Below are positions 1 through 40,298 of a stretch of DNA of 40,298 bases, piece after piece. The position numbers were made by a program, and so were the translations under genes. How positions within the stretch are numbered: the first letter of the stretch is position 1; each line of letters starts with the position of its first letter. The notes beneath the pieces were generated by a model that did not search any database, was not told the origin of the DNA, and saw only the letters and a list, made by a program, of their open reading frames with translations. This stretch comes from an uncultured bacterium (GTDB taxonomy: Bacteria; Bacillota; Clostridia; Lachnospirales; Lachnospiraceae), in the NCBI GenBank assembly GCA_947381965.1, contig CANCXX010000042.1, positions 1 to 40,298 of the forward strand, read 5' to 3'.

Positions 1-159
1 CAAAAGTTTGTTACGCAGCAGAGCTGCGGGGAATGTACCCTGAGTCATTCAATCAAAATCAATCTATCATTATATGGAAACTGACCCGCCACTCTTGGCG
101 GATCATATTCGCATCGGCTTGGTTTATAGTTACATTGGTTCAATTCTTGTATTACCGCT
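1..159. other. Unassigned edge of the prophage tail region
   Basis: I see no confident gene here. On the minus strand an ATG near position 51 opens a frame running off the window edge (it begins M-T-Q-G-T-F-P-A-A-L-L), which could be the next tail gene, but it has no clear ribosome site. A second minus-strand frame of about 50 codons ends just before it and has a protein-like composition but no start codon. Short palindromes at about 92-107 (CCGCC/GGCGG) and 15-29 (CGCAGC/GCTGCG) may be local RNA hairpins. Confidence 0.3.
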
Positions 160-471
160 CTATCTTCTTCTGTTTCTTGCCGGATTGCCTGCTCCTTCTA
201 CTACGCCACAGATATGAATATCATTCAGCCGTCCCATAGGCTCTTTTACCCAGACACTCTGCATCAGTCTTAATTCAATATTTGGGATACAGCATGAAAC
301 CGTTCTTTCCTGTCCTGAGCGATCTGTAATCACATATCCGTTTTTATCAATTCTTTTTATGACTGTTCTATAGGTGCGGTCACTTACATTCTTCTCTTTC
401 ATTGCTCTATCAATATATTTCAGTACTTCTTTACACAAAATATCAACTGCATCTACATCATCTTTATTCAT
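160..471 (-). CDS. Small phage protein downstream of tape measure
   Basis: This 103-residue gene follows the tape-measure gene by 66 bases and is preceded by a weak AAAGG ribosome site. The N-terminal third is charged and helical. Residues about 35-90 look like a small beta-barrel: a T-V-I-K-R-I-D-K-N-G-Y-V-I-T core, then a V-W-V-K element, then a closing I-H-I-C-G-V-V strand. From memory, similar short proteins are common next to tail genes of clostridial prophages, but no function is established and I do not assign one. The last residues (R-N-R-R-R) are low complexity and could reflect a late frameshift, because another frame stays open after the stop. It is probably co-transcribed with the tape-measure gene. 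Confidence 0.6.
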   Translation of the reverse strand: MNKDDVDAVDILCKEVLKYIDRAMKEKNVSDRTYRTVIKRIDKNGYVITDRSGQERTVSCCIPNIELRLMQSVWVKEPMGRLNDIHICGVVEGAGNPARNRRR

Positions 472-537
472 TGCGTTAACCTTTCTTTATTAAACTGCCA
501 CACCCATATTACAGAATGTAGCATTTATATTCATATC

Positions 538-3500
538 TTAATTCTTAAAATATTCCTGCATCATTTGTCCCGGTAAACGTGTCTTTATTGCCTGCGCTAA
601 TCCATTCACATCTTGTACATCTGTAAGGTAAATATCACCAATCTGTATTGTAACTGGCTGCTGTACGTTCCTATTATTATTCACAATACTGCTTGCATAA
701 CTGATCTGGTCAGCCTGCTTACTCATTTCCCTATTCTGTTCATAGAGTGAATTAGGTACAAGTTTCTCTAAGTTACTGTCAATACTCTTGAAATAAGCTT
801 CAAATTTCTGTTGTAAATCGTACATTCTGTCACCGGGCTGTAAAGAGCGTAATACAGATCCGTCCGTTCTTATGACAGTTCCATCCGAATACTCTATATT
901 GCCGTTAGCATATGCGATTCCTGTTTTGATGATATTCCCCTTGTCCAGCAGTTCTTTTGTCTGCAGGTGGTTGAAAATTAGATCACCCTTTTCAGTGTTT
1001 ATCCATTCAGGCCCATTGTCGCCAACTGTTTCAAAAGTTCCGTCCTTTGAATGCACCCAAAGTTCCTGTCCAAGTTCACCCACAAGGGATTTCCCTGGAG
1101 CTTTAACCCCCCAGTTGCCTGTGACATTCGCCGTCCCCGACACATGGGCATTTCCTGTATATTTTGCCTTATACTCCGCACTGTCAGGATTTACTGCGCC
1201 TAATGCCGTGCCGGAAGCGTATAACGGGAATTCATCGCTTTCAACATGAATCCTGATTGTGCATTCCACTTCCTGTCCGTCAATAGAGGCTAACCCTTCG
1301 GATATTCCGTCTACATGTCCCCTTGCTTCCCCGATAGTGTCCCTGAAATCACCAAACCTTCCAATAACTCCATCGCCGTCAGGCTCGCCTAATGTTTCCT
1401 GTGTTATCTCTCCCATATCTGTGATGGAAGATATCAGGCTGCTTTCACCTTCACTGCCATTCCCATTTTCATTAGTTCCAGATTCACCAGTACCGATAGC
1501 GGATGACACTTCATCTACTGCCGTCTTCATGGAGCCAAATTCACCGATGACAGTGCCGTCACCTTCAGCACCCGGTTCCCCTATGACCGTATTTGCAGCC
1601 TCACCCATTTCATTAATTGCGTCCGTAATGGAATTTCCGCCTCCTTTGGAGCCTTCATCTGCGCCGGAACTCATGCTGGGGCTGGAGGATGTGGAAGGAT
1701 CGCCTCCTTTTTCAGAACCGGAAGAGCCGCCCCCGGAGATAGCGGATGCGACATCTGTTATTGCTGTCTTCAGATTGTCAAACTGTGATATAATGCCTTC
1801 TTCAAGGGATATTTCATTCAATGCCTGTATAGCGGATGCAATACCTCCCACTGCCCCTTCTTCCGCTCCTTCCATTCCTGCGCCTAATGTTTCAGCCACA
1901 AGGATAAGCTGGTCATATAAAAGATGGAATGCACTGGTCAGGTTATTTATCGGCGTTGTATCCAGCGTGGCCGCTGTATCGTTTATAGAGCCAAGGCTTT
2001 CCTGTATCTCAAGTATCTTCCCTTTCAAAAGTTCGAAATCGGCTATTTCACTGTTTACTGCGCTGCTTACCATATTCTGTTCTGCTTCCACAGCAGAGGT
2101 CTTCTCATTTATGGCTGCAATTATTTCATCAATTTTCTGTCTTAATCCCTCAAATACACTCTGTTCCTCTGAAACAAGGGAGTTTGCTTCGGAAAGTCCT
2201 GCTGTAATATCGGATACATTAGAAGCAGCCTCTCCTGTGCTTACAGCTGTCTCTCCAAGGGAGCTGTTTACACTTCCCACGCTCTGGTTTGACTGGTCAA
2301 GCTTCCCATTCATTTCATCTAATTTTGCATTTGAGTCTGTTAACACTGCAGGGGCCGTGCCCTCATACCCTGATAATTTCTGGAGGTTTGACAACACTTC
2401 CGCATTCCCCTCATTGAGTTTGAATACGACATCCATGTAAGCGTTTTTCAGCTTCTCAAACTCTTCTTCAGAGCCGTTAAGAAGGGCTTCCTCGTCAATG
2501 CCTAACTGCTGTAATTTAGCGGATAATTCAGCCTGTCCAAGGATCTCGGTAAGTTCCTCATATTTAGTTTTGGACTTTTCAAGATTCTCAATCAGCGTTT
2601 CATAATACAGCTCTGTCTGCTCCCTCTGCTTCTGGACGGACTCTATCTGCCTGTCTATGGCTTCTATCTGGGTGTCTATCGCTTTGATCTGACTGTCATA
2701 GAATTCTTTGGTTTTCTCAATCTCTTCATCATAGAATTTATTAATCCTGTCAATCTCTTCATCTAATAAAGTGATCTGTTCACTGATGGCATCCTTCTTA
2801 TCATTGAGAAGGCCTATCTCTTTTTCGATAAGTTTGATCTGCTTTTCTTTATTGGCTATCTCAATTTCGAGTTTTGCATCGTCAACGTTGTCTTTCTGGT
2901 CACGGATGCCTGTTGTGTCCGCAACATAGTGCATCCCTTTTTCTTCGGAATACTGAAGGATAGTTCTCTGGTGCTGTAAACGCTCTAATTCATACATGGC
3001 CTTCTGTAAATCAATCTGCCTCTTGCGCTGTTCATTGGCGTCCTTCATAGCGTCTATTTCGTCTTGGATGCTGTCAATGACCTTTTCCTTATCCTTTATC
3101 TGTTTTTCGATAAGCTTTATCTGTTCTTCAAGCTGTTTCTTCTGCTGCTCAATGACCTCAATTCTCGCATCCCTTTCATCTTCGAGAGCGTCTACTGCGG
3201 CATCGCGGGCCTCTTCCAAAGCTTTCTTCTGTTCTTCCAGAAGGGATTTCTGCTCTTCCAGAGCGTCTATCTGTGCGTCAATGGATTCCAGAGCGGCTTC
3301 TTTCTGGGTTTTGATTACGCTTATCTGATCGTCTATCTTTCCTGTAATGCCTGATATCACGCTGTCAAGATCGCTTAATTCCTCTTTCAGGCCGTCTTTG
3401 TAGGATTTACCAGCATCTTTTCCGGCTTTCTTTGCACTGGATTTTCCCCTGTTGCGCAATTTGACAGTAGGCTCGATTTCCATGTTCTTATTTTCACCGT

Positions 3501-6500
3501 TAGCAAGTACTTCAAGCTGTGCCTTAATCCCATTAACTACCCCAAGTGCAGCTACTCGTGCAGCAACATTGTTATCATATGCCCCGCTTTCAAGCCCGGA
3601 ATATATATTCATAAGGCTAATCAATAATTGGATAGATTTGCTTGTCCTGTCAGTATCACCAGCTAAAGCGATAAGGTTTTCACAGTCAGCGGAAGTGTCA
3701 AGTGTGGCTGCCTGTTCCGCAATTTTAGCGTCATATAATGCAAGTATCATGTTAGAGGTAAGTTCTGAGTATGTTCCCTCTGCAATTAATAGTTCGATTT
3801 CATCATAGGTAGCGTTCCCAAGCTCTAAACTTGACTGTGATAAGACTTCTTTCGCTTCATTTAATGCCTGTGCGTAGGAGATAACTTCTTCATAATTCTC
3901 AACACCCATAGCTTTAAGCTGTGTAGCATAGTATTCTTTATTCTGTTCTGTAAGCTGTGCAAGGAAATCATTGCTGTTTACCCATTCTGTAGCAAGGGCA
4001 TTTGCGGCTTCCTCACATTCTTCATAAGAAGAAGCAGTGCTTCCTAAAACTTCCTGAAACCTGTCCCATGATTCCAGCCCACGAACTTCTACGTCAAACC
4101 CTGTTAATGTGTCAGCTTCTACAAAACCGTTTTCCTGTTTGGTGTTAAGTGCTTCAGCCATGGAAGATATCTGACTGGACATAGATGATAACTGCGTAGA
4201 TTCATCTACCAGCTTATTGATTTTGGACACTGCTTCATCAGCGGAGATATTAAGGTTTTTGAAATAGCCTGTAGAGTCAGCATTATTAAATGCTTCTTTT
4301 GTGAGACGACCTTTCTCTGCAAGTCCTAGGAGAGTATTGCCTAATTCTTTGACTGCATCATTCTCTGAGGTGAAGGAACCTGCCCAGGCTTGGTCGAAGG
4401 ATAAACTCTCTGTTTCAGATCTTTGTCCTAAATATTCTTTTTCAGCTTCCGCTGCATCCCTAGCCCCTTGTGCGATTCTCTGCCAAGCGTCAATTTCTTC
4501 TTGTGTGTTAATGGAATGCTCCTTGAAGAAAGCAGTAGGGTTGTAACCATTAAACTTTTCTTTTGCAAAATTAATTGCATCCTGAGACTGTTTCTCTAAA
4601 TCCTCGGTTAATTCTAATTCAGGTATTAAAGATAAAGTTATTGCGTGCCCTTCCCCAAAATAATCCTGTACCTGTTTGATATAATCAGCTTTTTCCTTTG
4701 GAGTCAGGTCTTGGTTTGTAAATATCTCTGATAATGCTTTAGAGATTTTTTCATTATCTTGTACTTTATTTATTTCATATAGAAATTCATTCTGTAACCA
4801 GCTACTTACTTCATCCCAGTTACTTGCGTCCACGGTTTCTGGTATTAAATCAACCCAGTCACCACTTTGTAACATGCTCTTTATTACATTCTGCATATCG
4901 GAATCCATTTCGTTGAAATTCCATTCTGTAGAAAGCCAAGTGTTGATATAGCTTGCAATACCAGAATTAGCAGAAGCAATATTACCCTTTACAATTTGAG
5001 CAGTATCTTCATACTCAGCACCGAATTCTTGTAGTTTATTCAGTAGCTTGTCAAATTCCTCATTGGACAATTTTGTAAAGTCCCATTCAGCGGAATTAAA
5101 AGAGTTGGCGGCATATTCAGACGCAGTTTGCTTCTCACTATAAAAATCATTTCCATAACGGGAACTCATAATACCAGCTTCTTTAGCTGCTTTGATAAGA
5201 AGATTGTTGTCGCTTTCGCTGGTTAGAGTTAATGTGGAACGCTTTTTTATTTCCTCTGCCCATTTTAAATACTTTTCAACTGCCTTTTCAGCAGAATCTA
5301 GCTCTCTGTCAAACTCTTCATCATCTAGCATAAATCCTGCCCAAATATCAGACATTTTTTTCATGATTTCCTGATTTGCAAGTTTCTGCTGAGCACTGAC
5401 TAAATCATTGATAGAACCAACAATAGTGTTTACATTCCCAGATAATCCAAGTATTGCATTTCCGTTTTCATCGTAATTGACAGTTAATTGCGGGAATAAT
5501 TCAGCTAACTGATTACTTAAATCAAGAAATTCTGCATACTCATCATTGCTTAGAGAACCACGGGACTGATTGACTTTGCCTAAGTTTTCTACTTCCTGTG
5601 CAAGCTGTGCATACCTCTGTTTGATGTTATCTGTAGTCGATGACAATTCATCAAAGTCAGACTTGATCGTTTTTACAGCAGATTTGGATTCTTCCGCAGT
5701 TTCCCTTATTTTCCGTTTCGCTTCTTCTAATGAATCATTGTATTTCTTAATGCCCAAAGCGGTACCAGCTATAGCGGTTACAGCCAATGTTGCCCATCCA
5801 AGAGGGTTGGTGGTTAAAAATGCCCACATGGATGCTGTTGCGGCTTTAATTTGTATCCATAAACCTTTAAATGCTGTTCCTAAACCTAGTGTAGTGCCTG
5901 TTGTTGTGGCTTGGGAAGCAGCGACTGCATTTGTGCTTGCTGCGTTTGCTACATTTGCGGTTGTCTGTGATTTAGTGGCAGAGAGTAAACCCATCTTTTC
6001 AAGCTTGAGTTTGGCTTCTTCCTGCGTTAAATCATGAGTACTAAGTATTTTTATCCGATCAGTTTCCTCTAATTGTTTCTGTGATAATAGCAATTTCAGA
6101 TTCTTTTCAGTTAAAGATTTTGTAGTATTTCCTATTTGTTCTAATACGTCAACCCGTAATGCTTCATCAACTGGTAAACTCTTCACCTGTTGTAAAGCAC
6201 TGCCCAACGTATTAAACTGTTTAACAGTAGAAACTACTGCCGCCCCAATAGAAGCAATACCCTTTCCTATATTTAATGAAAGCACCGCAAGAATACTATG
6301 CTTTAAGAGGTCTGTAGAATTAACTAAATCTAATAATCCACTGCCTATATCAGCAGTATATTTGATCAAATCGCCGCTCATAAATGTGGAGTATGTCTCG
6401 ATCAACTTCTCTTTAAATATAGTAAGGCTTGCTTCGGCTGATTCCATGTACTTGGAATATTCCTGCGCCATGCTGTTAGCCGCATTCATACTGTCATTTT

Positions 6501-8022
6501 TGATCTTCTCTAACTCTTCATAATTTAGGAGCAGTGAAGCACCTGCACTGGCTCTTTGTTTGCCGAACATAACTTCCAGCAAGTCAGCCTGGGAACGGTC
6601 ACTTAATGAATCAAACACTTCACCAATCTCAAAGAGCATCTGATATGTGCTTTTCAGGTTTTCGTCATCTTCAAAGATATTAACCTTATTTCCTGTAAGT
6701 TCATATATCTGCTGCTGGATTTTGGTAATGTCAGCAGAGACACCCTCTGCATCCTCTCCCATCTCTTTTAGGGCATCTACCTGTCCCCTTAAGCGCATGG
6801 AAGCCACCTTTAGCATGTTGGAACCCTCTTCTGGATTCTGGTAGATTTTATTGGTTGCCGTAATCAATGCGATTGTCTCGTTTAAATCATTCCCTGCGAC
6901 TTTTAATGCCGCACTTGCATTTTGCAGTCCATCGGCAATTCCTTCACTGTCTATCGCATATTTGTTCCCAATTGCATTTATTTTATTTCCGACTGCTTCC
7001 ACTCTCTTGACATAATCATCTACGCCAAGATTATCTATCTCTGTAAATGCCTGTGCCGCTGAAATCAAAGTAGAAGTAGCTTTTTCATTAGAAATCTCCG
7101 CTGTCTTTTCAAATATGGAAGTGATTTCTGCCAACTGTTCCGACATATCCAGATTAAATCCAATCTTAGACCATGCTTCCATAGAAGAAATCAGGCTTTC
7201 TGTTGTGACTGCTAAGTTTTGCGCTAACTTATTCCATCTTGTCAGCAGTCCCGAAAACTGGTCACGCCCTGTTATCTGGTCTTGGACTTTATACAGGTTC
7301 GTCATTGCCGTATCCAGCTTCAGGAAAAATGATACCGCCTGTTTTGCCTGTGAAAATATCAAGGAAACTGCACTTGCTGCCGAAAACATATCCTTAAATC
7401 TTACAATAAGATTTTTAAACTTATCACCTAATGATTGTGAAGCTAAATCATTGGCCTTTAATTCGCTTGTAAATGCGGCTATCTGCGCCCTGACATTTGA
7501 TAACTGTTTAGCGTCTGTAATCCCATATGCCGCATCAAGGATGTTATGGTACTTTGAGGAGGCAGAAGCATTTGAGAATAACTTGGAATATCTCTTTGCC
7601 ATATACTCCAAATCCGCAATCGCTTTTTCTTTCTTTGCTTCTACATTAAAATCAATGGATGTCCTGTTTGCTACCCTTTGACCTTTATTCCTTGCCTCTG
7701 TGACTGTCTTCGCAATATCAGAATCTTTTGCACGGACTCCAATCTGAAGATCAGATATGCTGTCCTGTAATGTTTTGATCCTGCCCTGTAATTTTTTCTT
7801 TAAGGCACTGTCTATCTTTAAATCTGCGCCAACCTGTAAATACAGGTCATTCAGTTGTTTTAAATCCTTTTTCAACTGGCGTTGGGATAATGCCATTGAC
7901 AGCTTGGATATCACCTTTATGTACATGGAATTATCCATGCCCTTTAAACCCTCTTTTATCTTCTTTTTTGTTGCCTGTTGATTTAATACCGCTATTATGT
8001 CTAATAGAAATTCTTCTTTCAA
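538..8022 (-). CDS. Phage tail tape measure protein
   Basis: This is a 2494-residue tape-measure protein, the scaffold that sets tail length in long-tailed phages and occupies the tail lumen. The likely start is TTG at 8022, because AAAGGAGG lies 7 bases upstream; the ATG at 8046 precedes that ribosome site. Residues about 220-570 resemble the TP901-type tape-measure core (helical, with a conserved A-S-M-R-L-R-G-Q segment). Hydrophobic stretches near 585-610 and 735-760 are typical of this family. Residues about 1520-1800 form a long charged coiled coil with E/K/Q heptads. A Gly/Ser/Glu-rich linker follows at about 2080-2200, then a compact C-terminus ending in L-P-G-Q-M-M-Q-E-Y-F. No lysozyme or peptidase domain was recognised. 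By the usual rule of about 0.15 nm per residue it would specify a tail near 370 nm if unprocessed. A terminator hairpin lies directly upstream, and the usual tail-chaperone genes are absent. Confidence 0.92.
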   Translation of the reverse strand: MKEEFLLDIIAVLNQQATKKKIKEGLKGMDNSMYIKVISKLSMALSQRQLKKDLKQLNDLYLQVGADLKIDSALKKKLQGRIKTLQDSISDLQIGVRAKDSDIAKTVTEARNKGQRVANRTSIDFNVEAKKEKAIADLEYMAKRYSKLFSNASASSKYHNILDAAYGITDAKQLSNVRAQIAAFTSELKANDLASQSLGDKFKNLIVRFKDMFSAASAVSLIFSQAKQAVSFFLKLDTAMTNLYKVQDQITGRDQFSGLLTRWNKLAQNLAVTTESLISSMEAWSKIGFNLDMSEQLAEITSIFEKTAEISNEKATSTLISAAQAFTEIDNLGVDDYVKRVEAVGNKINAIGNKYAIDSEGIADGLQNASAALKVAGNDLNETIALITATNKIYQNPEEGSNMLKVASMRLRGQVDALKEMGEDAEGVSADITKIQQQIYELTGNKVNIFEDDENLKSTYQMLFEIGEVFDSLSDRSQADLLEVMFGKQRASAGASLLLNYEELEKIKNDSMNAANSMAQEYSKYMESAEASLTIFKEKLIETYSTFMSGDLIKYTADIGSGLLDLVNSTDLLKHSILAVLSLNIGKGIASIGAAVVSTVKQFNTLGSALQQVKSLPVDEALRVDVLEQIGNTTKSLTEKNLKLLLSQKQLEETDRIKILSTHDLTQEEAKLKLEKMGLLSATKSQTTANVANAASTNAVAASQATTTGTTLGLGTAFKGLWIQIKAATASMWAFLTTNPLGWATLAVTAIAGTALGIKKYNDSLEEAKRKIRETAEESKSAVKTIKSDFDELSSTTDNIKQRYAQLAQEVENLGKVNQSRGSLSNDEYAEFLDLSNQLAELFPQLTVNYDENGNAILGLSGNVNTIVGSINDLVSAQQKLANQEIMKKMSDIWAGFMLDDEEFDRELDSAEKAVEKYLKWAEEIKKRSTLTLTSESDNNLLIKAAKEAGIMSSRYGNDFYSEKQTASEYAANSFNSAEWDFTKLSNEEFDKLLNKLQEFGAEYEDTAQIVKGNIASANSGIASYINTWLSTEWNFNEMDSDMQNVIKSMLQSGDWVDLIPETVDASNWDEVSSWLQNEFLYEINKVQDNEKISKALSEIFTNQDLTPKEKADYIKQVQDYFGEGHAITLSLIPELELTEDLEKQSQDAINFAKEKFNGYNPTAFFKEHSINTQEEIDAWQRIAQGARDAAEAEKEYLGQRSETESLSFDQAWAGSFTSENDAVKELGNTLLGLAEKGRLTKEAFNNADSTGYFKNLNISADEAVSKINKLVDESTQLSSMSSQISSMAEALNTKQENGFVEADTLTGFDVEVRGLESWDRFQEVLGSTASSYEECEEAANALATEWVNSNDFLAQLTEQNKEYYATQLKAMGVENYEEVISYAQALNEAKEVLSQSSLELGNATYDEIELLIAEGTYSELTSNMILALYDAKIAEQAATLDTSADCENLIALAGDTDRTSKSIQLLISLMNIYSGLESGAYDNNVAARVAALGVVNGIKAQLEVLANGENKNMEIEPTVKLRNRGKSSAKKAGKDAGKSYKDGLKEELSDLDSVISGITGKIDDQISVIKTQKEAALESIDAQIDALEEQKSLLEEQKKALEEARDAAVDALEDERDARIEVIEQQKKQLEEQIKLIEKQIKDKEKVIDSIQDEIDAMKDANEQRKRQIDLQKAMYELERLQHQRTILQYSEEKGMHYVADTTGIRDQKDNVDDAKLEIEIANKEKQIKLIEKEIGLLNDKKDAISEQITLLDEEIDRINKFYDEEIEKTKEFYDSQIKAIDTQIEAIDRQIESVQKQREQTELYYETLIENLEKSKTKYEELTEILGQAELSAKLQQLGIDEEALLNGSEEEFEKLKNAYMDVVFKLNEGNAEVLSNLQKLSGYEGTAPAVLTDSNAKLDEMNGKLDQSNQSVGSVNSSLGETAVSTGEAASNVSDITAGLSEANSLVSEEQSVFEGLRQKIDEIIAAINEKTSAVEAEQNMVSSAVNSEIADFELLKGKILEIQESLGSINDTAATLDTTPINNLTSAFHLLYDQLILVAETLGAGMEGAEEGAVGGIASAIQALNEISLEEGIISQFDNLKTAITDVASAISGGGSSGSEKGGDPSTSSSPSMSSGADEGSKGGGNSITDAINEMGEAANTVIGEPGAEGDGTVIGEFGSMKTAVDEVSSAIGTGESGTNENGNGSEGESSLISSITDMGEITQETLGEPDGDGVIGRFGDFRDTIGEARGHVDGISEGLASIDGQEVECTIRIHVESDEFPLYASGTALGAVNPDSAEYKAKYTGNAHVSGTANVTGNWGVKAPGKSLVGELGQELWVHSKDGTFETVGDNGPEWINTEKGDLIFNHLQTKELLDKGNIIKTGIAYANGNIEYSDGTVIRTDGSVLRSLQPGDRMYDLQQKFEAYFKSIDSNLEKLVPNSLYEQNREMSKQADQISYASSIVNNNRNVQQPVTIQIGDIYLTDVQDVNGLAQAIKTRLPGQMMQEYFKN

Positions 8023-8044
8023 TCGTTTTCCTCCTTTGACATAC

Positions 8045-8074
8045 AAAAAAGACAGTCCGATATGAACTGCCTTT
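8045..8074 (-). terminator. Terminator after the zinc-ribbon gene
   Basis: On the minus strand a 9-bp stem (8066-8074 with 8048-8056, one G-U pair) is followed by a run of six T. It lies 39 bases after the zinc-ribbon stop and only about 23 bases before the tape-measure TTG start, so the tape-measure ribosome site comes right after the T tract. Confidence 0.75.
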
Positions 8075-8112
8075 TCATTGTTATTTTATATTTTCTGTAT
8101 TCAATTTTTCGC

Positions 8113-8685
8113 TTAGAACTTACTGCCGCAAACATCACATTTATATGTTTTTGATACATGACCTGCCGCAAACACGCCGAATGTCAGTGCTGATACTGCT
8201 TTATTGGTCATGCTGATTTTATGTATTCTGGTGGAATGGCATATCGGACATTTGGGAAGATTATCATAATCTTTTTCCCACATATTCAACTCACGCCACC
8301 CATCAGGTCTTTTAGGGATAACTGGATTAGTTACTGCTTTTCCGCATCCTTTACAATGTACTTCTACACCATCTTTTAATTTCACATATTCAGAATTAAT
8401 GACACTAAACTTATTGTATAAAATTGGATTGACTTTTCGACAAGATATACAGTTACAATAAATATCTCTTAAATCTTTATCCTCATACATATCTTCATCA
8501 TCAATAGAATAAAAGTACATATCTGGATGTTCTAAATCTATTTCTTCCTTTTCATCATGGACAGAAGTTTCACTCTCTTCTTCATCATCAAATGAAGCAT
8601 TACAAACAGGACACACTGTAAAATCTTTTGCCTTTTCAAATGGAAAAATCGTTCCACACGATTCACATATGATCTTCTTTGCCAT
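8113..8685 (-). CDS. Multi-zinc-ribbon protein, moron-like
   Basis: This 190-residue protein carries six C-x2-C type knuckles: an N-terminal C-E-S-C / C-P-V-C pair, a central C-I-S-C / C-K-G-C pair and a C-terminal C-P-I-C / C-D-V-C pair. That suggests three zinc ribbons separated by an acidic linker (about residues 35-75). The last ribbon contains a hydrophobic A-L-T-F-G-V-F-A-A-G insert between its two knuckles, a layout seen in many uncharacterised Firmicute zinc-ribbon proteins. The start at 8685 (M-A-K-K-I-I-C) follows AAGGGGAGTTGGTGTT; the upstream ATG at 8706 overlaps the ribosome site. It has its own promoter (8724-8753) and terminator (8045-8074), the organisation of a prophage moron. 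A role in host or phage transcription or in protein interaction is possible but not shown. Confidence 0.75.
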   Translation of the reverse strand: MAKKIICESCGTIFPFEKAKDFTVCPVCNASFDDEEESETSVHDEKEEIDLEHPDMYFYSIDDEDMYEDKDLRDIYCNCISCRKVNPILYNKFSVINSEYVKLKDGVEVHCKGCGKAVTNPVIPKRPDGWRELNMWEKDYDNLPKCPICHSTRIHKISMTNKAVSALTFGVFAAGHVSKTYKCDVCGSKF

Positions 8686-8723
8686 AACACCAACTCCCCT
8701 TCTCATTCTTTATCTTACATACA

Positions 8724-8753
8724 ATTATACCATACCTGTCACCACACTTTCAA
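8724..8753 (-). promoter_or_regulatory. Promoter of the zinc-ribbon gene
   Basis: On the minus strand TTGAAA (8753-8748) and TATAAT (8729-8724) are 18 bases apart, with a TGG extended -10. It reads straight into the zinc-ribbon gene 40 bases downstream. Confidence 0.65.
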
Positions 8754-8821
8754 TAGATTTACTAACAAAATTCGAACATACTTTCTTCCCTATTTCTTTT
8801 AACTGTCCATATATTTTCTTC

Positions 8822-8847
8822 ATTTACAGCATTCCTGCCCTGTAAAT
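8822..8847 (-). other. 8-bp inverted repeat after a broken phage gene
   Basis: ATTTACAG (8822-8829) and CTGTAAAT (8840-8847) form a perfect stem with a 10-base loop, 7 bases past the stop of the broken gene at 8854. No T tract follows on the minus strand, so it is at best a weak terminator. Confidence 0.35.
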
Positions 8848-8853
8848 ATCTGA

Positions 8854-9170
8854 CTAAAAACTCCCACTAAGAGGCGTTGAATTTGGAGTGTAATCTCTAT
8901 TGCACACCATTACGCCATTATGCCATATCTGCACATTCGTTTTTGCATGATTATCCGCACCGTGAATATAATATCTTCCTCCTGTGCATTTATTAACACC
9001 TAAAATTCCTTCTTCATATCTGTTATTATAAATTACTTTAATTGCTTTCACTATATCATCAGGACTATTGCTTTCGGGTGTAACACCTAACTCTTTGAGT
9101 TCGTTAAAAATAGCATTACACCCACCCGGAAAAGACTCAGTTATTTTACGATTTGTTCATTAATCGCCAT
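8854..9170 (-). pseudogene. Frameshifted small phage gene
   Basis: An ATG at 9170 opens M-A-I-N-E-Q-I-V-K and then meets TAA. If one A is restored in the A4 run (about 9143-9146), the frame continues I-T-E-S-F-P-G-G-C-N-A-I-F-N-E-L-K-E-L-G-V and runs to the stop at 8854, giving about 105 residues. The 65-codon frame starting at 9051 is only the intact 3' part. This looks like a small phage structural or accessory protein inactivated by a 1-base deletion. A programmed -1 slip on AAA or a sequencing error are alternatives. No known family is recognised. It lies just downstream of two other decayed small genes. Confidence 0.6.
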
Positions 9171-9190
9171 AATCTTACAATTTTCTTTCA

Positions 9191-9337
9191 CTACAAACAA
9201 TAACACCCGGATGGATGTATTGCTTTTAATTGGATTTTTCCATATTCAGTTGTAATTAATTTAATCTTGGTTTTGCAGCTTTGAATTTTTACTGCTTTGA
9301 TTTTTTAGACTTTAATTTGAATTTTATATGTGTTTGA
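9191..9337 (-). pseudogene. Decayed small phage gene fragment
   Basis: A minus-strand frame of 49 codons has one internal TAA at codon 11 and no start codon. The remaining sequence (K-I-K-A-V-K-I-Q-S-C-K-T-K-I-K-L-I, then E-Y-G-K-I-Q-L-K-A-I-H-P-S-G) looks protein-like, and its TAG lies 20 bases before the ATG of the next broken gene, normal phage spacing. The surrounding DNA (9230-9400) is extremely AT-rich. It may be the 3' end of a decayed gene, but chance is not excluded. Confidence 0.35.
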
Positions 9338-9394
9338 TTAGTTAATAGTTACATTTTGATTTTACTTATTATTAGTAATTATCAAGAAAAACAT

Positions 9395-9556
9395 TTAGCT
9401 TAATGAGGGATTCCTCCCACCATCACATTTTTTGTTCTTAAAGGCAGATACGATCTCCCTTGGAATTTTTGTTTGTTCAGCAATATAGTTAATTTTTTAT
9501 TCCCTGCACTTCTCAATCAACTTTTTTCTTACACTCTCCTGCGTCACATTGAACAT
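9395..9556 (-). pseudogene. Small DNA-binding-like gene with internal TAA
   Basis: This 54-codon frame starts at ATG 9556 after AGTAGGTG and begins M-F-N-V-T-Q-E-S-V-R-K-K-L-I-E-K-C-R-E. Codon 20 is TAA (9499-9497), and the same frame then continues K-I-N-Y-I-A-E-Q-T-K-I-P-R-E-I-V-S-A-F-K-N-K-K to a stop at 9395. The I-A-E-Q-T-K-I-P-R-E-I-V-S-A-F-K segment fits a Cro/XRE-type helix-turn-helix, like short regulator-like proteins in clostridial prophages. One substitution turns the stop back into a sense codon, so I call it a recent nonsense pseudogene. Confidence 0.6.
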
Positions 9557-9620
9557 TTTTTCACCTACTTTCTATATTGTTGTGTGTCGTAATAATATGA
9601 TATTAAATAACTTATGCTAA

Positions 9621-9768
9621 CCAGCCGGAAGACAGAGTCTCCTTTAATGGCTGGATGGCCTGTATATGTGGTATATACAGGGCTTGGCACTATTTTTATT
9701 GTGTTTTGTATCCAGAGCATAGAGGTTCTGGACGGATCACTGGCGTGGACTTTTAGGCTCACACCAGT
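9621..9768 (-). ncRNA. Candidate structured RNA with four tandem hairpins
   Basis: Read on the minus strand, four stems follow each other within 148 nt. They are 9 bp (9768-9760 with 9747-9739), 6 bp (9732-9727 with 9716-9711), 9 bp (9681-9673 with 9667-9659, loop of 5) and 6 bp (9654-9649 with 9626-9621) enclosing an inner bulged stem (GGAGAC/GTCTTCC). The first stem contains a G-U pair that would be a C-A mismatch if the plus strand were transcribed, so the minus strand is favoured. None of the hairpins is followed by a T tract. It starts about 150 nt after the sigma-like gene and ends about 65 nt before the broken HTH gene. A TTGACA sits at about 9806-9811 without a good -10. Its family is unknown to me; a transposon or phage attachment structure is an alternative. 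Confidence 0.45.
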
Positions 9769-9915
9769 CATGAAAAAATTTAGAGAATAAATTTGAATGT
9801 TTTATGTCAACTGTATGAGCCGTTTTGTGCCTGATATCCATAAATGTTTTTGAAAATCATATATTGCCTTGTCCCTCTATTTATATGTGATAGATTATAT
9901 AAGAAAGTGCACCTT

Positions 9916-11574
9916 TCAACTGATATTATACATAAAGATTTCATGTTTTTTATTTGATCTGCTAATAACGCGCCTGTCTTTTGGTACACCATAACATACT
10001 TTTTCTTCCAGATCACAGAAATAGAAATTTATGTACCCACAATACACCATTAGTTTTCCTCTGTCTATGCAATTCCGAATTGGCTTTTTTACATTCCTGC
10101 TTGAAAATAATCGGATCTTTAAGTCTCCATCTCTTAATTCAGCCTCCCAGTAACCGCTTTTCCAATCATCAAATCCCTTTAGTTTATATTCCTTTAGTTC
10201 ATTTTCCCTATATTTCTCTTCTTTCTTCTGATAAAAGGATACCATCGTATTTGCTATATTCATTAAAGCTTCTTTTTTATTTTCTAGCAGATCCTCATTT
10301 TCAAGCATCAGGTTTACCATGTCATATTTCTTTTTTCCTTTTTCTAAGGATATAATACCCATGGCCATATCTTCATATTTTTTTATTGCCCTGAAATAAC
10401 TGTTAAAATTATTGTTATCAACACTGTTATTAATAAATTTAATGCTTTTATCATATATTTCATAACTTGCCCTGCTGAATATTTTAACATACGCTTCCTT
10501 ATCCAGCCTATACAAAAACCGTTCCGATTCCTTTTCATAAATCCCTTTGCTTTTTTCTGCCTTATCAATCCTGTTATTTAATGAATAAAACAGATGGTCT
10601 AACATCCGTTGCTCTATAATTTCCATATCCTTTGATATATTCTCCTGCTTAATGTTTATGCCGTGCCTGGATTTAATCATTTCCTGCAAGACTTCCTGTT
10701 TCACCAAACGCATGCCTACCCCTATCTCCATATCACTTACTGTATTTGGAATAAAAGCGCCCTCGCAATTCATCACTGTTTCTATCATTGCCTTAACGTC
10801 ACAGGCATTTATTTTAAAAAGCTTATAAACATCATTGTTTTTTATCCATTCCAAATATTCTTCATATATCATTAGCCGTGACGTAGCGCTTTCCATTTGC
10901 AGATATTTTTTATAAGCATATTCATCAAAAGCAGAAATTTCTATTTCTGCTTCCTCATTATTATAGTCAGCATCAAAAATATCCAGACGGCTGTTTTCCT
11001 CCCTTTTATTTATTTTTCTTGAAGTATAATAGGATATGTTCCTTAACAGGGACGCGCCATCACATATCGGATATCTCTCGTTTTTCTTTCCATCCAGTGT
11101 CAGGCAATTATTTTCATCTGTCTTTGCATTAAAGATCTCGATCACAGTCTCATACATTAATTCATTAAAATCTGAAACATCATATCTGCCCTCATAAAAC
11201 TTTCTATGTCTGCTGCTCTTTTTCTTTTCCCCATTCTCATAGCCCGTACTTTTTGCATCAGAAAGTAAATCTCTTTTTATTGCAAAAAGCAGCTTATTCA
11301 AACATGGAAATTTAAACCTTACCTTTGAATAAGAAGAATTTACCCATTTCTCTTCCTGCCTGTTTTTCTCATTGTCCAAAATTAACTCTGCATCAAGGAT
11401 ATTATCCATATGAGATAGTCTGTGTTCTATAGCCATTTCATCCACTTTGCATACCTGCCTGCCATCCGCTGCCTTAAACAATTCATCCAACGCAATCCTT
11501 TCACCAGATTGGACTCTTATATAAATCCGGTAAAGTTTTTCCACTTCATCATCATTTTTTCTTTTTTTACTCAA
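9916..11574 (-). CDS. Divergent sigma-70-like protein, SOS-controlled
   Basis: This 552-residue protein starts at TTG 11574, 10 bases after GGAGG. Residues 13-35 (Y-R-I-Y-I-R-V-Q-S-G-E-R-I-A-L-D-E-L-F) match the opening helix pattern of sigma-70 family proteins. Residues 135-190 resemble region 2 (D-F-N-E-L-M-Y-E-T-V-I-E-I-F, then L-L-R-N-I-S-Y-Y-T-S-R-K-I-N-K), and residues 295-330 could form a region-4-like helix-turn-helix. The C-terminal 200 residues are charged, helical and then beta-rich, and I do not recognise them. The length is two to three times that of a typical phage or ECF sigma factor. Its promoter carries LexA-type boxes, and the transcript would have a leader of about 400 nt. 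I infer a phage-encoded transcription regulator induced by DNA damage. The sigma assignment is pattern-based; another large helical DNA- or RNA-binding protein is possible. Confidence 0.55.
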   Translation of the reverse strand: MSKKRKNDDEVEKLYRIYIRVQSGERIALDELFKAADGRQVCKVDEMAIEHRLSHMDNILDAELILDNEKNRQEEKWVNSSYSKVRFKFPCLNKLLFAIKRDLLSDAKSTGYENGEKKKSSRHRKFYEGRYDVSDFNELMYETVIEIFNAKTDENNCLTLDGKKNERYPICDGASLLRNISYYTSRKINKREENSRLDIFDADYNNEEAEIEISAFDEYAYKKYLQMESATSRLMIYEEYLEWIKNNDVYKLFKINACDVKAMIETVMNCEGAFIPNTVSDMEIGVGMRLVKQEVLQEMIKSRHGINIKQENISKDMEIIEQRMLDHLFYSLNNRIDKAEKSKGIYEKESERFLYRLDKEAYVKIFSRASYEIYDKSIKFINNSVDNNNFNSYFRAIKKYEDMAMGIISLEKGKKKYDMVNLMLENEDLLENKKEALMNIANTMVSFYQKKEEKYRENELKEYKLKGFDDWKSGYWEAELRDGDLKIRLFSSRNVKKPIRNCIDRGKLMVYCGYINFYFCDLEEKVCYGVPKDRRVISRSNKKHEIFMYNIS

Positions 11575-11981
11575 TAATCTATTACCTCCACAATTGTTTC
11601 ACCACAAATAAAAGCATTGCATCCCTATGCTTCTCCATCTGGAACCATGTTTTTCTCAAAAAAGCCGTCAAAAACTAAACCTTTCAAACAGCTTCAATTT
11701 TGAAGCTGCTAAAAGCTCCTATAGTCCCATATTTTCTTTTTTAAAACAAATTACAATAATTTATTTGCTTACAATACATCCAGTAGTTGCTAATGGATTA
11801 CATGCAGAAACGCTTGAAAAAATTTAGATAATATGCTTAAATGATTTCAGACGCAATTCTGCGTTTCAAATTCTTAACCGTTTCGGTATTGAATTTGTAT
11901 ATGTTTGAGAAGATCTGTCCTAATCAGAGGTGCCCCAACACCGTTTGTATGATTGTGGATAGGTCTTCTTGTGTTCTATTG
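11575..11981 (-). promoter_or_regulatory. Long 5' leader of the sigma-like gene
   Basis: About 400 nt separate the predicted start of transcription from the TTG start. No convincing gene lies in it on either strand. It contains a perfect 8-bp hairpin (11689-11696 with 11701-11708, 4-base loop) and a 5-bp hairpin (11851-11855 with 11860-11864), neither followed at once by a T tract. The length suggests post-transcriptional control or a processed RNA, but no known riboswitch is recognised. Confidence 0.5.
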
Positions 11982-11987
11982 ATAATT

Positions 11988-12038
11988 AGTATATACCAAA
12001 CTTACGTTCCTGTCAAGAGATTGTCGAACTAGCGTTTG
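11988..12038 (-). promoter_or_regulatory. Strong promoter with two LexA-type boxes
   Basis: On the minus strand a consensus TTGACA (12016-12011) is 17 bases from TATACT (11993-11988). Between the two elements lies GAAC-GTAA-GTTT (12009-11998), and just upstream lies a palindromic CGAAC-TAGC-GTTTG (12025-12038, plus-strand reading). Both match the GAAC-N4-GTTY form of Firmicute/clostridial LexA boxes, and their centres are 28 bp apart. Bound LexA would directly block polymerase, so the downstream gene should be off until DNA damage. Confidence 0.75.
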
Positions 12039-12150
12039 TACTTTAAGTTCAATCTTAAATATCAGGAAATTTATGGCACCTGTGGAATAACCAGAAGGTA
12101 ACACCATGAATCTCCTAAACGTTCCCTGTAAATTTCTTCATTAAAAACAA

Positions 12151-12180
12151 TGGGCGAAAGGATATCATCTCTTTCGCCCA
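12151..12180 (-). terminator. Terminator of the membrane chemoreceptor gene
   Basis: TGGGCGAAAG and CTTTCGCCCA form a perfect 10-bp stem with a 10-base loop, about 60 bases after the chemoreceptor stop. On the minus strand TTGTTTTT follows. It separates the host gene from the SOS promoter of the prophage region. Confidence 0.8.
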
Positions 12181-12240
12181 TTTATGTTTAGTTCAATTTC
12201 TATGCACAATATGTCTACCGGTTAGCCAAATACCTGTCTG

Positions 12241-13992
12241 TTAATCTAAGTTAATCGTACCTGAATAGGAATAGGACTGGTCATAGCTGTTTCTTCTTCC
12301 TGTGCTACCTGACGCATATTCTGCGCGTAAAATGAATTTGGCAACAAGTCCTTTTAATACCTCTGCCTGACTTGAAAGTTCCTGACTTGCCGCCGCACTT
12401 TCCTCTGCTGTGGCTGAGTTGGTCTGCACTACACTGGAAATCTGATCTACTCCCATAGTAACCTGTTCAATAGCGCTTGCCTGTTCTCTGGCTGCATCCG
12501 CAATTTTTTCAACTTTATCAGAAGCGCCCCGCACTTCCTCCACTACTTTTATTAATGACTGTGCTGTTGAATCCGCAATCTGCGTTCCCCGTGCCACAGC
12601 GTTAATTGAATTTTCAATCAGCTCTGCAGTATTTTGGGATGCCTCCGAACTTTTGCTTGCAAGGTTTCTTACTTCGTCAGCTACTACGGCAAAGCCCTTT
12701 CCTGCAGCTCCGGCACGTGATGCCTCCACAGACGCATTAAGAGCCAGTATATTTGTCTGAAAGGCAATATCTTCAATCGTCTTAATAATTTTTCCAATCT
12801 GATTGGAAGTCCGGGTTATTTCCTCCATAGCGGCCATCATGTCTCTCATCTGGTTATTACATGCTTCCATTTCATTGCCGGCCGTACTTGACTGCTTCTT
12901 TGCCTCTGCAGCATTTTCCGCTGTTTCTTTTACCTGTTTGGATATTCCTGTTATGGTGGCTGCAAGTTCCTCAACAGCAGCTGCCTGCTGCGTTGCCCCC
13001 TGTGAAAGAGCCTGAGCGCCATTTGAAACCTGACTGGACCCTGCTGCCACCTGGTCAGCACTTTGGTTAATCTGTCCCAAAGTGGAGCTTAAACCACGGT
13101 TAAGTTTTCTTATGGATAAAAGCAGACTTTGGAAACTTCCCACATATCTCTCTTCCGCCCTTGTGCGCACATCAAAATTTCCATCAGCCATTTCTCCAAG
13201 GAGCATGGAAGCATCAGAAATAACTGCTTCCAAAATAACCGTCATATTTCTAAAGGCTTCTGCAAGGCTGCCCATTTCATCCTTTGACTTATATGTCACA
13301 GAAATATCAAAATCACCTTTTACAATCTTTCCGGCCGATATTTCCAGTTCACGTAGAGGACGTGTAATTGCTCTTGTCAAATAGAGGGAAAGGAGCAATG
13401 TAATAACAAGCGCCCCTCCTGCCAGTCCAACCTGAGCGGCAACCAGCAAATCCTGCAGCTTAACTGTTTCAAGGTAGTCTGTCTGCGCCCCCTCTTCAAC
13501 CATATTACTGATTTGTATCAATGTATTTACAGCCTCTTCTACCAAAGGCTGGTATTCATTAAGGAGCATTTTCTGCGCTTTTAGCATGTCCGTATCGGCC
13601 ATACTTATAACCGTCTCCTGCATCTCTACCGCTTCGGTGATACTGGCCGCAAATGAATCCAGCAGCGTCTGGTCCCCTGTATAATTCTGGAAAAGCCAGG
13701 TGGCGTTTTCCTCCAGCAGTTTCAGTTCCTTCTGCATGTCACTTAGGTAAACTGCACTCTTCTCATCATCATCCTCCATTGTAATAAATCCAAGATCTTT
13801 TACAATAATCTGAAGACCGCGGCGCATATTCATAACTTTATTGGTAATTTGATATCCAACATTATAAAATTCTGAATATTTCGCTGCGTTTTCCTTCAAT
13901 CCATAGATTGCAGATGCTACCGTTCCGCAAAACAGGATGATAATAATCATAAATGTTGCCAATAACTTCGTTCTGATTCTTAAATTTTTCAT
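12241..13992 (-). CDS. Methyl-accepting chemotaxis protein, membrane-bound
   Basis: This is a 583-residue transmembrane chemoreceptor that senses a ligand outside the cell and controls CheA. Membrane helix 1 spans about residues 9-30, a four-helix-bundle-like extracellular sensor about 31-180, membrane helix 2 about 183-205 and a HAMP domain about 206-260. The signalling hairpin follows, with the conserved tip [21 protein letters not shown] choose ATG 13992 (M-K-N-L-R-I-R) because AGGGG is 6 bases upstream; the ATG at 13998 abuts that ribosome site. The C-terminal tail lacks a clear CheR-binding pentapeptide. It is a single-gene unit with its own promoter and terminator. The ligand cannot be told from the sequence. 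Confidence 0.93.
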
Positions 13993-14111
13993 CTTCATCC
14001 CCTATTCTACATCTTAAACAGCCCTCCGCCTCCCCACAGGATATGTAAAAACTCATTTTCCCTGACGTTATACTGGCCATTTATGGTCTGATGGTTTATT
14101 ATTTATAAATT

Positions 14112-14140
14112 ATTATAATAGATTATTATCAGTCTGTCTA
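14112..14140 (-). promoter_or_regulatory. Promoter of the membrane chemoreceptor gene
   Basis: On the minus strand TAGACA (14140-14135) and TATAAT (14117-14112) are 17 bases apart, giving a leader of about 110 nt. An overlapping CTGATAAT weakly resembles a motility sigma -10, but the matching -35 spacing is not convincing. Confidence 0.55.
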
Positions 14141-14289
14141 CTTAATTTAAATTTCTATAAATTTCCTTTTCAGAAGCATATCATCTATCTGTCCTCCCAG
14201 GGTGTAACGGCAAGAAAAATTTATATTTTTCTTAATATTTTCTTTCTTTTTAGGAAACACTTTATACACAATTTTATCATATACTATAA

Positions 14290-14405
14290 CTACAAAAAGA
14301 AGTCGCCGACGCTTGTTTCTGGTGCTGACCGGCTTCGACAAGAAACTGCAGGTTTTCCTGTTTACATATAAACCGGTTCTGTATGATACCGGTTTATTTT
14401 TATGC
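14290..14405 (+). ncRNA. Candidate small RNA or leader with terminator
   Basis: This interval between the two chemoreceptor genes folds on the plus strand. A GTCG-CCG / CGG-C-TT-CGAC stem encloses the start, CAGG-TTTT-CCTG forms a small hairpin, and a perfect 10-bp stem (14368-14377 with 14388-14397) followed by TTTT forms a terminator. A TATACT at 14280-14285 could be a -10, but no good -35 is present. It could be a small RNA or an attenuated leader of the plus-strand chemoreceptor, which starts 200 nt later. I could not match it to a known riboswitch. Confidence 0.3.
14368..14401 (+). terminator. Terminator upstream of the soluble chemoreceptor
   Basis: ATAAACCGGT and ACCGGTTTAT make a perfect 10-bp stem with a 10-base loop, followed on the plus strand by TTTT. 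No coding gene lies upstream on this strand, so it must end a non-coding transcript or act as an attenuator. Confidence 0.65.
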
Positions 14406-14603
14406 GCAGAGGCACGTAGGGAAATTTCCGTGTATTTCTTCCAAAATTATATTGCAAAAAAAAGCAAAATTCCTTATCATAGAAATATAATGCGTAAATG
14501 AAGAAAACGCTTATGTGTCGACATTTAATATTATATGGCAAATACTTTGCATAAAATGTCTGCCTGGCTAACTTTCATTATTACAGAAAAACGAGGTACA
14601 AAT

Positions 14604-15968
14604 ATGGCAATCGAAAAGAAAAAAGCTGTGCTTATGAAAGCAGTTTCTGAGTTAAAAGATGCTGATTATTCCAAATCGCCGGAATTAAAGAATATTTATC
14701 AGAGGCTATTAAAAGGCAGGAAACAATTTGCAGAAATTTTTGAAAAAAATATCAAAGCCGTTATGCAAATCAGTTCCCTGGACCTGACAATGCAGCACCA
14801 GACAGAAAAAATCATTGATATCTCTCACAATGTAGAAAAGGCCACAGAAGCAATTTTTGGCAGCGGCAGCTCTTCATCTTTTCAGGGCCGCGCCAATAAC
14901 CAGCATGAAGAATTAACTAATACCATAATTACCGTTTCTGAAGAAACCGATGAGGTCTTCAAAAAAATAGAAACAAGCCAGAATGAACTTACCACCATCA
15001 AAGACCTTTCGGGACAAACCATTGAAGCGTCCCAGGAAATGCAGCATGATATGGATGAACTGTCAGAAGTAATCAGCCGCATGAGCGAGGTTATTGCAGG
15101 TATAGATTCCATATCCTTGCAGACAAACCTGCTTTCTTTAAACGCTTCCATTGAAGCGGCAAGGGCGGGGGAGGCGGGAAGAGGATTTTCCGTAGTGGCC
15201 GGTGAAATCCGCGCTCTGGCAGAAGAAACCCAGAAATTAACAGGAAATATGCGCACTTTTGTGGAAAACATTAAAGAGGCATCCCAAAAAAGTGTGGAAA
15301 GTGCGGCGAACACTATTAACGCCCTTGGAAGTATGACAGACAAAATCGGGAATGTCTGGACTCTCAATAACGAAAACCATAAGCATATTTCCCAAGTAAG
15401 TGAAGCAATGAGTTCTATTGCAGCAGTCAGTGAGGAAATCAGCAGCTCCATGGCAGAAATGGAAAACCAGCTGATGGACAGTACCAATTTTATGCGCAAG
15501 GTAAGCGTGGAATTGAAAAAAGCCACTGAGCCAGTTGCCGATATTGAAAAAACATTAGATGATACCGTAAAACAAATGGGTAGTATGACAGAAGATGCCT
15601 TCTTTCATCTTGAAAATAAAGAATTTGCCCAATATATGCGCAATGCCATTGCCGCCCACCATACATGGCTTAACAATTTAAAGACGATGGTAAATGAACA
15701 ATTCGTAAAGCCATTGCAATTAGATTCATCCAAATGTGGGTTTGGTCACTTTTATTATGCAATGACACCCAAAATACCAGAAGCGCTTCCTATATGGAAT
15801 GCCCTTGGAAGCAAACACAAAAAATTCCATCAATATGGTGCCTATGTGATCAGTGCATTAAACAACGGCGACTATTCCAAGGCAGAACAAATATGCCGGG
15901 AAGCAGAAATATACTCCAGAGAACTGATTTCCGACATGGAACGGATTCTTCAGATTTCAGAATACTAA
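14604..15968 (+). CDS. Soluble chemoreceptor with CZB-like zinc-binding domain
   Basis: This 454-residue cytoplasmic methyl-accepting chemotaxis protein has no membrane helix or HAMP domain. The start at 14604 (M-A-I-E-K-K-K) has GAGGT 6 bases upstream; an in-frame ATG at 14535 has no ribosome site. Residues about 40-320 are coiled coil with the signalling tip [20 protein letters not shown]. Residues about 355-450 resemble a CZB domain: A-A-H-H-T-W-L-N, then S-S-K-C-G-F-G-H-F, then G-S-K-H-K-K-F-H. The His and Cys residues fit the 3His/1Cys zinc site, which in studied receptors senses zinc or hypochlorous acid. It is the only plus-strand gene in the window, convergent with degV across a shared terminator. 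It may sense the cytoplasmic zinc or redox state. Confidence 0.9.
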
Positions 15969-16010
15969 CCGCAATTATATTATTTAGCCATTTCCCATAT
16001 TAATATAAAT

Positions 16011-16062
16011 AATCCAGAATTGAAACGAAACACCTAACTCATTCCAATTCTGGATTATTTTT
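16011..16062. terminator. Bidirectional terminator between convergent genes
   Basis: AATCCAGAATTG (16011-16022) and CAATTCTGGATT (16045-16056) form a perfect 12-bp stem. ATTTTT follows on the plus strand and ATTTATATT on the minus strand. It lies between the soluble chemoreceptor (ends 15968) and degV (ends 16071) and can serve both. Confidence 0.85.
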
Positions 16063-16070
16063 CTGTCCAT

Positions 16071-16943
16071 TTACCTGGAGCTGCCTTCAAAAAACAGGGC
16101 AATGGTTCCAGGGCCTGAATGTGCGCCTATAGTCGGACCAATATGGTTGAGCATAAAATTCTTAATTCCAAAACGCTTCTCCACCTCGTTCTTTACATAT
16201 TCCGCATCCTCTATTGCATCACCATGGCTGATAAATACCATATCATTTCTATCCAGGTAGCCAACCACCTTCTCTTCCATATAATCTACCAGTCCATTCA
16301 GAGATTTTTTCCGTCCTCTTATTTTATTCAGAGGTATCAGATGCCCCTCATCATCTACATGAAGAATTGGTTTAATTCCAGCTATCGTCCCCACAACGGC
16401 AGCAGCTTTGCTGACGCGTCCGCCCCTGTATAGGTGATTCAAATCATCCACCGTAAACACATGGGTAAGATGTGGAACAAGTTCCTGAAGCTTTTTTGCT
16501 GTCTCTTCCATATTCATTCCTTTTCCCTGCATCTGAACTGCCTTATAGACAAATAGTCCCTCTCCCATTGATGCACATTTGGAGTCAATCACAATAATGC
16601 GGCAATTATCATTTTCCTCCATAAGCTCATTTGCCGCCAGCGCCGCATTCTGACAGGACCCGCTTAATCCTGATGAGAAAGAAATATAAAGCAGATTTTT
16701 ACTTTCTTTTAAAAACTCCGAAAAATATTCTTTATATTGCTGAGGATTAACCTGGGATGTAGTCGGCATTTTCCCCTCTTCCCGCATTAGCCGGTAAAAC
16801 TCCTGCCAGTTAAGTTCTTTATCCTTTCCGTAAGAAATTCCGTCCATAATATAATTAAAGTAAACCAGTCCCAAATGGTTCTCCTTGATATATTCCAGGG
16901 GTAAATCTGCCGTGGTATTTGTAATAATCTTAAAAGTCTCCAT
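16071..16943 (-). CDS. DegV family fatty-acid-binding protein
   Basis: This 290-residue protein belongs to the DegV/FakB family, which binds a fatty acid and presents it to the kinase FakA for entry into phospholipid synthesis. Family marks include the N-terminal I-I-T-N-T-T-A-D-L-P, the P-T-T-S-Q-V-N-P loop at about residue 60, the F-S-S-G-L-S-G-S-C loop near residue 90, and the C-terminal H-I-G-P-T-I-G-A-H-S-G-P-G-T segment. Length is normal. AAGGAGG precedes the start and a promoter lies at 16985-17013. No fakA lies nearby, which is usual because clostridial genomes carry several scattered FakB paralogues. The bound lipid cannot be predicted. Confidence 0.93.
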   Translation of the reverse strand: METFKIITNTTADLPLEYIKENHLGLVYFNYIMDGISYGKDKELNWQEFYRLMREEGKMPTTSQVNPQQYKEYFSEFLKESKNLLYISFSSGLSGSCQNAALAANELMEENDNCRIIVIDSKCASMGEGLFVYKAVQMQGKGMNMEETAKKLQELVPHLTHVFTVDDLNHLYRGGRVSKAAAVVGTIAGIKPILHVDDEGHLIPLNKIRGRKKSLNGLVDYMEEKVVGYLDRNDMVFISHGDAIEDAEYVKNEVEKRFGIKNFMLNHIGPTIGAHSGPGTIALFFEGSSR

Positions 16944-16984
16944 AGGTATCCTCCTTGAAATGCTTTCCCATATAATACCTAATC

Positions 16985-17013
16985 ATTTTACCATTTTTAT
17001 CTACCCATTACAA
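16985..17013 (-). promoter_or_regulatory. Promoter of degV
   Basis: On the minus strand TTGTAA (17013-17008) and TAAAAT (16990-16985) are 17 bases apart, about 40 bases upstream of the degV start. Confidence 0.5.
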
Positions 17014-17026
17014 TCAAAATGAATCT

Positions 17027-18445
17027 CTACTGTCTTGCCCCTGGCAGCCGGTACCGGAACAGCCTCTTTGAAAGTTGTTTTAAATTAAGCGGAAACAGCG
17101 GATACACATAACTTTTTCCCGATACTGTTCTGTTTGTTCCAATCGCAAGTACCAGAAGCGCCACTGCTCCAATATATCCCCATACCCCGAAAATTGCTGT
17201 GAGTATCAGATTTATGATACGCATAAATTTAATGGCATAGCTTAATTCATAGCTTGCCTGTGTATAATTGGAAATTGCCACAAACGCCATATACAGCATC
17301 ACTTCTGAATTGAACCACCCACTGTTTACAGAAAACTCTCCCAGCACCAACGCCGCCATCACACTAAGAGGGGTGCTTAACATATTGGGTGTATTTACCG
17401 CCGCAAGCCGCAAGCCATCAATCGCAAGTTCCAAAATTAAGAACTGCCATATCAGCGGAATATTCATCTCATCTTTTACCATGATAAATTCAAATCCTGC
17501 GGGTATCCATTCCGGCCTTTGCATCAGAAGTAAAAAGGTAGGGGTTAGAAAATAGGTAAGTATTGCAATCAAAAATCTGGACAGACGCAGATAGGTCCCT
17601 GTAATCGGAGGAAAATAGTAATCATCCGCTTCCTCCACCACATCGAAAATAGATGTGGGAGCTATCATTGCTGATGGAGAATTGTCTACCAGAATTACCA
17701 CATCCCCCTCCAAAATCTGGGCCGCCGCTGTGTCAGGTCTTTCTGTAAACTTAAACTTTGGGAAGGGATTGTACCATTTCTTTTCGTATAAACATTCTGC
17801 AAGGCTTTCCTGATTCATAGTAAGAGCGTCTACCTGTATTTGTTTAATTCTCTCTTTAATATGATTTAAAAAAGAATGGTCCACACGGTTTTCCATATAG
17901 CAGAGCACAATATCCGTCTGAGAGCTTTTTCCCGCATGGTGCATTTCCATCCGCAGATACTGGCTCCGGATTCTCCTTCGTATCAGAGCAGTATTAAATA
18001 CAACGGTTTCCACAAACCCATCCTTAGAACCCCTCAGTACTTTGTCCTTTTCCGGCTCTTCCACTCCTCTGGACGGGTATGTCCTTGCATCAATCAAAAG
18101 ACACTTATCATATCCGTCAATCAAAAGGGCAAAAACCCCGGACATGATAAAATAAGTAATCTGGTCCCACTGGTCCTGCAGATTCACTTCCACATAAGGA
18201 AGGTTTTTCTTTGACAATTCATGGGCATCTTTAGGCATTTCCTCTTCTTTAATTGTTGTAAGATACTGCAGTATCTTCTGCATCAGGTCATCTTTACAAA
18301 ACCCGTCAATCAGATACATACAGGCTTCCCTGCCTCCAATTTTTATCACCCGGTAAATCACATCAAAGTTGGTATTTACAGATAAGTACTTATTTAAATA
18401 TTCCATATTTTCTGAAAGTGAAGCGCTCATTTTACTTGTATCCAT
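17027..18445 (-). CDS. GerA family spore germination protein (SpoVAF-like)
   Basis: This 472-residue protein of the GerA A-subunit family acts in the inner spore membrane, where such proteins sense germinants or modulate germinant receptors. The soluble N-terminal half contains P-S-R-G-V-E-E-P-E-K-D-K-V-L-R-G-S-K-D-G-F and then N-T-A-L-I-R-R-R-I-R, both family hallmarks. Residues about 240-275 hold D-V-V-I-L-V-D-N-S-P-S-A-M-I-A-P-T, followed by four or five membrane segments to the end. No B or C subunit genes are adjacent, and the E-E-P-x4-V-x-R-G form suggests the SpoVAF branch rather than a full GerABC receptor. The start at 18445 follows AAGGAG and a T7 run; that ribosome site is buried in a hairpin (18451-18504). 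Expression in the forespore is expected from the family, not seen here. Confidence 0.85.
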   Translation of the reverse strand: MDTSKMSASLSENMEYLNKYLSVNTNFDVIYRVIKIGGREACMYLIDGFCKDDLMQKILQYLTTIKEEEMPKDAHELSKKNLPYVEVNLQDQWDQITYFIMSGVFALLIDGYDKCLLIDARTYPSRGVEEPEKDKVLRGSKDGFVETVVFNTALIRRRIRSQYLRMEMHHAGKSSQTDIVLCYMENRVDHSFLNHIKERIKQIQVDALTMNQESLAECLYEKKWYNPFPKFKFTERPDTAAAQILEGDVVILVDNSPSAMIAPTSIFDVVEEADDYYFPPITGTYLRLSRFLIAILTYFLTPTFLLLMQRPEWIPAGFEFIMVKDEMNIPLIWQFLILELAIDGLRLAAVNTPNMLSTPLSVMAALVLGEFSVNSGWFNSEVMLYMAFVAISNYTQASYELSYAIKFMRIINLILTAIFGVWGYIGAVALLVLAIGTNRTVSGKSYVYPLFPLNLKQLSKRLFRYRLPGARQ

Positions 18446-18504
18446 AAAAAAACTCCTTCCGCTGGCATATGCGTTTCTGTTAGCATTATGCGGCAAAAGG
18501 AGTT
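18446..18504 (-). terminator. Terminator-like hairpin containing the gerA ribosome site
   Basis: On the minus strand AACTCCTT (18504-18497) pairs with AAGGAGTT (18458-18451). An inner CCGC/GCGG pair sits after a 3-base bulge, and the outer stem is followed by a T7 tract that ends at the gerA ATG. It looks like the dut terminator, yet its 3' arm is the Shine-Dalgarno sequence of gerA. Confidence 0.7.
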
Positions 18505-18530
18505 GTTTTATACAGATTCCAAAAGATTAC

Positions 18531-18965
18531 TTATTGTTTTCCGGTAGTGCCAAAGCCGCCTCTGTTCCTTCCTTCCAGGGCATTAACTTCCTGGAAAACA
18601 ATTTTGGGCTGATTTTCCACAATTCGAAACTGGCAGATCCTGTCGTTTACAGAAATATGCGTATCTCTGAGGGCATATGCTGACATGTACCACTGGTCGT
18701 TATCGCCACAGTAAGACCCATCCACCACCCCCTGGTGATTTGTCTGGATAATCCCAAAATTTTTATAGGTAGAGCTTCTTGGCACAATATGCGCCTCGTA
18801 TCCCTTTGGCAGTTCCATAGCAACTCCTAAAGGAATCAGCCGGTACTCCCCCTTTTTTAAATCTACGTCCTCTGCGGAGCGAAGGTCAATCCAGTCGGAT
18901 TTGCCATCTATATATGCCAGCTTTTCAATTTTTTCTGTAAAGTATTTTATTTTAATGGTTTCCAT
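18531..18965 (-). CDS. dut: dUTP diphosphatase
   Basis: This 144-residue trimeric-type dUTPase hydrolyses dUTP to dUMP and pyrophosphate, keeping uracil out of DNA and feeding dTMP synthesis. The motifs appear in order: D-L-R-S-A-E-D (motif 1), P-R-S-S-T (motif 2), G-V-V-D-G-S-Y-C-G (motif 3, with Cys where Arg is usual), R-I-C-Q-F-R-I-V (motif 4) and [11 protein letters not shown] (motif 5, Phe and P-loop-like). I choose ATG 18965 (M-E-T-I-K-I-K-Y-F); a longer frame would need TTG at 19016 inside nrdG. It follows nrdG by 32 bases, so it is the third gene of the anaerobic dNTP operon. A terminator-like hairpin follows the stop. Confidence 0.9.
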
Positions 18966-18997
18966 AAATTCCGGTATCCTTTCCTGATAAACCTTTT

Positions 18998-19507
18998 CTA
19001 TTCGTAGTCCCCGCAATGCAGAACCGGCACCGATATATCCTTCTGCAAAAGAGTTTTTTTCACATCAATTACACGCTGGTTTCTGCTTCCTTTCCACAAA
19101 AGTCTGCTGTCTTTTTTATCACATTGAAATTCTCCGTCAACCAGAACATCCACATATTGCATTATAGAATTGTGCATAACATTTTCCCAGGATTCTCCTG
19201 TGTACATCCAGATGGTTTTGTTGGGATATTTCTCCCTGATTTCACGCATCAGATTTTTTACATCCAAACGGTTCGCGCCGTGAAGCGGATCTCCTCCTGA
19301 AAAGGTTATGCCTGAAATATAGGGCTTATCCAGCTGCTCAAATATTTCTTCCTTTGCTTCCTTATCAAAGAACAGTCCTCCTGCAGGATCCCAGGTAATG
19401 GGGTTGTGACATTCCTTACAACAGTGGGAACAGCCCGAAACCCACAATACCACCCGCAAACCATCCCCGTTTAACATATCATCCTTTGTAATATTATGAT
19501 ATCTCAT
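18998..19507 (-). CDS. nrdG: Anaerobic ribonucleotide reductase activase
   Basis: This 169-residue radical SAM enzyme installs the glycyl radical on NrdD. The cluster motif is C26-x3-C30-x2-C33, followed by H-N-P and W-D-P, as in NrdG. The [10 protein letters not shown] segment (about residues 65-75) is the conserved SAM-binding G-G-x-P-like motif. The ATG lies 1 base beyond the nrdD stop codons (TAA TAG ATG), so the two genes are translationally coupled. The enzyme acts only without oxygen, fitting an obligate anaerobe. Confidence 0.95.
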
Positions 19508-19510
19508 CTA

Positions 19511-21688
19511 TTACATGCTCTTCCTTTCTGCAATCTCCGCCATCTTTGCCTCATTAAGTCTGGTGTCCCCATGCACTCTAGAATAAGAAAGATAGCCATT
19601 CATACGGTCAATCTTTGTAAGGTTTCTGCTCCCGCACACAGGGCAAACGTCCATTTCCAGCTCCTGATGGCCACAGTCGTCACAATAAGCAAGGGAAAGA
19701 TTTACTCCTTCATAAAATCCCATTTCCATGGCTCTTCTAATCAGAGTCTTAATTGCTTCTATATTATAATCAATGGGATACTTTACATACTGGATTTTTC
19801 CTCCGTTGGAAAGCTCCCAGAAACGGTATTCCAAATCCTGTTTCTGTATGGGAGTAATATCCTCCGTTACATGACAATGAAAGCTGTTAGAAACATATTC
19901 TCTGTCTGATACCCCTTCTACAATTCCATATTTAGCCCGGAACTGCTTAACCTGCAGGCCACACAGACTTTCTGCTGGCGTACCATAAATAGCGTAAAGA
20001 TTTCCATCCGTTTCTTTATATTCATTTACTTTCTGGTTAATATGCTCCAAAACCTCTAAAGCAAACTCGCCATCCTCCACAAGAGACTTGCCATTATAAA
20101 GCTCCTGCAGTTCATTAAAAGCGGTAATGCCAAAGCTAGCGGTAGCGCTCTTTAAAATTGGCTTAATTTTATCCGTAAGCTTTAAATTTCCGCCCAAAAA
20201 ACCTCCCTCACAATAGGCCAGAGGATTGGTGGAGGCACGCATTTCTCCCAAATAAGCATATGTCCTTATGTGAAGCTGACGGATTAAATTTAAGTAATAA
20301 TCCAACACTTCATAAAAGTCCCGGCTCTCCTGTCTGGATTTTGCAAGGATCATCGGCAGATGGAGGGAAACAGCCCCCACATTAAACCGGCCTACAAACA
20401 CAGGCACATCTTTTTCATCAGCCGGGTGCATACCTCCCCTTTCATACCAGGGAGAGAGAAAGGCCCGACAGCCCATAGGTGAAATCACCTTTCCATACTG
20501 CCTATACATACTTGCAATGTAACCCTTTCCTGTCAAAGACAGCCAGTCAGGATACATGGTTTTGGAGGAGCATTTTACTCCTGCCTCAAACACATCTTCC
20601 AGCTCTTTTCCTGCCCCATGTAAGTTTTCATCATACAAAAATACAATTTTAGGAAACAAAACAGGCTTTTTGCAATTCTTTTTGCCCTGCCCCTCTCTCC
20701 TTACATTTAAAAGAGAAATACTGGCAAGCTTTGCAAATCTTCCTGTGCCAATGCCTGCTGTAACTGTGATAAACGGATAATCGCCTCTGCTGGACGCCAC
20801 TGTATTGAACTTATATTCCCATCCCTGGAAACCCTGCTCAAATTCCCGCTTTACATCCTCATAAGCTTCCGCTTGTGCCCGCTCTTTATCAATGCCCAGC
20901 CTTTCATACTTTGCAAGGCTTTTGGCATATGTTTTTTCCGCATAAGGTTCAAGGATTTTATCCACCTCCGGCACGGTAAATCCGCCATACTGCTGACTGG
21001 CGGCGCTAAGCACAATATCCCCAATCACGTCAAAAGCCACATCAAGGGTTTTTGGCTCATTGTACCAGATATTCCCCATTTCAAAACCGCCGGTAAGCAC
21101 ACTTGCCACATCAAACAGACAACAGTTCATGGTATCCCGTCTTGCGGACATATCGTGGACATAAATATAGCCGTCTCTGCATGCCTGGATTTCTTCTGTT
21201 GTCATAAAAAACTTCTGGTATAATTCCTTGTTAAACTGATTGAAAATAAGGCTTCTTTTGGTGGATACAAGGGCGCTGTCCGTATTGGCGTTTTCCTTAT
21301 CCCCTACATACATAATCGACTGGCTTTTTTTATACACATCATCCATCATGCGCACAAAATCCTGCTTATAGTTGCGGTAATCCCTGTAGCTCTTCGCCAC
21401 AATAGGCTTTACCTCTTCAAGGGCGCTCTCCACAATATTGTGCATAATTGGAATCGGGATTTTATCCTCCTCCAGTTCATTTACTTTATCTACAACATAC
21501 TGGCAGATATGCTTTTTTTCTTCTTTGGTAAACTTCGTAAGCGCACGGTATGCACTTTTCCCTACAGCATCAATTACCTTCTGTACATTAAATGCTTCAT
21601 AGCTGCCATCTTTTTTTATAACCTTGACATCTTTATCCGGTCTGAACATTTCCCCATATTCCGTGCCCTTCTCCTGTAAGTTATCCAT
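19511..21688 (-). CDS. nrdD: Anaerobic ribonucleoside-triphosphate reductase
   Basis: This 725-residue class III reductase converts ribonucleoside triphosphates to deoxy forms using a glycyl radical, normally with formate as reductant. An ATP-cone allosteric domain covers about residues 20-110 (V-I-K-K-D-G-S-Y-E-A-F-N). The catalytic barrel follows, with the C-R-A-F-L-S-P-W and T-P-A-E-S-L-C-G-L segments. Near the C-terminus a zinc ribbon (C-D-D-C and C-P-V-C) precedes the radical loop R-M-N-G-Y-L. GGAGG is 7 bases upstream of the ATG. It heads the nrdD-nrdG-dut operon under a consensus promoter with two NrdR boxes. Confidence 0.97.
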   Translation of the reverse strand: MDNLQEKGTEYGEMFRPDKDVKVIKKDGSYEAFNVQKVIDAVGKSAYRALTKFTKEEKKHICQYVVDKVNELEEDKIPIPIMHNIVESALEEVKPIVAKSYRDYRNYKQDFVRMMDDVYKKSQSIMYVGDKENANTDSALVSTKRSLIFNQFNKELYQKFFMTTEEIQACRDGYIYVHDMSARRDTMNCCLFDVASVLTGGFEMGNIWYNEPKTLDVAFDVIGDIVLSAASQQYGGFTVPEVDKILEPYAEKTYAKSLAKYERLGIDKERAQAEAYEDVKREFEQGFQGWEYKFNTVASSRGDYPFITVTAGIGTGRFAKLASISLLNVRREGQGKKNCKKPVLFPKIVFLYDENLHGAGKELEDVFEAGVKCSSKTMYPDWLSLTGKGYIASMYRQYGKVISPMGCRAFLSPWYERGGMHPADEKDVPVFVGRFNVGAVSLHLPMILAKSRQESRDFYEVLDYYLNLIRQLHIRTYAYLGEMRASTNPLAYCEGGFLGGNLKLTDKIKPILKSATASFGITAFNELQELYNGKSLVEDGEFALEVLEHINQKVNEYKETDGNLYAIYGTPAESLCGLQVKQFRAKYGIVEGVSDREYVSNSFHCHVTEDITPIQKQDLEYRFWELSNGGKIQYVKYPIDYNIEAIKTLIRRAMEMGFYEGVNLSLAYCDDCGHQELEMDVCPVCGSRNLTKIDRMNGYLSYSRVHGDTRLNEAKMAEIAERKSM

Positions 21689-21724
21689 CCCGCTTCCTCC
21701 ATTTCTCTCAATTCCACAACCGCG

Positions 21725-21771
21725 ACGCTAAATATAGTGTTTTAAGCCAAATCAAAATCAATATATAGTAT
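21725..21771. promoter_or_regulatory. Paired NrdR boxes of the nrd operon
   Basis: Two 16-bp sites match the NrdR consensus ACACWATATATWGTGT: 21725-21740 (14 of 16) and 21756-21771 (13 of 16). Their starts are exactly 31 bp apart, three helical turns, the classic arrangement for cooperative NrdR binding. They lie just downstream of the -10 element, so binding would block initiation when dATP is high. Confidence 0.85.
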
Positions 21772-21779
21772 CCAAAATT

Positions 21780-21808
21780 AGTATAATGAAACCATATACA
21801 GATGTCAA
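21780..21808 (-). promoter_or_regulatory. Promoter of nrdD
   Basis: On the minus strand TTGACA (21808-21803) and TATACT (21785-21780) are 17 bases apart. The predicted start lies about at the first NrdR box, roughly 85 nt before the nrdD ATG. Confidence 0.85.
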
Positions 21809-21850
21809 TTAAAATTTACATTATCAAAAATTAACATTAAATAATCTGTT

Positions 21851-23035
21851 TCATAATCGCTTCAAATCAACAATCCCACTGTTTCCAACAGCAGCAACGG
21901 CCTGCTCAATCTCTTCCACAGTAAGCGTCAGCGCAAAACGCACGTGACCGCGTCCCAGCTTTCCAAAACTGCTTCCCGGTGTACACAAAACCCCTGATTT
22001 TTCCAAAAGCTCCATGACAAAAGCCACATCGTCTGTAAACCCTTCCGGAATCTTTCCCCAGGCAAACATAGTTCCCTCGCTGTCCGGAATATACCATCCA
22101 ATTTTCCTAAGTCCGCCACAGAGAGCATCTCTCCGCCTCTGATACTCCGCACACCGTTCCCTCACTCCTGTATCCGGCCCCTTAAGCGCAGCGATAGCGC
22201 CATATTGAACCGGCAGAAAAGTTCCATAATCAATCTGAGAATGAAGCTTTTTAAAATTCTGAACCAGCGTTTCATTTCCCACAAGGAATCCTGCCCTTGC
22301 GCCAGTATAATTATAACTTTTTGAAAGAGAATAAAACTCCACGCAGTTTTCCTTTGCCCCTTTAAACTGCAGAATAGACTTCCCTGCATGTCCATCATAG
22401 ATAATATCTGAATAGGCATTATCGTGGACTATCACTATATCATGAGCCTGGGCCCAGGGAATCAGTTCTTCATAAAAGCTGTCCGGTGCAATTTTACATA
22501 CCGGATTTAAAGGATAAGAAACCATCATAAATTTCGTCTTACGGCAGGTTTCCTCGTCAATACTTTTTAAATCCGGCAGATAACCCTTTTCCGCCCGCAG
22601 TTCGTAAGTCCGCACATCTGCCTGTGCTAAAAAAGGACCTATGGAAAAAACCGGATACCCAGGATCAGGCACCAGCGCTACATCCCCCGGATTACAAAGC
22701 GTTAATCCAATGTGAGTAATCCCTTCCTGGGAACCGTAAACGTCTGTCACCTCTCTCTCACTTAAGGTTACATGATAACGCTCTTTAAACCGTTCTATCA
22801 CTGCCTCTCCAAGCTCCGGAAGCATTTTCAGAGCATATTTATAGTTGGCAGGATTTCCTGCTGCTTCCATAACCGCCTTCATAATATGGGGTTCCGTAGG
22901 AAAATCCGGCGTTCCTACCGACAGATTATAGACCTTTCTCCCTGTCTTTTCCACTTCCCTTTTCTTATCATCCAGCATTTGGAAAATACCTTCTCCAAAG
23001 TTTTTCATTCTCTCCGCTGCCTGTAATTTCATCAT
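21851..23035 (-). CDS. Class I/II PLP-dependent aminotransferase
   Basis: This 394-residue fold-type I aminotransferase transfers amino groups between amino and keto acids. It has the V-G-T-P-D-F-P motif (about 40-46), Y-P-L-N-P-V (174-179, where N-P-T-G is usual), H-D-N-A-Y-S-D (204-210) with the PLP-contacting Asp and Tyr, and the Schiff-base lysine K239 in S-L-S-K-S-Y-N-Y-T-G. R-F-A-L near residue 375 supplies the carboxylate-binding Arg. It resembles LL-diaminopimelate or alanine/aspartate-type enzymes, but the substrate cannot be fixed from sequence. The ATG follows AGGAGG and comes directly after the WYL gene stop, so it is the last gene of a coupled three-gene operon and may be regulated by that WYL protein. 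Confidence 0.9.
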   Translation of the reverse strand: MMKLQAAERMKNFGEGIFQMLDDKKREVEKTGRKVYNLSVGTPDFPTEPHIMKAVMEAAGNPANYKYALKMLPELGEAVIERFKERYHVTLSEREVTDVYGSQEGITHIGLTLCNPGDVALVPDPGYPVFSIGPFLAQADVRTYELRAEKGYLPDLKSIDEETCRKTKFMMVSYPLNPVCKIAPDSFYEELIPWAQAHDIVIVHDNAYSDIIYDGHAGKSILQFKGAKENCVEFYSLSKSYNYTGARAGFLVGNETLVQNFKKLHSQIDYGTFLPVQYGAIAALKGPDTGVRERCAEYQRRRDALCGGLRKIGWYIPDSEGTMFAWGKIPEGFTDDVAFVMELLEKSGVLCTPGSSFGKLGRGHVRFALTLTVEEIEQAVAAVGNSGIVDLKRL

Positions 23036-24037
23036 TTACGCCTCCTGCCCATAATTATCCAGTATTTTCTTCATATGATTTATGTATCCTTCCCTTACGT
23101 ATTCAGGGCCCACAACAAGCACCTTATTTCCCAGACCGGACAGCCACCCGTAAAATTGATTGCTAACAGCCGCTTCTATTCTGACACTGAAGGAGCCATC
23201 CTGTTTTTGGCGGATATCCACATCCTTTCCAAACCTGTCCAATATAATTCCAATCATACTTTCCGGCAGCTGTAAAGTCACTATCTCCGGTTCCCCTCCA
23301 AACATCCCAAAGGTTCTGTTGGTATATTCGGCAATATCAAATTTCTGAAATGCCTCCACGCCCTTACGACTCTCTCCCGTCCGCTCTGTAATGTGACTCA
23401 TCTTATCCACCCGGAAATGTTTAATGCGATCTTCTTCATCGTCATAAGCGATTAAATAATAGTTTTCATCCTGCCAGGTAAGCGCCCAGGGGCTGACATT
23501 GTATTGTTTCCCTCCATGCCGGGGTTTCAGCTCCTTTTTAATATTCCAGGCAAGATAAATAAAGGTCACTGGCACATTGTCCTGAATGGCCTTATGAATC
23601 CGGTCAACATTATAATAAATACTTTCATTTTCCGTCTTTACCCTTCCAGCCACAAATACCTGCCTCTGTAATTGCTTCCCTTCATAAGGACCTGCCAGCC
23701 TTTCAATTTTCGCAATCAACTCTCTTGACTTTTTCTGGGTAATAAACCGGGAAGCTGAAACTGCATCTACCAAAAGCTTTAACTCCGGCAGTTCAAACTC
23801 CCTGCTGGCAAGATAATAGCCGCCTCCGCTTCTTGCCTTTACATTCACAATATCATATCCAAAACAATTCAAACATTCAATGTCGTCATAAATACTCTTT
23901 CTTTCCGCACAGACCCCATAGGCAGACAATTCTGCAATAATATCCTGTGCAGACAGACAGTGCATCTCGTCTGTCTTTTCTGAAAGGATTTTCAAAATAT
24001 ATAAAAGCTTCATTTTTTGATTGGCAGCCCTTGCCAT
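23036..24037 (-). CDS. WYL-domain transcriptional regulator
   Basis: This 333-residue regulator has an N-terminal winged helix (about residues 1-75, with the recognition region E-R-K-S-I-Y-D-D-I-E) and a WYL domain at about 130-230. The WYL core is seen as V-T-F-I-Y-L-A-W, then Y-N-V-S-P-W-A-L-T-W, then Y-Y-L-I-A-Y-D. A WCX-like C-terminal extension follows. WYL proteins bind nucleic acid or small ligands to switch DNA binding. The start at 24037 (M-A-R-A-A-N-Q) has GGAGGG 9 bases upstream and overlaps the HAD stop by one base. Likely it controls its own operon; no CRISPR or defence genes are near it. Confidence 0.9.
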   Translation of the reverse strand: MARAANQKMKLLYILKILSEKTDEMHCLSAQDIIAELSAYGVCAERKSIYDDIECLNCFGYDIVNVKARSGGGYYLASREFELPELKLLVDAVSASRFITQKKSRELIAKIERLAGPYEGKQLQRQVFVAGRVKTENESIYYNVDRIHKAIQDNVPVTFIYLAWNIKKELKPRHGGKQYNVSPWALTWQDENYYLIAYDDEEDRIKHFRVDKMSHITERTGESRKGVEAFQKFDIAEYTNRTFGMFGGEPEIVTLQLPESMIGIILDRFGKDVDIRQKQDGSFSVRIEAAVSNQFYGWLSGLGNKVLVVGPEYVREGYINHMKKILDNYGQEA

Positions 24038-24723
24038 TAAAGTATTCCCTCCAGCTCCCACAGATTTGTTATTTCATAATCAATCCTTAGTTTTGTATCA
24101 TTCGTCTTTTGTTCAGGATTATACCAACAGCAGGCTATCCCTGCATTATTTCCTCCCTGCATATCACTTGAAAGGGAATCCCCGACAATTAGTGTTTTTT
24201 CCTGCAAAAATCCTGGAATCTGACTAAAGCATTTTTCAAAGTATTGGAAAGAAGGCTTTGGAGCTCCCATTTCCTCAGAAACAAATATACCATCCAAAAC
24301 CTGATCAAGCCCGGAAAGCCGAAGCTTATTTCTCTGTGTGGCAGAAACGCCATTTGTCACTGCATACTGCCCTACCCTGCCTTTCAGCTTCAAACACAGC
24401 TCATAAGCATTATCCCTGAAATAGTATATCTCCCCCAGGCGTTTCTGGTAGCAGGACGCAAAGGCTTCTATAGAAATATCTTTGATACCCAGCTGGGTAA
24501 AAAGAGAGGCAAATCTTCCTGTAAGCAGTTCTTCTTTTGTGATTTTCCCTAATTCATATTGCTTCCAGTAAGCGTCATTAATCTTTGTATAAAGAATTAA
24601 TACATCTTCTCCCATTTCTCTTCCATACTGTTTGAAGCTGCCATTCAGCGCATCTCTCTGAGATAAAGAAAAATCCAGCAGCGTCTGATCCACATCCCAT
24701 AATACTGTATTAAACTTTCCCAT
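24037..24723 (-). CDS. HAD-superfamily phosphatase, YjjG-like
   Basis: This 228-residue HAD hydrolase has the nucleophile motif D-V-D-Q-T-L-L-D-F near the N-terminus, a helical cap (about 15-85), motif II T-N-G-V-S-A-T-Q and motif IV G-D-S-L-S-S-D-M-Q-G-G. The layout matches the YjjG/YfnB group, which dephosphorylates pyrimidine nucleotides and damaged analogues. The start at 24723 (M-G-K-F-N-T-V) has GGGGAAGG just upstream; the ATG at 24762 has none. It is first in the operon with the WYL regulator and the aminotransferase. The exact substrate is unknown. Confidence 0.88.
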   Translation of the reverse strand: MGKFNTVLWDVDQTLLDFSLSQRDALNGSFKQYGREMGEDVLILYTKINDAYWKQYELGKITKEELLTGRFASLFTQLGIKDISIEAFASCYQKRLGEIYYFRDNAYELCLKLKGRVGQYAVTNGVSATQRNKLRLSGLDQVLDGIFVSEEMGAPKPSFQYFEKCFSQIPGFLQEKTLIVGDSLSSDMQGGNNAGIACCWYNPEQKTNDTKLRIDYEITNLWELEGIL

Positions 24724-24784
24724 AATCCTTCCCCGCCTGTTTCTCCGTATAACCGAAAACATAAAGCACAGATATATAGCAACA

Positions 24785-24812
24785 AAAAGCGCAAAGCAGG
24801 CTTTGCGCTTCC
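24785..24812 (-). terminator. Terminator after the deaminase/MutS-like operon
   Basis: AAGCGCAAAG (24787-24796) and CTTTGCGCTT (24801-24810) form a perfect 10-bp stem with a 4-base loop and a TTTTT tract on the minus strand. It ends the operon that starts at the cytidine deaminase gene. The HAD gene begins 60 bases further on with no obvious promoter of its own, so some read-through is likely. Confidence 0.85.
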
Positions 24813-24887
24813 CTCTTTTGTTATGAAATTATCTTTTCCTGAAAATAACAAACCTGCCTTAACACCTGCAGACATCCTTTTAGCTTG

Positions 24888-25046
24888 TTAAGCGTCTGCA
24901 GCAGTTTCGTTATTTTCAAGCTGTCTGTCTTTATTTTTGCGGAGCTTTATGCCAATAAAAATTGCAACCCCGGCAAGTACTACAATAACAGCCATCAACA
25001 GCAGGTAAGATAAAAAGGAATTCAAAAACAAAATCACATTTTCCAT
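24888..25046 (-). CDS. 52-residue single-pass membrane peptide
   Basis: This small gene starts M-E-N-V-I-L-F-L-N, has one hydrophobic helix at about residues 11-33 (L-L-L-M-A-V-I-V-V-L-A-G-V-A-I-F-I-G-I), a basic stop-transfer K-L-R-K-N-K and an acidic tail. A GGTGG lies 5 bases before the ATG. It follows the MutS-like gene by 41 bases and precedes the operon terminator, so it is probably the last gene of that operon. The positive-inside rule puts the C-terminus in the cytoplasm. Its function is unknown; because the neighbouring MutS-like protein is also membrane-anchored, a partner role is a guess. Confidence 0.7.
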   Translation of the reverse strand: MENVILFLNSFLSYLLLMAVIVVLAGVAIFIGIKLRKNKDRQLENNETAADA

Positions 25047-25087
25047 TTTTCCACCAACCCTTTCCCTTAATTTACCTTCTTATCATA

Positions 25088-26788
25088 TCATTGTGCCGGT
25101 TCACAGTCAAGCCTGTGCCACACGCCTGTGCGTAAAAAATCTCCTGCCATTTCTTCTGCCTCATGAATGATTCCGGAATCATATCCCATAATTCCAAGAA
25201 GCTTTATTGCATTTCGTGTTGTGGCGCGCCCTTCCTTTATTTTATAGCTAAATGAAATATCATTTTCAGCAATTTCCTCTGAAAAATGATAATTATCATA
25301 TCCATCCTCCAAAAGGTGCGTCAATTCAATATCATGGGTTGCGGCAAAACAAATGCAGTTTTTTCCCGCCATGCTTTTTAATATCTGGGTGGATGCTGCG
25401 ATTCTTTCAACTGTATTGGTTCCCCGCAGCACTTCGTCTACAAAGCACAAAACTGGCTGCCCCTCTCCGCCAGGCAGGTCCAGAATACGCTTTAAAGACT
25501 TAATCTCCACCATATAGTAGCTATCTCCTCCCTGTACGTCATCTCTAAGGCTCATAGAAGATACAACACGGAACATGGCTCCATTATAGGAATCCGCCAA
25601 GCAGGTATGAACAGCCTGTGCCAAAATAACATTTATTGCCACTGTCTTTAAAAATGTGGACTTTCCTGATGCGTTTGATCCGGTAATGAGAATACTTTTA
25701 TTTGTTTTTATATCATTTTTTACTGGTTCCTCAATCAGAGGATGATACATATTCAAAATTTCCGCCGATAGTTTTTCCGAAAAGCGGGGAACACAATAAG
25801 CCTCCAGGGATTCCCTGTAAGCGCCTATGGCAATCATGGCTTCCAGTCGTCCCAATACCGTAATCATTTTATCTATATCTGAAATATGGCTTCGCACCTG
25901 TGCCAGCATCTGGTTAAATTTAATTAAATCCAGATGAAAGCCCATCCTAAGGAAATCAAGTATCATATCAAGAGGGTTGCCGGAACCTGACATTCTTCCA
26001 CTGGACATCAGTATAAAAGAGCCTCTTTTAAAACGGTTCATTCCATTGCTGCTTCCTCTTAAAATATCAATTTCCACCTTAAGCACATCTCTTTCATAAG
26101 CTTTCAGGTTTTTCACGGCCTCCAATAAACGAAACACATAAGAAAAACTGGTAACATAAGGTTCAATTTCTTCTTTTACCTTAAAATAACTGACATTATT
26201 ATATACTAAAATACAGACAAGCATCAGAAGCCCAAATGGAAGGCTGGCAAACATTACCCCTATACTTGCTATCACAAGTGCTATTGCCAGATAATCAGTC
26301 AGACTGCTCCTTTCTCCCAGATTATCCAGATAGTCCAGATAATCATAAATGGAAAATTTTCCACATCTTCCCAGCTTGCCAAAGATTACCTGGAATGCTA
26401 CCCTTTCATCCGGATGATCTCTGAAAAAGCTTATCAGTTCTTCCCTGCGTTCCAGTTCCCTTTTATCCATACAGGGTTTACGGAGCAGGTAATATAAATA
26501 TTCTTCTCCGGCAGCTGAATAGGTATAGTTCATTCTTTTAAATATTTCATCCATGTTCAGGTCGTTCCAGGTAATGTCATCAATTCCAAATCCTTCCTTG
26601 TGTTTTAAATAGTAATGGGATATATTTGCATACTGCTCCGGTTTATATTCTCTTTTGGGCAGAACGCCATAGTCCTTATATAAGCTTTGGACAAACCGTT
26701 TTTCTGACATTTTATAATCATAATATCCCTTCAGCATTAACAGAAAAATCAGCCCTGCCATTGCCACCGCAAAAATTAAGTACTCCAT
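25088..26788 (-). CDS. Membrane-anchored MutS-like ATPase
   Basis: This 566-residue protein has a MutS-type ATPase domain but no mismatch-recognition domain. Residues 2-20 form one membrane helix, and residues about 166-198 form one or two more (I-A-L-V-I-A-S-I-G-V-M-F, then L-P-F-G-L-L-M-L-V-C-I-L-V). A helical lever/clamp-like region covers about 205-345. The ATPase has Walker A G-S-N-A-S-G-K-S (370-377), Walker B L-C-F-V-D-E (447-452), the family R-G-T-N-T-V-E-R loop and A-T-H-D. It resembles the membrane MutS paralogues of Firmicutes and Bacteroidetes, whose function is not established. No mutL is adjacent. The gene lies 24 bases after the amidohydrolase and is preceded by GGAAGGA. Confidence 0.88.
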   Translation of the reverse strand: MEYLIFAVAMAGLIFLLMLKGYYDYKMSEKRFVQSLYKDYGVLPKREYKPEQYANISHYYLKHKEGFGIDDITWNDLNMDEIFKRMNYTYSAAGEEYLYYLLRKPCMDKRELERREELISFFRDHPDERVAFQVIFGKLGRCGKFSIYDYLDYLDNLGERSSLTDYLAIALVIASIGVMFASLPFGLLMLVCILVYNNVSYFKVKEEIEPYVTSFSYVFRLLEAVKNLKAYERDVLKVEIDILRGSSNGMNRFKRGSFILMSSGRMSGSGNPLDMILDFLRMGFHLDLIKFNQMLAQVRSHISDIDKMITVLGRLEAMIAIGAYRESLEAYCVPRFSEKLSAEILNMYHPLIEEPVKNDIKTNKSILITGSNASGKSTFLKTVAINVILAQAVHTCLADSYNGAMFRVVSSMSLRDDVQGGDSYYMVEIKSLKRILDLPGGEGQPVLCFVDEVLRGTNTVERIAASTQILKSMAGKNCICFAATHDIELTHLLEDGYDNYHFSEEIAENDISFSYKIKEGRATTRNAIKLLGIMGYDSGIIHEAEEMAGDFLRTGVWHRLDCEPAQ

Positions 26789-26812
26789 ATTCAGGTTCCT
26801 TCCCAGCTTAAA

Positions 26813-28108
26813 TTATAAACTCCGTCTTATCCTATCCATAATATTACCGGCTTTTTCATAAATATCCTCTGGCCTGTCTTTTGTGTAAAACTCCCCCTTT
26901 TCGTAGAGAATATTTCCTCCAACCATAGTCATAATTACATTCTGTTTACTTCCACTGTATACCAGATTTTTAGGGATATTGTTAAGCGGCTGCATGTTGG
27001 GCTGCTGTAAATCAATCATAATCATATCCGCCAGTTTACCTGCCATAAGCACATCTCCGTCTTTAAGCCCCATAGCCCCACTTCCGTTTACAGTTGCCAT
27101 TTTAAGGACCTCCATGGCATCCACCGCCCCGGCGTCCTTCTCCCTTAGCTTTGCAAGGCCTGTAACCAGAAACATTTCCCGGAACATATCAAGGCAGTTA
27201 TTGCTGGCAGGGCCGTCTGTGCCAATCGCCACCAAAACACCTGCCTTTTGGAAATCTGTTACAGGCGCAATGCCACTGGCTAGTTTGGTATTAGAACCTG
27301 GGTTGGTAACTGCATACAATCTTTTTTCTTTCATTATGGAAATATCTTCCTCTGTCATGTGAACACAGTGGTATCCGCCTCCGCCATAATCAAACATTCC
27401 AAGAGAATTTAAAAATGCCACCGGGGTCATTCCATAGCGCGCTTTGCACCCTGCCACCTCCCCTTCCGTTTCCGAAAGATGCGTAAATACCGGTGCCTTA
27501 TATTTATGGGCAAGCCCGGCAAGCCCTTCCAAAAGCCCACGGGAACAAGTATATTCTGCATGAAAGCCAAGTATATAGGATTGCAGGGGACTTCTCTTAT
27601 TCAGTTTCTGGTACATCTCCTCCACCAGTTCAAGGGACTGGCTGAAGTTGTTAACCGCCCCCACCTGCACACAACGCATCCCCATATCGTCAAAGGCATC
27701 CGCAATGGTTTCCGGGGTCAGATACATATCAAACACAGCGGTAATCCCACTGGTTAAATATTCTAAAACCGCAAGTTTGGACAAAACATAAATATCCTCA
27801 GCCGTCATTTTGGCTTCAACAGGAAAAATCTTATTATTCAGCCATTCATTTAAAGGTAAATCATCTGCATAAGAACGCAGCAGAGTCATGCCCGAATGGG
27901 TATGCGCATCTTTAAATCCCGGCATCAGTAAATTTCCTTTACAGTCAATCTCCCTGTCCCATATAAGATGCTTATCTGGCAGTCCCTCCCGATTCTTTCC
28001 ATTTCCCACATACAGAATTTTATCTTTCTGCACCCAGATTTCCCCTTCAAATATTTCTCTGCCCTCTTCCATTGTCAGTATTCTGGCATTATATAATCTT
28101 ATATTCAT
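26813..28108 (-). CDS. mtaD: Amidohydrolase, MTA/SAH/adenosine deaminase type
   Basis: This 431-residue metal-dependent amidohydrolase matches the 5'-methylthioadenosine / S-adenosylhomocysteine deaminase group, which releases ammonia from the adenine ring. Metal and substrate residues appear in the expected order: D-A-H-T-H-S-G (68-74), a G-F-H-A-E-Y-T His, T-H-L-S-E-T-E-G-E, and I-G-T-D-G-P-A-S-N with the catalytic Asp. Conserved L-P-L-N-E-W-L follows the first His motif. It lies 22 bases after cytidine deaminase, supporting a role in nucleoside deamination or salvage. Guanine deaminase and the chlorohydrolase-type enzymes are relatives, so the exact substrate is not certain. Confidence 0.85.
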   Translation of the reverse strand: MNIRLYNARILTMEEGREIFEGEIWVQKDKILYVGNGKNREGLPDKHLIWDREIDCKGNLLMPGFKDAHTHSGMTLLRSYADDLPLNEWLNNKIFPVEAKMTAEDIYVLSKLAVLEYLTSGITAVFDMYLTPETIADAFDDMGMRCVQVGAVNNFSQSLELVEEMYQKLNKRSPLQSYILGFHAEYTCSRGLLEGLAGLAHKYKAPVFTHLSETEGEVAGCKARYGMTPVAFLNSLGMFDYGGGGYHCVHMTEEDISIMKEKRLYAVTNPGSNTKLASGIAPVTDFQKAGVLVAIGTDGPASNNCLDMFREMFLVTGLAKLREKDAGAVDAMEVLKMATVNGSGAMGLKDGDVLMAGKLADMIMIDLQQPNMQPLNNIPKNLVYSGSKQNVIMTMVGGNILYEKGEFYTKDRPEDIYEKAGNIMDRIRRSL

Positions 28109-28130
28109 AGGCTTGTCCCTTCCTTATATT

Positions 28131-28586
28131 TTACTTTAGATTCTCCGGGCCGAAGCTTTCCGGCAGCAGTTCTTCCAAAGAAAAAACTTCATAATCATTT
28201 TCACTTTTTGCCACTATCACAAAAAAGCTTTCAGGATCTGCAAATTCCCGAATGACCTGTCTGCAGACACCGCAGGGAAAGGCATATTGGGTAATGGTTT
28301 CCCCCCTTGGCGCTCCCACAACCGCAATTGCCTTAAACCGCTTCCAGCCTTCACTGACAGCCTTACTGATGGCTGTTCGCTCCGCACAGATTGTGGGTGT
28401 GTAGGAGGCGTTTTCTATATTACATCCTGTATAAATCCGCAGTTCATTTGTAAGCACCGCAGCGCCAACCATATAATTTGAATAAGGCGCATATGCCTTA
28501 TTCCGGGCTCTCATGGCAGAGCGGATTAATTCTGTTACCGGTATATCTGTTTCTTGTATATCCTGTTTTTCTGTTTTTGTGTCCAT
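28131..28586 (-). CDS. cdd: Cytidine deaminase
   Basis: This 151-residue zinc enzyme converts cytidine and deoxycytidine to uridine forms. The zinc site is T-I-C-A-E-R-T-A (Cys and catalytic Glu) and P-C-G-V-C-R-Q (two Cys), the tetrameric all-Cys type of Firmicutes. A-Y-A-P-Y-S-N-Y-M-V-G-A-A is the usual substrate loop, and F-G-P-E-N-L the usual C-terminal end. It is slightly longer than the usual 130-135 because of an N-terminal extension of about 15 residues. An AGGAG lies 12 bases upstream of the ATG, so the start may be slightly off. It leads the operon with the amidohydrolase, MutS-like gene and membrane peptide. Confidence 0.95.
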   Translation of the reverse strand: MDTKTEKQDIQETDIPVTELIRSAMRARNKAYAPYSNYMVGAAVLTNELRIYTGCNIENASYTPTICAERTAISKAVSEGWKRFKAIAVVGAPRGETITQYAFPCGVCRQVIREFADPESFFVIVAKSENDYEVFSLEELLPESFGPENLK

Positions 28587-28640
28587 AAATTTTATTTGCT
28601 CCTGCTTATGAAATCTTTTATAAAGTCATTATTCTTTCCT

Positions 28641-28669
28641 ATTATACTACCACATTTTTCCGCCGCCAA
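28641..28669 (-). promoter_or_regulatory. Promoter of the cdd operon
   Basis: On the minus strand TTGGCG (28669-28664) and TATAAT (28646-28641) are 17 bases apart, about 55 bases before the cdd ATG. Confidence 0.65.
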
Positions 28670-28736
28670 TAGGCTTTTTTCTCCTGTCCATGAAAACCAG
28701 GAGCTGGCCGGTATTCGGCCTGCGATTTATGGAAAT

Positions 28737-28786
28737 CAAAAACAACGTTCCGTGGCTTTCAGTTGTCGCTTTGGGAACGTTGTTTT
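28737..28786 (-). terminator. Terminator of the phosphorylase gene
   Basis: AACAACGTTCC (28741-28751) pairs with GGAACGTTGTT (28774-28784). On the minus strand TTTTTG follows the stem, about 10 bases after the phosphorylase stop. It isolates the phosphorylase from the cdd operon. Confidence 0.8.
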
Positions 28787-28795
28787 CCAAATCAC

Positions 28796-29623
28796 TTAAT
28801 TATCAAATGCCGCTATCGACCCTGTAATAAGCTGCCGGAACAAAGGAGCCGCTTTTTTGGAAGCCTCCTGCACCTCCTCATGGGTTAATGGGTTGTCTGT
28901 CATGCCTGCCGCAAGGTTTGCCACACAGGAAATACCGCATATCCTCATTCCCATATGGTTGGCGGCAATGGCTTCCACCACAGTACTCATTCCCACCGCG
29001 TCTGCGCCAAGGCTCCTAAGCATTTTAATTTCAGCAGGAGACTCAAAAGAAGGGCCTGTAAGCTGCACATAAATTCCTTCCCCAAGGGGGATATTCTGCT
29101 CTCTGGCCGTTTTTCTTATAATTTCCTGCAATTCTTTATCATACACTGAGCTCATATCCGGAAAACGGCATCCAAACTCTTCAATATTGGCCCCAATCAA
29201 CGGGTTGGGCGCAAAGCAGGAAATGTGGTCCTTAATCAGCATAAAACTGCCTGCGGAAAAAGACGGGTTGATACCGCCTGAGGCATTGGTAAGGAATAAA
29301 ATTTGGGCGCCCATCATTTTCATGAGACGGGCAGGAAGCACCACGTCTGTAATGGGGTACCCTTCATAATAGTGAACCCTTCCCTTCATGCAGACAACAG
29401 GCACATCCTTTACAAACCCAAATATAAATTTCCCCTCATGTCCCGGAACTGTAGATACAGGAAAATCCTTAATATCACTATAAGAAATCTCTCCTTTAAC
29501 TTCTATGGTATCCGCATAGTCCCCAAGACCGGACCCCAGCACAAGGGCAACCCTGGGCGTAAAGGGAAGCCTGTCCTTTATGCTTTCATAGCATCTTACT
29601 ACTTTTTCGTATACTTGGTTCAT
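28796..29623 (-). CDS. Purine nucleoside phosphorylase
   Basis: This 275-residue trimeric (PNP-I type) phosphorylase splits purine nucleosides with phosphate into free base and ribose-1-phosphate. Marks are L-G-S-G-L-G-D-Y (phosphate loop), V-P-G-H-E-G-K-F, R-V-H-Y-Y-E-G-Y, L-F-L-T-N-A-S-G-G-I-N, and a base-site segment around M-S-T-V-V-E-A-I-A-A-N-H with the conserved Asn shifted as in clostridial enzymes. GGAGG precedes the ATG. It is a single-gene unit with its own promoter and terminator, next to the nucleoside deaminase operon. It is the guanosine/inosine-type family rather than DeoD. Confidence 0.95.
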   Translation of the reverse strand: MNQVYEKVVRCYESIKDRLPFTPRVALVLGSGLGDYADTIEVKGEISYSDIKDFPVSTVPGHEGKFIFGFVKDVPVVCMKGRVHYYEGYPITDVVLPARLMKMMGAQILFLTNASGGINPSFSAGSFMLIKDHISCFAPNPLIGANIEEFGCRFPDMSSVYDKELQEIIRKTAREQNIPLGEGIYVQLTGPSFESPAEIKMLRSLGADAVGMSTVVEAIAANHMGMRICGISCVANLAAGMTDNPLTHEEVQEASKKAAPLFRQLITGSIAAFDN

Positions 29624-29694
29624 TCAAATCCTCCATTCCTGCCGTTAAAGATCTGGCACAAATTTCCTCTGTAAATGTTTTATGTCTTTTAATA

Positions 29695-29723
29695 AGAGTA
29701 TCACAGAACTATTCTATACGCAA
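29695..29723 (-). promoter_or_regulatory. Likely promoter of the phosphorylase gene
   Basis: On the minus strand TTGCGT (29723-29718) and TACTCT (29700-29695) are 17 bases apart, about 70 bases before the ATG. The -10 is a weak match. Confidence 0.4.
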
Positions 29724-29748
29724 TGTTGTCCTCATAAGAAATCCCAGA

Positions 29749-29787
29749 GAAAAGTAATCTTTTTATAGAGTTTCTCCATTACTTTTC
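29749..29787 (-). terminator. Probable spoIVA terminator
   Basis: GAAAAGTAAT (29749-29758) and ATTACTTTTC (29778-29787) form a 10-bp stem, 45 bases past the spoIVA stop. Only a broken T-rich stretch follows on the minus strand, so it is a weak terminator. Confidence 0.5.
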
Positions 29788-29831
29788 CCTGAGTGTCCCT
29801 GCTCTTTACCCACAACGTTTCCACGTTATTT

Positions 29832-31319
29832 TTAAATAATGATACAAACCATCCCCCCATTAGAATCATTGACAATTTTCTGCATGGTTTCCTGAAGCTT
29901 TAACTGGCTCTCATCCCCAATCATTGTAATTTTACTGGTAATTCCGTCATTTACAAGCTGTTCCACCGATTTTCCAAAAATATTGGTTTCCCAAATACCT
30001 GACTCGCTCTGACTGGACTCTGAAATAAACCGGATTAAATCCTGGGCCTGCTCTTCGGAACCTACAATGGGAGAAATTTCTGTCTCAATATTTGCACGTA
30101 TCATATGGATACTGGGACTTTCAGCCCTGATTTTTACACCAAACTTATTTCCATGCTTAATTACTTCCGGCTTATCAAGCCTGATTTCATGGCGTTCCGG
30201 CGTCACTACCCCGTACCCTTTCTGCCGGACAGAATCGATAGCGTGAAGTACTTTAACATACTCTTTTTTCATCTTGGACATCTCTTTGAGCACCGATAAA
30301 AGATGATACTCATTGTCAATCTTTTCTCCTACCATCTCACTTAACATCTCATAATAATATGCGTCGTCCACATCCAGCCAGATACGGATACAGCCATCCG
30401 CCATATCAATGCCATCCATTTTGCATTTTTTTATAAAAGGGCCGTCCAGCGTAACAGGATTGTTTTTAACATCACGAATACAGTTATACTGCTTCATAAT
30501 CTCCTTTACCCTGCCGATCAAGTCCACCTTCATCTTATGGTTAACCGGAAGCATCTCCACCCATTTGGGCATATAAAATTCAATCATGGTCAGAGGAAAT
30601 TCATACAATATATTTTCCAGAATCTGGTTAATATCTTCTTTCTTTAGCTGTTCACAATTCAGCGGCATTACGGAAACCCCATATTTTCCTCCAATTTCCT
30701 CCGATAGTTTTGCCGCCTCTTCCCCATAAGGTTTTGCTGTATTTAAAAGCACCACAAAAGGCTTTTTTAGTTTTTTCAACTCTTTGATTGTACGTTCCTC
30801 TGCCGCCACATAGCTTTCTCTTGGAATATCCCCGAAGCTTCCGTCACAGGTAATTACAATTCCTATGGTGGAATGGTCATTTATCACTTTTCTTGTTCCG
30901 ATTTCCGCCGCTTTGGTAAAGGGAATTTCCTCCGCAAACCAGGGTGTTTTGACCATACGTTCCACATCATCTTCCATATGTCCACTGGCACCCTCTACCA
31001 TATAGCCCACACAGTCTATCAACCGCACCCTGGCCTCAATCCCATCCCCAAGAGAAAGCTTTGCCGCTTCCTTTGGAATAAATTTCGGCTCCGTGGTTGT
31101 AACCGTCTTTCCTCCTGCGCTTTGCGGAAGTTCATCCACTACCCGCTCCTTTTCATAGGAATCCGTCATATTGGGCAGAACCATCAGGTCCATAAAACGC
31201 TTAATAAATGTGGACTTACCAGTTCGCACCGGTCCCACTACACCTATGTAAATTTCTCCCCCACATCTTAACTGGATATCTTTGTATAAATCATATTCTT
31301 TTTTGGTATTCAAGTCCAT
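29832..31319 (-). CDS. spoIVA: Stage IV sporulation protein A
   Basis: This 495-residue ATPase polymerises on the forespore surface and forms the base layer of the spore coat. The N-terminal P-loop is G-P-V-R-T-G-K-S-T (29-37), in a TRAFAC-type NTPase domain that in this family hydrolyses ATP, not GTP. The V-R-L-I-D-C-V-G-Y segment is Walker B-like. A middle domain and the polymerising C-terminus end in G-G-M-V-C-I-I-I, the conserved hydrophobic tail. Length equals the family norm. AAGGGG precedes the start, and a sigma-E-type promoter lies 27-55 bases upstream. It proves that the host belongs to a spore-forming lineage. Confidence 0.97.
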   Translation of the reverse strand: MDLNTKKEYDLYKDIQLRCGGEIYIGVVGPVRTGKSTFIKRFMDLMVLPNMTDSYEKERVVDELPQSAGGKTVTTTEPKFIPKEAAKLSLGDGIEARVRLIDCVGYMVEGASGHMEDDVERMVKTPWFAEEIPFTKAAEIGTRKVINDHSTIGIVITCDGSFGDIPRESYVAAEERTIKELKKLKKPFVVLLNTAKPYGEEAAKLSEEIGGKYGVSVMPLNCEQLKKEDINQILENILYEFPLTMIEFYMPKWVEMLPVNHKMKVDLIGRVKEIMKQYNCIRDVKNNPVTLDGPFIKKCKMDGIDMADGCIRIWLDVDDAYYYEMLSEMVGEKIDNEYHLLSVLKEMSKMKKEYVKVLHAIDSVRQKGYGVVTPERHEIRLDKPEVIKHGNKFGVKIRAESPSIHMIRANIETEISPIVGSEEQAQDLIRFISESSQSESGIWETNIFGKSVEQLVNDGITSKITMIGDESQLKLQETMQKIVNDSNGGMVCIII

Positions 31320-31345
31320 AATTTTACCCCTTCCATACTTAGTTA

Positions 31346-31374
31346 AATGTATGCAAAGGGAAAAAAGTTTATTC
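31346..31374 (-). promoter_or_regulatory. Sigma-E-type promoter of spoIVA
   Basis: On the minus strand GAATAAA (31374-31368) and CATACATT (31353-31346) are 14 bases apart, matching the mother-cell sigma-E pattern (ATA-type -35, CATA-type -10). The known sigma-E control of spoIVA in Bacillus supports it. Confidence 0.65.
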
Positions 31375-31413
31375 CTGCCAGGTTTTCACAAATTAAAAGG
31401 GTTTGCAAAACTA

Positions 31414-32103
31414 TTAAAACAAATAAAGCTGACCCTCACTTTCCCGCAGCCATTTCTTATACTGCCTGTACTCCGGGCAGACCCTCTCCACCAGATTCCA
31501 GAAATCAGCCGAATGGTTCATGTGCACCAGATGACATAATTCATGAATAATCACATAGTCACACACAGGTTCCGGGGCCATCAAAATGCGCCAGTTAAAA
31601 TTAAGGTTCCCACAGCTGCTACAGCTTCCCCACCGGCTTTTCTGGTCCTTAATGCGAATGTCTCCATAACTGACCCCCAAAAGATTTCCATATGCCTTTG
31701 CTTTCCCGCAAATTACACAGACCGCTTCCCTGCGGTACCATTTAATAAGCGCCTCTCTTTTATACTCATAATCCGCCTTGTAAGGAATATGCAGAAGAAG
31801 TCTGTCCCCCACACATACTATCTTTGCCCTGTTTCGCTCTTCCCTTATAATTGTCAATAACCGTTTTTCTCCAAGAAAATATACACATTCTCCATTTTCC
31901 AGTCTAAGACGTCTGGCGTCCTTCTTTTCCTTTTCATTCTTTATTTTTTCTCTGGCGGCAAGAATCCATTCCGTTTTCGATTCTACAAAACAATCTATTT
32001 CTTTATCCCCTGCCCATAAAGGCGCTTTTACTATAAGATTGCCATCTCTGTCAAAAGAGATGGCAATTGTTTTTCTCCTGCTTTTTAATAACTGATACTG
32101 CAT
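31414..32103 (-). CDS. YgjP-like zinc metallopeptidase
   Basis: This 229-residue protein belongs to the YgjP (DUF45) metallopeptidase family. Its N-terminal half is a beta-rich domain starting Y-Q-L-L-K-S-R-R-K-T-I-A-I-S. The C-terminal half has the S-R-W-G-S-C-S family motif (about 160), and the zinc motif H-E-L-C-H followed by N-H-S-A-D-F-W, which supplies the third ligand. Length and order are normal. The physiological substrate is not known for the family. It starts 11 bases after tyrS with GGAG upstream, so the two share a transcript. Confidence 0.9.
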   Translation of the reverse strand: MQYQLLKSRRKTIAISFDRDGNLIVKAPLWAGDKEIDCFVESKTEWILAAREKIKNEKEKKDARRLRLENGECVYFLGEKRLLTIIREERNRAKIVCVGDRLLLHIPYKADYEYKREALIKWYRREAVCVICGKAKAYGNLLGVSYGDIRIKDQKSRWGSCSSCGNLNFNWRILMAPEPVCDYVIIHELCHLVHMNHSADFWNLVERVCPEYRQYKKWLRESEGQLYLF

Positions 32104-32114
32104 CCGGCTCTCCG

Positions 32115-33338
32115 TTATTTTAAAATAACCCTTCTGAAATTTTTCTTTCCTCTCTTTACCACAACGCCTTCTCCTGCAAAAGTGTCTTTTCCAAAGGCTG
32201 CCTTGATGTCAGTTATCTTTTCCCCCTCAAGAACAACGCCTCCCTGTTCGATAGCGCGCCTTCCTTCCGAACGGCTCTTTACCAGACCTGTTTTGCAAAG
32301 GACAGTTATCATATCAATGGAGCCTTCTTCAAAATCTTCCTCCGTAAGTTCTGTGGTCGGCATTTGGGCTGCGGCTCCGGTGCTAAAGAGCGCCCTTGCG
32401 CTTTCCTGTGCCTTTACAGCTTCCTCTTCCCCGTGAACCAGACTGGTTAATTCATATGCAAGAATTTCCTTTGCCTGATTTAGCTGGCTGCCTTCCCATC
32501 CATCCATCTCTTTAATTTGGTCAAGAGGCAGGAAAGTAAGCATCCGCAGACATTTAAGCACATCCGCATCCGCTACATTTCTCCAGTACTGATAAAATTC
32601 AAACGGACTTGTCTTTTCAGGGTCAAGCCATACAGCGCCCTTTTGTGTTTTTCCCATTTTATTGCCTTCTGAATTAAGAAGGAGGGTAATTGTCATCGCA
32701 TAGGCATCCTTCCCCAGTTTTCTCCGTATCAGCTCTGTTCCGCCTAACATATTGCTCCACTGGTCATCGCCCCCAAACTGCATATTACAGCCATATCTCC
32801 GGAACAATTCATAAAAATCATAGCTCTGCATTAGCATATAGTTAAATTCAAGAAAACTTAGTCCCTTTTCCATTCTCTGTTTATAGCATTCCGCCGTCAG
32901 CATACGGTTCACAGAAAAATGAGGGCCGATTTCCCTTAAAAATTCAATATAGTTTAAATCCAGAAGCCACTCCGCATTGTTGACCATCAAAGCCTTTCCC
33001 TCTGAAAAATCTATAAAACGGCTCATTTGTTTCTTAAAGCACTCACAATTATGGTCGATCGTTTCCTTTGTCATCATACTGCGCATGTCACTTCTTCCGG
33101 AAGGATCCCCCACCATACCAGTGCCGCCGCCAATTAGGGCAATCGGTTTATTCCCTGCCATCTGCAATCTCTTCATCAGGCACAACGCCATAAAATGTCC
33201 TACATGCAGCGAATCCGCCGTAGGGTCAAATCCAATATAAAAGGTTGCCTTTCCGTTATTAATCAGCTCCTTAATCTCTTCCTCATCTGTCAACTGCGCC
33301 AGCAGCCCTCTATCTTTCAACTCATCAAAAATCGTCAT
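32115..33338 (-). CDS. tyrS: Tyrosyl-tRNA synthetase
   Basis: This 407-residue class I synthetase charges tRNA-Tyr. It has the HIGH motif as H-V-G-H (in S-L-H-V-G-H-F-M), the tyrosine-binding Q-S-Y-D-F / Q-F-G-G-D-D-Q-W segments, and the KMSKS loop as K-M-G-K-T. An S4 RNA-binding domain (about 345-405) closes the protein. I choose ATG 33338 (M-T-I-F-D-E-L), with GGAG 6 bases upstream; the ATG at 33350 overlaps that site. The leader is too short for a T-box, which is common on other Firmicute tyrS genes. The gene heads a unit with the YgjP-like protease. Confidence 0.97.
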
Positions 33339-33390
33339 ACCAGTCTCCATTCCTGCTTATTTGTCTTTTCTTGTAAAATCCATATTTTCT

Positions 33391-33418
33391 ATTATAAACC
33401 ATAACCGCTTTAAGTCAA
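33391..33418 (-). promoter_or_regulatory. Promoter of tyrS
   Basis: On the minus strand TTGACT (33418-33413) and TATAAT (33396-33391) are 16 bases apart, leaving a leader of about 45 nt before the tyrS ATG. Confidence 0.75.
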
Positions 33419-33459
33419 TTATTCCACAAAACTTTCCCGGAAGCCAATTCTTGAAAAAT

Positions 33460-34416
33460 CTAACGTTCTTCCCTGAAATAATTTAACCCAAGGGCAGCCG
33501 GAAGATTCATTCTCCCTGATTTTCGCATGGAGCTTATTACCAGCACCAATGCTGTTATAAGGAAGGGAAGCATATCATAAAAGGCAATAGGAAAGGGCAG
33601 CACGCTTTGGGGAATATAATATTTCAGGACCCGAAGCGCTCCAAAAACAAAAGAACCTAATATGGCTGCGGAAGGCTGCCAGTTTGCAAAAATAACCAGC
33701 GCAACAGCAATCCATCCAAGTCCGCCAACATTATCGCTAATCCATACACCGCCATTAATAATCATGGAACAATACACGCCGCCAATACCGCAGATGGCGC
33801 CGCCAAGTACAATATTCATATACTTCACAGGCGTTACTTTGATCCCCGCCGCATCTGCCGCACCGGGATTTTCTCCAACCGCTTTTAAGTTCAGTCCTCT
33901 CTTGGTATGATTCAAATACCATGCGCTGATAAGCGCAATTGCAACTCCTATATATACAAAAGGACTGTAGGAAAAGAAAAGCTCGCCTGCAACTGGCAGA
34001 CTGCTAAGACCAGGGATGGATACGCTCCGCATAGCTGCGGTTATCTTTTCAGGAAGCTTTAATGTTCCTTCGGGGCTTTTTCCAAGTACAAAAATCCCGA
34101 TAAAGTTTGCAAATCCAATTCCAAATATAGTAAGCGTAAGCCCTGTTACATTCTGATTTGCCATAAAAGTTACAGTCAGCACCGCATAAATAAGCGCGCT
34201 TATGGCGCCTGCTGCCGCGCCTGCCAAAATTGCAAGTAAAAAGTTATCCGTATAATATCCTGCCATAAATCCAATACAGGCGCCAATGGACATCATTCCC
34301 TCCACACCCAGATTTAAATGTCCTGTTTTTTCTGTCAGAATTTCTCCCACAGTTCCAAATAAGAGCGGAGTACCGGCGCCTACTGCCGCCACAAGAAATT
34401 TAATAAACATATCCAT
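33460..34416 (-). CDS. nupQ: Nucleoside ABC transporter permease (NupQ/YufQ-like)
   Basis: This 318-residue integral membrane protein has about eight to ten hydrophobic segments and belongs to the BPD_transp_2 permease family used for ribose and nucleosides. Family marks are G-A-G-T-P-L-L-F-G-T-V-G-E-I, E-K-T-G-H-L-N-L-G-V-E-G-M-M, K-A-V-G-E-N-P-G-A-A-D-A-A-G-I and G-G-V-Y. The second half repeats the first in topology. It is the last gene of the importer operon, 4 bases after nupP, and no clear terminator follows. Together with nupP it forms the membrane channel. Confidence 0.92.
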   Translation of the reverse strand: MDMFIKFLVAAVGAGTPLLFGTVGEILTEKTGHLNLGVEGMMSIGACIGFMAGYYTDNFLLAILAGAAAGAISALIYAVLTVTFMANQNVTGLTLTIFGIGFANFIGIFVLGKSPEGTLKLPEKITAAMRSVSIPGLSSLPVAGELFFSYSPFVYIGVAIALISAWYLNHTKRGLNLKAVGENPGAADAAGIKVTPVKYMNIVLGGAICGIGGVYCSMIINGGVWISDNVGGLGWIAVALVIFANWQPSAAILGSFVFGALRVLKYYIPQSVLPFPIAFYDMLPFLITALVLVISSMRKSGRMNLPAALGLNYFREER

Positions 34417-34420
34417 TTAA

Positions 34421-35530
34421 TTAACCCTCCTTTTCCGGCTTATGCCCGTTTTTCCTTGGCTGAAACTTATACCTTATAAAAAATTCACATCCAAGAATAA
34501 AAAAGAGAATAATTCCCTGCAGCACATCGGCGCAATCTGTTGAAAGCCCAAAATTTGACTGGACCACGCTGCTTCCCTTTTCAAGAACGCTGAACAGAAA
34601 AGATACAATCAAAATGGAAAATGGATTAAGCTGGGCAAGCCAGGCAACAATAATCGCTGTAAATCCTACACCTCCCGCTACCGATGAAGTCAGCGTTATA
34701 TCAGAACCTGCAGCCTGTATCATTCCTGCCATACCACAAATGCCCCCACTTAAAAACATAGTCCGCAATACTATCTTTTTCACATCCATCCCCGCATACC
34801 TTGCCGTATCCTGGCTTTCCCCAACAACACTGATTTCATATCCCTGCTTGGTATACTTTATGTATACATAAATAATTACTACAAGGGCCAGTGCAATCAG
34901 CCATCCAAACTGAATGCCAAAAAGTTTATCCAGAGAAGCATTTTTATCAAAACGTGCAATTTTGGGAAATCCCTGGGAACCAGGGTCCATCCATGGGCCA
35001 TCCCTTAAATAGGAGACAATGTGCAGCGCAATATAATTCAACATCAAAGTAAATAGAGTTTCATTTGTGTTATATTTCACCTTAAAAAATGCCGGAAGAA
35101 GCCCCCAAAGACCACCCCCTATAATCCCTGCCAGAAACATCACAATTAAAAGCGCCACATGGTTCCACCCTGAACAAAATAAGGCAAAAAACGTGGCGCA
35201 AGTAGCGCCAAATATAATCTGACCCTCCGCTCCAATATTCCAAAACTTCATTTTAAAGGCAAGGGTAACACCAAGAGAGGAAATTAACAGGGGAATCATT
35301 ATTTTAACGGTTCCCTGAAAAGCCATCATGCTGCGACAGGCTCCTGATAAAATAGTTCCATACACCACAAAAGGATTCTGACCAACACATGCAATAAAAA
35401 TACCTCCTGCAACTAAAGAAAAAAATACCGCCGCAAGCCTAAGCGCCACCGTCTTTCCATAAGGAAGCTCCGTACGTTTTACCACCCTCACCAAAGGCTC
35501 ATTTTGGCTGCTTTCAACTCCTTTGCTCAT
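34421..35530 (-). CDS. nupP: Nucleoside ABC transporter permease (NupP/YufP-like)
   Basis: This 369-residue permease pairs with nupQ. It has an N-terminal cytoplasmic stretch of about 30 residues and about ten membrane segments. The signatures F-W-N-I-G-A-E-G-Q-I-I-F-G-A, G-G-L-W-G-L-L-P-A and V-G-E-S-Q-D-T-A-R-Y-A-G-M are those of YufP/NupP. Its ATG overlaps the nupO stop by 4 bases (ATGA), so translation is coupled. The family moves purine or pyrimidine nucleosides into the cell. Confidence 0.92.
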   Translation of the reverse strand: MSKGVESSQNEPLVRVVKRTELPYGKTVALRLAAVFFSLVAGGIFIACVGQNPFVVYGTILSGACRSMMAFQGTVKIMIPLLISSLGVTLAFKMKFWNIGAEGQIIFGATCATFFALFCSGWNHVALLIVMFLAGIIGGGLWGLLPAFFKVKYNTNETLFTLMLNYIALHIVSYLRDGPWMDPGSQGFPKIARFDKNASLDKLFGIQFGWLIALALVVIIYVYIKYTKQGYEISVVGESQDTARYAGMDVKKIVLRTMFLSGGICGMAGMIQAAGSDITLTSSVAGGVGFTAIIVAWLAQLNPFSILIVSFLFSVLEKGSSVVQSNFGLSTDCADVLQGIILFFILGCEFFIRYKFQPRKNGHKPEKEG

Positions 35531-37071
35531 ACAATTGCCTCCTTTTCGGACTCCGCATATTTCTTTTCACCTGTCATCATCATACCGATTTCTTCCTTGG
35601 TCGTTTCCGCCGCATTTACAATACCAGTAATTTTTCCATGGCACAGCACCATAATACGGTCGGATAGCTCCAGCAGCACATCCAGATCCTCTCCAATATA
35701 CATAACCGCCACATTTTTCCGTTTTTGTTCATTTAATAAATCATACACCGTATAAGAAGAATGAATATCCAGCCCTCTTACAGGATAAGCCGTTATCAGT
35801 ACGGAAGGGGAAGATTCAATTTCCCTGCCAAGCAAAACCTTCTGCACATTTCCCCCGCTTAATAATCTTACAGGCGTCTCCGTCCCTGGTGTCACAATAT
35901 CAAGCTTTTTGATTAGCTTTCTTGCAAGCTCCCCTGCCGGTTTTCTTTTGACAAAGGGGCCCTTGCCTTTGTGATAGCTTTTAAGCAGCATATTGTCTGT
36001 CATCCCCATAGAAGCCACAAGTCCCATCCCAAGCCGGTCCTCTGGCACAAAGCTCATGCTGACGCCTTTTTCAATAATCTCAGAAGGGGATTTTCCAAGC
36101 AGATTTTCCTTGTTGAATAAAATTGCCCCCCTGCAGGCATGTATAAGTCCTGCAATTGACTCGCACAGCTCCTTCTGCCCGCTTCCGGCAACTCCTGCAA
36201 CCCCTAAAATCTCTCCTCTTCGTATTTCAAAGGATATATCGTCAATGGCCCTGCTTCCGTCTGCTTTATCTACTGTAAGATCCACTACCTTTAATATGGT
36301 TTCGCAGTTTTTTGCCAACGGCCTTTCTATTTCAAGACTTACCGGCCTGCCCACCATTAGCTCTGTAAGCTTCTTTGCATCACATTCAGCCGTGTCCACC
36401 GTGTCAATACTCTTTCCCTTACGCAAAATCGTTACTCTGTCGCTGATAGATAACACTTCCTGCAGTTTATGGGTAATAATGATGATGGCACACCCCTTTT
36501 CCTTCATTTTTCTAAGGATCTGGAAAAGCTTTTCTGTCTCCTGGGGGGTAAGCACCGCAGTCGGTTCATCCAATATCAGTATTTCCGCTCCCCGGTACAA
36601 TACTTTTAAAATTTCAACTGTCTGTTTTTCAGACACACTCATATCGCTGATATACTTTTCCGGCTCAATTTCCAGCCCATAAGTATGGCTGATTTCCTTG
36701 ATTTTTTCACTGGTAATCCTGCTCTTTTCTTTTTTTCCGCCAGTTCCTAAAATAATGTTATCCATAGCCTGGAATGCTTCCACCAGTTTAAAATGCTGGT
36801 GGATCATTCCAATGCCAAGGGCTGTGGCATCCACAGGGGAATTAATTTTGACCTCTTTTCCCCCAATAAAAATCTGCCCTTCATCCGGATGGTAAATACC
36901 GGAAAGCATATTCATAAGGGTGGTCTTACCAGAGCCATTCTCTCCAAGCAGGGCAAGAATTTCTCCATACCTTACTTTCAGGTCTATCTTGTCATTTGCT
37001 ACCACCTGTCCAAATACTTTCGTAATTTTTCTGCATTCTATTGCATATACTTCCTTCCCCTGCTCTGCCAT
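35527..37071 (-). CDS. nupO: Nucleoside ABC transporter ATP-binding protein
   Basis: This 514-residue protein carries two ABC ATPase domains. The first has Walker A G-E-N-G-S-G-K-T-T, signature M-S-V-S-E-K-Q-T-V-E and Walker B I-L-D-E-P-T-A-V-L. The second has the degenerate A-loop G-V-A-G-S-G-Q-K-E, signature L-L-S-G-G-N-V-Q-K and Y-P-V-R-G-L-D, typical of YufO/RbsA-type transporters where only one site is canonical. I choose ATG 37071 (M-A-E-Q-G-K), 5 bases after GGTGGAG; an upstream ATG at 37098 lacks a site. It lies about 80 bases after bmpA behind an intercistronic hairpin. It powers nupP/nupQ. Confidence 0.95.
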   Translation of the reverse strand: MAEQGKEVYAIECRKITKVFGQVVANDKIDLKVRYGEILALLGENGSGKTTLMNMLSGIYHPDEGQIFIGGKEVKINSPVDATALGIGMIHQHFKLVEAFQAMDNIILGTGGKKEKSRITSEKIKEISHTYGLEIEPEKYISDMSVSEKQTVEILKVLYRGAEILILDEPTAVLTPQETEKLFQILRKMKEKGCAIIIITHKLQEVLSISDRVTILRKGKSIDTVDTAECDAKKLTELMVGRPVSLEIERPLAKNCETILKVVDLTVDKADGSRAIDDISFEIRRGEILGVAGVAGSGQKELCESIAGLIHACRGAILFNKENLLGKSPSEIIEKGVSMSFVPEDRLGMGLVASMGMTDNMLLKSYHKGKGPFVKRKPAGELARKLIKKLDIVTPGTETPVRLLSGGNVQKVLLGREIESSPSVLITAYPVRGLDIHSSYTVYDLLNEQKRKNVAVMYIGEDLDVLLELSDRIMVLCHGKITGIVNAAETTKEEIGMMMTGEKKYAESEKEAIV

Positions 37072-37104
37072 CTCTCCACCTCTTCCTGCTGGCAGCATTA
37101 GTTA

Positions 37105-37139
37105 AAATGGGCGGTCAAACTTAAGTTGGCCGCCCATAT
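37105..37139 (-). terminator. Intercistronic hairpin between bmpA and nupO
   Basis: ATGGGCGG (37107-37114) and CCGCCCAT (37130-37137) form an 8-bp stem that extends further with mismatches, followed on the minus strand by TTTTAACT. It likely ends most bmpA transcripts and lets only part read through into nupO, fitting the need for excess binding protein. Confidence 0.75.
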
Positions 37140-37153
37140 GAAACTCTGCTGCA

Positions 37154-38410
37154 TTATTTTACTACTACGTTTTTAAAATACCAGTTCATGCTTCCTGTAA
37201 TATCTGCATCACTTAAAGTAGAACCTTCCGCTCCCACTGTGCTGCCGTCATTTGTCTCAATTACACCGTCAAATACATTAAAGCCATCCTTCACAATCTG
37301 GTTTCTTGCAGCCTCAACTGCTTCCTGTGTTCCTTCTGCACAAAGGTCTGAAAGAGGTGCAATATCCACCAGTCCGTCAGCCATTCCGCCAAAATAGTTT
37401 TCCCCGCTCCAGGTTCCGTCAATTACAGACTGCACTGCCTGGGTATAATATACAGACCAGTCCCACATAACGGAAGTAAGAACTGCTCCCGGCGCGTCCT
37501 TAGACATATCGGAATTATATCCTACACCCCATACGCCGTTTTGTTCCGCCACTGTCTGGGGATTTGGCGTATCGCAATGCTGCGCAATCACATCACATCC
37601 AAGATCCACAAGCGCCTGTGCCGCCTGGGTTTCCCCTTCAGGGTCAAACCAGCTGTTGGTCACCTTTACATATACTTCACAGTCCGGATTTACAGAGTAA
37701 GCTCCCATTGCAAAGGCATTGATTCCGCCTGTAACCTCTGAATTTTCCTGTCCCATAGCTGCCACATACCCTAATTTATTGCTCTGCGTTTTAAGGCCTG
37801 CAGCAACGCCTGCCAGATATCTTGCCTGATATATTCTTCCAAAATAATTGTTAAAGTTTACACCATTGGATTTATAGCCTGTCCCATGAGAAAAGATAAC
37901 TTCAGGGAACTCATCTGCAAGAGCTTCACAGGTATCCATAAATCCCCAGCTTGTTGCAAATACAACATTACATCCATCTTCCACACATTCCCTGATGGCA
38001 TTTTCAATTGCTGTTGCATCTGTATCATTCACATTATTCTTCCGGACAATCTGGGAATCGTCCAACCCAAGGTTTTTCTGCATCCCCTGAATGCCAAGGT
38101 CATGTGTATAAGTATATCCGCTGCCCTCTGCCGGGTCGGTAATATGAATAACGCCTATTTTAATATCTTCCTTTGCAATGGCAGGCATAACACCAGCAGC
38201 GCCGGCATTCTCTTCCTTATCGGCTTCGACATTCTCTTCCGCTTCCCCAGCCCCGGCGTCTTCCGCCTCTCCTTTGGCATCGTTTTCCTTGCTGTCTGTG
38301 CTTTCTGCGGCCTGTCCCTCGCTTCCTGCGTCATCTCCTGCTTTTCCTCCGCAGGCACACAGGGAAACCACCATGGCGGATACCACCAGCATGCTTAGTA
38401 ATTTTTTCAT
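37154..38410 (-). CDS. bmpA: BMP-family nucleoside-binding lipoprotein
   Basis: This 418-residue lipoprotein captures nucleosides outside the cell for the NupOPQ importer. The start is ATG 38410 (M-K-K-L-L-S-M-L), with AAGGAGG upstream; an extra 12 codons before it lie across the ribosome site. A signal peptide leads to the lipobox L-C-A-C with the acylated Cys at residue 20. An acidic Ala/Glu/Asp linker (about 21-75) tethers the BMP domain (about 80-418), recognisable from I-G-V-I-H-I-T-D-P-A-E-G-S-G, F-S-H-G-T-G-Y and Y-L-A-G-V-A-A-G-L. BmpA/PnrA proteins bind purine and pyrimidine nucleosides. It heads the operon. Confidence 0.94.
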   Translation of the reverse strand: MKKLLSMLVVSAMVVSLCACGGKAGDDAGSEGQAAESTDSKENDAKGEAEDAGAGEAEENVEADKEENAGAAGVMPAIAKEDIKIGVIHITDPAEGSGYTYTHDLGIQGMQKNLGLDDSQIVRKNNVNDTDATAIENAIRECVEDGCNVVFATSWGFMDTCEALADEFPEVIFSHGTGYKSNGVNFNNYFGRIYQARYLAGVAAGLKTQSNKLGYVAAMGQENSEVTGGINAFAMGAYSVNPDCEVYVKVTNSWFDPEGETQAAQALVDLGCDVIAQHCDTPNPQTVAEQNGVWGVGYNSDMSKDAPGAVLTSVMWDWSVYYTQAVQSVIDGTWSGENYFGGMADGLVDIAPLSDLCAEGTQEAVEAARNQIVKDGFNVFDGVIETNDGSTVGAEGSTLSDADITGSMNWYFKNVVVK

Positions 38411-38436
38411 ATTTCTCCTCCTTGAAATTTTTACGC

Positions 38437-38467
38437 AAAAAGGCAAAACATTTCTGATTTTGCCTTT
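38437..38467 (-). terminator. Terminator-like hairpin in the bmpA leader
   Basis: On the minus strand AAAGGCAAAA (38467-38458) pairs perfectly with TTTTGCCTTT (38448-38439), then TT. It lies between the predicted start (about 38487) and the bmpA ribosome site, where it could attenuate the whole importer operon. I see no recognisable aptamer before it. Confidence 0.7.
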
Positions 38468-38493
38468 CTGCCAGTTAAAATATTTACTTCTTG

Positions 38494-38522
38494 AGTTTAT
38501 AACAAATTCTTTTAAAGTTCAA
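38494..38522 (-). promoter_or_regulatory. Promoter of the nucleoside importer operon
   Basis: On the minus strand TTGAAC (38522-38517) and TAAACT (38499-38494) are 17 bases apart. The predicted leader is about 75 nt and contains the hairpin at 38437-38467. Confidence 0.65.
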
Positions 38523-38588
38523 CATTTATTTTGAAAACTTTTTCGGGAAATTTTATCAGAAAAACTTTCTGTTGCCGCCCCATGGATT

Positions 38589-39794
38589 CTATTTATTCAG
38601 CATCAGCTTTATCATAGCCTGGTTCAGTCCGTCTACCGTAAGCTTATACATGGGAAACAGGCTCTTAATAGCAGTTTCAGCCTCTCTCCATGGCGCATGT
38701 CCCGGCGCCATCTTGGGATTTAGCCAGACCACCTTTTTATAATGGCGTTTTAAAAGCTGCAGCCAGTCCCAGCCTGGCAGTCCGCCATTGGGTCCTCTGT
38801 AATTGCCGCTGGCAGAGTAAAGCTCCTCCGGCGCCATTGCAGCGTCTCCTACTATAATTACTTTATAGTCGCTGTCAAGATTGCGGAACATCCACTCAGT
38901 ATCAATCCAGTCCCCATTTTCACACTCCGGCGTTTTATAAAGCTTGGAATAGATACAATTATGGAAATAATAAGTTTTCACATCCTTATAATGGTTTGAT
39001 TTGTGTACCGCCTGGAACAGTTCATTTAACAGGGAGCTGAACGGAATCATTGTGCCGCCGGAATCCATCAGCAAAAGAAGCTTCACTGAATTTTTCCGCG
39101 GTTTATCCATGACAATCTGAAGATATCCGCCATTATTACAGGTTTTATCTATCGTTCCATCTATATCCAGTTCCGTCTTTGGAATGTCCAGCTTTGTAGA
39201 AAACTGCCGCAGTTTCCGGAATGCAAGCTGGAACTGCCTGTTATCCAGCATACGGTCATCTCTGAAGTCCCTGTATTTGCGGGCGCCTACCACCTGAAAT
39301 GCGCTTTGGTAGCCAGTTTTTCCCCCTACTCTGATGCCGCCCATAAAGCCGCCCATATTACCAAAAGCCGTTTTCCCCATGCTGCCAATCCAAAAACTGC
39401 CGCCATTGTGTTCACTGTCCTGATCCCGGAGCCGCTCCTTAAACTTGCCTTCTACCTCATCCTTATCAATAAACTGGATGCCGTCCTGTTCATTCATCCG
39501 GTACCGTTCTTCCTCATCCACCATATCAATTAATTCCGACTTATCCAGCCATTTCATCATATTCTTGGAAATTTCATTTTCCGACTGGACGCCTTTAAAG
39601 GTTTCTTCAAAGGCTAAGTCAAATTTGTCAAAATCCGTTTCGCTTTTGACCAGAATCATTCTTGCAAGATAATAAAACTGTGTCAGGCTGCTCCCGCTAA
39701 GCCCCTTATCCAGCGCTTCCTGCAAAGTCAGCCACTCGCTTAATGTAATATGTAAGCCTTTGGCTTTGCAGGTGTAAAAAAATTTTGAAAACAT
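38589..39794 (-). CDS. VWA-domain protein, CoxE-like, MoxR partner
   Basis: This 401-residue cytoplasmic protein has a helical N-terminal region (about 1-130), a Gly-rich stretch (F-G-N-M-G-G-F-M-G-G-I) and a von Willebrand A domain in the last 170 residues. The metal-binding MIDAS begins D-S-G-G-T (244-248), with Thr in place of the second Ser. Such VWA/CoxE-like proteins work with MoxR AAA ATPases as metal-insertion or complex-assembly chaperones. The MoxR gene directly precedes it on the same strand by 42 bases, supporting the pairing. GGGGGTG lies just upstream of the ATG. The client protein is not visible in the window. Confidence 0.85.
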   Translation of the reverse strand: MFSKFFYTCKAKGLHITLSEWLTLQEALDKGLSGSSLTQFYYLARMILVKSETDFDKFDLAFEETFKGVQSENEISKNMMKWLDKSELIDMVDEEERYRMNEQDGIQFIDKDEVEGKFKERLRDQDSEHNGGSFWIGSMGKTAFGNMGGFMGGIRVGGKTGYQSAFQVVGARKYRDFRDDRMLDNRQFQLAFRKLRQFSTKLDIPKTELDIDGTIDKTCNNGGYLQIVMDKPRKNSVKLLLLMDSGGTMIPFSSLLNELFQAVHKSNHYKDVKTYYFHNCIYSKLYKTPECENGDWIDTEWMFRNLDSDYKVIIVGDAAMAPEELYSASGNYRGPNGGLPGWDWLQLLKRHYKKVVWLNPKMAPGHAPWREAETAIKSLFPMYKLTVDGLNQAMIKLMLNK

Positions 39795-39836
39795 GCAGCA
39801 CCCCCATTTTACATGCCCTGCCGGTGCATGTGATGC

Positions 39837-40298
39837 TTAATCCAGTTTTTGCCTTACCGTCTCTAAATCCTCGTCTTTTTTAACCACCACCCCTACAAAA
39901 GGAAGCTTTGCCCTGATTTCATCCGCACGGATCCCCCCAATCTGCAGGGCGTTAATCCAGTCGATCAATTCAGAGGTGCTGGGCTTTTTGCGGATATCCC
40001 TAAGAGCACGTATTCCATAAAACACATCCATAGCATTTTTAAGCAGCTTATCCTCCACATTGGGGTAATGTGTCCTTACAATCTCTTCCATCAATGTTTC
40101 ATCCGGGAAATCAATGTAATGAAAAATACACCGGCGCAAAAAAGCGTCAGGAAGCTCTTTTTCCGCATTGGATGTAATGATCACAATAGGACGGTGCTTT
40201 GCCTTTACCGTTCTTTTTGTCTCATGGATATAAAATTCCATTTGATCCAGCTCCCACAAAAGGTCATTTGGGAACTCCAAATCCGCTTTATCAATCTC
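39837..40298 (-). CDS. MoxR-type AAA ATPase, cut by the window edge
   Basis: Only the last 153 residues are inside the window. The visible part starts at the Walker B end (E-I-D-K-A-D), continues with F-P-N-D-L-L-W-E-L-D, has the sensor 1 region I-I-T-S-N-A-E-K-E-L and the arginine-finger type segment P-D-A-F-L-R-R-C, then the AAA lid. The Walker A part lies beyond the end. The frame is open to position 40298. This is a MoxR-family ATPase, which normally remodels a client together with a VWA protein; the VWA gene follows at once. The two are co-transcribed. Confidence 0.85.
   Translation of the reverse strand, partial: EIDKADLEFPNDLLWELDQMEFYIHETKRTVKAKHRPIVIITSNAEKELPDAFLRRCIFHYIDFPDETLMEEIVRTHYPNVEDKLLKNAMDVFYGIRALRDIRKKPSTSELIDWINALQIGGIRADEIRAKLPFVGVVVKKDEDLETVRQKLD

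Follow-up and report, generated by a model that had tools for sequence, protein, structure and literature searches.

A promoter with LexA-type boxes that seems to border a phage-derived element, and the conserved leader RNA that it probably transcribes

What does a promoter that carries two LexA-type boxes control, when it lies between a host gene and phage-like genes? The question is raised by a 40,298-nucleotide stretch of Lachnospiraceae DNA, which was analysed as a whole and is called the window below. The initial annotation had described a TTGACA-17-TATACT promoter with a GAAC-N4-GTTT box in its spacer and a second box 28 bp upstream, all of which the sequence confirms, and had predicted tight LexA repression of a 552-residue gene. 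The features of the window that bear on this are as follows.

12149 to 12182, no strand assigned: terminator hairpin at the end of a host chemoreceptor gene, separating that gene from the promoter
12025 to 12038, plus reading: LexA-type box 2, CGAACTAGCGTTTG, upstream of the promoter
11988 to 12016, minus strand: sigma-A type promoter TTGACA-17-TATACT, 11 of 12 consensus matches
11997 to 12010 (minus reading 12010-11997): LexA-type box 1, GAACGTAAGTTT within GGAACGTAAGTTTG, inside the promoter spacer
11903 to 11975, minus strand: conserved RNA hairpin P1 with a UACAAAC-GGUG...CACC internal loop, supported by covariation and scoring 79.9 bits with model R1 (the window is among the ten sequences behind R1)
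11867 to 11897, minus strand: optional hairpin P2, CAAAUUC...GAAUUUG, from folding, and by eye in about 12 of 21 loci
11804 to 11862, minus strand: pairing P3, GCAGA...UCUGC, from folding, with a similar pairing in many, not all, loci
11663 to 11693, minus strand: predicted terminator-like hairpin with a T-rich tail, between the RNA and the gene
9916 to 11574, minus strand: gene for a 552-residue protein without known domain, TTG start after GGAGG
8113 to 8706, minus strand: 197-residue zinc-ribbon-like protein, named from its cysteine pairs
538 to 8046, minus strand: 2502-residue tape-measure-like protein (PF10145, E 5e-13; phrog_4211, E 3e-44)

On the minus strand, TTGACA occupies 12016-12011 and TATACT 11993-11988, separated by a 17-nt spacer, and this promoter is one of the two best among 25 promoter-like sites in the region 9000-14600. 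The two boxes lie 28 bp apart from start to start, box 2 being the upstream one, and the operator overlaps or adjoins the core promoter as in the LexA/SOS regulon of Firmicutes. Both are exact GAAC-N4-GTTY sites, the operator motif taken from the accessible text of PMC4234289, and both match the motifs (GAACnnnnGTTT) that, according to that text, were searched for as Clostridioides difficile LexA sites. Box 2, which had been called palindromic, is present as described but is only quasi-palindromic (CGAAC/GTTTG, not CGAAC/GTTCG). The window is slightly atypical in the position of its spacer box, which is offset by 4 bp, whereas in most of the RNA loci described below it abuts the -10 element. 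To the right of the promoter lie the terminator hairpin, whose T-rich tail (read by eye) is on the minus strand, and then the chemoreceptor gene. To the left, the leader takes up about 400 nt and is followed by the 552-residue gene, small ORFs, and the zinc-ribbon-like and tape-measure-like genes, and the contig ends shortly after. The promoter seems to face a phage-derived element and to stand at its edge.

A single box means little, since such boxes are as common as chance predicts both in the window and in the genome. With up to two mismatches, CGAAC-N4-GTTTG occurs 26 times in the window (one of them exact) against 25.6 expected from shuffles, and GAACN4GTTY, with 83 + 93 matches genome-wide, is not above its reversed-pattern control (112 + 99). 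The longer CGAACN4GTTYG has two matches in the 4.3-Mb genome (control pattern, five): one is box 2, and the other precedes a host radical-SAM-like gene, with a second box 55 bp from it. A lexA gene, which the initial annotation had proposed to look for, is encoded in the genome (PF01726, E 2e-24). The lexA/yneA-like intergenic region holds one exact site, GAACAAAAGTTC, and four sites with one mismatch; GAATACATGTTC lies inside the spacer of a TTGACT-17-TACAAT promoter, like box 1 in the window. A host LexA and similar operators at the host's own SOS-type genes, the lexA/yneA-like region and the radical-SAM-like gene, are thus both present, as in the Firmicutes SOS regulon; "yneA-like" and "radical-SAM-like" are labels from sequence and position, not from a database match. 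In the host, at L002 1447-1526, two exact and one near LexA-type box stand before a 443-residue radical-SAM-like gene.

As for what follows the promoter, a search of 60 genomes with the promoter-leader DNA returned the window and one genome of the same genus (G001), 80% identical over 86 nt, where a promoter and boxes of this kind also stand upstream. A pattern drawn from these two sequences led to six viral contigs, and a shorter pattern added two of 397 sampled genomes of the family; pattern matches without the flanking motif (L046-L049 and L051) were removed as chance matches before all counts. We built a covariance model of the first hairpin P1 (R1, 71 positions) from ten sequences, the window among them. 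R1 matches seven of 37 genomes of the genus (8 places) and nine of the ten genomes or records behind known loci (11 places). Under strict filters, which make these counts lower bounds, it matches at least seven of the 397 sampled family genomes, adding three new loci, and, among 391 sampled genomes of the class, the window's own genome only. The RNA loci now total 24 (21, and three more found by the RNA alone) and span the window, other genomes of the genus and family, and the six viral contigs; three of the RNA-bearing genomes also encode relatives of the 552-residue protein. These loci are related rather than phylogenetically independent, G028, G029a and G029b being nearly identical, so that counts over them are not independent either, and the divergence among them speaks against all being recent copies of one sequence.

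The RNA has no match in Rfam when the window is searched. With lax settings, the window leader gave three matches far below the gathering score, and the leader of a second locus, L041, gave none at E up to 1. A distant blastn search for the RNA in phage and plasmid records returned short chance-like matches only, a second RNA pattern had no viral hits, and the RNA is undescribed in the titles and abstract openings that a search of open-access literature brought up, though so limited a search cannot show that it has never been published. A 26-bp match of window positions 12127-12152 on another contig (C5) was rejected as unrelated sequence with coding ORFs.

The leader of the window folds 4.1 standard deviations below shuffled sequences (z -4.1). 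Its constant part is P1, a stem with an asymmetric internal loop, whose loop and apical stem are the most conserved parts; P1 is one invariant hairpin, whereas P2 and P3 vary among loci. P1 matches are 59-75 nt long. Across 21 loci (20 distinct), 93.8% of cells hold standard pairs, compared with 30-46% when slid, and two-sided changes occur in seven of 17 pairs against a shuffle mean of 2.6, with none of 500 shuffles as high; the number of further pair types did not exceed what shuffling gives (481 of 500 shuffles reached it). Two forms of the hairpin occur: a long one, AUCAUACAAACGGUG...CACCUCUGAU, and a short one, in which CCUCAAAC stands before the apical stem. At one short-form locus GCUG/CAGC replaces GGUG/CACC, a compensatory change that recurs in L098.

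The boxes and the RNA occur together. In 20 of 21 RNA loci the promoter is of the TTGACA type, with 9-12 of 12 consensus matches and a spacer of 17 nt that carries a box with at most one mismatch. An exact RAACN4GTTY, a consensus fixed after the first members were seen, is present no more than 75 bp upstream at 19 of the 21 loci, and ten of the 21 have two such boxes. Shuffled sequences had at least one exact box in a mean of 0.21 of 21 loci (maximum 2) and never two, while five control windows had exact boxes in 0, 0, 1, 0 and 0 of 21 loci. The three loci found later by the RNA alone all show the same promoter layout and all have exact boxes, and overall 22 of 24 RNA loci have an exact LexA-type box upstream; the exceptions are G477, with no box, and G478, with one box carrying a mismatch. 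Because they are conserved upstream of the RNA across loci, the boxes stand far above chance. The initial annotation had named lack of conservation in related elements as grounds for giving up the LexA reading; with relatives defined by the RNA, the boxes are conserved, and together with the lexA gene and the similar boxes at the host lexA/yneA-like region this supports its proposal of LexA control and a link to DNA damage. The sequence thus makes a good case for this control, and from it we infer LexA binding and induction. Directly upstream of the promoter, toxin-antitoxin-like genes (by reading) or AbiH were seen in L073, L080, L045, L082, L040, L041 and L078, a Phd/YefM antitoxin being confirmed in L082 and an AbiH gene in L078.

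The genes after the RNA differ from locus to locus. A sigma-70-like factor is among the first of them in eight of 24 loci, and all six sigma-like ORFs tested show similarity to TIGR02937 (E 3e-8 to 1e-11; one above the curated cut-off). TubR/TubZ-like pairs follow in five loci (by reading), the tubulin domain being confirmed in two, GmrSD/ParB-like genes follow in G478, and other or cut-off genes stand at further loci. The N-terminal part of a 695-residue protein encoded at L090 400-2487 reads as sigma-like and seems to be joined to a longer C-terminal part.

Four relatives of the 552-residue protein are known to us from genome contigs (L033-L036, 58-63% identity). A search of 98 genomes, the window's own included, found only its own copy, and none turned up in viral contigs or in phage or plasmid records. 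Within 800-1000 bp upstream of the four relatives there is no exact GAACN4GTTY, and an unfiltered search for P1 directly before them gave nothing convincing (best 8.6, 9.0 and 9.3 bits; at L033, a 19.1-bit hairpin without the conserved loop). Boxed promoter and RNA do lie upstream of the relative on the same strand, at 10.9 kb in G471 (L034) and at 14.0 kb in G470 (L033), and most listed ORFs in between share that direction. The carrier with the 10.9-kb distance is a cultured one, Eubacterium sp. 14-2. In the genome of L035 the RNA is on another contig than the relative, and in that of L036 it was not found. An ORF similar to the zinc-ribbon-like one also separates the relative from the giant gene in L035, and a shorter version does so in L034. 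The 552-residue gene is indeed the first large ORF downstream of the promoter, as the initial annotation had it, but the conserved leader in between had been missed and the gene is not a constant partner. A promoter dedicated to it does not agree with the four relatives, which have no exact box nearby, or with the RNA, which instead accompanies the promoter ahead of differing genes. Judged from these loci, the constant partner of the promoter is the RNA, with the 552-residue gene as one possible cargo; the short distance from RNA to gene in the window may be ancestral or may result from loss of early genes.

Several further observations concern this gene. At L034 9468-9509, two one-mismatch sites, GAACGTATATTC and GAACGCACATTC, are spaced by 30 bp and precede the gene by 497 and 467 bp. 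They come just after a terminator-like hairpin, and the first of them is in a weak TTGAAA-17-TATAAA layout. The pair could be a decayed (second) LexA promoter; three one-mismatch sites in 800 bp are within chance (50 of 200 shuffles have as many). Upstream of the gene, in the window (11575-11650) and in L033-L036, there is a conserved stretch like ATGGAGAAGTAATAAG ... TTGTGGAGG ... TTATTGAG, which resembles the leaders of other element genes (G001, G028, G470, G471) and could be a second promoter or a translational signal. The idea, formed by eye, that the protein is a sigma factor was dropped, with no sigma match in NCBIfam, PDB sequences or Pfam and none to the sigma factors of the elements in profile-profile comparison (hhalign). 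Its AlphaFold model (pLDDT 49) was too poor, and Foldseek was uninformative.

Sense terminator-like hairpins occur after P1 in 15 of 18 loci, against six of 18 on the antisense strand and a shuffle mean of 5.5 (maximum 9). The count covered 550 nt per locus, beginning 130 nt past base one of the P1 model; this stretch includes the 3' part of the RNA and, in some loci, coding sequence. It used 18 of the first 21 loci, leaving out G477 as well as G034 and G329, whose contigs end after the RNA. In G470b the match falls within a predicted ORF, and in G020 and G478 it comes after the predicted start of one, which may have been placed too early. In G472, G474, G475a and G478, the Shine-Dalgarno-like sequence of the next gene comes within about 25-40 nt of the hairpin. 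This arrangement suits a leader that needs read-through, hence antitermination or attenuation. Five operon interiors hold 14 sense and 25 antisense terminator-like hairpins and so lack sense enrichment; a long-range role like that of put or conAn, compared below, is therefore not indicated. Transfer RNA genes were seen right after the RNA, before the terminator-like hairpin, in four of nine scanned loci (L040, Met; L042, Gln and Thr; L044, Lys; L053, Arg).

Taken together, the boxes, the promoter, the conserved RNA, their linkage and the varying downstream genes make it probable that this promoter, bordering a phage-derived element, is repressed by LexA and transcribes a conserved structured leader RNA. 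As long as DNA is undamaged, host LexA bound to the spacer box would block RNA polymerase, and LexA would also sit on the upstream box. Upon DNA damage, RecA would trigger self-cleavage of LexA and the promoter would fire; that RecA-stimulated cleavage frees LexA is established for LexA, and would hold for this promoter too. The transcript would start with P1, usually followed by more stems and a terminator-like hairpin, and then run into early genes. Elsewhere these would be a sigma-70-like factor, TubR/TubZ-like partition genes or a gene run of 10-14 kb; in the window, the 552-residue gene would come directly, followed by the zinc-ribbon-like and tape-measure-like genes. The structured leader probably acts in cis, and it may, as a tentative proposal that we put somewhat below an even chance, let polymerase read through the leader terminator by antitermination or attenuation.

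Two other readings keep the LexA control and change the task of the RNA. It might be a trans-acting, SOS-induced small RNA that ends at the leader hairpin, often together with a tRNA, and binds host or phage targets, the downstream genes having promoters of their own. Terminator-like hairpins after P1 in 15 of 18 loci fit such an RNA, as do the tRNA genes right after it in four of nine scanned loci and its persistence where few element genes seem left (G029a, G035, G472); P1, however, is a stem with an asymmetric internal loop in which no free invariant seed is apparent, and in the four loci with a Shine-Dalgarno-like sequence 25-40 nt past the hairpin there is little room for another promoter, and we consider this reading rather unlikely. 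We give a similarly modest chance to a leader that controls translation or binds a protein without antitermination, be it as the site of an element-encoded regulator or as an element of RNA stability or processing. In favour of this, the internal loop and apical stem are the most conserved parts of P1, and L098 has little besides P1 between promoter and sigma gene; yet no partner protein common to all loci was seen, and the downstream genes differ.

The remaining two readings concern the promoter itself. That it is dedicated to tight LexA control of the 552-residue gene, with the leader as a long untranslated region, agrees with this gene being the first large ORF in the window, with a good Shine-Dalgarno sequence, and with the degenerate one-mismatch box pair 30 bp apart about 0.5 kb before the gene in L034. 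The relatives weigh against it: none of the four has an exact upstream box or a copy of P1, the one-mismatch count is within chance, and it is the leader, not the gene, that travels with the promoter. We regard such a dedicated promoter as improbable. That the boxes are chance occurrences in an ordinary promoter would accord with single boxes being no commoner than chance in window or genome, but with exact boxes at the same promoter in 22 of 24 RNA loci it is hardly credible.

As for the elements that carry the RNA, in G029 (from L078 5649 to L089 10142) the RNA and a tyrosine integrase mark opposite ends of a stretch of about 23-24 kb, which has genes for TubZ, helicase-like, ParB-like, zinc-ribbon-like and 2369-residue tape-measure proteins in between. 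The 22 ORFs listed for it have at least 70 aa in L078 and at least 110 in L089. A PHROGs scan of 16 of them gave no match to capsid, portal or terminase families, and several matched PHROGs families of unknown function. The gene order of G471 (L082, L034, L086) is similar, with a confirmed integrase and a partial PHROGs scan, and a search for direct-repeat att sites in G029b and G471 gave nothing convincing. The RNA is also present on a 162-kb viral contig (L092), together with a tape-measure relative 38% identical over about 395 residues. The integrative elements of roughly 25 kb in G029 and G471 are possibly satellites, or decayed or conserved reduced prophages. In a bolder picture, which we think distinctly unlikely, the P1 RNA would be a new RNA-only antiterminator that puts whole phage early programmes under LexA in this family and is shared by large temperate phages and by these roughly 25-kb elements with tape-measure protein and integrase and without recognisable capsid genes, which would be a new kind of satellite answering the same alarm as its presumed helper.

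LexA-controlled phage promoters are already known. A conserved structured RNA joined to a LexA-type promoter and reused before different gene sets suggests that regulation in this Clostridia-type family has one more step on the way from DNA damage to prophage induction. The 71-position covariance model provides a searchable marker for SOS-responsive mobile elements, and the question of whether the leader RNA gates read-through becomes directly testable.

Among known structured RNAs, GOLLD and ROOL are associated with phages and tRNAs, and are much larger than the window-type RNA. They resemble it in being structured noncoding RNAs of bacteria and phages that lie near tRNA genes; the leaders of the window and of L041, in contrast, match no Rfam family. 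According to the accessible text of PMC8955417, conAn of pLS20-type plasmids similarly has an RNA that comes first in a long operon of a mobile element, also in Gram-positive bacteria. As described there, however, it acts as an RNA together with a protein, ConAn1, in operons with many terminators, whereas the interiors of window-type operons show no excess of sense over antisense terminator-like hairpins. The promoter itself can be compared with P1 of phage GIL01, an early promoter with dinBox1 and dinBox1b that is repressed directly by host LexA (accessible text of PMC4551915). Both systems have two LexA sites of unequal quality at an early phage promoter, but those of GIL01 are downstream of the transcription start, whereas in the window one lies in the -35/-10 spacer and one upstream; the same text does not mention a structured leader RNA for GIL01, while the window promoter has a conserved one. 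For the RNA, a likeness by description is to put of phage HK022, which in the accessible text of PMC9378689 is a structured RNA of about 70 nt with two stem-loops, downstream of an early phage promoter and before early genes and terminators, that acts on E. coli polymerase. In the window, too, an early phage transcript, with its start predicted from the promoter, opens with a structured RNA, but here the RNA consists of one invariant hairpin with optional stems, in different hosts and under what appears to be LexA-type control.
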